DNA of 64,000 nucleotides from Tubiluchus corallicola (taxonomy: Eukaryota; Priapulida; Priapulimorpha; Priapulimorphida; Tubiluchidae). The translations under genes and the position numbers were made by a program. Where the stretch lies: contig JAQGDQ010001055.1 in the NCBI GenBank assembly GCA_030141605.1, positions 1-64,000 on the forward strand. Reading direction: 5' to 3'. The first letter of the stretch is position 1, and each line of letters starts with the position of its first letter. The notes under the pieces were generated by a model. That model did not search any database and had not been told where the DNA came from. It worked only from the letters and a program-made list of their open reading frames with translations. This document shows, one piece after another, positions 1 through 64,000 of this stretch.

Positions 1-62
1 ATAACAAAAACCTTTTGTGGTTACTTAAGAGTGCAGGGCATTGTGTAACTATCCTGCTAGTC

Positions 63-447
63 CAGTGGTTCCCAAAGTAGGGGTAAATTACCCCCCGGGG
101 GTAATATGGTTTTTTTGGGGGGGTAACGGGCACCCCTCTGAAAATTTTTAAAACTTCGCTCGGAATGCATTTTACGTAGTTTTCTTCTTGAAGAGACTGC
201 CTCCGGCAGGCAACACTGAGTCATGGGGTTCTGAGCAGGTTCAGTAATTGTAATTCTTGTTTTGGCAACAATACAACAACAACACCTGGAAATTTATTTA
301 TGTCACGTGCAAACATAAATAATTTTGCTTGCTTGTGGCATATACGTGTGTTTACTTTTTGAGTTGGAGAAGTAGTACTAGGTGGGGGGTAATGGACACG
401 ACCGGGTTTCCCAATTTGGGTAACGGTCCAAGAAAGTTTGGGAACTG
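63..447. mobile_element. hAT-type non-autonomous element (MITE), 385 bp
   Basis: The element starts CAGTGGTTCCCAAAGT and ends GTTTGGGAACTG, which are inverted copies apart from a two-base deletion at the right end. Both sides carry the same 8-bp word, tgctagtc (55-62 and 448-455), a perfect target-site duplication. Terminal CAGTGGTTCCCAAA and an 8-bp duplication are hallmarks of hAT transposons. The interior is G-run rich and has no transposase reading frame, so it must have been mobilised in trans. The intact duplication suggests a fairly recent insertion. Confidence 0.88.
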
Positions 448-455
448 TGCTAGTC

Positions 456-950
456 TATTCCACCTTGTTTGTTTCTTTAATTTTATTTTGTCACTCACAC
501 ACTAATTTGGCTGCCAATTTTGAAATAAAGTGTGTAAGATCCATTTGGAAATTGAGTAAACCAATAAAAGTCCGCTGTTTTAATGATACCACCGTAGCAA
601 CGGAAAAAACGACCGAAGATAGACACGAACATAAACCTATTACAATGCAAGCCGGTAGATGCTAGGTTAGTGAAGCTTACCAAATGTATTTTCATTCTCT
701 TATTCATTTCCATAATTTCGGCGTCCATTGTGCCTAAAAATAAACAGTGTTTCCTACTAAGCTGATAACTCGTTGAAAGTCGCGAAATACAAATTTGCAT
801 TAAGTACAGAAAAATACTACAAAGAAATACCACAAAAACCTTTAAACACTTCGACAAAAAACTAAAAAGGCTGACAGCGACAAGGCACAAAGTATGATGT
901 TGAACAAATTTAATTCGAAGCAGTTTATTGCCACTCGTTCACTTCCCAAA
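456..950. other. Unassigned sequence
   Basis: AT-rich stretch between the hAT MITE and the LINE. Short open frames exist on both strands (438-665 +, 495-890 -), but they overlap each other, match no family I recognise, and one begins inside the MITE. I see no gene here. Confidence 0.5.
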
Positions 951-953
951 TCT

Positions 954-975
954 TATATATATATATATATATATA
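954..975. repeat. (TA)n microsatellite at the LINE 3' end
   Basis: About eleven TA units directly abut the 3' terminus of the minus-strand LINE, after its AATAAAGATTATT end. It is probably the simple-repeat tail of that element rather than an independent microsatellite. Confidence 0.8.
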
Positions 976-1331
976 ATAATCTTTATTTGCCATTAAAAAC
1001 ATTGACAATCACTGATAAAAACTTTACAGAGATAATCAATCAGTGTTAGTTAATAAAAACTTACACTGCTGAAGGCAAATGCGTCAGTGCAATCTAAACT
1101 ACTGTGCAGTAATGACGAATAAAATCAAACATATTTACAACTATACACAAAAATATATAAAAAAAAACTATGATTTAATTAATATGGCCGTGGGTATATG
1201 AATTCGGAATTAGTGTGTATGTTGTCGTACTGGTGTGATGGTATTTCATATCTGGTTAATATTAGTGATTTTAATTTTGTTTTAAATGCTGATAGGGACT
1301 TGATTTGTTTAACCTGTAATGGTAGAGAATT

Positions 1332-2820
1332 CTAAAGTAAAATTGCTTGTTTGATTACAGAGTTCGTTCCATAGTGGGTATTTGTCCTAATTTGTTTTAG
1401 ATTGCTTGTTCTGGAATTAACGATAGGATTTGGAAAAAAGGTAAATCTGTTATTCTGGAATGGTTTGCTGATGTTGTTAATGTATTTAAATATAAAAAGC
1501 AGAGTAAAATATTCTTTGTGTGCTTCAATGATTGGGAATTTTAAAGTTTTTCTCAGATTAGTTGTTGAAGCTTTGAATTTTTGTCTACCTGCCTTGAGTT
1601 TGTATGAGTACCCAGCTATCAATCTCAACGCATAGTTTTGAAAGAGATTTAATTTTAAGTAATTTTCTCTTTTGGTTTTTTGAAGTAGCGTACATCCATA
1701 TAAGAAGTGTGGTAGAACTAAAGTTTTATATATTAGTGTTTTAGTTTCCTTTGTTAGTTGCCCTTTAACTTGTCGGAGATATGATGTGCTAGATGCCATT
1801 TTGTGTATATGTTATTAAAGTGATCATCCCATGAAAGATTATTGTCTACTTGTATGCCCAGGAATTTAACATTGTTAGTTTGTTTGATTACAGCATTATC
1901 TATTGTCAAAGTGGTTGATGATGCATCATTAGTATTTAATGAGGGTGACAGTATCATGAATTCTGTTTTGTCATTATTCATTTTAGCTTGTAATGACTAA
2001 ATGCCATATTTATATTTTTTATATCTTCTTCTAAATAATTTTTTGCAGTTTGGACATTTTCATGGGCTATGTAGATTGTAGTGTCATCAGCGTATTGCGT
2101 TATTTGTGAGTGTTTTAATACATTGGATATGTTGTTTATATATAGGCAAAATAATAACGGACCTAGTAGTGTTCCTTGCGGTATACCTCTGTTTAACGTG
2201 GCCCAGTCAGAAAAGTTGGTTGTATCTAACTTTACTCGTTGTTGTCTATCTTTGAGATAATTTTGTATCAGTTTTAACGATATCGTCTCTAATCCGATTT
2301 GTTTTAAATTATCGTAAAGTAGTTCGTGATTAATGCTATCGAAAGCTTTACTTAAATCCAAAAATGCTGCTAAAATGTATTGCTTGTTGTCTAAATTATG
2401 TCTCCAATTTTCTGTTGTGTGTATTAGGGCGTCAATGGTTGAATGGTGTTTACGGAAGCCAAACTGATGTTTTGATAAAAGTTCATGTTTATTTACATAT
2501 GAATTTATCTGATCATAAATTACCCTTTCCCAAACTTTGCCGAAACAATGGATTACGGAAATTGGGCGATAATTCATGGGATCACATTTTGGATCTTTTT
2601 TATGGATTGGAGTCACGTTTGCCATTTTACATACCGTTGGAAATTCGCCTCTCATAATTATCTGATTAGCAATGTAAGTCATATGCGGAGCTATTACAGA
2701 TGCGCTATCTTTTAGAATTTTGATAGGAATATCTGATGGTCCACTCCCTTTGTTGGAACTTAGGTTATTTAATATGTCGTTAATTTCTCCTACTGTGACG
2801 CTTTTGAATGAGAATACTGT
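1332..2820 (-). pseudogene. LINE reverse transcriptase region, frameshifted
   Basis: Open frames 2682-1978, 1981-1754 and 1799-1332 together cover a reverse transcriptase. Visible motifs are VTPIHKKDPKCDPMNYRPIS, HQFGFRKHHST, FLDLSKAFDSINHELL (motif A aspartate), RGIPQGTLLGPLLF (motif B), QYADDTTIY (motif C, catalytic DD) and KFLGIQVD. The first frame reads back upstream of its first methionine to about 2810. A further connecting piece lies in frame 3083-2790. Junctions near 1980 and 1795 are small frameshifts, for example an overlapping tga/atg where the protein should run through. It cannot encode active enzyme. Confidence 0.85.
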
Positions 2821-3079
2821 GTTAGACGATTTGTTTTTAATTTATTAATTATATTATTGCTAATATGAGAAGCCACTCCCTTAAAATTTCCAAGATTCAG
2901 GAATATTGCATTTAGCGCGTTGGCAATATCTTTGGGTTTTGTAATAACAGTGTTGTTGATCTTAATTTCGTCAACACGCGTTAGTTTGTTATGGCATTTA
3001 TTTATTACATTGTTAATAATTTTCCATTTTTCTTTGGTATTTGTTGCGTTTTTACATTGTTGTTGTATATGTTTATTTT

Positions 3080-4525
3080 TCAAGCATTTATTAAGATTAT
3101 TAAATTGATTTCTCTTTTTTTATAATTGTTATGATTGTTTTTAGTTTTGTTCTTTTCCCATATATTATACATTCTGTTTTTAGCTATTCTTAGTTTGTCA
3201 AGTTCAGGTGTTGTCCAGGTACTTTCGTTATTGAGTTTGCTTTGTTGTGGGATTTGCTTTACGTTTTTATATGGTGCATGTACATTAAGGCAATATTCGA
3301 CATTATATGTCAGAATATTAACTTGTGTATCTATTTTATCAGTCATATATACGGAGGTCCAGTTCATTTTTGCTAAGTCGCTTAAGTATGAATGTTTGTT
3401 GTATTGGGCGTAGTCTCTCATTAAATGCCAGACTGAATTTTGGTTATTATTATGCTGTGGGGTCATTTTATCTACTAATATTGTGAAATGATGATCTGAA
3501 TAATCACACGGGAAAGTATCATATGCTACGAAATTATTGTTACTATTCGAAATGAAATGGTCGATTACTGTGGCTGATGTTTTAGAAATTCGAGTAGGTT
3601 TATTGTTGTTAAGTATGTGGACATTATATTGTTTTAAGAGCTCTGTGTATGTTTTGTATGCCAGTGTGTTTGTAGCTAAAATATCAAGGTTGAAATCGCC
3701 CATTATAAGAACTTTTTTATTTTCGAAAACACTGCGTTCTAGTTCTTCACTAAAGTATTTGAAAAATGTTTTGTGTTTGAGATTGGGTGGTCTATATATG
3801 GTTCCTATTACATAGTTCTCAATGCTGCACCAAACAGATTCAATCTTGCCGGTTCTGATGCCTTTCATTTCTTGTGGTCTCAGGTGTGAAGGTATATACA
3901 TCGCAACCCCTCCACCTTTCTTATTTTTACATCTATCTCTTCTTATTAATGTGTGATTAGGTAATTCTATAGTGTTGCTAAGTATTTGTTTATGTAGCCA
4001 AGTTTCTGTTATGCCTACAATCAGATTTTCGGTGGCGTGAATTGTATCTTTCAGCAGCCAGTGTTTTTTGACGAGACTTTGAATATTTATATTTAGAAAT
4101 TTGATGTTCTTTTTATAAGTAATCATGAATTTTTTTAGCTCATCACTGGTATTATTATTGTTGGTGTTATTATTATTATTATTTGGCAAAATGGGTCCAG
4201 GGTTAGTTTCGATACCAGCAAGTATAAGTAGTAAACGAATTATGGTTAAAATGTAAGCCAGTTCAGAACATGAGTATAGAGTGCTTTCAAAGTTAGATGA
4301 AATCTGTAATTTTTCCAATTTTTTTTTTAGAGCTACGTATTTTAGATTGACATGACGCATTTGTCTTATAGCACTGAGGTACACAACTTTTAAGATGGAT
4401 ACATATATTTTTAAAATAAATTGCATAGAGTGTCTTATTCTATCGCTATTTACAGGAAAAGCAATGAAAAAGTTGTTTAAATTACCTTTAGTCATTACAT
4501 TACAAATTACTGTTATGTAGATCAT
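3080..4525 (-). pseudogene. LINE ORF: 2A-like leader plus AP-type endonuclease
   Basis: The 481-codon open frame starts with about 100 residues of no recognised domain, then AGIETNPGP at residues 103-111 (4193-4219), an Asn-rich linker encoded by an ATT/AAT repeat, and an exonuclease-endonuclease-phosphatase domain at about 140-400. Landmarks in order are FLNINIQS, ITETWL, RRDR with KKGGGVAMY, GTIYRPP, GDFNLD, VIDHFISN and YSDHHF. These include the expected catalytic Asn, Glu, Asp and His positions. In an intact element the endonuclease nicks target DNA to prime reverse transcription. The frame ends at 3080 by a frameshift, not at a natural stop, because coding sense resumes in another frame. 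Confidence 0.82.
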
Positions 4526-4980
4526 TTTCAGTTTTAGTATGGATAGTAATGTACAGTTGCTACTATCTTGCTACAGTTTAATCTTGATCCTTGTAGAAAC
4601 AATACATAGTTGCAGAACGTCTATGGAAACAAGAAAAGGAAGAGGTGTCGTGCTGGATATTTAGCCAAAATAACAATATTTATAAACAGTTTAAAAAGTA
4701 TTAAGGTTGGTCACGTTACTTGTGTCTCGCACGGTGATAGTCATTTGTGCCTATCTAACCAGATAGAGTGGACACCGAGGAAACAACGCAATGACCAATG
4801 AGGCGGCTTTTATTTAGCACTTACTGTTCTTCGATTGCTGAGGGCTTTACTCACATGCCCAGCCACATTTGCACTTAAAGCCTATACGAAATACACAGTT
4901 AAAGCGTGTGTTCGTGATCATTTTTGTGTTTTTTGCCATAAAAACTTTGTGCAGCTAAAATTCATTAATAGTAGTGAAGA
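4526..4980. other. Unassigned sequence
   Basis: No convincing gene. It may include the 5' UTR of the LINE, whose upstream boundary I cannot place. Confidence 0.4.
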
Positions 4981-5164
4981 ATGGTAAACCGTTGTGTAAT
5001 GTGGATGTTCGCTATCTAGAAAGATTAGGAGTTTGACTTAAAACTTTCCCCATCCCAAAAAAGACAAGTGTCACCGATGGGTCAGAGCATGCGGGAGGCA
5101 ACATGAACAGCTCATACCATTAAAAATTAACAAAAATCGTGCTGGCTGCTCAGAGTCTTTTAAT
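4981..5164 (+). pseudogene. THAP-type zinc finger remnant
   Basis: The forward reading begins MVNRCVMW, like the start of THAP (C2CH) DNA-binding domains, then hits a stop at 5017. A second piece reads FPHPKKDKCHRWVRACGRQ and, after a short gap, NRAGCSESF. The family pattern is an N-terminal Cys pair, an FP core, a central Trp and a C-S-x-H-F end. Here the final His is Ser, the second N-terminal Cys is lost and stops interrupt the reading. THAP domains occur in P-element-type transposases and host proteins derived from them. I infer a decayed copy; no downstream transposase was recognised. Confidence 0.5.
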
Positions 5165-5885
5165 GTTTCATTATTACACTGTACTACATGTATAATTTGT
5201 TACTGCTGGCTACATGTAGAGTGTGTCCTGCTGAATCAGGACTTAAGGCACTACAACAAGATGTTCCAGGTACTGTACAGCAAAAAATAGGATTTCGTTG
5301 GTTGAGTATGACTGGCTGAACGTACAGTAGTATAATTAAATAGTTCAGCTGGGCTGACTTACTTGATTTTTATACATTTTTTCAGTTTTCGTGTTTATGT
5401 TAGAATTAGGCTTTACTTTACTTTAGAAATTTTGCTTTACGACACAACATGCAAACCATAGTTAATACACCGTTTCATATTTGTTATTTTAGTACTTTGT
5501 TGCAACTTTTATTATAACTAACGCTTTTATTATAACTATGTTTGAATTTTCGCAATAAATCTTGATATAGTGCACATATACTTGCGTATAATAATTAAAT
5601 CCTCTTTATAAGAATTTACTAGACAAGTTCTTATAGTTATTTATAGTCTTAATTAATTAGTACTGTTAGGCTGGAAGCGTTAGTGGGCTACGTGGCTGCA
5701 TATTTCTCTTATCAGAAGACAGCAGTATTTCTCAAGATTGCTACTCCACATTGTGTTACCTAAAAGTTTTGCAACAGGCTGCTGTAGAACAATACCTGCA
5801 TTAATTTTGTTAATACGGCAAAAATATACAGTATAACACATGTATTGTTGTAGGTATAATAACATTATTAAAATAAAAATTGATA
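5165..5885. other. Unassigned AT-rich sequence
   Basis: No recognised gene, repeat or RNA. Short open frames only. Confidence 0.45.
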
Positions 5886-5887
5886 TA

Positions 5888-6340
5888 CAGTCAACCTCGG
5901 ATATAAGGGATGGTTTTTTACCCTTATAGCCGAAGTTGAGTCAGACCGCGGGTGTATCTAGACCAGTACTTTTCTGTACTTTCACGCACATTTTTATGGA
6001 TTATTACTACACATTCAGTGCAAACGGTATGTAGGAAACTCCTTCAGTTATGCGAGATGTATGTGACTGTGGAAACCGAGCTGTTCGAAGACCAAATTTG
6101 CAAAAAATTGAGGTTAAAAAGCGATCAATTTCGCTTTGATCATAGGGTCCCTTATATGCAAGGTAATTTACCTGGGTTTCTATTACGCAGGACCTGAAGA
6201 TATCGTCCCTTATAACCGAAAGTCCTTTATATCCGAGTACCTTATATACGAAGCTTTTTACACAGGAAAAATGTTATGAAAAATCGGGACCAGTGTTGGT
6301 GGTCCCTTATAAGCGAGTACCTTATACCCGAGGTTGACTG
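5888..6340. mobile_element. pogo/Tigger-like MITE, 453 bp, flanked by TA
   Basis: Left end CAGTCAACCTCGGATATAAG and right end CTTATACCCGAGGTTGACTG are near-perfect inverted repeats. TA dinucleotides sit at 5886-5887 and 6341-6342, as expected for a TA target duplication of Tc1/mariner/pogo transposons. The ends resemble those of Tigger/pogo elements. Extra internal copies of the ccttatannCGA motif lie near both ends (about 6200-6245 and 6301-6330). No transposase is encoded. A second, partial end (GGAGTTATAACGAAGTTTGACTG) sits at 6461-6483 and may be a related insertion. Confidence 0.85.
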
Positions 6341-6743
6341 TATTAAAATTAACTAGGAAACAAAATAGCGGTTCCAGACCATAATGGCCTTTGATATTTA
6401 ATGAACCTCACCTTACTGCCAACCCTGCTATAATGCCATATTTAGTCGTGTCTCAGACCTGGAGTTATAACGAAGTTTGACTGTAGTTTGACAAATATTC
6501 CATGCAAAATTTTATAATGCTAAAAAATTCCGCTATTATCATTTAATAATATAATAATAAAGAAAAACAGTAAAGACACCCTAAAATGTTAAGTAAATTT
6601 TATAACATTGATTTGTTATATTTTGAACCAATTTTTCAAATCGTTTGTTGTTAAATGGCAATTAATCACACACAAATAATGCAAAGTGAAACTTTGGAAA
6701 CAAGGAAAACAACTGATTATTACTAATAGACTACAGGGCATAA

Positions 6744-7898
6744 TCACAATGATGTTTTTTCGACTTCCCTTTCCCTTCTGCGTGATTCATCATAATTTTT
6801 TCTAAGAAATCTCAGAACAGGCTCAACATTTTTCTTATATTTTGCTGATACAGGTATCACAGGCTTATCAATGTGTTTAAAAACATTCAAATTTCTTTGG
6901 GACACTGACAAATCGGCTTTATTGGCAACAATTGCATGTGGAATTGTCGACAATCCTTGCTTGTACTGCTCTAGTTCATACTTTAAGTCTTCAAACTGAC
7001 TTAGCGGATCATCAACTGAAAGATCTATAACAAACAGCAAACATTCACATCTTTCAACATGCTTCAGAAAGCTATAACCCAATCCTCTATTTAGATGAGC
7101 ATCTTTTATTAGACCTGGAATATCTGCTACAGATATTTGTTCATAGTCTTCATATTGCACAACCCCAATAAAAGGATTTCTTGTCGTAAATGGATATGCA
7201 GCTACCTTAGGTCTTGCACGAGAAATTGCTCTTAATAAGGTAGACTTTCCAGCATTGGGAAATCCAACCAAGCCTGCATTAGCTATTGTTCTAAGCTCCA
7301 ACTGCACTTGCTTACTTTCACCTTGCGCACCTTCTTCAGCTAGGTAAGGAGCTCGATTTTCATCAGAAGCGAAAAAGTTGTTACCCTTCCCTCCTGCACC
7401 ACCTCTTGCAGCAATATAAATATCACCTGCTTTTTGCAAGTCCCCAATAATATGTCCATTATCATCAAAAACCATTGTTCCAGGAGGCACTTTAATCACA
7501 AGATGCTGGGCATTTTCGCCAGTACAGTTCTTTGTTCCTCCATTTTTTCCACTATCTGCTATATTGACTGTCTTCACATGACAAAGCGATTTACAGTTCA
7601 TATCAACTTCAAGGATAACATGGCCGCCATAACCACCATCTCCACCATCAGGACCAGCCCACTCATTACACCACAATCTAAGAAACGATATACCACCATC
7701 ACCCCCATTGCCTCCTTGCACCTTTACCATTCTATAATCAATAAACAGCTTCTTGTTATCTTGCAAAGCTCGTGGCTTCTTCCATTTCATGACTTTAATT
7801 GTATCAGAAGCTTTCTCAAAAGTTTCAGCAGTTGTCTTCACAGAAAACAATGCAGAAATTGGGAAAAAGCTAGGCATACGAGAAAAAGTTTTAAGCAT
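6744..7898 (-). CDS. MTG2: MTG2/GTPBP5, mitochondrial Obg-family ribosome assembly GTPase
   Basis: A 384-residue, intronless coding region. In animals MTG2 (GTPBP5, ObgH1) acts in the mitochondrial matrix in late maturation of the large mitoribosomal subunit. The N terminus (about 1-45) is basic and lacks acids early on, as in mitochondrial presequences. The glycine-rich Obg fold spans about 53-208 (QGGNGGDGG, GPDGGDGGYGGH, RGGAGGKGNNFF). The G domain has GFPNAGKS (212-219, G1), FTTRNPFIG (switch I), DIPG (259-262, G3), NKAD (326-329, G4) and SAK (351-353, G5). DLKYELEQYKQGLS and GGTKNC match GTPBP5 better than GTPBP10. An in-frame TAG lies 12 bases upstream of the ATG, fixing the start within this exon. 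Length is close to the human protein (about 406). All motifs are intact, so it should be functional. Confidence 0.94.
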   Translation of the reverse strand: MLKTFSRMPSFFPISALFSVKTTAETFEKASDTIKVMKWKKPRALQDNKKLFIDYRMVKVQGGNGGDGGISFLRLWCNEWAGPDGGDGGYGGHVILEVDMNCKSLCHVKTVNIADSGKNGGTKNCTGENAQHLVIKVPPGTMVFDDNGHIIGDLQKAGDIYIAARGGAGGKGNNFFASDENRAPYLAEEGAQGESKQVQLELRTIANAGLVGFPNAGKSTLLRAISRARPKVAAYPFTTRNPFIGVVQYEDYEQISVADIPGLIKDAHLNRGLGYSFLKHVERCECLLFVIDLSVDDPLSQFEDLKYELEQYKQGLSTIPHAIVANKADLSVSQRNLNVFKHIDKPVIPVSAKYKKNVEPVLRFLRKNYDESRRREREVEKTSL

Positions 7899-8633
7899 TT
7901 CAAAGCACTATCAACTGCCAACCAATTTCATGTATCTGCTATGCATAACATCTTCTTAAAGTATGTATGAAAACATAAACAGTTGCACAGTTCAACTCTT
8001 TATCACAAAAGAAAATTAAAAGTTATTAACAGAGCACATTTTAATCAAAGTCAAGTAGGTTATGTTTTTTTGTTCCTTGTTGCACTACTAATGAAAACTA
8101 AAGCAAATTAAGTCCGTCACCAATAGTTTCTCTTCCCCTTGTTCCAAATTCAGTTTTCACTTAGAATCATTAGAAGCCAATGACATAGTTTATATGCTTT
8201 TGTGTACCACTAAATGGAAATGAGCACTTTGCAGGAGTTCTCAGAAAAGTTGTAACTTGCAAAATTAGCACCTACACAAATATAAAAAATACACAATTAA
8301 TAAAATACAGCATTTGGGCATTTGTAGTCTTGTCATTTAATACTAGATTTATTCCTGACTACCGTAGAAAAATAACTTTGTTGCACAGCTTTAAAGCTGT
8401 ATAATATCATCATCCTGTATAATGGGATACCACAAGCAGTATGTGCCTCAGTTATCAGTAAATAGCACATTGTACATCAGGATCAAGGCAGCGCTGTTGA
8501 TTGGCGCAAAACATCTCCTTATTCCAAGTCGGTGTCCCACAACAGATGCTGAAAAAAGAGGTGGAAGTTTTATATGATTATACGCAGGATGTCATGCTAG
8601 GCCGTCCGAATCAGGATGTCATGCTCGACACAC
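7899..8633. other. Upstream of MTG2; no gene seen
   Basis: Contains whatever promoter serves MTG2, but no obvious core motif or CpG cluster. Two copies of aggatgtcatgct lie near 8585-8622, just before the reverse-transcriptase remnant. Confidence 0.4.
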
Positions 8634-8637
8634 TTAC

Positions 8638-8859
8638 ATGAAACATTTGTGCCTGCAGATCAGCTGGTCCAACCACCTCAACGAGTCAGTCATGCAAAAG
8701 ATTGTAACAAAGAGGAAGCTTGAGGCGATGGTGAAGAAAAGGAAACTGCGGTATTTTGAACTTATTATCATTAATTTCTGCACTTCTGTCTTAGTAAGTA
8801 GGATAAATGAGAAGGTAGTTATGAAGAAGGTGAACGTAATATCTAGAATGGACTGGTGA
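8638..8859 (+). pseudogene. C-terminal reverse transcriptase fragment of a second LINE
   Basis: The forward frame reads ISWSNHLNESVMQKI, then KRKLEAMVKKRKLRYFEL, then SVLVSRINEKVVMKK. This resembles the segment after the reverse transcriptase fingers and palm in many RTE/Jockey-type elements, where family members read I-x-W-x-D/N-x-x-x-N-E-x-V ... KRKL ... RKLRYFGH. The usual GH after RYF is replaced by EL and the remainder is degraded. No catalytic motifs remain. It belongs to a different family from the LINE at 973-4525. Confidence 0.5.
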
Positions 8860-9320
8860 CATGTACGGCAACGGTAATTGAGAGGAACAGAAGGTGCATA
8901 CGTTTCCATAATTTCTGTACCCTCTATATTGAGGATAGGATTAGGAAACACAAGGCCAGACTTATTATACGTAGCAGTTCTTAGATGCATAAAGATAATG
9001 CACCTATTACACAACTTCGTGTATGGGCTTCCCATAAACTGCTCGTTACATTCAGTACAAGAAGTTATCTCATTTTAGACTGAATTTAATTCAAGTACTA
9101 ACATCTAATAATAATAAAACTGGATAACATTACCAACATAGATAAGATGGATAGTAAGCATTGTAGACTGAATTTCGTTTTACACTCTACTTTGTTGTAA
9201 CCTACGCATTATGAATACTGTTATTATTAATATTACAATAGTTTGCATTAACATTATTTAGCCTCATAAAAACTTGTACTAGGCCTACAGTTTGCAGTGC
9301 AGGTAAGTCTCACAACTTTA
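8860..9320. other. Unassigned sequence
   Basis: Open frames on both strands (8878-9078 +, 8634-9035 -) overlap and are not recognised. No gene supported. Confidence 0.4.
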
Positions 9321-9321
9321 T

Positions 9322-9480
9322 AATTCAATTCAATTTTTATTTAGTCAAATACTCTATTATGTACATTGTACACTCTATTATGGTACCATTATAAACACAG
9401 TTAATATAACAAAGGTCAAATACATATTATAACATAAGCTTTACGCAAATTCATAGGTTATTTTTACAAACAGTGAATCA
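9322..9480 (-). mobile_element. 3' end of a LINE with (GAATT)n tail
   Basis: On the minus strand the sequence runs to ACTAAATAAAAATTGAATTGAATT, an AATAAA-type terminus followed by a short GAATT repeat, the form typical of non-LTR retrotransposon 3' ends. Only a truncated tail is present, and the other boundary is a guess. Confidence 0.45.
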
Positions 9481-9540
9481 CGAATGTAAAAGTTATCAAA
9501 AAATCAAATCAAATTTGTTTTTTCTCTCTGACACTTCAGG

Positions 9541-10750
9541 AACGAATACGCATATAAAAATATATAAACATAAATATAGTACTAATGCCACTAGTAATGG
9601 CATTAATGCGTTAATGAATGTAGAAATAAAGTCAATGAGATAGGGCAGCGAATTGACTAAAAAGTCATCATGTCACCTACATAAGCCGCACTGATCCATG
9701 CAGCAACTCAAAAACGTAAAATATACTTGTAAAAACTTAGCCAAAATCCAAAAACCACGAAAGCCGTAACATGTCTAAGACTTATTATTCTTCGGCAAAG
9801 TACAAGTGAATATCTTTTAGCCAACCACACTTGGTTAACATTTCTTTGTTCTTATCGACGACAATTTTGTCGATGATTTAGTAACATTCTCGACGCCTTT
9901 CTACGACTCATATGGCTTGAGAAATTTTAGTAGTGAAATCGAAATTTTAATAATTTGTTTGAAAATTGCCCATAGAGATTGTGCTAAATTGTGTTATTCA
10001 CATGCTGTTTCAAGTGAAAATTGCACAAATTTGGGATCAAAGTCGGTTCATTCATTACTCCGCACAGGTCTATATCAGAATGCCTATCACAAATTATCAT
10101 CAAGTACTGTTTGCATAATAAATACTATTGTAATTACAAATTTTCGTAAATGTGTTATGCTATACAGAGCAGGAAAAATAACAATTACAATAATTTCTCT
10201 ATTTATTTTACTAACAAACTGACCATAAATAAACTTTAAATATTTGCAAAATTTTGTCATAATTATCTTCTTAAACATTTCCAAATTGCCCTGTTGGTAC
10301 CCCTACAAGTTGTGGCTTCCTAAAACATACATAATCTAATGTTATGTTTATGTTAATAAGTTGACATACGGACACATTACTGGTAATATTTATTTTATGT
10401 ACATCATCTGAATCTATACTAATAGAAATTGAGAGAGAGAAATCAAACACTGTAGTGATATAGAATGTAATGTAGTTGAAGTTGTGAATTATTTGAATAT
10501 TGAATAAAATTTTAGGTTTTAATTGAATTCAAATTTTTGTGTACTGGAACAATCTTAGCTATTTTTAAAATATTTTTAAAAATTTTAAAATAAAATATAC
10601 CAAACACAATTCCTGATTTACTAACCTTACCTCACAGTTCCAATGAGAGACTTTTTGACATTGTTTATAAAGTTTTTACAGGTTGTGATTTAATTTCGTC
10701 AGATTACCCTGCAATTAGAAGAATTTACGTTGTGAAAGTAATATATACTA
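9541..10750. other. Unassigned AT-rich sequence
   Basis: No gene, RNA or repeat family recognised. Opposite-strand open frames at 9917-10222 and 10087-10284 overlap and look like chance frames. Confidence 0.45.
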
Positions 10751-10754
10751 TCAA

Positions 10755-10800
10755 TCTCTCTCTCACACACACACACACACACACTCACACACTCTGTCTC
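10755..10800. repeat. (TC)n(AC)n compound microsatellite
   Basis: TCTCTCTCTC runs directly into about ten AC units and then imperfect CACTC repeats. Confidence 0.85.
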
Positions 10801-11039
10801 CCGGTCGCTTACTAGACTCATAGTAACTATAGCTAATTTAATAGCCGTGTGTCACCATAATACGAAATAAAACAAAGCCGAAATAAAGTAAATGTTATGA
10901 GAAGAAGAAGAGTACTACTATTAATTCTAGGAGCATGACGAAATGAAATTTATGTGTGTTTTTTTCAGTAACGCTATAAAACTTATTAAAAAAGTTTTGC
11001 TGAAATTTTGGTAACTAAGGTACCGAACTACATGTTCTT

Positions 11040-11187
11040 TCACACCAACCTCTTTGTGGTTGACTTGGTGACCCTTGGTCTTTTCGCCACCCCGTCTCTT
11101 TTCCGTCTTTATTTTAGTTTTTACCTTTTGTTTATGTTTATTTTGTAACATTCAGAGACAAATAAATTTTTTACTTACTTACTCACA
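11040..11187 (+). mobile_element. LINE 3' fragment with (TTAC)n tail
   Basis: The sequence ends GACAAATAAATTTTTTACTTACTTACTC. The AATAAA-like signal plus (TTAC)n tail matches the form of the minus-strand fragment at 26649-26800 (GACAAATAAAGATACTTACTT). It is a 5'-truncated copy, and its upstream boundary is approximate. Confidence 0.5.
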
Positions 11188-11189
11188 CA

Positions 11190-12200
11190 CTATACTATAA
11201 ATGTTGCAAACAGATATTTTTACAATTATATAAGCCGTGTATTTTTTAGCATTTTAGTCGTATATAGTTTCTGTGTTGTTAGTGTCTTTGTGTCTCCATT
11301 GAATTGATCATATTTTCATGTCTAGATTCCTGATGTGGCTTTAAGTGCAGTAGCTTTATATAAAGTTATACAGTACAGTCGATAACTAGCCTCACTTCAA
11401 ATGATGGGGCTACGGTTAATGATTGCTACGTGCGATTTTCTCGCTTGCAGGACATCCTTGTGTACTTGTATTGCTTCGCCATATACCGCAGTGCTGTGTA
11501 CCGCCTCACTGTATACTAACTTGCCATATACTTCACCTTGCAGTACATTGCGCTGCAGTACGTGGGTATGTCCAGCAAGCACAAACATACCACATAGTGC
11601 ACATAGGCTGAAACCTATTTGCATATTTTTGATTGCTGGTTAACGCAGGCCTTTCTGTTTAATGCTCCTGAGAATATTTCTAGTGTTGTTTTCCAATGGC
11701 AGAAATACAAATAAGATAAACACATACAGCAATTAAGCCAGCACTTCTATTAGATAAATGAACAAAAGCAATACTAAATTAGTAAGTCTGAAAAATATCA
11801 TACCTCTGCCTGAGACTCTAGCCGAAGTCCTGCTTTTTGGGTAACTGTGCCAAGTTGCTAACTATTACACTGTATAATGTTACTAAGCAAAAGAATTTTG
11901 TCAGACCTTTATATGCATGAAAGTGATGAATTTTCTTGTTACACTTATACTCGACTGCTTGTTGTCAAGGTTGGTAGGGCACATATTAGCACAATTAAAG
12001 CTAGTATTGGGGTTTCTTTATAAAGTGTGTGCTCATCGCTTTATAAAATTTCAGTGCTTGAAATAAATTTAGAAAGTCGTCATTAAAATGAAACGTGCGA
12101 TGTAGTGAAAGAAAAATGTCAATATATCAGCATCGTTAAAACAAAACATTTCTAAACTTGGCATCGCTAAGCGAAGTCTTACTATGCAGTTGGTTGCCTC
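11190..12200. other. Unassigned sequence
   Basis: Overlapping frames on both strands at 11397-11643 arise from a low-complexity stretch rich in tgtaccgc/tatac-type words. No gene supported. Confidence 0.4.
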
Positions 12201-12201
12201 T

Positions 12202-12324
12202 AATTATAGTCAAGTAATAACCAGTTTAACATTAAGCCTTCAAATTATAGTCAAATAATAACCAGTTTAACATTAAGCCTTCAAATTATAGTCAAGTAAT
12301 AACCAGCTTAACATTAAGCCTTCA
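12202..12324. repeat. Tandem repeat, 3 x 41 bp
   Basis: Three nearly identical 41-bp units start at 12202, 12243 and 12284, each beginning aattatagtca and ending taagccttca. They differ at only a couple of positions, so the expansion is recent. Confidence 0.92.
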
Positions 12325-12816
12325 CACATTATCATTTAAGCAGTAGAACATAATCAATGTATTTCATTAATTGCAAGTAGAAGTTTAATTCAGTTCAAAA
12401 AATGACTACATTAACACATTCCTACATTCACTGTAAAACTGCAAAACTCAAAAACTGTAAAAGTTTGGACAATCAAATTTGAATATTTATACTACTTGAA
12501 AGAAGACAGATTTCAGTGGTGTTTGGCTGCCTTGAATAACATGCTTAAGGTCAAAGATATATTGCATATAAAAAAGTTTAAAATTTTATTTAATTGACGT
12601 ATATTAGGAAATCAAGTGAAAAGCAGATAGCTAATCATTACCAGGTTGGCATCAAGGATCATTATCACTCACTTGTGTTCTAATAACATATTTGGGGATG
12701 AATCTGTGAAGTAGAAACCAAGTTGGAAAATAAAAATTGCCATAAATTGCTATTGATATTGAACCGGGCATTTTTTCATATAAAAATGTTGGTTGTTGGT
12801 AGTGTGAAGTTATGTG

Positions 12817-13466
12817 CAGTAAATCCTTGTTTATATAGACTTCCGATATAACATATTATTTCTGAATTTATATCCTAATCAGACAAGTCTATTATAATGA
12901 AACCATGCATCCATAAACATTTTCCACAGGCAGTAAACTTAATAAAGCCAGATTGATCTTGCTTGTTATCGTCAACTATGGTTTCAGATACACATTACCT
13001 AGCATGTCTGTTTGTGTCCATAGAAATTTTTGTATTCATGCTGTGTTCATCTATATTAAGTTCTCTTATGAGCAGAAACTTATCAAATTTGTGCAAAAAT
13101 TTCTCCCATATTTGCAAAGAGCTACAGTCAACCACTTATTATTAAATGCTGTTAAGCACCACTTCGAAGAAAGCTGCTAAATTGGGTTGATTCAGTGAAT
13201 ACTAATCCTCTTGTTTAACATTTTAATTCAAGTGTTAAATTCTATATAGTCAAATGAAAAAAGTTTATCAACTAGCAGGTACTGTTACGTCATTTCAAGG
13301 GAATTGTTTAGTTTACCAGAAGCAGTAAATATTTAAAAGTGACTAAACTAAACTGCACTGGTTATTTCCAATATGACATACTCATATATGAGGATAGTAT
13401 GTTCCAGGGTGTATTTGTATGGACTACCCTTCCCCCTAATTAGTCCATTGTAATGAGGATTTACTG
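12817..13466. mobile_element. Old pogo/Tigger-like element, 650 bp
   Basis: Left end CAGTAAATCCTTGTTTATAT matches the reverse complement of the right end (AGGATTTACTG) perfectly over 11 bases, then imperfectly for about 15 more. The flanking dinucleotides are tg and ca, each one transition from TA, so an eroded TA duplication is plausible. The ends resemble the family at 5888-6340. No transposase frame survives. Confidence 0.6.
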
Positions 13467-13559
13467 CAATTTCAGTGCCAGAAAACATTCCAGCTCATAC
13501 ATAATAAGGCGCGACATGCCTAGCTGAAAGGCTGTAATAATTAATGGTCTCAAGTTACT

Positions 13560-13617
13560 ATAGTGACTAAAATGGGGAGAGGGACAAGATAGTGACTAAA
13601 ATGGGGAGAGGGACAAG
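13560..13617. repeat. Perfect tandem duplication, 2 x 29 bp
   Basis: A unit beginning atagtgactaaaatgg is present twice without mismatch (13560-13588, 13589-13617). Confidence 0.95.
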
Positions 13618-14191
13618 AAACGGTGAAATTGCTGCAATCCCGCAAGCCAGTGCTAGCAACTGGGAATTTTTATCACTTGTCAAGCAGTACATCTACAGTG
13701 GTACCTTTCCTATTACTTTGACCTATTATTGTTTGTTTGTTGCACTCCTATATTTATATATAAGTCATCAGTAAATATTGAATAAGCCTTCATCTTACAA
13801 ACATTATAAATAGGCAAACATTTCATCATAACGTTAACCATCGTGAATGTATGTAAATTTCTAAATATAGTTATAGTGCAATACAAAATCAAGTATTTTG
13901 TTGTTGAGATGTGAAATAATCTCTAAATCATATTTTTGTAGGATTTTACAGAGTTTGTTGCTGTGCTGTTGCACAGTACCTACCCCAAGTCACCAAAAAA
14001 TGCTGAGTTGTTGCTATTCAATTTTTGACATTGTATTTGTGTTTACTATTTAATCAAATGTAGATATACAAGTTATACAAATTTGATTTGCAATTATATT
14101 TCCTATGTATTTTTCAGATTGATTTTGAGTATTTTTGTTAAAGCTTTCTAGTCATCATTACGTACAATCACAGAGGATTTTATAACTGAAG

Positions 14192-17100
14192 ATGGATACA
14201 TCAGATACAGTTGGAAGTGAAACAGGTGATACAAAGAAGCATGGAAGTGGAGACACAGCTGATGCCTGGGGATTTTCTAGGTAAGAAAACTAAACTTGTG
14301 TATTAGTTAATTAGAATTTATGAATTTTTATAATTACAATTTCATTGCATATTGTTTAACACCAAACGTTTTATAGTTATTTCTTGCTCTTATGTTATTT
14401 AATTAATAGGCATTCTAATAACTTTTTTATTAGTTTCCATGAGCCAAAAATAGGCAGTATAAATCTGCTAACCACTATATACATAAACATAGAAGGTTTT
14501 TTTATTTATTATTACTGAACAGCTATGCTAAATCAGAAAAATTTAGAACGACATCGTTGAACTTTTCTTTTACTTCAGCTGCCTAGCTATTTCTTAACAA
14601 AAGGTATGATGATTTTTGAAAAAAATGTCTTGTTAAAGTCAATTTTGCTTGTTTTAGTCCTTCTACTGTGGTGCCACAAAATCTGCCTCCTTTTGACATG
14701 CCAGAGGAGTTAGCTTACAAGATGGATTACCCTCGACGTGGTAGAGCTATTATTATCAACAACAAAACATTTCATCCTAAAACTGAAATGAATGAACGAC
14801 ATGGTAACATTGCAAAACTTAATTTAATTATACTGAATAATTTTTGATATTCTTTAACCTTCCGCCACTGAAGTGGGTGCAATAACTCAGCAGTCATCTT
14901 TATTAGTTATGTCATTTTGACATGAAGTCGCCAATACCTATCGTTTTCTGTATTTAAATGATCATCTATTTACTGTAAGCAGATGTCATTTGACCTCTTG
15001 TGCATCACTTACTTTGATTGTAATATTAATTACAACTCATTTGGGCCTGTTTCACCACCAGTGCTGGTATAGTTGGCATGCTACACATTTTTGGCAAAGT
15101 ATGTTAACTAGCTTTGAAATTTATCTTTGTTGTTGAAAAATGGAGCATATTAGGCCTTGGAGGGCAAACAGAGTGATGTAACATAACTCAATAAATAAAG
15201 CCTTGCCTTCTGACGATTTTTTTCTTACGATTTGTTATGTGCACACTTGATACAACTTTCGCTAGTACAGCAAAGTAATCAAAGATATGGCATAGGTCTT
15301 GTGACCAACAGAAGTGGTACAGTATCATTTCTTCCATATTTATGCACGTGGTCCATTATGCCCCACTGCTGTATGCGCATGACCATGAAATATTTACATT
15401 GGCTGAGGGTTAACACTGAATAAAAACAATTTTTTTAGTTCATGTATGAAAACATCATTTCCAACATAACTGTTTGAAAGAAACAAAGATTTATATTTTA
15501 GATCTAAATTTAGATTGTCAATAGTTGCTTAGTCATTATATGGCTCTGACATTTTATTATTTATACAGAATATGATAACCAAGAACAAATTTGCTTTTAA
15601 TATAATTTCAAAATAAAGTTTTCTCAAATATTATTTTGAGCTTGTGCAAGGCAACAGTTTACATGTTCAGTTTTATGCATTTTTGTTTTCATAATCAAGT
15701 AAAACTAAATACTGAATAAAGAAACATTTTTGTATCCAATCTAACTGCTCTGGGGAAAGCAAAGATTTTCTTTTTAGATCTAAATTTTGCATGTTTTGGC
15801 ATTTGATGCAGTTAAATAATAAGCAAAAAAAGCAAAAATGAGTTCACTAGAAGCAGTTGTTTTAAAATTGCATTTGAGAGTATAATTTGATCTTAACATA
15901 TTGCATTTGAGAGTATTTGATCTTGGCTTAATGCATATTTGAGGGTGTATTTGATCTTGGAATGCAAAATGTTTTTCAGACCTGCAAGAATGTGTTTTAG
16001 CCTTTTGTAATTGGTCACCTTACTTTGGTTCTGCATTATCTAGTGCTTACTGCCCTAGTCACATTGTAAAACTTTTTCAGGCACCAATACTGATGCAAGT
16101 AACCTGTACAATCAGCTCAATAAACTAGGTTTTGATGTGTCAAGATATGATGATCTTACAAGAAAAAGTGTACAACAGGTTTTGAATTTAGGTATGCCTA
16201 TTTGGAGATTTCCTCCCTTTTTACACGTGATATGATAATTATTTGCAGTTTAACAGTCATTTTCCTAGAAATTAATTCTTTATGGTCTTGTACCATTTCC
16301 AATGTGGCCATTATTTCTTGTCACTAAAACTTTTTTGTAGTTGAAGAAATAAAGCGACACATTTTTATTGTTAGCAGCAGTAATGATTTCATTGTGACAT
16401 GTTTAGACTAGCTAGCTATCTTGTCAAGCAAACTCGCCAGGTAACACACAAGTGTGTTGACACTGTTCAGACTAGAGAGCAAAACTTGATGCGAGTCACT
16501 CTCTGACAATAAGCGCTAGCTAACACTCACTTCTCATTCGCTGCAAGAAGTGTCGAGAGTAACTTGCTCTGATGTCCCCCTAGAAATCAACTCGCAGTAA
16601 CTTTCAGAGAGTTTACAATTTCTTGCTGACAGTAACTCACAAAGTATTTCACACTTGCGAGTTTGCTGTCAGAGAGAGAACTCATCACAGAAAATTCGTT
16701 AGTCTGAACGTGCCTTTTGAAAACCTGAAACTTGTTAGTCTGAAATTTTGTGTGACATCATAATACAGCTCTGCAAATTGTAAAAAGCAAGATGCATGTC
16801 ATAAATCGTCTGAAGTCAAAACAATTGGTAATATCGTAACTTAAGCAGCTGTGTAATTTATTAAATAATTATACTCTGCAAGCTTTGCCCGGGGGTCTGA
16901 GTTTGACTGAGTGCTGTTTTAGTTTATAGACAAATTTACTTCTATCCTGTTTCTTGAATTTAGGGATGAACCTAATGGGCTGGTCTCCCAATATGTCTAA
17001 ATAGAGAATGTAATTTCAAAATTGCTTCACGATCACTCTATCACAGAAGTTCCCAACCTTTTGTTGATGGCTACCCCTTTCCAGAACCCTGCATCATTGT

Positions 17101-19709
17101 GCGACCCCACGAAGAACATAATCACATGTTATACTATTAAACTTCATTACCATTCACATTTATTAATTTTAACAATGGGTGATTGTTTCACTAATTAATT
17201 AATATGGTGGTTGCATCTGTTTCTCAGCAACCAGTATGGCAATGCAATAGGTATCCAAGAAGATCCAATGTAAAATGAATAGCGACATGGGCAGTGTACA
17301 CTATACATAAGTGTACAACATGGAACATTGCGCATTTTCATTTTCCCAGAAAATCAAGCACTGTTATGCTGCATTTAGAGCGGGAAAACCCAGTTGCACT
17401 TTCCAAAACAAAATGATGTAATGAGAGACTGAGGAAACAAGACCTACCTACATACTTTCATGAAAACTGCATTTCTTAAAAATAGTTTTTGGACTAGCCC
17501 CTGACCCCACAAAAAGGTTGGGAACCCATGCTCTGTCGTATCTCTGGCTAAACACCTCTCCAGATAATAATCGTCATTATCGTCATCTCTTCTTCATCAT
17601 CGTCATTATAATAATAATCATCATCATCATCATTAGGCAAAACACAACGACAGATGCAGTTTGCTCAAAGTAGCATGGGAAAGTAAAAAAGTCACCCTGC
17701 AACTTGTCGCTTCTTACAACTAACATGATCATTAAAATTATTATTTTGCTAGCTGCTAAAGAGGATCACTCAGATGCTGATTGTTTTCTCATGGCCATGT
17801 TGAGCCATGGCGAGGAGGGGGTGATTTACGGGACGGACGGAGAAATGCCGCTGGATGATATAACGGCTCCATTTAAAGGACCAAAGTGTAAGAGTCTGGC
17901 CGGGAAACCAAAAATATTTTTTATTCAGGTGTGCTATTGCATTTTTTTATCATTTAATAAACTGGTTGGCATGTGATAAATTTGATTTAACTTTTGTATC
18001 AACAAAAATGGCAAAGAATAGAACACCTATGAGCAAACGAAAAATATTTTTTTATAAAACTTTAAATTTTATCTAGTGGTTGCCAATCTTTCTTTATTGG
18101 TACGATATGAGATTATGCACTCTGTTCTCTGTTTATTGGACTAATATTATTGTTAATGTTTATTGGCAAAGTTTTGTGTAAGTATTAAATGAATTAGCAA
18201 TAACTTAGGAATGGGTGAGAGTGAACATGCATTACTTGCTTGCGCTTTTGTCAGTGGCAATATACAGATTCCTTTTTAACAAAAATTTGCGATATTATGA
18301 AACTGTACTACTTATGTGAACTCAAAATAGTAGTATTCTAGAGTATAGAATTGTTACAGTATCAAAAAGTTTTGAATAGTTTTTATCATCTTACAGATTA
18401 TTAAGTGGAGAAAAGTTTAACAAAAAGATGTCTGTGAATTTAATGGACTCTGCTACTGTTATGTGAACTGAAAATAGTAGCATTGTACAACCAATTTTGA
18501 GCCATTATGCCTCCTTACAGATAGACACATGGTTGAACAGTAATGCCCATAAAATTAAATTAGAATTGGGATGGTGTGTGAGACTTTCATTTACCTTTTT
18601 CCAGGCCTGTCGAGGGACATCTTTAGATTCAGGAATAGAAGTTGCAGATGCAGAAACGGCAGAGGAGATAATTCCAGAAAATATGGGTGATGAAGTAGAT
18701 GCCCGGATTTTGCAGAAAATTCCGGTAGAAGCAGACTTCCTAATGTGCTATTCTGTAGTCAAAGGTAAGAGCCACTGTTGGAGATGATAGTGGGCACTGG
18801 ACATCCTCATGTATTCTTGATTGTTTGCTCATTCATGGTGGGCTTGTAGTAGTGGGCACTGGGCATCCTCATGTATTCTTGATTGTTTGCTCATTCATGA
18901 TGGGCATGTAGTAGTGGGCACTGGGCATCCTCATGTATTCTTGATTGTTTGCTCATTCATGATGGGCATGTAGTAGTGGGCACTGGGCATCCTCATGTAT
19001 TCTTGATTGGTTGCTCATTGATGGTGGGCATGTAGTAGTGGGCACTGGGCTTCCTCATGTATTCTTGATTGTTTGCTCATTCATGGTGGGCATGTAGCTT
19101 TGTCATCTTGTCACTTGATGGTAGAGAAATATCACTTGAAAGGCCTGATTTACTTTCGAAAATTCACCTGAAAAAATATTTTATACAGTCGTATCATAGG
19201 AAAGCATCATCTTTTGCAACTACTGAATTTCTTACCATGTTGTACGAGTTTGACTGTAATCTTGGCTATGATTTTTGACTTTTGTTAACAAACAAATCCT
19301 ATTATCTTTTCAATCTGTTGATGGATTTTGTCTGTTGATTTGAAATGCCAGTATGCTAGAATAAATGACACTCTGCTTTTTTTAACAACTATATTTGTTT
19401 CTTCTTTTAACTGTCTTATTTCATTGACACTATTTCGTTTTAATTATTTTTGAATTGTTGTTTTCAGGTTATTTTTCATGGCGGAATTCTTCTAGAGGTT
19501 CATGGTTTATACAATGTTTGTGTAGGGCGTTAGAACTGTTTGCCGACAAGTTAGAATTTGTTCGTCTAATGACCAGGGTTAATCGAATGGTGGCCTACGA
19601 GTTTGAATCAAATGCTTCACAGTGGCACATGAACAGAAAAAAACAGATACCTTGCATAAGTTCTATGTTAACAAAAGATTTGTATCTACAACCAAAAAAG
19701 TTGCAGTAA
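14192..19709 (+). CDS. Effector caspase (caspase-3/7-like), six exons, 307 aa
   Basis: Coding exons are 14192-14280, 14658-14803, 16081-16191, 17753-17928, 18605-18764 and 19468-19709. All introns are GT...AG and the phases agree throughout (924 nt including stop). The product is a cysteine protease that cuts after Asp during apoptosis. The prodomain is short (about 45 residues, no CARD or DED), as in executioner caspases. Landmarks are R77 in MNERHGT (S1 pocket), catalytic H134 in MLSHGEEG, catalytic C176 in IQACRGT and R233 in YFSWRNS. The His-Cys spacing of 42 equals that of human caspase-3. The interdomain linker is 13 residues longer than in caspase-3 and contains DEVD (203-206). An in-frame TAA at 14183-14185 precedes the ATG. 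The exon opens at an acceptor (14116-14117), so a 5' UTR exon lies upstream. It is convergent with ZO-1. Confidence 0.95.
15840..15962. repeat. Degenerate tandem repeat in caspase intron 2
   Basis: Three diverged copies of a unit like gcatttgagagtatttgatc lie in a row, with small insertions and deletions between them. Confidence 0.6.
16396..16714 (-). mobile_element. MITE family A, copy 1 (caspase intron 3), 319 bp
   Basis: In the minus orientation it begins GGCACGTTCAGACTAA and ends CTAGTCTAAACATGTC, imperfect inverted repeats. The interior has many short recurring words (gagttactgtca, cgagtttgc, agagagtaactc). It aligns along its length with 31383-31688, which lies in the opposite orientation inside a ZO-1 intron. 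No coding capacity. Target duplication not resolved, superfamily unknown. Confidence 0.75.
17044..17530. mobile_element. Old hAT-type element, 487 bp (caspase intron 3)
   Basis: Left end CAGAAGTTCCCAACCTTTTG and right end AAAAGGTTGGGAACCCATG are inverted copies. Flanking words ctctatca (17036-17043) and ctctgtcg (17531-17538) match at six of eight positions, with both differences transitions, as for an eroded 8-bp duplication. The phrases near the ends (ggctacccct, gcgaccccac) resemble Charlie/ZBED-type hAT ends. No transposase remains. Confidence 0.75.
17568..17635. repeat. (ATC/ATT)n trinucleotide repeat
   Basis: Imperfect TCATCG/TCATTA/TAATAA triplets ending in five TCA units. Confidence 0.8.
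17753..17928 (+). CDS. Caspase exon 4: large subunit with catalytic His
   Basis: Encodes residues 116-174. [20 protein letters not shown] carries catalytic H134, and KPKIFFIQ ends the exon just before the active-site pentapeptide, so the QACRG motif is split across an intron between Q and A. Confidence 0.95.
18605..18764 (+). CDS. Caspase exon 5: catalytic Cys and interdomain linker
   Basis: Starts [10 protein letters not shown] (C176), continues through an acidic linker (residues 182-206) with Asp candidates D182, D189 and D206, and ends [15 protein letters not shown], the start of the small subunit. DEVD is encoded at 18689-18700. Confidence 0.95.
18788..19097. repeat. Minisatellite, exactly 5 x 62 bp, in caspase intron 5
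   Basis: Units begin at 18788, 18850, 18912, 18974 and 19036, each starting tagtgggcactggg and ending ggcatgtag or a close variant. Period is constant at 62 and divergence is a few substitutions per unit. The array begins 23 bases after the exon 5 donor. Confidence 0.95.
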
Positions 19710-20752
19710 TTATCATGGTTTTATTCTGTCGTGCCGGTGTTTATTTATAAGTTTGTCTCTTGAAATGATGTTATTTTTCTTCGAGTATCAACTTTGCATC
19801 GTGTTGTTGTTTTTTACTAGAATTTATAGTATCGCTATCAGTTTTTGTACATGCTTTGTGTTTTACGTACAAATTTGTTTGTAATAATTTTTTAATTAAC
19901 ATGTGCTAAAAGATTATGTGGTATATAGTGTCTGAAAATCTTTTGAAAAGATTGTTGTTTTTGAAGCGTGGTGTCACATGTGCATGAAGTTACTTACAAT
20001 TAAAGGAAAATGCAATATTTTTTGCTTACAGCTACAAAACACAATCAATTTTTTATAAAATTATGTGTAAGCGCATATTTCCAGAAATAGAATTACTGTA
20101 TAACCCGAGATTTTTTGACTTGTTAAAATATTTTCATTAAATTGTTTCTCTATCACCACTGCTTGCAATTGTTCAATCTGTGATTGTAAGTTTATGCTGT
20201 TTGTAATCAAATTCTTGCCATAAAATGAATAGTGAATCATTTATACAGAAATCAAATGTGGATTATACTTGAGTCAAGTCTGACCTTTGTAATAGCAGCA
20301 AATAATTAAAATAGTTGACAATTTAATGTGATCGAATTAGTTGGCTTTAACTCAATTATAGAGTTTTTAGCATAGTGGCTAGTACATTCTCTGACTGTGA
20401 TCAGCCAGAATTAATAAACATAACAGTTTCTGTATAATCGACAATTAACCTGATGGCTAATTAATTGGAGGAGGAACGTGTGACCTCAGATCATAAGTTC
20501 TGGGTTCAAATCTTTTGCGTCACAATTTTCAGCACCTTCGTCCTTCAACATATACCACTAGGTTCATCCATTTTGGCTCATCACAGTTCAGTGTCTAAAA
20601 ATTGTAGTCAGACAGTTGTTAAAACATTTTTTTTGATATTTATAGTTGAAGATTCATGTCATATATAGGCAGGTTGTACAAAATGCTTTGTGTAATTATT
20701 AAATTTTCACTATGTGGTGCTGTATTTATTATCTGCTGTTTTATTAGTTTGC

Positions 20753-20758
20753 AATAAA
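20753..20758 (+). terminator. Possible caspase poly(A) signal
   Basis: AATAAA in the context gcaataaagtt, about 1.04 kb after the stop codon. It is a plausible 3' UTR end, but no transcript evidence is available. Confidence 0.4.
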
Positions 20759-20775
20759 GTTTACTATAAATGTGA

Positions 20776-23248
20776 ATATAAATCAGGACTCCTAAGAGCT
20801 TTGTAAAGATGGTGATTTTAGTATAGGAATTAGAAATATTAACATTGTTTTTTTTTGTATTATAATTTTAAACACATACCAAAGGCATGTAAATGGGAAG
20901 AATAAATACAACAATACATTCGGCAGGCGGAAAGCGAAGCTGCATAGATATCAGTAGTTGCACGGCAAAAATAAACATCGATAACACATACCAATTATCC
21001 AATGTTTCAGACTAAGAGACTTGCTTCATCAGGGAAAACTTGTAATGGGATACCAGTAACTGTCTGGTAAATCAGAGACTCGGGTTACCATCACTTTCTA
21101 TTCAGTTGATGAGTGAAAGCTCCTCAATAAATATCGTATTCTCTCAGGAGACCTCTCCCGTATTTTTGCTCTATTTGTTTATTTTCTGGTTGCCTGTAAT
21201 CTGAACTCACTTCCTTACTTGTTACTAGTATTCAAGTTCAATGCTAGCTTTTGGAATTTTCTTTGATTTACTGCTTTGCTTGTCATTACAGATTTTTCCC
21301 TATCGAAGTTGGAAGTGTTACTTTAAAACAATGGAGTTTCTACAATAACTGCTGTTGATTTACTTTTGCTCATAAAAAGTTTAAAGTTAAAAAAGTTAAG
21401 AGCATGGCAATTATCAAATGCCTATACAGTGGTACGAAAACATCCATATTTTACCACAGGCAATAAATCACTGATTCACGTAAGAAAACAAAACAAATAA
21501 AAATGGGAATAATAAACTGACCATATATTTAATATACTGTCCAGCACAATATAATACAAAAACTACAAGTATATTGGAGTATTATCCTGTACGAGTCGAT
21601 AAATTTGTATAATGAGTAGTAATAACATTTGTTTTAAACATTGTTCAGGCACAAATAATAATATAAGTTATACAATGAATTTATTTCAAAATAATTATCG
21701 AATATGGTGTATAACATTTAATGATAATATTCACAAAACTATGCATCTTGCCAATACATTAAAGATGCATGTATTTCTAACTTAAGCTCCTGGTTATCAG
21801 ACACGAACTTTGCTAATTGTACCTTCTCCAGTTCATTTACAACCAGACATGAGATTTATATTGCTAAATTCTACAACTCTTATATAATAATCTATACACA
21901 ATAATACCATTGCAGCTTTATATTATGCAAAAAATCGGAATAATAATAAAAATTGTGCTTTTGCTAAGCAAGATCAATTTCATAAAGCAAGTGCTGCCAG
22001 CTGGTTGAGAATGTCTATATCATCTATTAAAATGTAAACAGATGGTGATAATCGGAAAATAATAACAATAATATATATTGTATACTTACTACTATATGTA
22101 ATTGATTTATTACTAGATAACAGATAATCAAAAATGATATGTTGTAAAGAAAACAAATAAGAGTGACAAAAATAACACCTGTCACAGATTTTGGAATAAA
22201 TTAATCAGGATAATAATACGACATTATTATTATTATATAGCAGCTTCTTGCACCATGTGATGAAAAATCAACAACTAGTGACACTAAACATCGCTTCTGC
22301 CCAAAGGCAACAGGAGAATGGTTACGCTGCATATATTACACAGTTCTATGCATTTAATAGGATATGCATTTAAATGATTTGTGTTTGTATTGTGTAAGAT
22401 AAATGAACCTCAACAATTCAATGAATAGTTGCCTATAGTTTCCAATTACGACAACCTTTTGTTAAATTTTCAAGAAACTTATAATAAGCAAAATAAGTAT
22501 TTGCTAAGGTGACTGATGAGTTAACGAGTAACCACAACGATAAGCTTGTATTGTCACAACAGCTCAAAGTTTTAATCCTTAAGCTTGTAGCATTAACTAA
22601 GCAAAGTGAACGATCACAACCATTTTCACAACCAACATTGAAAAACTCACAGTTACGGGATAATTGATAAACAATAACAAATCAACACAAGCGATCGACT
22701 GAAACTAGCACATGATAGAAACAAACTTCTATGAAAGAACGTTACATAAAAACAAATAACTGATATGTTATGAACAAGAAGCGTGTTCAACAAAAAACCG
22801 ATTCACAAAGTTATGAATCACTAACTTAACAACACAATGAGATCTCGAATGAAATTAGAGATTCAAGGCAAAATGAACACTTAACAATTGCACAAGACTA
22901 CAAGACTGCAAGTCTGATATTCTTGCTTAAACTGTCAAACATCTACTTCCATTTTTAACCGCACAATTCTGTTATTTAAACATTTAAACTTATTAATGTA
23001 CATGGTCAACATTGCTATTAATAGTTACTTAATATTTATAACTAGGCATGCATCATACTTTGCTAAGTTGTTAATTTGCGACGTAAAGGTTTTCCTCACA
23101 GTTGAGCAAAGAACAATTGCCTGCTATTGTCCGCTTCCTCTTCATTGTGGCTAACATGTGTTTAACAGTTTAAAAGTGTATTAGCACTAATAAAAATGAT
23201 GTAATCTACAGCTATGTAAATATTATTCAACTTACAAGACACTGAGAA
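20776..23248. other. Intergenic region between convergent caspase and ZO-1 genes
   Basis: AT-rich, with no recognised coding sequence. Part may be 3' UTR of either gene. It includes a Penelope-like end motif near 21004-21032 (see findings). Confidence 0.5.
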
Positions 23249-23254
23249 TTTATT
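23249..23254 (-). terminator. Possible ZO-1 poly(A) signal
   Basis: AATAAA on the minus strand, only 17 bases after the ZO-1 stop. Others occur further downstream, so a longer 3' UTR is also possible. Confidence 0.35.
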
Positions 23255-23271
23255 AACAGAACAACTGCACG

Positions 23272-24586
23272 TTAAAAATGATCAACAAGCACAGACACGC
23301 TGTTAGTTCCAACTCTGCCCTGAGACACGCCTTCTACGCCGGCTAGTTGTACATTCTGCCACTCGGTGGGCTGCCCAGTTGGAGTCTCGCTAGACTTGAG
23401 AGCAAAGCTCCAACTTTCCGGATTCACAGAGGCACAATGGGGTAATCGAAGTTCAACTGGTTGCTGAAACTTTAAACCATGTGGTCCACACATAACCTAG
23501 GCAAAGTAAAATGCAATTAGTTAAAGCCAAGAAATACAATTTAACAAAAATAAATGCAAAACATTTTTGCAACTCTGTTTTCAAAAGTTTTTAATATCTC
23601 ATAGATAGCTACAACTCTATACACTTTCTGACATACATTAACCTTGATGAATTCAATTCAAATTTACTGGTGGATAGAAAATGGCACTGTGCATGTGCAA
23701 AGCTTCTTGGAAGGAAACACTTTTTGTGCTTAAACAGTTTATTAGTAGACAGTATATAACAATTAAAACTTACTAATGGACTTAACAATGTTTCCCCCTT
23801 TTCTGTATCAAGTGGTGGAAGAATACTGCTATCCTGGCAGACTTTAAAATAAATTTCCTGTTTTACACCATCTGGTATGGCACCTAAATAACAACGAAAT
23901 TTAATTATGGCAGAAGTGTTTACAAGATCTTTAATCATTATATTGAAATTAGAAATGTGACAAAACATTCACAAAAAAACACTGTAGCAATGTGAAATAT
24001 AATTATTCACAAATAATGCAACTTCAACAACAAACAAACACAAAATTGTGAAAAACTGAAATGCAAAAATGCAACTCGCTCCGAAAATGAGATCTGCTAG
24101 AAAGTAACTTTAGATTCCTAAAATAACTTAGCAAGATCATGTGCATTTGAAACTGTCTGTAAAGAAGTGAAATGATACAGCTTTGTGGCTCAAATTTTGA
24201 ACTTCTACTAACTTTTCGTACAAACTATATAAAGATTTTATAAAATGTAGAACTATACTTGTCTATAATTTGTTATTAGAATTACTTAGAACAAAAGAAG
24301 TGCATAATAAAATATAGGCAAAGCTCAATGTGTATTGAAAGCAATGAGATTTGACATGTTGCATTCTGGATAATAAAATAAGTGTATACAGAGTGATTTT
24401 TACTAGTATCTATATAATTTTTCTTGCTGTTAAGAATTTACTAACTCTTCGTGGAAGCATACTAACCTTTGGGAATAACAATGCTAACACCAGTTTCTTC
24501 TGAAGCCAAAACTCCACCTGCCGAGTCGAACACACCTCGTGCAGTAGCTATGACAGTATGGTTTCCCTCAATAGGTGGAATTGAGC
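23272..24586 (-). CDS. TJP1: ZO-1 exons 9-11: ZU5 domain
   Basis: Exons 24586-24467, 23883-23774 and 23496-23272 encode residues 1403-1553. [13 protein letters not shown] and [18 protein letters not shown] form the first ZU5 strands, [25 protein letters not shown] the core, and VSVLVDHF the terminus. In vertebrates this domain binds Cdc42-effector and spectrin-type partners. Confidence 0.95.
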
Positions 24587-27500
24587 CTACATAAACAAAA
24601 TAAATCATAAATAATGGAGACTAGGAACACAGAGTCATTTGCTCACCTTTGACCCTAACCTACAGTACCGCCTCTTAAGGGAAAGTCCAAGCGTTATGGA
24701 AAGTTAGGCTTGTTTCAATGTTCGCAAAAAATGTTAGAAGGATTTAGTAATAAAAGTGTGATAAGCGCCTCGCGTAAATAGCAAAATCACTTTAAGTCAC
24801 GATCATTTTTTTGTTTGGCGCCTCAATTTTCAATGCCATTCTTCTTCCAATGACGTCATTCGTCCTGAAGTAGCACACTGTCAATCTTTTTCAAAAGTAT
24901 AATATGTTTTTACAAAAAAAATTAGATAGCTGACTTTACAACATTTTTGCATGAACAATATGTAAGCTGAAGAAGTTTGGATTAGTTTAAAAAGCACACG
25001 CTTATGGAAAGCTACGATACGCTTACAAAAAGTCACAAAGTCTCCAGGTTATGTTATAATTTTCAAGTGAATGGCGGTAACCACCACGCCTGAACATTTC
25101 TATTCACAGGTAGTACATTTTAAATTTATTTTTATAGGCAATTTTTTGCAAACTTCTTTGTTATATTTTTCTAAGTTTAAGAGATAACAGTAATACAAAC
25201 CAAACATACTGACTTGTTCTTTCTTTTAAGCTCAGGGACTTCCACAGTAAAAGATTCTCTAAGAAAATTTATACTAACTTGCCATGGATTGCATTTATAG
25301 TATAAACATTTGGCAAGGAACACACAGATGCATCTACACTCACACATATATTAAATAAGAATAAGCTTGAATTGCACAAACAACTTAAAAATTGAGGATT
25401 TTTCATAGGGATTTTATCTGACATCAGCCTCGGAAAAGACAAAACACGGGGATTTGTAAATCATTATTTCAAAGTCTAACTTACAAGAATAAGTTTATTT
25501 CATCAGTGGCATTATTTATAATCGTAAATCACTTGGGAAATTAAACCCTTTGTAAATATGACGATGCATGTCGCTTTCTAAACAGAAGCCTTTGTGAATA
25601 GCCTCTGGTTTTAGGTGTTTTATGATGCAGCAGAAATGTACTACTACTAAGTCAAAATGTTACTACAGTAGGTGCTGCTTAATAAACTTGCTTTGGGTTA
25701 GAAGAGTTTTGGCCGGATTAACCAACTGAAACTATTAACCGACGATTGTAGAATTACTAGTGTAGAAGTTGTAAAGTCATAAGGAATACTGGCAGATTAC
25801 TGCTGCACCATAATGGCAACAGTTTATTGATTAAGTGTTCTGTGAAAAGCAACAAGGGCTTCAAAAGCAAACCATTAGGTATGTGATTAAAAGTTTAGTT
25901 TCCATAAATTCTTGGGCAACAAGGCTCATTGCACTGGTCAGAGGAGTGGGTGACAGACCATTCAAAGCAAAAATGCTATGCTAGCATATTAGCGTGTGAT
26001 AAACATTCCAACTTACAAACAAAGCTGTACTTAACATGATTGTTTCTGCACACATTATAATGCACAAAAGTGAATAAAAAATGACATGAAATTAGTAAAA
26101 ACTCTTTGACCATTTTGAGTACTTGAAGCAAAAACAGTGAGTCAATTATGTGCAGTAATTCAAGTCAACTGTCGACAATGTTTGTATACATGTGAATAGG
26201 AGTGGCCCATGCCAGATGTTTTTGAGTCAATTAATGAACTGACTGTATTATCAGCAAATCAAATTCACGGTGCCTATACTGTATTTCAAATACGTTAACA
26301 TTATAAAACAGAAAAAGTACACCACTAATAAGAATTAATCCAGCATGAGGCCCAAATACTACTCAAAACTGTACGTGTTCCAAGCCCATTACCTGCATGT
26401 ATGGAAGTTGCTGGAGGAACAGTCACCGGTTTGGGGGGCTTTGGTGGTGGGACAGGCGGCACTGGTCGCCCCGGGTCTTTAACTCCATTTGTTTTGCTGT
26501 AAGGTTCAAAAGCACTTCTTCTGGGCTGGGATGCAGTTGTTGAGTTGACTGAAGGCGAATCTGAGGTAACAGGAGGCTGAAAATATTAGACCACAAAGTT
26601 AAACTAACAGGCCAAATTAATACTTTTTAATATTTTAAATACTGAATAGTAAAGTAAGTAAGTAAGTATCTTTATTTGTCACCTTTTTACAGAAAAAACC
26701 CAGTGCATAAAACAATATGATACAACGTAACAGAATTATTATGATGATTAGTATATTCAAGATATGGTTTTAAACTGACTGGCGAAAGGGTAGCGAAGAA
26801 CTAAATGTTAATAAGGTCAACCACTCTGAAGTAGCTGATTTTATAAAAAATACCACAGTTGCTACCATTTGAACTTTTCCACACTATGATATATTGACAA
26901 ACCCACCTTGTTAGGTTCTGTCTCACTGCCTGATGATACCTCCTTGGTGGCATTTGGTTTGGCTTCCTTACTTGGTGGTGTTTTAATCTCTTTGATGGGT
27001 CGGACATCTTTGTTTGGAGTAGGTTTCGCATAAACATCTCCAAGTCTTGGTTGTGTTGGTATTGCTTCGCTAGATGCCGTAGTGCTAGTGGAGGTGGTAC
27101 TTGTCGAATTAGTTGCGCTAGTTGTCGCTGTAGTCACTGGTGTCTCTTTTTTCAGCAACTGGTTGTAAGCCTCTAGAGGTCCCTGGTATGAACGAGTCAT
27201 GGCTTCTAATGGAAGGTTTTCCCTAATGACATCATTTTCCTGGTCCTTCTGTGGCCGAGTCGGTATTCGATACCTAGGCGGGATACCAGCTGCACGTTCT
27301 GCGCTACCAGGACGGCCATCAGCAGCTCCATCTTTAGAGCTAGTAAGTATACCATATCGATTTCTGTAATAAGAAGGGCTATGATACTTAGGGGGTTCAG
27401 GATACCGAGGCGTGTCCTGACTTGGCTCATCGCTGGTTGGCAGACCTTTTCCATCAGGGTCCTTTTGTGGAGTTCCTCTCAACACCTGATATTTCGGTCT

Positions 27501-30500
27501 ACTGGGACTTTCAGAATTAGATAATTTCCTAGCTGGAGATGTTTGCGTAGCATGTTCAGCACCAACTGCCGTGCGTTTATCACGGTCAGAATATCGGAAG
27601 CGGGATGACATCTCGGTAAGTTTCGCTTTGTCTACACTAACGGGTTTCACAGGAATTGCAGTACTGCGTGTGTATCGATATGGATCGTGGGATCCACCAT
27701 CTTTTCCATCAGGTGACAGTTTTTCCGCATCGGTACGTGAAGCGCTGCTGTACATGTGCTGTGATTTCAAGTCGTCGTGTGCATTGACAGGATGCTGGTG
27801 TAGATATTTGCTGAGATTCTCTCTGAAATCTGCTCCTTGTTCTCGCTCTGGCTGATCAAGCTTCTGTGGTGACACCTGTAGTTGATCCCCAGAATCAGTT
27901 GGATACCTAGAAACAAAGCATTTTGATTTTTTAGATAAGACAGATAAGCTATTTTAAATAAACTAAAGATTGTTCTTCGTTTATTAAGAGACACAGTCAG
28001 GTGAACAAAAACCCATTACTATGTCCCGACTTATATACTTCATTTGAAAAATCAGCTTATAATAGTAGTGAAAGAAATCACTAACACTTAGAGGAGCAAC
28101 CTATACTTGTTTTACTATTATTCTCCAAAAACTTTCAGCAAGTGACGCCATCATAAAGGAACAGAAATAGCCAACTACGATTCAAGAAAACATCAAAAAA
28201 TAAAAAAATGGTGGTGTAAGTCAAGCAAAAATAAATTATTTTACAGTGAATAAATCCAGGAATTGACCGAACAATTATATATATATATATATATATATAT
28301 AATACCTTTGACTTGCATCCGCTGTTACTCCATACATCCAGTTCTGTGGGATCCGACGATCTGGCTTATTGCCCCTGTCAATTATCGGGATAAGCGGCTG
28401 CCCATTTCCACCTATCCGTTGCAGATATCCACTGTGTACCACAGCATCTTGACTAGGTCTGCTGTGTTTATGTCTACCGTGTGACAGTGTTGCGTAGGCC
28501 TCAACGGACGTATGAACCGGACGCTGATCCCCATAATATGAAGAGTAATACCTCTCTTCTCCAGGTACCGGCATAACAGGTACAGCTCCGTGTTGCCTTC
28601 GCTCATTCTCATAGAACCTGCTCTTACTTTGATCCATAGCATCTTCTGGTGGAATGTTGTATCCAGGTGCTTCGTTTACATTCGTGTCTGAAGAAGCTCT
28701 GGATATTTTCGGCTGCGAAGTCCGAAAAGAGTCCCATATCGACGGCCGCATTCCGGAGCCTTCCGTATCTGAGCCAATGTCCATGTCGCTTTCTGCGCCA
28801 CCGGAAGTGTAGCTCATGCGCGATGTCATCGGAAACAGGAAATAATCATCCAAATTATCCTCCAGTTTTACGTCGGACATCCATATGGGCTGCTCTTGCT
28901 GACGGTCAATCGTGTCCAGCAACTTCTGATACCAGAGGTCGTTGTTGGTCAACTGCACAGTGGCAGTGAAAAGGTGTGAATACATCTTTTCCAGTTTTAA
29001 TCCGGTTTCAAACAGCTTTCGCGAACTCTTAGCGGCCGACTTGTTGTGTTTCATTCGCAACGCCTTCACTTGATTTTTGCTGTCGGCACGAGTGAAAATG
29101 ACTATAGGATAATACTGAGCATAGTTAAGACGATCCACAGCATTCGGTGTAATATCAACCACAGCATGTTTTGCTGTCTCTATAATTTCGCGTATTGCTC
29201 CTAATCGAACAATGCCGGCTTTCAAACTGACCTTGCCATCGTGGCCTTCGCTCACTTCCACTTGAGGCGACTCAAACTTGTCTGGCATTTCACTGAGAAG
29301 CCGATCGCGAACTACATCAGCCACTGGTCCAAAGATGACCACCGGCCGTACAAATCCAGGATACTTCCACTTAATCTTTTCGTATGCCGGAAACTTGGAG
29401 CCAGAGTTTGAAAATACGATTTCATCCCAATGATCGCGATTCAAAGATTTAGACCTAAAAATAAGGAAACATTTAACATACATCACCACATTTTTCAACA
29501 AAATTTCCTGCATTATATACAAATCCCTTTAACTCATTTTAATTGAAAATCCGTCTTACTGCTACAGAAGTCCTGACGATAAAAAGAAATCTGAAATTAT
29601 GCAAAACTTTCATGATCACGACAAGAAAAAATTGGATCATGACGAAAATCAACCTGCTAAAATGTTACAGCTAGTGTGGACCCAATGCCTTAGAATTTGA
29701 TGAACAGATTTCAATTTTTAAGAAATCAACATAGTGTAATTACACATTGCTCAAACTTAACCGAAATGCTAGTCCATTGAAATAGCTAAAATAATAGTCA
29801 AAATTAGTATGTACATTTGTCTTTGGCTGACAGCCAACATGTTGCCTCATTTGCTGCAAGTCGTTTTGAAAATCTGTAACATGATACTAAGCTTGACAGG
29901 ACAAGCCAAAGGGTACCTGAAGTAGGTTTCAGAAAAATCGCCTAAAAAATTATATTACTTTATAGCAATTTTATGAGTATATCGTACTCGGGTTCAGAGA
30001 TTTTCTGTTTGTTTTCATTTTAAATCTCCGGTGAAACTTCTGAAGTCACTATGGAAATGTAAATCAGGGGAGAAAAGAAAATGTTAAAATATTTCCCAAA
30101 AAAACTTTCCATGCAAGGTTATTGTATTTATCATTTTGCTTACCTGCTTGAAAGACTTATGTAATTAAAAAAGAAATTATTAATTATTTAAAATGCTTTC
30201 ACCAATTGATAAAATGTCGCTGACTCACCCTCCAGTGTTCATCACTCACTAACCAAAAACGTATTCTTAATCTTATTGACGAAATACAGTAATTTAGAAT
30301 TTTACTTAGTTAGTGACTTGTGCACTACGAATGCTCTGATTATCTTTTCAAACTTTACACAGTGTTATCTAAACTTGTTTTGAATAACCTGTCGTCAAAA
30401 TGGCTGCGTTTAACGGTCATCGCGGGAGTTTAAATTTACATGTTTTGTCCAGCATTACTGCTGGTGCAAGTCTGGCATGAAAAAAGGTAGTATGCAAGTA

Positions 30501-33500
30501 GTATAAAATTTCAAGACGAATTTTCTAAGCTATATGTAAGTAGAAGGTTTGCTTGTGCTTTACCACTAGTTATATCTATCTACTAACATTTGCAGCTTGC
30601 TTTACAGTTTGACGACTTGCTACTACATTTTGATAAACTGAAGTTTTGTAAAAGATTAAAACACTTCATTCGCTACTTGACTAAAGTTAATGAAGATTAG
30701 TGTACTTATTAGTAAGTGACAAAGAGATAATCACAGATTAAGGTAAAGAAACACATAGTGTAATAGAAGACTGTACTGTGAAAATGTACTTAGACATACC
30801 GTCGTGCACTTTTTCTTCGGAAGAAAGTTCCTCTTCCAGAGTTTTTTGAACCACTCCTCCCTTCTCTATTACCAGCTGCCAGGGCTAGCTGCTCTGCACG
30901 ACTTTTGTTGGGAATTATTCCTGACTGAGTTTCTTGATTATTTCTTCCTATTCTGGCTGCTTCCCAGGCTCCAACAACTCCGTTATGAAGAGTATCTTTG
31001 ATATGGAAGATGTCTCCAACACGGAAACTAAGCTCTCCTACAAAGACGGTCAGAAATTATTCTACAACTAAAATAAGCCTACATACGAGTAAGTGATAAA
31101 CCAGTAACATTTAGCCAAATGGTAAACATGGTATCAGTGCAAGTATTAAAAGTTTCTGGTATCTCATTAATATTAAACCTACATATACACACTTCTTAAG
31201 TTCATTTAGCCATTTCCTTTCAGACTTTCACATTAATACATAATGCAGACATACATCAGTGAATAATGACAAAGGCGAACTACCATAGGACAATATTTCA
31301 AAACTTCATAGCACATGCAGATGTATATCTATTGCATTATACAGATTGATTCATAAAGCATTTAAGTTACACACAATATTATGGCGCGTTCAGACTAGCA
31401 AGTTTTCTGTCACGAGGTTTCTCTCTGATAGCAAACTCACAAGTGTGAGCTGCTTCACGAGTTACTGTCAGCAAATTATTACAAATTCTCCAACAGTTGC
31501 CATGAACGTTTCGGAGAGTAACTCTCAACATTTCTTGCAACGTATAGAGAAAGGAACGTCAGTTCATGTTTATTGCCAGAGAGCAACTCGCAGCAAGTTT
31601 TGCTCTCTAATCTGAACACAATTACGAGTTACTGGCAATTTACTTGGCTAGTTTACTTGACAAGAAAATGCGCTAGTCAGAACTCGTCGTAAGACACTAG
31701 GGACACATTTAAGTATCATATTCACCAATAGAAGCTAATTCTAAAAGTAAAAATGCCATAATTTATTAAAAAAATTTTACGACTTTCTGTCCTGAAGAGA
31801 GTATTTGAGTAGCATAAGTACGACAATCAAAGAACATAAAAATTTCCTTATTTATTGAAGTACGCTACCTTTGTCTCCCTCGTAGTTAAAATGTGTACGT
31901 ATGTAGAAGCTGTCACGTAGCTGAGTAGCCACAATTCTCTCGTACTCATCACGTCGGTACTGGACAATAAGATCGATTTGGTCCTGCACTTGTAAGCTCA
32001 AGAGAAACATGACCGCATCTTCGCGAGTCACATTTTCCATAGAGCGGTCATTTACCTACATGAAACACAAGCCCTTAGACAATGACGTAGCATGGGGTGT
32101 GCAGATGGCATGTCTTTCGGGAGAGGAATGCCAATTTTAACCAAAGTACGGGACAAACAAATCGGTCAAAACTAATGCACTTAGAACAACCAATGTGCAA
32201 TTATCTCCTCAGTAATAAGAAAAATGAAATATTACCTGGTTTTATTTTAAAGCTTTAGCCCTAATTAGATCTATATGATTATTTCAACAATATCTAACAA
32301 AAGAAAAAACCATTCATACTCTGCAGAACAACCATTAAACAAAAGGCTAAGAAACTGGAAACAAAATGTCATTTTAAAGCCTTCCCAAACAGAGATTTAA
32401 TGAGGACGAGATTTGATTTTAAAAATCACATAATATTATTTGGCTTCCTATAATCCTGAAAAATCCACAATTTTAAAACTTTAAGCATGTTTTTGGTGTA
32501 CTACATTAAAGATCAAGTCATTTTTGTACTTAATTCTGCAAAATTTACTTTTATCAAGACGATTGTAATAAACTGAAATTTTCTCAACTTTTAGTCCTCT
32601 TTGAGTTATTATATCATTCACAGTGAACTGAAAGTTAATTTCAAGCACACATTAAGACTTAGGTGAACCACAGACTCTTCAAAGCAGATGCACTTATTTT
32701 AATAAGCAAATACACATATAAAAATTAAAAATTCAATTACCTTTAAAATTTTGTCACCAGGTCTAAGGCCTGCAAGAGCTGCAGGAGACCGAGGCTGTAC
32801 AGCTGCTACAAATATCCCGACCTCATTCCCGCCAGTCAGTCTAATTCCCACATTGCCTTCCTTCCTAAAAGACACAAACCTGGGATCCGGAGGCATCCTG
32901 TGTGCGACATTGCTATAATACCCTTCCATGACTACAGGCGCAGGAGCATTGGGTGTAATAACACGAGCATGGGGTAACGGAACCATATGTCCATTTGGGG
33001 TGTGACCAGAAGACGGTAGATGCACGCGAGGCTCAGTGCTCTCTTCCTCTGATGACCGAACTTGTTGAGGGCTGACACCTCCTCCATCTAATGCAGGTGC
33101 TGAAGACTCATACACTGGGTTGCGATTACGACTAGGTAGCCTTTGAAGGGTATCGATGTTACTCGACTTAGGAGGAGTACTTTGCGGTAGCGGCAATCGT
33201 CCGTAACCATAATCGCTGGGAGGTAACGGCGCCCCAACCGAACCAGCACCCAGCGAAGCACGACTGCGTGAACGTCCCCTGTGTACACTACGAGATATCA
33301 ACAGATTTAACTTATCTTTAGTTTTATCAACTGCTTTCTGAGCATCGGTCAGCGATAATGTGTCAACGGACGTGCCGTTAATTTTCACGATATAATCACC
33401 TTCTTTCACAGAACCTTCATTAGCTGCCACACTATCACCTATAATTTCTTTAACATACACCTTGCAACCTAACACAATTCCAAACTCGTCCTTTTTCTTA

Positions 33501-34990
33501 GACTTCGACAAAGTTATCTTGCGCACGAGCTGTTCAAGATCGCCAACTGGTGGCAAAACTTTTCGCTTTATCGTCAGTGACACAGTATTGCCACTTTCCA
33601 TCAGCACACGTATAGCCGTAGTATTATCTATGTTCTCCAGCATCACACCATTAGCACTGATAATGCGATCATTAATTTGCAACTTGCCTTCAGCTGGACC
33701 GGCATGCAAAACGTCGGATATTGCAATTGAAGGATCGCCACTAGCGAAATGTGGATTATCAGTTCCACCACTCACAGCAATTCCGAATCCGAACCCCGGT
33801 ACGCGTGTCAGTGTCACATTATGCACCTCCCAGTAAAACCGATCTCCCAGTTCGTCAATTTCATAGCTAACAGGCCTGTAAAATCAAACAATAACAGCAT
33901 AAAAACAGTACAATATATAAAAGCTAAAAACCTAGCTGTGAATTTATAATTATGTGTTATATGATTAATGCAAGACAATTTATTAAACCAATTTAATAGA
34001 CAAGGTATTGCATATGTTTTGTCAGTTTTTATGGGCAGAAAACAGAAAACAATATAATTATTGGAGGCTAAAACTGCATTTTGTCTGTCGTTAATTTTTG
34101 CCAAAAACGTTAAGAAGTAAACCTAAGCGTTAGTCATCGTTAATTCAAAAAATGAAGTACAAACTCCTTACCCATCCTTCCATGAGCCGGTTCCGGATTC
34201 TTCGCACTGGCTTCTGTTATCTTTTGCCCAGTAACCTCTTGCTGAGCCATCATTAAAAGACCTACGAAAGAAATTAACCTGATCAATATAAAATATTACT
34301 AGAGCAGACAAACTTCAAAAAACATAACAAAAACGATTAATATTACTGAATAACATTTTATGCAAATTACAGTAACATATTTAATACTTTGTTGTTGGGA
34401 AAATTTGTTTATAATTGTATAGCCAAGAGGAATTTAAAAGACTGTAAAAATGTACAAAATAATAAGCTACATTTAAGTAAACAAACTTTATGGAACCTTA
34501 AGAATGCAATATAGTGTAGGAAGCACACTGTACTTTCTCTTGCATTGAAACATTACAACGTATCTCATTTTTTACACTTAAAGACAGATGTTTGCCCAAC
34601 ATACTACTACATAACAGTGCATGACCGTAGCACATTTTTTAAAGTAGCACAGCTTGGTTTCTAGTTTGAACTTAAAACTTTTTATCCTTGAAAAACAAAA
34701 TTAAGAGCCCTATTTATAAACAACATAAATAGAGTAAATGTTAATTACATAATAATAAAAACAAACCTGGATCGATTAATATCTGCCATGTTATTACTAA
34801 ATTTTGGTGACCCAGCAGCAGACAGGACTGACTCAATGGTCGTGGCATTGACTGGAGAGTATTGTTGTTGTTGCTGTTGCTGCTGCGGTGGTGCACCACT
34901 GTCATAGGTAAAAGATGCATTTCCAGATTCCGATTCTGGCGGCAAGGAATTGATGCCTGGCATGCTACCGTCTTGGTTTGGCAGTGACAT
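23272..34990 (-). CDS. TJP1: ZO-1 / tight junction protein (polychaetoid orthologue), eleven coding exons, 1553 aa
   Basis: Exons in transcript order: 34990-34767, 34261-34172, 33875-32741, 32055-31869, 31037-30800, 29454-28306, 27906-26907, 26576-26393, 24586-24467, 23883-23774, 23496-23272. Splice sites are all GT...AG, phases agree throughout, total 4662 nt. The protein is a membrane-associated guanylate kinase homologue that scaffolds cell-cell junctions, binding claudin-type tails (PDZ1), partner ZO or JAM proteins (PDZ2/3) and actin-linked factors. Order: PDZ1 122-210, PDZ2 222-300, PDZ3 435-515, SH3 533-600, catalytically dead GUK 660-830, proline-rich region 1340-1400, ZU5 1403-1553. 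The ZU5 domain identifies ZO-1 rather than ZO-2/3. The first Met (34990) follows an in-frame TGA at 35015-35017. Ends SVSVLVDHF, as in vertebrate ZO-1. Confidence 0.96.
26393..26576 (-). CDS. TJP1: ZO-1 exon 8: proline-rich segment
   Basis: Encodes residues 1342-1402, including [20 protein letters not shown], a likely SH3-ligand type stretch. [13 protein letters not shown] just before it resembles a conserved block near the ZU5 domain of vertebrate ZO-1. Confidence 0.93.
26649..26800 (-). mobile_element. LINE 3' fragment with (TTAC)n tail, in ZO-1 intron 7
   Basis: Minus-strand sequence ends GACAAATAAAGATACTTACTTAC. It shares CAAATAAAGAT with the 3' end of the LINE at 973-4525 and the tetranucleotide tail with 11040-11187. 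The 5' truncation point is uncertain. Confidence 0.5.
26907..27906 (-). CDS. TJP1: ZO-1 exon 7: low-complexity linker
   Basis: Encodes residues 1008-1341. Rich in Ser, Pro, Thr and charged residues with a Thr/Ser tract around [20 protein letters not shown]. No folded domain; in vertebrate ZO-1 the equivalent part binds actin and other partners, though I cannot align the motif. Confidence 0.93.
28276..28300. repeat. (TA)n at the ZO-1 exon 6 donor
   Basis: About twelve TA units begin three to four bases into the intron (GTATT, then ATATAT...). Length variation here could affect donor strength. Confidence 0.9.
28306..29454 (-). CDS. TJP1: ZO-1 exon 6: guanylate-kinase-like domain and acidic linker
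   Basis: Encodes residues 625-1007. [19 protein letters not shown] replaces the P-loop (GxxGxGK) of true guanylate kinases, so the domain binds protein rather than catalysing GMP phosphorylation, as in all ZO proteins. [20 protein letters not shown] and HLFTATVQL are conserved landmarks. The donor lies three bases before an uninterrupted (AT)n tract. Confidence 0.95.
30800..31037 (-). CDS. TJP1: ZO-1 exon 5: SH3 domain and basic U5-like region
   Basis: Encodes residues 545-625. [15 protein letters not shown] and [11 protein letters not shown] are the SH3 core, followed by [12 protein letters not shown], the conserved end of SH3 in MAGUK proteins. The basic tail FFRRKSARR leads to the GUK domain. 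Confidence 0.94.
31383..31688 (+). mobile_element. MITE family A, copy 2 (ZO-1 intron 4), ~306 bp
   Basis: Begins GGCGCGTTCAGACTAGCAAG and ends near CTAGTCAGAACTCGTCG. It aligns with the reverse complement of 16396-16714 over the whole length, sharing tttgctctcta(a/g)tctgaaca and gagttactgtcagcaa. No coding capacity. Confidence 0.75.
31869..32055 (-). CDS. TJP1: ZO-1 exon 4: end of PDZ3, start of SH3
   Basis: Encodes residues 484-545: [18 protein letters not shown] completes PDZ3 and [14 protein letters not shown] starts the SH3 fold. Confidence 0.94.
32741..33875 (-). CDS. TJP1: ZO-1 exon 3: PDZ1, PDZ2 and most of PDZ3
   Basis: One 1135-nt exon encodes residues 105-483. PDZ1 has the carboxylate loop [14 protein letters not shown]2 has the atypical loop EFGIVLG with [16 protein letters not shown], the region that swaps strands to dimerise in vertebrate ZO-1. 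PDZ3 has [15 protein letters not shown] and continues in exon 4. A Ser/Arg-rich linker (RGRSRSRAS) follows PDZ2. Confidence 0.95.
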
Positions 34991-35039
34991 CTTTTGGTCA
35001 CAATTCAAGCAACTTCATTTTCAACAAGCCGATAACACC
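34172..35039 (-). CDS. TJP1: ZO-1 exons 1-2: variable N terminus and 5' UTR end
   Basis: Coding part is 34990-34767 and 34261-34172 (residues 1-105). Exon 1 begins at 35039 after a good acceptor (pyrimidine-rich, then ttacag), giving 49 bases of 5' UTR in this exon, so transcription starts further upstream. The segment has low complexity with an eight-Gln run encoded by mixed CAA/CAG; no domain recognised. N-terminal extensions like this vary between ZO-1 isoforms. Confidence 0.85.
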
Positions 35040-38000
35040 CTGTAATTGCAAAAATAAAAGTTTAAAATACTTCACGTCACGCAAGCCTATGTTATTATTT
35101 CAGTTAGACATTGACAACATACAGACACTAATAATGATTTATTTTCTCTTTTCTTAAGTAAACACAAAAGTACAGATTTTTACACGTTTGAAAAGCAAAC
35201 ATTTTTGGACTAATGTCACATGGCTGGGCACCAAATAAATACAGTAAAGTAAATTTATTGATATTACGAAGCATTTAAACAACAAGCGAGAATATTTATT
35301 GCTCCATAATACAATGACTCCTGTACAACAGTAGACCATTATACATCTGCAGTCATCCAATACTTTTAATTTTACAGAGCAGGTAATAAGATTTCACGGA
35401 AGATCTTAAAATTTAAATAATTTCTCTCCCATTGACACTTTACACGTTGATATTTTGTCATTGAAAAGCCGTGAACAATTTTGTACAAAAAGTTCATCAA
35501 AACTTCAGCCCGAAGGTTACACTGGAGACCCACGACTACCAACCACCCCTCGGTTTGTCAGAGTTCACTGGTCCAAGATGGTCGCCTGACTGCCTGGACG
35601 CGTTGGAGATGCGATTTATTATTCAAAATAACAAGTTTTTAAGAGTAAAGTACACGCTGCCTGACGCTGTGCCTGCAGGCGTTAAGGGGCCATTTGGTTT
35701 ACTATAGTAGTAGTACTCCTGCACGCTGAGTTCTCAGCCAGTGCGCACAACAACTGTTTTTGAACTTACAAACGGCTGAAAAAGTCGAGATACTGAAAAC
35801 GCTTACTAAGATGCTACCTTAATTTTATGTTTCTTTTAATGATAGTTTTGAATATAGTTACTACCTGATTATTATTTTATTATGTTATAGAATCATAAAA
35901 GCAGTTGTTGTAATGAAATTGCATGAATGATATGCATACGTCTGTATATATGTATATATTTGCAAATAACCGAGGGGCTCCTTGGAAAGCAGTCCTAAGC
36001 ACTGAAGGAGCTACCCTCATAAAAGATTACTATAATAAATAAATACACCACATAGAGCTAACACAGATCTGGGAGCGCTTTAATTCGTCATTAAGCAGAC
36101 AAAATTGTTCTTGCTAGAAACAAGTTTACGAAAAACTTGAAGACTGATAAATGATTTCACACTTCGCATAATCTTAAAAAAGGTACAGAAATGATTATGG
36201 AGAAATATCTACCATCATTCCTTTTAGTTACTGCATAGCAACCTCTTGGACAGCGAAGTACAAACGACCAAAATATTTAATGTTAACCCCATTAATCTTT
36301 CTATCTGTTGTCATGGCTCATGAAAAATTAACAGGTAAAAAGAGAAAACGTGTCTAAAGGCAGACCTTCCTACCTTCGTCTGTAATGACGATAGTAATGA
36401 CAAAAACGACGACAACGATAATAGACCAGAAAACTAAGAATGTCCATAAGGAAAGGCGATCATGTCAAAAAAATTATTAAACTGAACATGAAAATGACAG
36501 AACTGAAGGATCAGCCTCTTCTTTCAAAATAGACAGTCTAAAATTAAGAGTACTTTAATTGCGAGAACAGTGGAAGGAAATGTAAACGATAAAAAACCTT
36601 GAGTATATTTTTAAACCAGTCGAGTTTCGTAACATCTTAAGACAATGGTTGATCTACATAAATTGTAGAATGCATCCGTTTGCTTTCTTCGAAATTTTTA
36701 AAATCTGGGTCACAAACTGCGGAAGTTATACTTTGGCTCACAGTTAAAAGCTTTTCAAATCAAACCGACAGTTTTGATCAAATCCAAAAATGCCTTTCTA
36801 ATGATGACAATGACTCCAAGATCATGGTACGCATGAATGAAAAGGCAACAACAGCAAAACAAAACAACACTGACCGTAAAATAGAATAGCAAAGCAGTGC
36901 CTTTGTGTTAGACAAAGAGAACCTGCTCACTGCTTAGCCTTAGATAAACATGATCAAAGGAAATGGAGCCTATTACAGAAGGATATGATGATATGCATTA
37001 AATGGTGACAATATTACAAACGTAGTTGGTGAACAGCAGTAAATAAGATAGTACTGAAGTCTACAGGAAGCCTACAGTCCGAAACAGTTAAAATATTCCA
37101 CAACAGAGAAATCGGGAAAGCAAACAGAAGGTTTGAAAAAAACTGGGTGAAGCAAACAAATTAAGAAAATTTGGTGTCATGTACTCACGCGCCTTACCAC
37201 CTGTATCCTACAGCAAGCTCTGCAGAACAGCAGAAAGACTGGATGAGAATTACGATTAGTAAAAAAAAAGACATGGAAGAAAAAATGCAAACGGAATTTC
37301 ATGATTTTCATGTAGTTCTATTCAGCTGACTGTAAATTCCTAATTATCTAATAAATGGCTAATTTCACAATAACACACGACAAATGACTGCTGTTATTAA
37401 TCTTGAGCTTACACCTCACATTGTACTAAACGATAGGAAACCTCCGAGGATTATGCAGTCATTAACTTTAGGAAAACACGGTGTCAGCCTAAAACATGAA
37501 AATCGTTTGCTCGCATGTGCGTCCATTTGCCAGGTTAAACCCAGTGTCCCCAAGCATTACCAGCAAAGGTTAATTATTTCTTACGCTAAACTGAAAATAA
37601 GTGGGCAACGTTGGCAAGAACCAGCTCAGGTAAACGCTACCTGTCAGGTGTAAAAGCATAAAATTTCGTGCACGCAAGGGTATATGACCTGACGAGATGC
37701 AATAATGCTCGGGTGCTGCAATGTATACTGTAATTATGATAAAGCTAATATAGTACTGAGAGTACACGGACAAGACTCCTTGCCAGGGATGAGCAAATCG
37801 ATGGGTCTTATCCATGTCTCAATGTGCTATAGGATCCAGTGGAAATATCTGAACTATTCACTGATTACGTAAAATATCCTAATTAAATTTTACTGAAACA
37901 TAAACTACCAAATGCACATATTAGTATATAGTTAACACATCCAAAATACTGACCTAATTACTTGGTACTAAAAATTGAAGTACCAAAGTGTTAATTAAGA

Positions 38001-41000
38001 AATCAAAAAGAATAAGCTAAGTACATAGTGCTAAAATAAAAATACCAAAGTTACCTAAATACGAAAGCGTTCGAAAACACTGAGTTAATTAGTTACTGAA
38101 AAGACTGAAATCACGAACCACAAGCCATGATCCCATGTGGGATTTATAAATAGTGATGTACATCACAACTCATTACTGGGTTTATGCAGGAAGTAAGCAT
38201 TTGCATGGTATCACACCAGCCAATCCACTAATGAAGTCGAAGTGTATTACAAGAGCATCGGCTATCAGTTACCGCCAGGTTTCTGCACTATAACCACCAC
38301 TAGAAGAACTCACGAACTTCAATGTCTAATACAACCCATACGACAAGAAATTCCGTTGCAAACGAACATTTAGTAACTCAGAGAGCCAGCACGCTGAGGG
38401 AATCAATACGTGCAAATGCAGCCAATATCGTTATCAGACGAAATCATAATCCTCCTCTTGACAACGAGGATGCAGACGCCAGACTAATTTAAACGCAAAA
38501 TGGAAACGACAACGCGGCGAGTAAGTAATACCAAAGAAAAGCAGCAACGGGCAGTTTGCTCTGTAACATCTGCAATGCCAATAAAGAAAACGTTCCACGC
38601 TCTCCTTTTGTCTCCCATCTTCTCATGGGTATTTAGATTTTTCATCTACATAAGTGTTTACAGCTTTATACCTTCCCCCACCTTCTTTACCTTGGAACTC
38701 ACTACCAACATTTTGCACGCCATTTGAATCAAACTACCACTTGGAAAACAACTCAAAAGTTGAAAGCAGCAATATAAACACAATAATCAGGCTTATCGGT
38801 GTAAGTAGAGATTTGGACACAAAACGTCACTTAATTGGACTTACAAGACTTGCAGATGTCTTCAAGAAAGATGGAAGCCAATTAAGTTAGAAAACAGATG
38901 ATACGGACAATCCTAGTGCCATTCAGGAAGTGATTTGGATAATCTGTCCGCCACGTGCCCAGCACATACAAGGATCACGCAGTCAATCCTCGCTGCCCTC
39001 GAAAGCAGTAGAAATTTATCCTTGTTTTAATAACAAGTATTAATTAGTAATCAAACATTAAATTACAGACCAATTAGTATAAAGCTAGAATCACAGAAAA
39101 AGCTGCTTTAAACCAAGTCTTGTGACCAAAAACTATAAAAGTCCTCGATTTTAGTTCAAGATTCTATCAAGCACTTTAAAAAAGACAAAAAAGTACACAG
39201 TTTAAAAAAAGAAGCCACTTTGGCAAAATACATGTATAAGTGCTTTATTAACCAAAAACAAAACGTAATAGGTGCACAATTTTTATTTTAACAATGCAGA
39301 TTGCTCTGAAAGGAATAATGCGATAAAAATATGCTGAATGGCTAATATGCTTAAATATGCAGACGAAATCAGAAAGAAATGCGGTTGAGTGTTAAGCCAT
39401 ACAGTAAAGATATACATTAGTATGACCTTACTAACTGTATTTTGCATGGTTAGTTATGCTTATAGCATTTGCTAGAATTAATTGCTTCTTTTCGAACACC
39501 ATGTACTACAACAATGAAATCTATACATGTTTAGTGAATGCCGTATAGAGAGAGTTAAATGTCAAGCATTACATGATTACTCTTTACATGATGCCTAATA
39601 GGCGAACGACCTACGTAACGCTACGTTTTATGCCAAATACAGTTTCAGGTCAGTTAAAGTAATGCTAGCAATACAAAGGGTTATCATTCATTGTCACTTA
39701 GTAAAGTAGTAAATGATCAATCAATATTGTTAAATATGAATTTGTTTCAGTAAGGTCACCTTTACTTACACAGACAAACAGGGTAAAGCAGAGGTGATTT
39801 CTTGAGAATTTCAGAGCGAGTAACTGCCATCTGGTGTTGGAATCCGAAGATAGGTGACATTTCAGAAATCGCAAACGTCTGGAAGTTGTTCAGAGCTAAG
39901 GTTTTGCGTGAAAGCATGCCAGCCGCATCGTATACTTCACCTCAAAATAACACGTTGCTATGTACAGGCGTAGCATCTCAAAACAGATGCAAGACATCAA
40001 CTTCAGGGATTACCTAAAGATTTGTGGCTTCCAAAAAATCCTCAGTTTGCTCCGAATAAGAAGCACTGTAACTAAGAGCCACACTAGGCCCTCAATAACT
40101 TAATGTAAAATTCAAATTATATTGGCTTATATTTGACACAGATCTTAACAATTGCTCTCTTTAAAGTTAAACATAATCTGTATAAAGAGATGCTAGGTGG
40201 GTGACCCGGCGCACAATGCATCACACCATCAAGTCTACTGAGTTCTGTATAGTTCCCCGTATTAGTGCATTTTGATTTTGGAAACTGTAAAATGAGCCTA
40301 CAAATTAACAGCAATGACGTAAGATTTATTTACAATTATGCGTACAGAAAGACAATTTTAACAATGTTCAACGTATGAACATAAGTTTATAAAAACCAAT
40401 AAGACGAGCGTGTTTTATACCTTCATTGAAAATGACAGACACGTGTCCACACAGGCCTGTAACTGAAATATTACAGACTAGAAAGATTTCAGTGAGAGGA
40501 ATCCGGTCACTTCTGAATGTTTCACAACAACGCCTCCTGTTTATAGTTATGTGCTTTTCCGCCGACATTTCTGCATGTTTTCAACACAAAATATCTTGCG
40601 CATTGCACATTCAGTCACTACGCAACTGCATTATCACGCAACGCATTCAAACATAATTAATAAACTGATTAATTCAATTATACAGGAAGCAATGTATTCA
40701 GCGCTCAATAAACACTCTTGCATACCAATGTCACTATTACGCATAAATTAACCGGCGTGTACTTTATTCCCAGTCAATGTTCGCATGAAAATACTCATGG
40801 AATCTATGAGATTTCAAACAATCTGGTATTCCCGACATGTTTCGGGCAGTACCCGAGTAACCCGACGCACGTCATAGTCGTCGCCGCTAGCAATGTCAAC
40901 ACGCATGCAACTACAATACACATCTTGAATCATTTAATAGCAAATAGTTGAAGCGAGACACGCGCAGTGCCCCGGCCGCATGAACAATTTCACAAATGAG

Positions 41001-43620
41001 TTGGCGTTAGAGTGTTCTGCCTTTCCATATTTCATTATCCTGCCGAACGCTATTATGAGGTATCCGTACGCACTGTACGCCGGCGGTACCTGGGCCCCCA
41101 ACTTCGATGTACAGATCCGTAGCATGGGCCCCCTCAGGCTCAAAATGATAATACTTTTGAGCATGCATAATACTCAAAATGCATAGTTAAACATACATTT
41201 TTTGGAAAACTTCGAATTGTTATAAACTAAAGGATTTTGGATTTTAGGCTACAATTGAAGAGTTTTCTGTTTGTTCTAGCTGTTTATCTTCCTTGCCTCG
41301 CCGAGGCACCTGAGTCAATTCAACCAGGAAATGGAACGAATATTTCTCCAAGAAAATTCATCAAGTAAAGGCAGTAATTAAGCAAACAATGGCAACGAGG
41401 AGTATCGACCAAGCTGTTGATTATTCTACAGACAGGGTTAATGTGACACCTTGTTTGAGATTAACATTCTTTTTGTCTTTTGTTTCTAGACACAAAGCAA
41501 AAAATAGTCCTTATAAAGTCAATTAGTGTATGCAATTAATATATTAGTTCTTTTCAGGGTATGCAATAAAAGAAGTGACTTTTGCCTTTCTGAAGATGTA
41601 TGCAGACGAACTGGAAACAGTAAAACGATATCTAAACTAATGTTGACCAATTACCAAATAGCAAAGAGTCACGTGGGCAGCAGAAAGTACTTGAAGACAG
41701 AGACATTCGGCACGTGTCTTTCAAGAGGTTTACATTTGACACACGTGTTAAACATGTGAACTTCGGGTCATACACAGTCTCTGACAGATAAAAATAATAA
41801 ACATGGAGAATAAGCGGCAAGGCTTGTTATTGACGAATGACGACCAATTCAGTGACCCGATTCATATAATTCTTGAAGTCCGTGTACCATTTAAGACGGA
41901 CAACTGTTTAATAGTAACGTAACGTTCAACTGGTCAACAGTGAAAAACGTTGGTGATTCTATCTGATTCTATTGTAAAGTCACTGATCCAGAGAGCCGTC
42001 TATTTTAGCTACTATATGACCATCATTTGATACTCTCACAATTACTGGATTAGTAAGGAGAAGTCTTCCATGATAAGTTTCTACTCTGCGGGACCACAGC
42101 GGCTAAGTATTTTTTTTACAAATCGCCCAGCATCTCCATGGAAATAGAGTTCGCATATCTAGTGATAATAGGCACCTGTTGGCGTAATTCTTGAATCAAG
42201 TAAATGTTGAACTTTCAGGAAAACAGGCTTCTGCCAAGGTACAGAATTCCATAAATAAATATCTGAGACAAAATGTATTTATAAGCAAACATTTAGGAAC
42301 GTCGAGGATGAGTTTATGTTAACGAAAAAACACAAAAATTAACATTTTAATTAAAACGTATTAAGTTGCCTAAAGTGAACGGACTTTAGCAGTGCAACCC
42401 TTAATGCAAGCGTAAATAAATACCACTAGAAAGGTTTTGAAAGGACGCGCAAGTTATTACAAAAATCGACCAAAAGTCTCCAATCTGCCAAGCTTCGTCA
42501 CAAGTTCGCAATTTCAGCAAAATAAATGCCGTGGTGATGCAATCTGCGAATGTAGGTCAACCTTTTATTAATGGAAACAAGAAAGGCAAAAATTGCAAAT
42601 AAGACGAAAACACCAGAAGACGACGGCAGGCGGAGAAAGAGTGTGTGTGAGAGAGAGAAAGAAGTAAGAAAGAGAAGATGAAGAAAGATGCAAGGCAAAT
42701 GAAAAAGAGAAGCATACAGTCCAAGATAATGCAATAAGAGTTTAAACTGCGATAAAAAGCCTCAGCACGTAATAGGATCTGCAAACGTTCTGCAACATTC
42801 GGTTAAATTGAATTTCATCATCGCACTGTTACTGCACGCTGAACTCGATTAAATAGCATGTAATATCATCGTATTACTGCAACTAAAATGATAAAACTTT
42901 CAATTTTGACAAAATTTAACTGCCGAACAAAAATATTGGTGTAGTAGAACTAGGCTGAACATTTTCCCACCAAAGCATGATGTAATGATTCACTATACGG
43001 ATGCAGTTGCATTCACTGACAAGTAATTATTAAACAGGATATGCAAATTAGACCAACATGCACGGTTCCAAATTAATTTGGTAAATATCAATTAATTATA
43101 TATCCCTTCATACCTGTGCACTCACTGTGCCTAATTGATTTAACATAATAATTATATTGTCCTGGCTGTATGACCGGTATCACCAATTAAAGAGCTACGT
43201 AGGGCAAAATGTCATTTATGAAGCGAATACCCAAGGACCATGGGAGTGATGGGACCACTCGATGAAGCTGCAATTATCTTACAAGTATAGCTGTTACGAG
43301 TAAAGACTTCTTTGGAAACAAATTAATCTCAAAGATCTTGAATGCTATACAAACAAGCGTTTTGTGCACGGTTGTACATTGCACGACAGATAGATTATGT
43401 GGCGCATTCAGTGATTTATTTCAATTACGTCGATCAAATATATTTGAACGTTGGGTATGCAAAGTGAATATGAGCTTAGATAACTTCAGTCTTTCTTCAA
43501 AGAAAGTTACTAGTCATACAGACACCGACATACAAGCATAAAATAACCAGAAAATAAAGCCTAACGTGAAAAGGCAGCAAATGGGTGTTTTAAGACGCAG
43601 GGTTTTGAAGTAATATTATT
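35040..43620. other. Gene-poor region upstream of ZO-1 coding exons
   Basis: About 8.6 kb with no recognised coding sequence. It may be leader intron of ZO-1. 35560-35760 is richer in CpG than its surroundings and could hold a promoter, but no motif is decisive. Short frames (35471-35707, 36680-36889, 37384-37653, 39802-40017) match nothing I know. Confidence 0.45.
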
Positions 43621-43626
43621 GTACAG

Positions 43627-44042
43627 GGTGTCCATAAAGTCTGGGTACATAGTAAAAACAAATACTTTTTAAAAAACAATTTTATTCAATTTTGATGTTG
43701 ATAAATAATATTTTCAACATGATTTCCATCATTTTCAATGCATAATTTGATGCGTTTTACAAAATTCATGTGAACTCGATGGAATAGATCCGCATTGCCG
43801 TCGATTTCAGCACACTGACTGGTAATGCGTTCTCTTAAATGGCTTAAATCTGTAATCTTCATCGAGTACACTTTCTCTTTTAGCACGCCCCAGAAAAAGA
43901 AGTCAAGGGGAGTACGGTCTGGTGAACGAGGGGACCACTCTACATTGACAAGACAAAGCCATTTTCTTTCTGAGGAGAAAAAATAAAAACAAATAAATAA
44001 ATAGTAAAATCCCTTATGTACCCAGACTTTATGGACTTTATG
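43627..44042 (-). mobile_element. Tc1/mariner-superfamily element, internally deleted, ~415 bp
   Basis: Inverted ends CCATAAAGTCTGGGTACA (43632-43649) and TGTACCCAGACTTTATGG (44017-44034) bracket it. Between them a minus-strand frame (43704-43937) encodes the C-terminal part of a DDE transposase: EWSPRSPDRTPLDFFFWG, then KEKVY, LRERI and NHVENII. SPDxTPLDF carries the third catalytic Asp; the first two catalytic positions are missing, so the copy is inactive. Relatives with these signature words are widespread in arthropods. Confidence 0.8.
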
Positions 44043-47000
44043 ATAATAGCATGCACTATGTTCACTGATTTCAGTGGTATCCACCCTCTCCTTCTCGTCC
44101 ATCAATTTCAAGCGTTACAATAAAAACGACTTTTGTCAGCATTTGTTTACTTTTCGCCGTTTCTTCATTTTCTAGAAATCGATCCACTTAGAACTGAAGA
44201 GTTACAAGTGGGCCCATTGAAGCCACGCAGTCAATCTGCCACCCATCTGTGGAAACGTGAAGCCAAGCGGTTACTTCAGCGGTGACGTGCGTCGGCGGCG
44301 CAAATATGAGAAAAAAATGAAAAATTATACTCTAAGCGTAGAGTTACAAAACTACTGTGGAATGTGGAACAGGCTCAGGAGTTACGTCGTTTAAACTTTA
44401 ACATACTTAAAAGTTAACCAGATAGGTCTAGTCCGACTATCTAATAGTAATAACTGTATGCAACCGTTGAAATTTTCAAAGAGATTGTGCCACAAACAGC
44501 CAATTGGACACGTCTTGCGAATAGACGTACGGGACAAAGACGTCTTCTCCTGGCAGAAGAAATTGTCCTGAAAGGCCTTGTCCACTTGTATTTCGTTTTA
44601 TACTAAATGTAGATATGTGTATATACGCAGATATGTAGTCATTCCCCACTGTGTCGTTAAAACACATTGTCACGGTCCCCATAAGCAATGAAAGTGCTTC
44701 TCGCGGCTGTGCTGTAACTAATTATTAAAGATACATGTGCTCTGTCTACATTACAAGATTAATCCGGGTCCTAGTTATACACATATTGTAAGACCACAGA
44801 TAGTCAAGGAAAGTTCAATACCTGTAGTGATTTTACTGGCTGTGTGACTCTTCACATCAGATCCACATTTAAAAAGTCTACGACGGCAGAGAGTATTTTT
44901 TGCCTAGTGTAAATGGGGTTCAAGACAGCACCCAGTTATGAGAAGATCCGGACAAAAATGAAAAAACATAAGGGTCGACAAGCGTAAGGTCAGTAGACAA
45001 ACGATGAAATGGACGCAAGTTTGTCTCCTGGCATTTTCAGCTACATCCATTGGAAAAAATATTTCCTCTAATAATTCTGTTTTTGAAACGTTACAATTCA
45101 GCTGAAACTTTCACTATAAGATGTCATTTAATTACCAAACAAAAAAGAAGAAAAAGAAGAAAGAATGGTTCAACGCTAGACGTGTACGGCATTTACTTAC
45201 GAAGCCTCGCATACGAAGTGGCGAGCTCATCGCTCGGTGGCCCTTTTCTCCTTTTCAACACATGAAAGAACTCTCAGCAGGCCCAAGAAGAAACAGCTTG
45301 AAAAATTCGATATAAGTGAGATTCGCGTCTTCACGTTAAACAAAACGCACGAAAAAATACAGAAGGAAAACAGTAAGACTTTAACTACAGGTTTAACGAA
45401 ACAAATAAAACAATATTGTTTTCCCCTGTTTCACACTCATCTAAAATCAATTTATCGGCTAACTAAATCTTTGTGACGTGCAGTGATTAAATATACAAAA
45501 CACGCAGTCAGCTATAAAATGAAAATGTTTATAGGCAATTTTCCAATTGCATATTCAACCTACTTTCACTGCTACAAATAAATCTTATAGATCATCTCTT
45601 TCTCCTAACAAAGCTTGTTCTTAATCTGTCGGCGCAATGTCAGTTTCTTCAATACACGTTTCAATTAAACTTCTAATCCAGACAGATTAGATGCTGACAG
45701 AATTAATTTCTATTGGAAATCTGGAATGCTGCAGTTGCAAAGACGTGGTGTTTTTAGAATACGCACACGAAGATCATTAAAAAAGGTCTGACGTAGTATA
45801 ATAATTTTGGCAACAAATTATGAAAGTTGAATTGTCAAGCACAGCTTCAACAAAGCAGCACAGAAACTTTCTACTTTGTTGCAAGATTACATATTTATCA
45901 AACACGCCAATATTGTCATGTTATATGGCTAACACTTAACAACTTAAGCAATACGCAAGAAAAGTTTCAGGTGTTCTGTCTCGGCTTTTTCTAGTGTCCG
46001 TGATTGAAAAGCTCAGTTACGTGTATTGTAATCAGCACCAAGTCACAGAAGGTAGCACGAAACTCCGAAAACACGATTTTTTGAGCTTGAGTCGAATCTT
46101 AGTCGATAATTTACACAATTGCATTCATTGCCATGCTGACTGTTGTACAGCGTTTCGGGAATTGAAAATAACAAGCGTACGACAAAAATCAAATGTGTGC
46201 CGTGTGTCATAACAAAGTAGCTCCTCAAAGTGTTGTGGCAAGACGTGTATTTTGTGATCTTAACAGCGCAAAAAAATGCTATCTTGTTGCTTTTAACGCA
46301 GTGCTCAGTTCGCAATGTTCAGATCAATTTGTAAAACAGACAAAGACGTGTACAATGCACGAGCAATGTGGCGTTGCTTTTGTGATACAATTCACGTCAC
46401 ATAAAGCTGAGACTAGGTCAGGAGTCACTTCAGCCCAACAGAAGTTTTATTAAAAAACTTGCCCGGGGCTGTTGCACGTTTCAAGCATACTTCATCCTCT
46501 CTGTAATCTCCAAAGCTTTTTACCGCCTACAGTAATGCAAGGCGGTGTATTTTCATCGCGCAGCATATATATACGCCAGCATGCTAGATCCATCAGAAAC
46601 AGCGGTCCATTCAGTCCAAATAAGCTTAGATAGCCATATTAATTCACTCGCACTGAAATGTATATACTTGTCTGTGAAAGTGTACAATAATTAGTAAGTT
46701 GTCAAAGTCAGTCTTAGACAAATATCGTTTTTTGAAACATACGTTATGTTTTTATAGACTGATTTTGCATCCACACATTAGACTAAATGTCAACCTGATA
46801 AAAACGCAAATTTGCAAAATCCGACAAAAAGTGTTTTGACTGGGCAGGTACGATTTTGTTGAAATGTTTCAATTATACTGACTATTAGTAATAGATCTAA
46901 ATGCCAAACCGCCGATCTTTATATAGGGCACTGCCATAATTGTGAATGACCATGCTGAAAACGCAGGCATAGACATAGCAAAGTGTGCAGTGTCTAACAG

Positions 47001-47239
47001 TAAGCCAATGCAATCACTAGCCACATAATAAGTGACACAGAAATGACAGGGAAAATATTGAACAGATTGTGAAAGTACTCGTCCTCTCTATCAGTAATCT
47101 ATGTGTAGGTTAAGTACTAGCATCAGCACAGATATTTATTACATAGATACATACGCAGCGTAAGATAAAACTACCTATTCAATTACTAGACAAATGACCC
47201 TAGAATGGTTGTTTATAGGATGAAAATGAGTCAATGAGT

Positions 47240-47362
47240 TAACTAACCCTTGCTCGTAATTACTTGAGAGGGAGGCTCCATGCACACACCACCTTAACAA
47301 CAGATAATTAACTTCTACTCGTAATTACTTGAGAGGGCCGATGCACGCACACACCGCTCCAA
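47240..47362. repeat. Imperfect tandem duplication, 2 x ~65 bp
   Basis: The 20-mer ctcgtaattacttgagaggg occurs at 47253 and 47318. Both copies are followed by a gcacacacc-like stretch and preceded by a ttaact-like stretch. Confidence 0.8.
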
Positions 47363-48433
47363 CTGTTGGCGTGCACTGCCAACGCTACGACTTGCAGATT
47401 CAATAGCTATTTCGGAAGTCAGATTCAACCTCCATCATTGAACGATCATTCATCATCACATACCACTTGTCAAACAGTTTAACAGAAAACATGTTTTCTT
47501 TTGAATACACCATTGATGCAAGGTTGCACAGGTCGCTCTCCACTGAGAGCCAATGTCAGTGTGACATAAAAATCATAAAATATAGTATATTCTCCTTTTC
47601 TATTAAATGTTTATACTCGAGTAGATAGACGGTACCCAAGTCGCAATAACTTTGCAATAAAGTATTTCTTACTGTAATTCTGAAACTTGAAAGTTATGTT
47701 ATACCTGAAAGTACTCGCCTGTAGCACTCATCGAAAGTGCAAATGTGCCCACTTTGTGTATATAATTCAGAAGACCGTAATTTAGGTAAACAGTTACATC
47801 AAATAAAGACGAAACTGAAGGACATTTTTTTATAAAACTGAAACATGCATTATACTACATACGTTTTTTTATTGTAGCTTCAATGTTATTATTATGTTAA
47901 TGTGTAGAATCTGGGCGTTTTTAGGAAATGTGCTCATCCATAAACATGTACATCTGTTACCTAGCAATACTTCAAAAATGTTGTTGAAACTGATATAGTG
48001 CAATCATTTATCTAGGGAACATCGTAGTTTGCGCGAATGAAATCAATTAATACAAATAATATAGCCGTATTACGCACAATTTCGCCTGGCCAAGCATTTG
48101 ATTGTCCAACAATGAGCCGTATATTACATTACCACCGCCTAACAACACAATTCTGACGTGCTCAGTAATGGCTTCGTGTAATAATATTGACCACACTTGA
48201 CCAGGCTGCGAGTGTAACGTTCATCATTAATGTCCATTCAGGGGCAATATCCGGCGCGAGAATTCCCAAGCGGTGGACGCACGTACTGTATCACAAAAGC
48301 ACGGAATCTGTTTGGAACTGAAATGGCTATGTGAAGGAAGTTGTGAGGCTTCACAATGACTGTTCACAACAGTATTTTCCAATGCATTCCGTTCTTCTGG
48401 CTTCAGCTCTTATATACCTTGTTATTTAGCCCT

Positions 48434-48434
<1 letters not shown>

Positions 48435-48482
<48 letters not shown>
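48435..48482. repeat. (CT)24 microsatellite
   Basis: Twenty-four uninterrupted CT units, followed by a longer pyrimidine-rich stretch to about 48540. It creates the spurious leucine/serine- and arginine/glutamate-rich frames at this position. Confidence 0.97.
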
Positions 48483-48489
<7 letters not shown>

Positions 48490-51400
48490 CCTCTTTTCTC
48501 GTCTCTCCCAATTCTCCTTGCTCTCTCCCTACACCTTTTCCACCGTTCTGCATATTCACAGAGACTGCACAGAGCGTCGGAAACACACAAGCCATCAGCC
48601 GTGGCGAATTAACGTTGCATGAAACGGAGAATTTTATCCTAATTTGCGACATGTCGTAAACCAAGCTGCAGAGTGCATCTAGTACTGCAGCGAATGTTGA
48701 ACGCACAACGCAATGAATGCATTCCCCTCTACCCGCATAATTCATAGAAAACTAACTGCGCAATCATAAAGCGTGTGCCCGCAAACATATTGATTATAAA
48801 TGCATAAATTTGTGCGCCAATCAAAATACTCGATAATTGGACAAGTGTTAGCAAAATCAGCAGCAGAACCAGCCAGGAAAAGTCAATACCACTGCAAACG
48901 CTTAGCAAGATTACTGTCACACATAAGAAAACTTTATGCAGTCTTTAATACTTAAGCATTACACACTTAACCATTTAACATAGCAGCTCACGGGCTATTT
49001 TTGATACATGGTAGTTATTAGTATGCACTACGCACTCATGTTCATATGTTTGCAATGGAACGTTAGCAGCTCAGCATTAATATTACTCATCCGATCGAAG
49101 TTGAGATTAATGATCCTACTAAAAGGCTCTAATCCGAAGCCGTAACTGGACACCGGGCAAAATCAAATAATAATCCCGAGTTCAACCGCCTACCAAATCA
49201 AACGAATGCATGAGAGGCTCTACAGTGACTGTCAGAAAAGATCAACTTCAGAACGGTCCTTTCAAGAACAAAATAGGCAGCAATCAATGCGATAAAAAGA
49301 AGCTTGTGGTGGCAGACGTGACCCAGAAACGTACAGCCATGACTACAGTTCTAAAAGAGATCGTTAACCCTTCGGCAGACAGTCGACAGCCTAGCAACGG
49401 TGGAGTAAAGTGCCAAAAGAACACCCAATCCATTCTCTGGTATTTACATTTGCAAATAACCACAGGTGAAAATCTTTTAAAATGTCAACAACAAAAAAGA
49501 GTTCGCCGGGACAATTACGCATTGGCCAACCGAGGAACGAATACTTGAGGTCACATTATAAAGCTGTGAAGAATATAAGACCCTGTTCAAGGAATGGCAG
49601 ACTCACGGAGTAGAAGACCCAGAGTGAAAGCAACTAGTGGCATAATGACTATAAATAAAAACCAACAAAACAGGCCAAGGGAACGCGTGTGTCGTGCCTT
49701 TAACGTTAAATCATAATGTGCATACAATAGTTTAGAAAATCAGCTAACGAAAGTCAGTGATAAACTCCACAAAGAACGAAAACACGCGGTGTCGAGATCG
49801 CTCTCTTTGCACCCCTTCTCTCAATGGAGACGGCTGCTGTACCGGCTGTATCTATCGATCTCGTTGAATTCTGGATTTTACTCGGAATTTAAACAAGTAA
49901 AACTTGGCGGAGCAATCAGAGGCAATTACTTCCAATGTCCCAGGCCGTCCAAGAGCCGTCTCTCGGACGATCCTAAATTTGTGTCGCCTGATGATGTTGG
50001 CAAGAGCACAAAATGACGCTTTGCTAAAACGCTTTACTGCACGGCGGTAAAGTTTATGACAGCCAGGCTTTGCAGCAAACCGGAAATAGAAAGAGTCGTA
50101 AAACATCTGTATGTAAATCACCAGCATCCGTACAGTAATCACTAATTAGCTAATTAGTGTAAAACGCTGAGGCCGATCGTTAACTTAAACGGATTCACTT
50201 ATGCAAGAACAATAACCGGCACAGGTTTTCGCTTACTCTTGTAAAATTAAATCGGCTGCATAAAGGCTACCAGGCTCTAACGTATTTTAAACGCCACTGA
50301 ATAATAAGCGTTATTGATTAATCGTTACTGTACTTTTCCATAAATACAGTTTATGTGCTTTACTATTTCAAGTTTATCAAGAACTTTCCAAGTCCAACCA
50401 AGCATGGCTATCAGCCAGCGCCAGCTTCAGAAATTTAGACAATTCCAAAACTGGGTCATATCATAAGCACTCGGTCTCACAAGAAGACTATCAATTGGCA
50501 AATCTTATAGAAATTACAGTAATCAACGAACTATCCAGTTTGGAACAGTTTTGCGTGCAACTGCTGACAAACCCAATACATACCAATTTTTTTACTTAGC
50601 CGACCCAAAATGAACCAAAGTACAGTCATCAAAGTAATAAGCCGTCATTTCATAAATACTAGCCGAGATCAATGTTGCTTAACTGTCACTTATAATTTAT
50701 AACCGATGACACCGACAAGCATCTACTCAAATGCAATTCTGAGAAGATCGGGAGTAACATTTATAGAACAAATACACATTTCCACTGATATTTATACAAG
50801 TGATTTGAATCTGCGGCAATAGCTACACATTACGGAGACGCAGTCATGTATGTTTAACCTATAGTATTAGTCTGCATTTTCAGGAAATTGCCTACCATAC
50901 TGAGCTAGCGTAGATTGAACGCCTAGACAAAATGTCGGTAAATAAACACAACTCATATAAAATTTCAGCTGAAGCCCGCGTGACATCACTGACATGTTAG
51001 AAATTTGTGATATGTGCCACGCGGAGGTGCCTGGGTCAAAGGATTTTTGTAGTAACAGCGGGTGAAACGTCTGTACGAAGTAACACACACTAATGTTTGT
51101 TTATCCGGGATGGGACACTCGCAGCATCATTCAGAAATATTGACAGATTTTAACAGGAAAAAAATGGGAGTAAGCGATGATCATGTGCCTGAAAAATGTG
51201 TGGAGATTTCCTGAATCGACGCCATTTAGGATAATATGTAATTAAACCATCAGTTTAATAAAAATAATGCATGAGATTCGTGCATAAACAATGGAAGTAA
51301 TTTCAAACAGTACTATTTTGACTACTACGGTCTTAAGTACTGTACCAAATATACAGTACTGACGCACTAGACGAAGAACTGACGTAGAAATTACTTTCCT

Positions 51401-54400
51401 AATTTTTCAATTTAAGAATGTAAAAATGGATGATTCTTAGAGCTGCCGCTGACCGAAATACAATTTGTGATTTCATCAAATTCTGATTGCTATAATGTTA
51501 GCGTCTGCAAACTTTCTTGATAGTAATTGCTGCTCGTAATTTTATTTATAGTGCAAAAGGTCCATACATGGACATACAATAACAAAAATAATTGTATAAG
51601 AATATTGCTATTAGAAAACAGTTTCAGTCTTAGACAAGTATTGAACGAGTTAAAATTATTCTGGTGTTTCAAAGAAGTACAATGGATTAGGAAAATTCTT
51701 GTCCACCCCCTCGCTATTGTTTTATTTTCCTGTCTCTGAGAATTACCTATTCATTTAAGACTAATATTCTGGTTATAATGTTAGTATGCTTATTATGCTT
51801 ACAAACCACAATTAATTATAATTCCGGGATTGCAGATTCACACTAGAATCATCCTAGTGTGAGCGACCTAACATTGTAAATGCTGAATTTAGTTGCTAAA
51901 AGGGATGAGTGCCTTGATGACTGAAGAATGCGGTGGCCAGGTTGTCTAAGGCTTCTGCTTGTAAACAACTCTTGCTCAAGTCCAGGTTGTATTTTAACTT
52001 TTCACATTTTTCGACTTTCAACCTTGATACCAAATTACATTGTAAATTCTAAACGAAATTTCCTATTGTCTTCAAAATGGAAAACAGCAAGCAGGTAAAA
52101 AACAGTAGGTGTAAATTAACATACAGTGCTTGAACGTAATCTAGAAAAACTTTGCAATTAACAATTTCACACTTCAGCAAAAATTCAGCACACTTTTAAT
52201 TTACGGCTTCACCCATCAAATGTCAATAAAACAAAACTGAATTCGTTGTCAGACTGTGGGAGTCGCATTCTATACATGTATAAGAGAATAAAATAAATCA
52301 ACGGAGTAAGAAAGTCAACAAACAAGACAGCAAAAAACCGCCGTGTATAACTTTTAAAAGCCACGGTTATAAATACATCAGCAGAAGTAAAACAGCGTCA
52401 GTATTTGCTTTCAATCTTCCTCCAACATTTCTCTTGAGCAGACAGCTGAATCACAATATGGTTAGCATCAATGGCTTCCCAAGCTCCTTGGCTTCACAAA
52501 CTTGTGGATTTTGTCAAAATCATTTTAGAGATAGCAGGTAACTGGATAACTATACTGCATGTTAAAAGCATTAAAAAATTTTTAATAGGCCGCCAATTAT
52601 TTTTGAAGTTAGAATCAGTACTAGCAAGATGATGCAGATAAAGATAGGTGAAATCCGATGAAAAAGCTCTTAGATTAAAATCAACGCAATTTGCATCACA
52701 AAACACACAATATTTTTAACACACTAAAGTTCGCTGAGTATTTTTACAGCATAGTTATTTACTATTCTGATGGTTGTTAAGAAAAAATATCTTTGAGTCA
52801 ATGCTGTTATGTGAAATAGTGGTACTCTGGCCTTGTCTGGAATTCTCTACACATACATGTATTTCAACCTTGAATATCACCGCTTCTTGAACTTACATAC
52901 TTGACTGACCTGTTAATTATTTTTTCTTGCATATATGCCATTCTTACCCCTTTTTTTAGCTTTACCTACATGTATATAACACACCTATACAACAGCGTTT
53001 TTCTTTGTGATTACTTTCGACTTTATAAAGCATGACCGTGGAGTCAACCTTATGAGTATTGTATCTCCAATTCTGACTCTGACTGCGACCCCTACTTTCC
53101 TATAACTACTCAAATTAAGACCTATATTGTTACATTGATAGAAAACAAACTCTGATTTGTCCGGAATCTTAACTTAATGACTAATAAAAGTACCAGTGAA
53201 ATAGCATAATAACAAAAAAAATGTTTTCAAATAATTTTCGAACATGCTGTGTCCATCGCCAGTCAAGTCCAAGATCCATAATTTTCATTTTTATTTGACT
53301 ATCAATGGACGCAGAGTGTTCGAAAGCTATCAGATTAAATTTAAGATATTTTACATTTTCGTGTCACCTCATTGCTATTTTTATTAATTATTGATATTTT
53401 TGTGTTATCTCATTGTTATTTTTCTTAATTATTGATAAAAAAATTACCGATTTATTATTGACACTTCAGCATCCGAAACGGAAGTCATCAAGCTACTTTT
53501 TACTTATTTTTGGGATCCCAATCTATGTAATTGTAGCTATATTTCAAATGAGTTAAAAAAACTTGTTTACACTGCTTGCAAAGAAAATTTTAAATATATA
53601 GCTTACTTTTCCTATTTGCTATTTTAGCAAAATGCTGTGAAATGTAAGAAATCCATTGTAAAAAACACTGAACAGTGAACACTTTACCACTGTCCATGGT
53701 TAGCAAACACTACAAAATTTACTCAACACAAGATATTATCCTAATTCTGATGTTTATTAATTTAGGCTCTGATGATGGACTTTCTGTACTGATACTGGGT
53801 GGCAGCATGTTGTATTTTCAATAAGCTGAACACTTTATTAAAGAAATACTACTGTGTCACAAGAATGTGTTCGGGTTCTAATTTTCTTATTCAGAAATTT
53901 CTTATTTCTTAATTTTTATTAGCTTATTAAATGCTTTGATTTCACATTCCAGAATTTAAGATCTACACAGCCCTTAGTCACAAGAGTTATAAATATTTTA
54001 CCAAATTTCCCATAAGATTATAAATTTGTACGCCTCAGTTAATATCGCAGAGCAGTTCTGGGATAAGTTTATAAAAGCACAGTTTATCTTGCTCAAAAGA
54101 TGCTTTAATTTTTTGCATGCCCAGTACGTATTAGCAACAGCTGTGCCCAGAACCCCGAAGCCATGTGCCTATCTACTGTGGCATGCAGAAATCCTTTTTA
54201 CGAGCGTTACAAGCTTAAGCCCATTAGGCTTCAATGCACAAGGGAGACTCAGGCATGCCAAAATACAACGTGAAAACAAACTGAGCTACTTGTGATCAGG
54301 GTATTAAAAGTTGTTACAAAAGTTGAAGTAACTGGCAAAAAATTAAAATTAAAATTGGAATTCGATTTAAAAATCTTCATGTATTTAAAAGAGGCAACGG

Positions 54401-54715
54401 TTAGGATTGAAACTGTTTCCACAGGAAGGCAAAGCATCTGACAGCATTCAACGTGAAAAACTATTAATTCTACAGTGTGAAAAATCGCTTTTTTATGCTA
54501 CCAGAGCACTCTAAACTCAATGCCTTTTGTAAAAAGCTGTTTATAAAGCTATTTCACTGCATTCATGTGCTCAAGAAGGATGGCTAAGAAGCCAAAAACA
54601 GATGGCGCTCTAAGTCTGTGGAAACTGGCGAGCTTCTAAATTTGACCAAAAATTTAGCCCATGTGGCTTATGGCTGTATCAAGTTTCCAGTTTAAAAAAT
54701 TCAACTATTACTTAC

Positions 54716-54769
54716 CGTTACGGGAGCAATTGAAACCCAAAACTTCAGCTTTCTATTTTCTCATATATC
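54716..54769 (-). other. Candidate non-coding exon, 54 nt
   Basis: Bounded on the minus strand by a tttgtag acceptor and a CG/GTAAGT donor, a near-perfect consensus. All three frames contain a stop, so it could only be UTR or non-coding RNA. It may join the candidate exons at 58.3 and 58.66 kb and the ZO-1 exon starting at 35039. Confidence 0.3.
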
Positions 54770-57700
54770 CTACAAAAAAGTAAAATCACAAGATGATATA
54801 AGGAGCAGAGAACATTTGGAGAAAAACACACTTCTTCAAAATTTATGAGTAAAAGGTATTTCCTGAGAAAAGAATATGGTCACTGAACATTTTCAACATA
54901 GACTTCTGACAAAAACAGCATGAAATTCAAGATGGTCTAAACAAAAGATCCACACATTTTTTGTCTAACTTAGCAAATGTGTGAAATAACAAATCATATA
55001 CGTCAACATTAAACAATGAACCTCTTACAATGATTATTGACTAAAATGGCTGCCTAACCTTACATCAGTAGCAAAAAATATATCTCAAATTAATGCTACG
55101 TCAAGGCAAGACAGAAAGGGAGGAAAAATATCATGTCAGCATTTCACCATGAATGATTATTAATGTAAGGCAGCTACTAGCTTAAAGAGGGGTTGCTTCA
55201 AAATTAATTTTTAAATTAATGCAACTAAAATCTCACTTTTTCAACATTTGTGTTAGACAATGTATTCAACCAAAGTACATATATTACATGGATAAGCTAT
55301 TCAGCAACCACTAGTGTTGACTAGACTCTACATAACAGTATATACATTACGTGGATGGTGTCTGATAGACGAAACCTAACTGGAAATGACATTGGGAGGA
55401 GATCATGCATGCAATAAGACCATTCGTAAGACATGCCTAATCTAACCAACAGGGCAAGAAGATAAGCAGACATGACATATGGCGATTTGCACTGTAACGA
55501 GGAATGGATGAAAATATGCCTTTATTTCTATGTTTTCAATTTCACATCATACACATGTAAGAAAGTGAAGATATCTTGCAAAATTTAATGTGGTATGTAA
55601 TTTGGAAATCTTAATTTCAATAGAAACAGAATAGACACAACAGCCACAGATTGTCATAGTTTTACTGATGGCAAACAACTATCACTCTGAATGTTTTGAC
55701 ATTTTTCCTATGCATGCTTCTGTGAACACAATATGACAATGACATAAGAACAATGCCAAAACATCATACTGATTGTCTTCTCAGTGACTGTTGTGATATT
55801 TTATTTCTGTTGAAAATTTACATGAATCTGTTTTCACTGTTCAGATGTAAACAAATATTTAATATTTTACATTTAGGCCAGTAAGATCACTACAAGAGTA
55901 TATACCAGTAATATATAAGCTAATAAAATACAAGAATTTGTCTTGTTGTGCAGCATACTCATTTCAAAAATAAATAGCGCGGTACAGCAAAAGTTAAATT
56001 CACAGTCTTAAAGAATAAATGTAGAGCAACATGAAGATGACATTAGTTTCTGAACTGAATTCTGTATTTTTTCAGTCTAAAAGAACAAGTATATATAGCA
56101 ACACTGTCTTTTTTCTAAATTTCTAGTTTCGTCCAACTATCATTAAAGGCAATAAAAAAGCATGTGCTCAACTTATGGCTCGACATAAAAACTACTGAAT
56201 ATATTGTATATATTTAATAATAATAATAAAAACTACAAATCCTAGCAATTGTAACACTGACATTTACAAACTTATCGAAAAGCAAAAGAAATTGCAAGAT
56301 AGAATGTTTTGCAAAATTAGCATTACTTATAAGAAAGCTATTAGAAATTTCCCAGATCAATTTAGGGAAGAATGCTGGGTGTCTAGTACAGATTAACACA
56401 GCGGACAATTACACGGAACTGGCTAAATAAACTAAACTAAATCAACAAATTTCTGTTTTCTTGGCCATTTTTTACGCTGGTGCTTTTGAATGATAACTGT
56501 TTGACTTTTTTCGCGCCAGATTAAACAAATATGCAGACGCCATCTTCCAAGTTCTAAATTCCTTGCACTTGAGTTCACAAGCAGTCACACTACCACTTGG
56601 CAGTATCAAAGCATATCACTTTCATCATTACAAAGTTATTGAAGCAATTTTGAGGTCGGTGCTTCTGAAAGACATGCCGAAAATTTATACAAATTATATA
56701 AAAAGCACATGTAGGAGCAATCTTGAAAGCAAGTTACTGAGCCACTTGTAGATCACCTAATAATTGTCCAAAACAGATTATCATTTTGGCAGTTGCTGTG
56801 TAAAATGCACAAATGCATGAACGCAAAATGCATTTGCAACAGATATAACAGCAGACTTTGGGAAGCAACCATAGATCAAATTATTAATTTTCATCTCTAA
56901 ATAAATTGTATTTGTTAGATTTTTCAGCAAGAGAATGACGCCAAAGAAAAACTAATTATTGATAAACTGCTTATCACATAACAACGTCAAACGACGTGCT
57001 TTGAGATGTCTTGCTTTATCAACTGTCTAATCTAAATACTGAAAAACACTACACTGTTAATATTCTAATCCATTCATGCTTTATCCTCTACTACAAAATT
57101 TAATGACTAATTACCAAACATTTTCCTTCGATGAACTATCTTTAATAAGATAGCTTTAAAAACGTTGCAGTGAAAACTACATACGGATTGTATGTTGCAT
57201 ATATAATTATTAAGCCAGCAGTAGAATAAGGACTCAGAATTTAAGTGCACATTCCACTTATTGCCATAATATTAAAATGCAAGAATCAATTGCATTTATA
57301 ATTGTTGGCAAAAGAATGAATATTATGATGTAGAAAATTAGTTTACTGATTAAGAAAAATATAAAACAGAGAAAGTAGAAATTGTACATGAATAGTACAT
57401 AAAATGACAGCTAATTCCAGTGTTCTTAGTATTTGAAATTAAATCTTAGATCTTCAAATCTTAGAAGTCTATTTTTGGCAAATAATAAAAATACAGATGT
57501 TTTTATTTCTTGCTGAACACATTTTAAAGTGAAACAAAAGATTAATTTGATGAAAGAGAAAAACACTTGTAAGGAAAATACTGAGGGCAAACAATATTTG
57601 CAAAAATTTGGTTTACTCTCCAGGGCAAGTAAGGCAAATAGCTGGCTCAAATTTTTAAATTTCAATACCCTTAATACTTTTAAGAGAAAACAACACAAAA

Positions 57701-58306
57701 AGCACACAGAAAACATGATGATATGGCCATAATCACTCAATCTATAACTTCATATTTGTAATGAAGGCTTAAATTCTATATACGCTAGTGGTTAATAACT
57801 TTAATCATGTGCAAAACAACATTTTATATCATAAAACACCATAAAAACTACTACTATGCCCCATACAAGTATTTTTCAGTGAATCAGCACAAGTTGTATA
57901 ATTGTTATAATTTAATTTAAATACTAACTGTGTAGCACTAAAAACTTTCTTTACTTCAGCTATTACAATTAGCAATTCTCAACTTTTGTTGTTTAAAATC
58001 CATTGCTTGTGTAAAAAATAGGTAATGCTTATACTATTACAATCAATATGCAATCCAAAAACTGGCATTTCATTTTTTATTTAAACATCAATGTTACTTT
58101 TTCCTTTATAAGACAGCAGATTATATGACCTAAAAATTTAGTTTTCTATTGTTATACTGCCACGCTCACCACTGTCATTATTTATGTTTTATTACAGTAA
58201 AGTCAGTATTTATATTAAGATACAGACAAAAACAAATGAAGATAAAAAATGTAATAGCAAAATTATATTGAATAACTTTTTTATGCTCTTCTAAAGGATT
58301 ACTTAC
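54770..58306. other. Unassigned AT-rich sequence
   Basis: No recognised gene or repeat. Possibly intron between the candidate leader exons. Confidence 0.4.
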
Positions 58307-58383
58307 AATAAAACGTTCCAAAGAACTCAAGCCTACTACACTCGGCCGTACAAATGTAATACCATCATCGATCTTCAGTTTAG
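58307..58383 (-). other. Candidate leader exon, 77 nt
   Basis: Minus strand: acceptor ttctgtag, donor TT/GTAAGT. One frame is open and reads KLKIDDGITFVRPSVVGLSS, and it stays open when joined to the exon ending at 58657, but there is no in-frame Met before an upstream TAG, and the next candidate exon has a stop in every frame. A short upstream-type ORF (11 codons from an ATG) lies in another frame. More likely 5' leader than coding, but coding sense cannot be excluded. Confidence 0.4.
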
Positions 58384-58656
58384 CTACAGAAAAAACTACC
58401 TAAATCAGTAAATGTGTTGTGTAAAAATATGTGTCAGGTTCCGTAACTTCAAAAGCGTAAAAACGCTAGATGACATCAGAGGTACAATGCAAAACATGTA
58501 CTTCCAACCGTAAAACGCCGAAACAGAGTTCAAACTATAAGCTTTACTGCTGTACCGTAAGCTAAACCTTGCACTTGACGGACAACTGTTAAATACAATA
58601 ATTTTATTATCAAAGCATTAGTAATCTTGTTACGATGGACAGCGCAAAGTACTTAC

Positions 58657-58800
58657 CGATAAAAAGTATGTCATTTAGCAAGTAAAATAAAAGTAGTGCA
58701 CGTAATAACTATATCCACAATAAAAACATTTTACAATTTAAACATACTTAACGAAACAAACAGCTCAACAACGTAAACCTATTTTCTCTGTAACCGACGC
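58657..58800 (-). other. Candidate first exon (5' end approximate)
   Basis: Minus-strand donor TATCG/GTAAGT at 58657-58656 is a strong match. The upstream limit is set only by the putative promoter near 58.8 kb. No long frame starts here. Confidence 0.35.
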
Positions 58801-58850
58801 GCGCTCCATCTACTTCCTGTACGACGAAAAATGTCAAATTTTGACGTTTT
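58796..58850 (-). promoter_or_regulatory. Putative promoter with ETS-type site
   Basis: A cluster of CpG dinucleotides in otherwise CpG-poor DNA, with GACGCGCGC, an ETS-type CAGGAAGTA (reverse complement at 58812-58819) and a perfect 13-base palindrome GTCAAATTTTGAC (58833-58845). It sits directly upstream, on the minus strand, of the candidate first exon. Motif-based inference only. Confidence 0.35.
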
Positions 58851-58869
58851 ACTGCCATCTCTTGACAAA

Positions 58870-59660
58870 TCCACAACAAAATTAAAGTGATATTGGGATA
58901 ATAACACATAGATATTTATAATTATTATTACTGTGGGATAACACCAAAACAAGAACTACTGCACACATTACATGATTACACAATCATAAAAAAATTGATG
59001 TATGGGCAAGATAACATGCTGTTATAATTTGTTTTAAAATTAATTTAGCTCTGCAAACTTTGTTGCAGCGCTTCACAAGATGCCAGTCACAAAGCTGACG
59101 TTAAGCTGTCTACCAAACTTAAAATATTGCTCTTGATAATGAGGTATATATTTTTAATGTCTGAGAAATATTTTTAGCACAGTAAAAGAAATTCACCAAA
59201 ACAATATACATCATTTTTTACTTTATTACATTTCTGCATAAGTTCGGGAAGAATATTTTATCAGTGTGGTGAAATAAATTTAACTGGGTAGCCCCTAGCA
59301 TATTTTAAATATTGCTCAACAAGCACATTTATAAAAAAATTTACAGTTACTAATTGGCCATTTCAATTTTGTTGACAACTTTTTCAGAAGCTATTTTTAT
59401 CTCATGCAAATGTGTGCAGCTGTAACATGCAGTGCGCAGCTTTAACATTAATATTGGAAGCTTTGGGATAAATCAGAGTGCCGATTTGGGATTAATATAC
59501 TACCGATTTATGAACATCAGATTGAAAATAACTTTTTGCAAAACGTATAGGTAATTAAATTTCCTACAATGCACTCATTACATTGGACAAATCATAATTT
59601 TATAAAGTCAAAGTCAATGAAAAATCTATCTGATCCAACAAACTCTAAAATTTAATAATC
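58870..59660. other. Unassigned AT-rich sequence
   Basis: No gene, repeat or RNA recognised. Confidence 0.45.
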
Positions 59661-59661
59661 A

Positions 59662-59846
59662 CAGCCAAACTTCTTCATACCACCTACTTTGGGACATCAA
59701 AGAAATTGGCATTACAACCAGTTTCACATTAATAACAAGGTGCATTAATACATATGTCTAAGCAAGTATACATATTTTGTTTTGTAAAAAATTTTGGCGT
59801 TAAGCGAGGTTGGCATTATAAAGGGAGCATTATAGCAAGGCTTGAC
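59662..59846. mobile_element. Eroded pogo/Tigger-like fragment
   Basis: The right end reads GCATTATAGCAAGGCTTGACTA, and the left end CAGCCAAACTTCTTCATACC is an imperfect inverted copy. It resembles the partial end at 6461-6483 (GGAGTTATAACGAAGTTTGACTG). Heavily mutated. Confidence 0.45.
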
Positions 59847-60314
59847 TACAATAAAAATTAAAGACAGAACGTGTTACTTGCTTATGCTTTTGGGTTGTTT
59901 TATTAAATATTTCTTATACTGCCTAGCTTATTATTAGCGCTGCATTATTCACATAACCTTAACCTGTGGTTGCTCATTTGTTTTTTGCTCATCTGGGAGC
60001 AAAAAATTACAAAAGATAAATCCATTTAAGTGTCTGCTTGATAAATAATCAGCTACCACGGTGTCATAAATTCTGAATTGGAGATGTTTATTATACCTGT
60101 ACTCAAATAAGCCACACTTAATTCTCCGTTAAGGTCAACTCTGATAAATGTTAGACAACTGAAAAATATAAATGAATAATAATATGTAAAAGTTAATTCT
60201 GAGCGATAAAGAACAAAAACAATGTCAGGATTATGTTCTCTGGAAATTTATTATTATGTTATGTACACATTAACCATTATCATTACCAATATTGTAAAAA
60301 TTCCATTTCTGTGT

Positions 60315-60320
60315 TTTATT
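60315..60320 (-). terminator. GPHR poly(A) signal
   Basis: AATAAA on the minus strand in the context gccaataaaacac, 25 bases after the GPHR stop codon. Confidence 0.6.
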
Positions 60321-60345
60321 GGCTTCTAGTATTCACCACTATGCA

Positions 60346-61710
60346 TCACCTAATGTCACTCTCTGGAGCTTGTTTATGAGCAAGATATAGAAACACTATA
60401 CTTGAAAGTGCACTAACAAGAAATATCACATCAAACCAACGGTGATAAAAGTTAAACTGCAAGTCACCGAGCACTTCCGTTATGATAGAACGGTATTCGG
60501 GCGGCATGTTCATTCTCATAAGCAGCACCGACGAAACAAAGTACATGCCCATAATCTGAGCTAGTGCGAGAACTATGATGTTCGATGATCGGCTACTCGA
60601 TATGGCATAAAAAAACTTCGTTAGTGTAATGAGAAGCCCACGAATTGACGTCACCACAATAATTCCTACCAAAATGAACGATATGTGCTGAGACCAAAAC
60701 TTTACATCAAATTGGATACCCAGATAATCGACCGCAATCTCAAAACCACGTGTTATGGGATCTTTTTTTCCGACACGATTAAAAATGATGTTGATGGTTG
60801 CCATAAATATCTTGTAAGAACAGTAGAGGGAGAAGAAGTAACCGAGGAAGTTGTACCAGCGACCTTTAAGCGTTTTTGAGTACTCTATGCGTTCGCGCAT
60901 GTTGTGCATATCGGAAACTTCCAGAAAGAGTTGTCGGCTCAACTCCTCGAGAGTAAGTATTTCCTGTTGAAGGAGGCTCGTGTTCTCTCCTGATCGCATG
61001 GAAGCAGCATTTTTCAGCATCCCCCATATGCCTCCAGCAACTGAACTTGTGGCACTTGACTTTAACAGTTCTCTCTTTGCCAAGGCAATTCTCTTCTTCT
61101 TTACCAAAATGATGTCCATTGTCTGTGTTAGTTTTCTCTCTAAACTTTCAATATCTTTATCAGAAACATGCTGTACAAAGTACGACATGTATGTATACGG
61201 ACAGTTAACTGCTCCAAATCCAGACAATAAAGCCATTAGTGTTACCCCTATAACACCTACACGACTTATGCCTTGCTCGATGGAAAGTATTCCATGTTTT
61301 GGACTTAGTATGGGAAAAGGATCTCCTATTTTCCAAAAAAAATAAATGAAGGTTGCCCATATTATGAAAGTCAGCCAGTAAACGAGCTTACGTTTCACAA
61401 ATCGGATATTACTGACGATGTAGTAAGCAATGTAGAAGGGAAGCAGCACAATAACACTGCAAAGCATTAAGTACAAACCCAGTTTCCAATGAAAATAACG
61501 TGATCCGGAGTCCAAAAACCCAAGAATTTCAAAAATTATCAATTCGAACATTGTACATGATAGAGAAAAGGTAGCAGAAAAGAGTAACTGAACGGTGCGA
61601 TGGTGAATTTCATAGTCCTTGAACAGTTGTTTGACAAAGAAAACCCAACCCCCAACAAAGAAAAGTACTTGTGTGAATAACATCAATGCTGTGTCAAACA
61701 AAAGTCCCAT
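60346..61710 (-). CDS. GPR89: Golgi pH regulator (GPHR/GPR89), 454 aa
   Basis: Multi-pass Golgi membrane protein reported in vertebrates to act as an anion channel that supports Golgi acidification, protein sorting and glycosylation. The human protein has 455 residues, so this copy is full length. Hydrophobic segments are visible at about 3-26, 39-66, 75-99, 109-128, 152-171, 289-311, 343-368, 378-398 and 425-445, nine in all, with a long charged, coiled-coil-like loop at 185-285. Conserved stretches include KDYEIHHRTVQLLFSATFSL, CTMFELIIFEILGFL, GVTLMALLSGFGAVNCPYT and DPITRGFEIAV. The coding region has no intron, although vertebrate orthologues have many. A cag acceptor at 61793-61795 suggests a 5' UTR intron. 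No poly(A) tract follows the gene, so a recent retrocopy is not supported. Confidence 0.95.
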   Translation of the reverse strand: MGLLFDTALMLFTQVLFFVGGWVFFVKQLFKDYEIHHRTVQLLFSATFSLSCTMFELIIFEILGFLDSGSRYFHWKLGLYLMLCSVIVLLPFYIAYYIVSNIRFVKRKLVYWLTFIIWATFIYFFWKIGDPFPILSPKHGILSIEQGISRVGVIGVTLMALLSGFGAVNCPYTYMSYFVQHVSDKDIESLERKLTQTMDIILVKKKRIALAKRELLKSSATSSVAGGIWGMLKNAASMRSGENTSLLQQEILTLEELSRQLFLEVSDMHNMRERIEYSKTLKGRWYNFLGYFFSLYCSYKIFMATINIIFNRVGKKDPITRGFEIAVDYLGIQFDVKFWSQHISFILVGIIVVTSIRGLLITLTKFFYAISSSRSSNIIVLALAQIMGMYFVSSVLLMRMNMPPEYRSIITEVLGDLQFNFYHRWFDVIFLVSALSSIVFLYLAHKQAPESDIR

Positions 61711-61794
61711 CCTGCTACTTTCTATGTTTCTCTAGCTTGTTTTAATGTTTCTATAGCAATGAACTGCGTGCATTAAGTATGCATCTTAGACCTG

Positions 61795-62716
61795 AAATAC
61801 AAAAGTACACTATTTAGTTTCAAAAATAATAATTTAATAAGTCCACTGAAAAACAAAATACGGTAAATGCATAGGTATGAATGCTGCGTATGCGCAAAGA
61901 CAGATTGCTAGGCAAACAATGGGTGCCGTGATGTGCAATACAAAAACTAACTTTGACTAACACACTTTTGAAATATTGTTCGATATGCAACCAAGTAATC
62001 TCTCTCTGCACACATATGACATGTAAATCAATATGACAGCAGCTTTAGAAATTTAATTGTGAGGTTACAATTTCTGAGGTTACAAAGTTTCAGGTTTCGT
62101 AATTTTAAATATGATTTAATGGTATCAGCCCACCTCCACTGGGTACATGAGTAGTACTGGTACATTACCTATAAAAAATCAACTATGCCTGCCACTTCAA
62201 GACTACCCCAATTGCTAAGCTGTTCCATTCTCAATAGTTTATTGAACAGTAAGAAATAGTAACAATATGAAATGCAGTCTTGATGTAAACCACGGGGTTG
62301 AATTTACCATCGATTTTAGGCTTATATTTTGTTTCCAGATTTTTCGTATGAATGAACGCAAAGATGCATATAATTTATCAAACTTTTTATCTAAAAAAAT
62401 TTTCATAAAATACAAGACAAAGGAGAGTGAGGTGGATAAAGGAAACTAAAGAAGGTAAATTTACAGAAAAATAAAACATATTTATTGAAATAGCCATCAA
62501 GAATACAGAACACGAGAAAGAACTTTCACCGAATGTGGTCTCTTCGAAGGATTATCATTAAATTTATGCTTTTAATGCTGCATACTCATTATACAGTCAT
62601 TATTATTTTAGCTTAATGGTAGGTACCTTATCATTTAAGACAATTTACCTTTTAACCATTTAAAACAAATTACCATTTAACACAATTATCTTATTCTCTC
62701 TGTCACTTGCCTGTTA
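61795..62716. other. Upstream of GPHR; no gene seen
   Basis: Should contain the GPHR 5' UTR intron and perhaps its promoter. Short frames (61820-62011 -, 62267-62449 +) are unsupported. Confidence 0.4.
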
Positions 62717-62800
62717 CTATTGTCCATGGGCCTGTTTTACAGGTTCCTGGTCATGAATATGTACAAGCAAAGGCTCATTGAACAACTTCACACCAGCAGA
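62717..62800 (-). CDS. Possible terminal exon of an unidentified gene
   Basis: Minus strand: a pyrimidine-rich tttttcag acceptor, then 27 open codons ending in TAG, including VKLFNEPLLVHIHDQEPVKQ. Composition looks protein-like, but I recognise no family. It does not join in frame with the exon candidate at 63426-63511, so an intervening exon, an alternative junction or chance must be considered. Confidence 0.3.
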   Translation of the reverse strand, partial: SAGVKLFNEPLLVHIHDQEPVKQAHGQ

Positions 62801-63425
62801 CTGAAAAATAAATAGTAAAATAATAGCAATGCACAGTAAGCAGCTGGCTTTTTAAGGCAAGCGTTTACGAGTGGCAAATTAATAACAGCAGACTTATGGG
62901 TGGGTGTTATACACAAGTACCAGGAGGCTTATCTGTTTGCAGACATTATAAAAAATGCTGTTTCAAATCATGAAGGCATTAAGCCAACCCCCTAAAAGTT
63001 AAAAAATGTGCAGTCAAGGTTTTGGGCTGCTACACTGTTTAAGACAACACTATGTGGGACGTTTGCTCTCATTCGTCAACCCAGCGTAATGTGGCACCGC
63101 GTACTACATTGTCTTGTACAACTTCGTCATGTACTGCGCTGCATATATCATATACCAAAATGATGTATGGCCCAAAAAATTAACAATTATATCAAAAACA
63201 TTTTACATCATACTTATTCAACAATTAGTTTATCCGAGGAAAGGGGAAGAGCCAACTCAGTTAAACCACTGTGAATAGTAATCACAAAAGGCAAGATTCA
63301 GATTCCGACTCATTTTTTTTCCCACATAGTAATTGTCAATTTATAATAAAGAATGTAAACTCATATCAAAGACATTTAAGGTTGAAGAAGAACTGACATA
63401 TAGAATCAACCGCCTTTAAACTTAC

Positions 63426-63511
63426 TTTCAGGACCGAAAAACTTCATGGACATAGTCCACGGGACACCATTTCTGGCAACAGAACACGAATTTCCACTTG
63501 AAATATTTTTC
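63426..63511 (-). CDS. Possible internal exon of an unidentified gene
   Basis: Minus strand: acceptor attttcag, donor CCTGAAA/GTAAGT, 86 nt. Only one frame is open: NISSGNSCSVARNGVPWTMS followed by MKFFGPE. It exits in phase 1. Joined to the exon at 62800-62717 this phase gives eight residues and a stop rather than the longer reading. Family not recognised. Confidence 0.35.
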
Positions 63512-64000
63512 CTGAAAATTTTAACAGAAAAAGCTAGATGTTTTCCTCTCTTTATTGACAAAGATTCCACATTCTAATACTTACAAAACTTGCAATTAGA
63601 TATTATTTAGAGGTAATAATTTTTTCCGCACGCATGTATATACTGCCATTTGTCCCTATGTACTCAAACACTTCCACTAATAAAACGATTTGACATTGGC
63701 AGAACTTGGCAGTGGTACAATGTTTGTTCAAGCGTCCGTGGATGTGTAGTTATATTGTGGACTATTTAGTTCTATAAATGGGCATTCTATGAAAATAAGG
63801 TTTACTGGGCTAAACTTCTTGGCCTTGCCAGCCTGCAGTATTAAAATTTCGTAAGTTTTAAACTGTTACCTTATTGGTTACCTGACTGGAGGATTTGTGG
63901 CTTCAAATTACAATTACCCTAGCAACTGATCTTGCGATATAGCCACCAATCAGTGGCTAGTGTCATAGAAAGTTCACAGTTTAATTACGTTTTACATTCA
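63512..64000. other. Unassigned sequence at window edge
   Basis: May hold further exons of the unidentified minus-strand gene beyond the window. Nothing specific recognised. Confidence 0.35.

Follow-up and report, generated by a model that had tools for sequence, protein, structure and literature searches.

The StopGo or 2A core is currently defined as (D/G/C/N)(V/I)ExNPGP (Li et al. 2026, PMC12846837), and in the StopGo sequences of RNA viruses Gly at position p12 is about as prevalent as Asp (PMC12846837). The same study compares its upstream motif 5, whose final (A/G/S)G falls at p12, with the L-rich motifs. The 2A of infectious flacherie virus (IFV) is listed as AGIESNPGP (PMC8623073) and achieves a separation of about 63% as a short sequence and 99% as a longer one (PMC2885027). 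The GxExNPGP sequence of DHAV-1 is active, whereas replacement of Asp abolishes the activity of the FMDV 2A (PMC6249498). The FMDV result implies that context matters, and the active Gly-bearing signals of IFV and DHAV-1 imply that Gly works in suitable contexts.

As far as they are described where cited in PMC4981915 and PMC12846837, the known non-LTR retrotransposon 2A (2013, MBE) and that of trypanosome L1Tc (Heras et al. 2006) are in-frame StopGo sequences of APE-type LINEs, at an internal polyprotein site. In sea urchin NLR, an N-terminal 2A doubles as a signal sequence, and dual localisation has been shown (PMC4981915). The present analysis concerns a stretch of 64,000 nucleotides from the priapulid Tubiluchus corallicola, referred to below as the window, which carries what is probably a StopGo-type signal. 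Judged from sequence comparison, this signal would part the ORF2 leader from the endonuclease-reverse transcriptase (RT) in an APE-type LINE family, with Gly at p12 as the family norm.

The motif and its likeness to known signals

On the minus strand, window positions 4193-4237 read RLLLILAGIETNPGP in frame, through the reverse-strand codons CGT TTA CTA CTT ATA CTT GCT GGT ATC GAA ACT AAC CCT GGA CCC. The first-pass annotation had placed a 2A-like motif at 4193-4219; the sequence is indeed present, and its strand, absent from that annotation, is minus. The NPGP codons occupy 4193-4204 of the minus strand; ribosomes are predicted to skip the bond that would join the Gly of codon 4196-4198 to the Pro of codon 4193-4195. 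The window holds a single ExNPGP and 300 Markov-shuffled windows hold none, while the 343.5-Mb genome contains 57 matches to [V/I/M]ExNPGP against 6 with a reversed control pattern. The occurrence of ExNPGP in the window is not due to chance.

The core octapeptide conforms to the current definition. The strict older core, D(V/I)ExNPGP, does not fit, as Gly stands at p12 both in the window and in every other A-family copy read; since the older definition was widened in PMC12846837, this mismatch is no bar to membership. Gly, earlier regarded as the one misfit of the motif, is thus among the residues allowed at this position (PMC12846837). The upstream context, LLLILAG in the window and LLLILGG in the family, is L-rich with (A/G)G at p12 and was likened to motif 5 by eye from the published description. 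Like motif 5, LILAG and LILGG end in (A/G)G at p12, whereas motif 5 prefers Pro at p15, a position held by Thr or Ser in the LINE; motif 5 was moreover defined in RNA viruses and lies outside the set assayed in PMC12846837.

Compared with IFV, the AGIETNPGP of the window differs from the AGIESNPGP core only at p15, a free position. The core with Gly at p12 is shared by the LINE with the 2A of IFV and the 2A1 of DHAV-1, both of which are experimentally active; these two signals sit in viral polyproteins, and their likeness to the LINE is functional rather than one of descent. The upstream context of the window and the family would, by this analogy, suffice for skipping with Gly. The LINE shares with the known non-LTR retrotransposon 2A and with that of L1Tc an in-frame StopGo at an internal polyprotein site. 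Relative to the Asp-bearing LINE 2As as described in the citing papers, it differs in having Gly at p12 (Cys in sister families) and in placing the motif after a hydrophobic open leader of 215-340 codons. Sea urchin NLR (PMC4981915) likewise has a hydrophobic N-terminal stretch fused to 2A; those are immune genes of the host, with their 2A N-terminal or nearly so, whereas here the stretch belongs to a retrotransposon ORF2 with a long leader.

The LINE copy in the window

The coordinates of the LINE and its parts are collected in the table below. The copy is about 98.7% identical to a longer copy, L021 (on C507), with 38 substitutions in 3600 aligned bases. The first-pass annotation, which described an APE-type LINE with the 2A directly upstream of the endonuclease, is borne out by a single frame that runs through the motif into the Exo_endo_phos domain (Pfam matches in the window copy with E 1.6e-6 and 3.5e-7). 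Endonuclease and RT both belong to ORF2, where Pfam finds Exo_endo_phos and RVT_1.

Features of the LINE copy in the window (positions in the window)
Feature	Position	Strand	Remarks
Whole LINE copy	~952..4554	-	5'-truncated inside ORF2 leader; 3' end adjoins (TA)n run
Reverse transcriptase fragment	1978..2841	-	Other frame; RVT_1 found in aligned part of L021
496-codon open stretch (remaining ORF2 leader, 2A and endonuclease domain)	3083..4570	-	
APE-type endonuclease domain	3491..4087	-	Pfam Exo_endo_phos; Exo_endo_phos_2 overlapping
Variable Asn-rich linker ILPNNNNNNTNNNN, from 2A to endonuclease	4151..4192	-	Length differs among copies
2A/StopGo core octapeptide G-I-E-T-N-P-G-P	4193..4216	-	Fits (D/G/C/N)(V/I)ExNPGP of PMC12846837
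L-rich upstream element R-L-L-L-I-L-A	4217..4237	-	Corresponds to motif 5 and its final (A/G/S)G, p12

Relative to L021, the ORF2 of the window copy has lost a single base from an A-run at five places and has TAG for one TGG, and it is because of the single-base A-run deletions that the RT fragment lies in another frame. Every one of the frameshifts is a deletion in an A-run, and near 3122 the length of the A-run ranges from 6 to 9 among LINE copies, so that sequencing or assembly may be at fault for some of them; the frameshifts are either homopolymer assembly errors or real slippage. Owing to its 5' truncation, the copy is non-autonomous whatever their origin. The truncation at ~4554 and the frame breaks agree with the earlier description of a dead copy: it is a non-autonomous LINE remnant, unable to make a full ORF2.

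An esterase (GDSL/SGNH) ORF1 is typical of CR1-like elements. The truncation of the window copy falls before ORF1; a Lipase_GDSL domain was found by Pfam in the ORF1 of sister family B (L072), and the A-family ORF1 in L022 has similar GDS and GVND stretches, as judged by eye. From the APE endonuclease and RT, together with the esterase ORF1 of its relatives, the LINE is provisionally assigned to the CR1/L2 kind.

Several other features were observed in the window. A single-exon OBG-type GTPase gene (MTG2/GTPBP5-like) lies beside the LINE at 6744-7907 on the minus strand. At 5878-6350, an element of about 470 bases with 31-base inverted ends (ACAGTCAACCTCGGATATAAGG...) resembles a pogo/Tigger-type non-autonomous DNA transposon, and a second similar inverted end lies at 6465-6485. 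Further along lie a ZO-1-like gene with exons for PDZ and guanylate-kinase domains (28275-33883) and the Golgi pH regulator GPHR (60346-61731); these neighbouring genes would by themselves point to an animal host. A 142-codon open stretch with WSPRSPDRTPLDFFFWG at 43686-44114 on the minus strand was taken by eye for a mariner/Tc1-type transposase remnant; it has no Pfam match.

The p12 residue and the core among copies and sister families

A 600-base search of the genome returned 42 DNA matches, of which about 24 span the full length with at least 98% identity. NPGP was present in 20/20 copies first read, and all of these except the window copy read GGI(E/A)TNPGP. The distinct sequence contexts compared comprise 12 with the commonest core and one variant in which E is replaced by A. 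The A-family form of the signal is ...AYILTIIRLLLILGGIETNPGP, and the window form has Ala at p11; this Ala (GCT) is private to the window copy, the family residue being Gly (GGT). The diverged subfamily A2 (L025-L030) retains the A-family core. All but a few degraded relatives keep NPGP, and its loss in the old copies L033, L084 and L085 is as expected of dead copies.

Five contigs (C2209, C2140, C2136, C2016 and C1796) carry one pair of LINE copies with identical spacing. Because these contigs are apparently redundant, or haplotype contigs, independent insertions are fewer than the raw copy counts.

Since all other readable A-family copies have Gly at p12, Gly is the family state. It is highly improbable that the ancestor of the window copy had Asp, which then mutated to Gly in this copy as part of the decay of a canonical 2A. 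The window copy is dead, and the genome has canonical GD forms at other places (L089, L091), as decay would suggest; against this, Gly is found in every other readable A-family copy, and family B also has Gly, with different codons, which places the change in the ancestry of the family. Decay from Asp to Gly in the window copy was rejected on the evidence of the other copies. An in-frame loss of the Asp codon in the window copy (A-G aligned to canonical A-G-D) was considered separately and dropped, the family having G-G at equal length and no A-family copy G-D; such a loss may have occurred as a more ancient event.

Of the two origins that the first-pass annotation had left side by side for the Gly, that of a family variant therefore stands and that of decay falls, with Gly in all other readable A-family copies and Gly or Cys in the sisters. 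Conservation of NPGP among copies, which the same annotation had named as the check on its claim, was examined, and NPGP proved to be conserved. The A-family signal is most likely a fresh example of the 2A sequences already known in non-LTR retrotransposons, and not a decayed one.

A protein search with the 2A-endonuclease region identified sister families whose endonucleases are about 56-66% identical. Families A-D were identified through endonuclease homology, and the motif was not used for their selection. The core is GGIESNPGP in family B (L069-L072), GCIESNPGP in family C (L073, L078, L083) and GCTETNPGP, with Cys at p12 and Thr at p13, in family D (L074-L077, L079-L082, L087). E, N, P, G and P are invariant among families A-D, with at least 7 synonymous codon changes and 0 amino-acid changes; the codons are GAA/AAC/CCT/GGA/CCC in family A, GAA/AAC/CCA/GGC/CCA in family B, GAG/AAC/CCA/GGG/CCC in family C and GAA/AAT/CCA/GGT/CCC in family D. 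A larger count of 115 synonymous to 0 amino-acid changes was set aside, as it includes motif-selected matches and non-independent pairs. The motif forms a conserved island: on its upstream side 20-25 residues, and on its downstream side the linkers, differ among families A-D. By these codon comparisons, the core is conserved under selection across the four families.

Conservation by descent of a structural linker that plays no part in recoding is quite unlikely to account for this pattern: the StopGo core is kept residue for residue with its codons free to change and its adjoining linkers unmatched, the L-rich context belongs to a known class, and other lineages in the genome have D, G or C at p12, where viruses allow these three and one further residue. 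Against the StopGo reading stand the loss of FMDV 2A activity when Asp is replaced, the Thr at p13 of family D, which is off consensus, and the one A-family variant with E replaced by A.

The Thr at p13 of family D falls outside the published (D/G/C/N)(V/I)ExNPGP, and this family includes near-identical copies (C1784, C1139) whose ORFs are about 1140 codons long. Canonical forms found elsewhere in the genome as motif-pattern matches are LAGDIELNPGP (L091) and SGDIELNPGP (L089), and further such matches are SGGVELNPGP (L096), GCVECNPGP (L097) and GCVEINPGP (L093). Among distant LINEs with about 33% endonuclease identity, the cleanly readable ones have no NPGP at the equivalent site; a zinc-finger-like stretch (PHD-like, by eye) stands at the 2A site instead.

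The ORF2 leader and a proposed mechanism

In longer copies, the open codons before the 2A number 337 in L021, 305 in L022, up to 254 in A2 and about 216 in family B (range 215-340), and early ATGs are present in these open leaders. The motif therefore does not occupy the N terminus of the ORF, where 2A-like sequences of some non-LTR retrotransposons are known, as the first-pass annotation had noted. Leader and endonuclease share one frame, with the 2A between them, in L021, L022, L072 and L069. The chance of such open leader lengths arising from composition is P ~1e-7 to 1e-12 (A1, A2, B), and a chance open frame was dismissed as unlikely on these values.

Pfam revealed no significant family in the leaders, and a search by sequence for a solved structure gave none at E up to 0.01. 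The leaders change fast: those of A1, B and C are little alike, and the B leader gives a weak match to a copy of family C (29% identity, E 3e-4). Leader codon substitution counts with Monte Carlo simulation (A1, A2/C and B copies) gave P 0.05-0.69 for amino-acid constraint; the endonuclease control was positive in this test (0/4000 simulations, between families). Subfamily A2 (L025-L030 compared with L078 and L073) is chimeric, combining a family C leader with a family A 2A-endonuclease, and the junction lies near residues RQM(R/C)HVNLK.

The hydrophobicity of the leader is 0.78 against 0.47 for its own shuffles in A1 and 1.01 against 0.46 in B, an excess of 1.6-2.5 SD; for A2, C and D no clear excess over the shuffles is seen. 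T-rich composition accounts for part of this hydrophobicity. The A and B leaders contain several hydrophobic segments with a Kyte-Doolittle mean of at least 1.6.

These segments, the hydrophobic stretch immediately before the core in families A-D and the double role of the sea urchin NLR 2A as a signal sequence (PMC4981915) would all agree with a motif kept mainly for membrane or secretory targeting through the hydrophobic LAYILTIIRLLLIL and the Gly after it, in which case skipping would be weak or have been lost and the endonuclease-RT would be tethered to membranes. This reading is unlikely, as targeting has no need of the exact E-x-N-P-G-P that is kept under synonymous change, and the hydrophobicity is partly a matter of T-rich composition, with no clear excess beyond A1 and B.

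On the preferred reading, that of a StopGo-type signal, we infer skipping activity, its efficiency and a role for the leader as follows. The family that carries the signal would be a young one of APE-type non-LTR retrotransposons, with an esterase ORF1 in its relatives, and the signal itself a natural version in which Gly at p12 goes with an L-rich element upstream. In an element that is intact, translation would pass through the hydrophobic ORF2 leader and then LLLILGGIETNPG, whereupon the nascent chain would, from within the exit tunnel, prevent the Gly-Pro bond from forming and free the leader. Translation would resume at Pro, yielding the endonuclease-reverse transcriptase as a separate protein. 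Part of the product may plausibly stay unskipped, as a fusion that the leader directs to membranes or anchors there. The window copy, being 5'-truncated and frame-broken, retains the signal but has no such role itself.

A further proposal, possible though doubtful, is that the 2A marks the junction between a long, hydrophobic leader, perhaps a multi-pass membrane one that families can exchange, and the endonuclease-RT; the efficiency of StopGo would then decide the balance between free and membrane-tethered RT, and GCTETNPGP would be functional outside the published consensus.

The arrangement raises the question of why LINEs would detach a hydrophobic leader from their replication enzyme. One animal genome offers a natural series of StopGo variants, with Gly, Cys and Asp at p12 and Ile, Val and Thr at p13, and the four main families put variants on a shared endonuclease-RT backbone. 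This series could show which upstream context rescues the loss of the Asp side chain.
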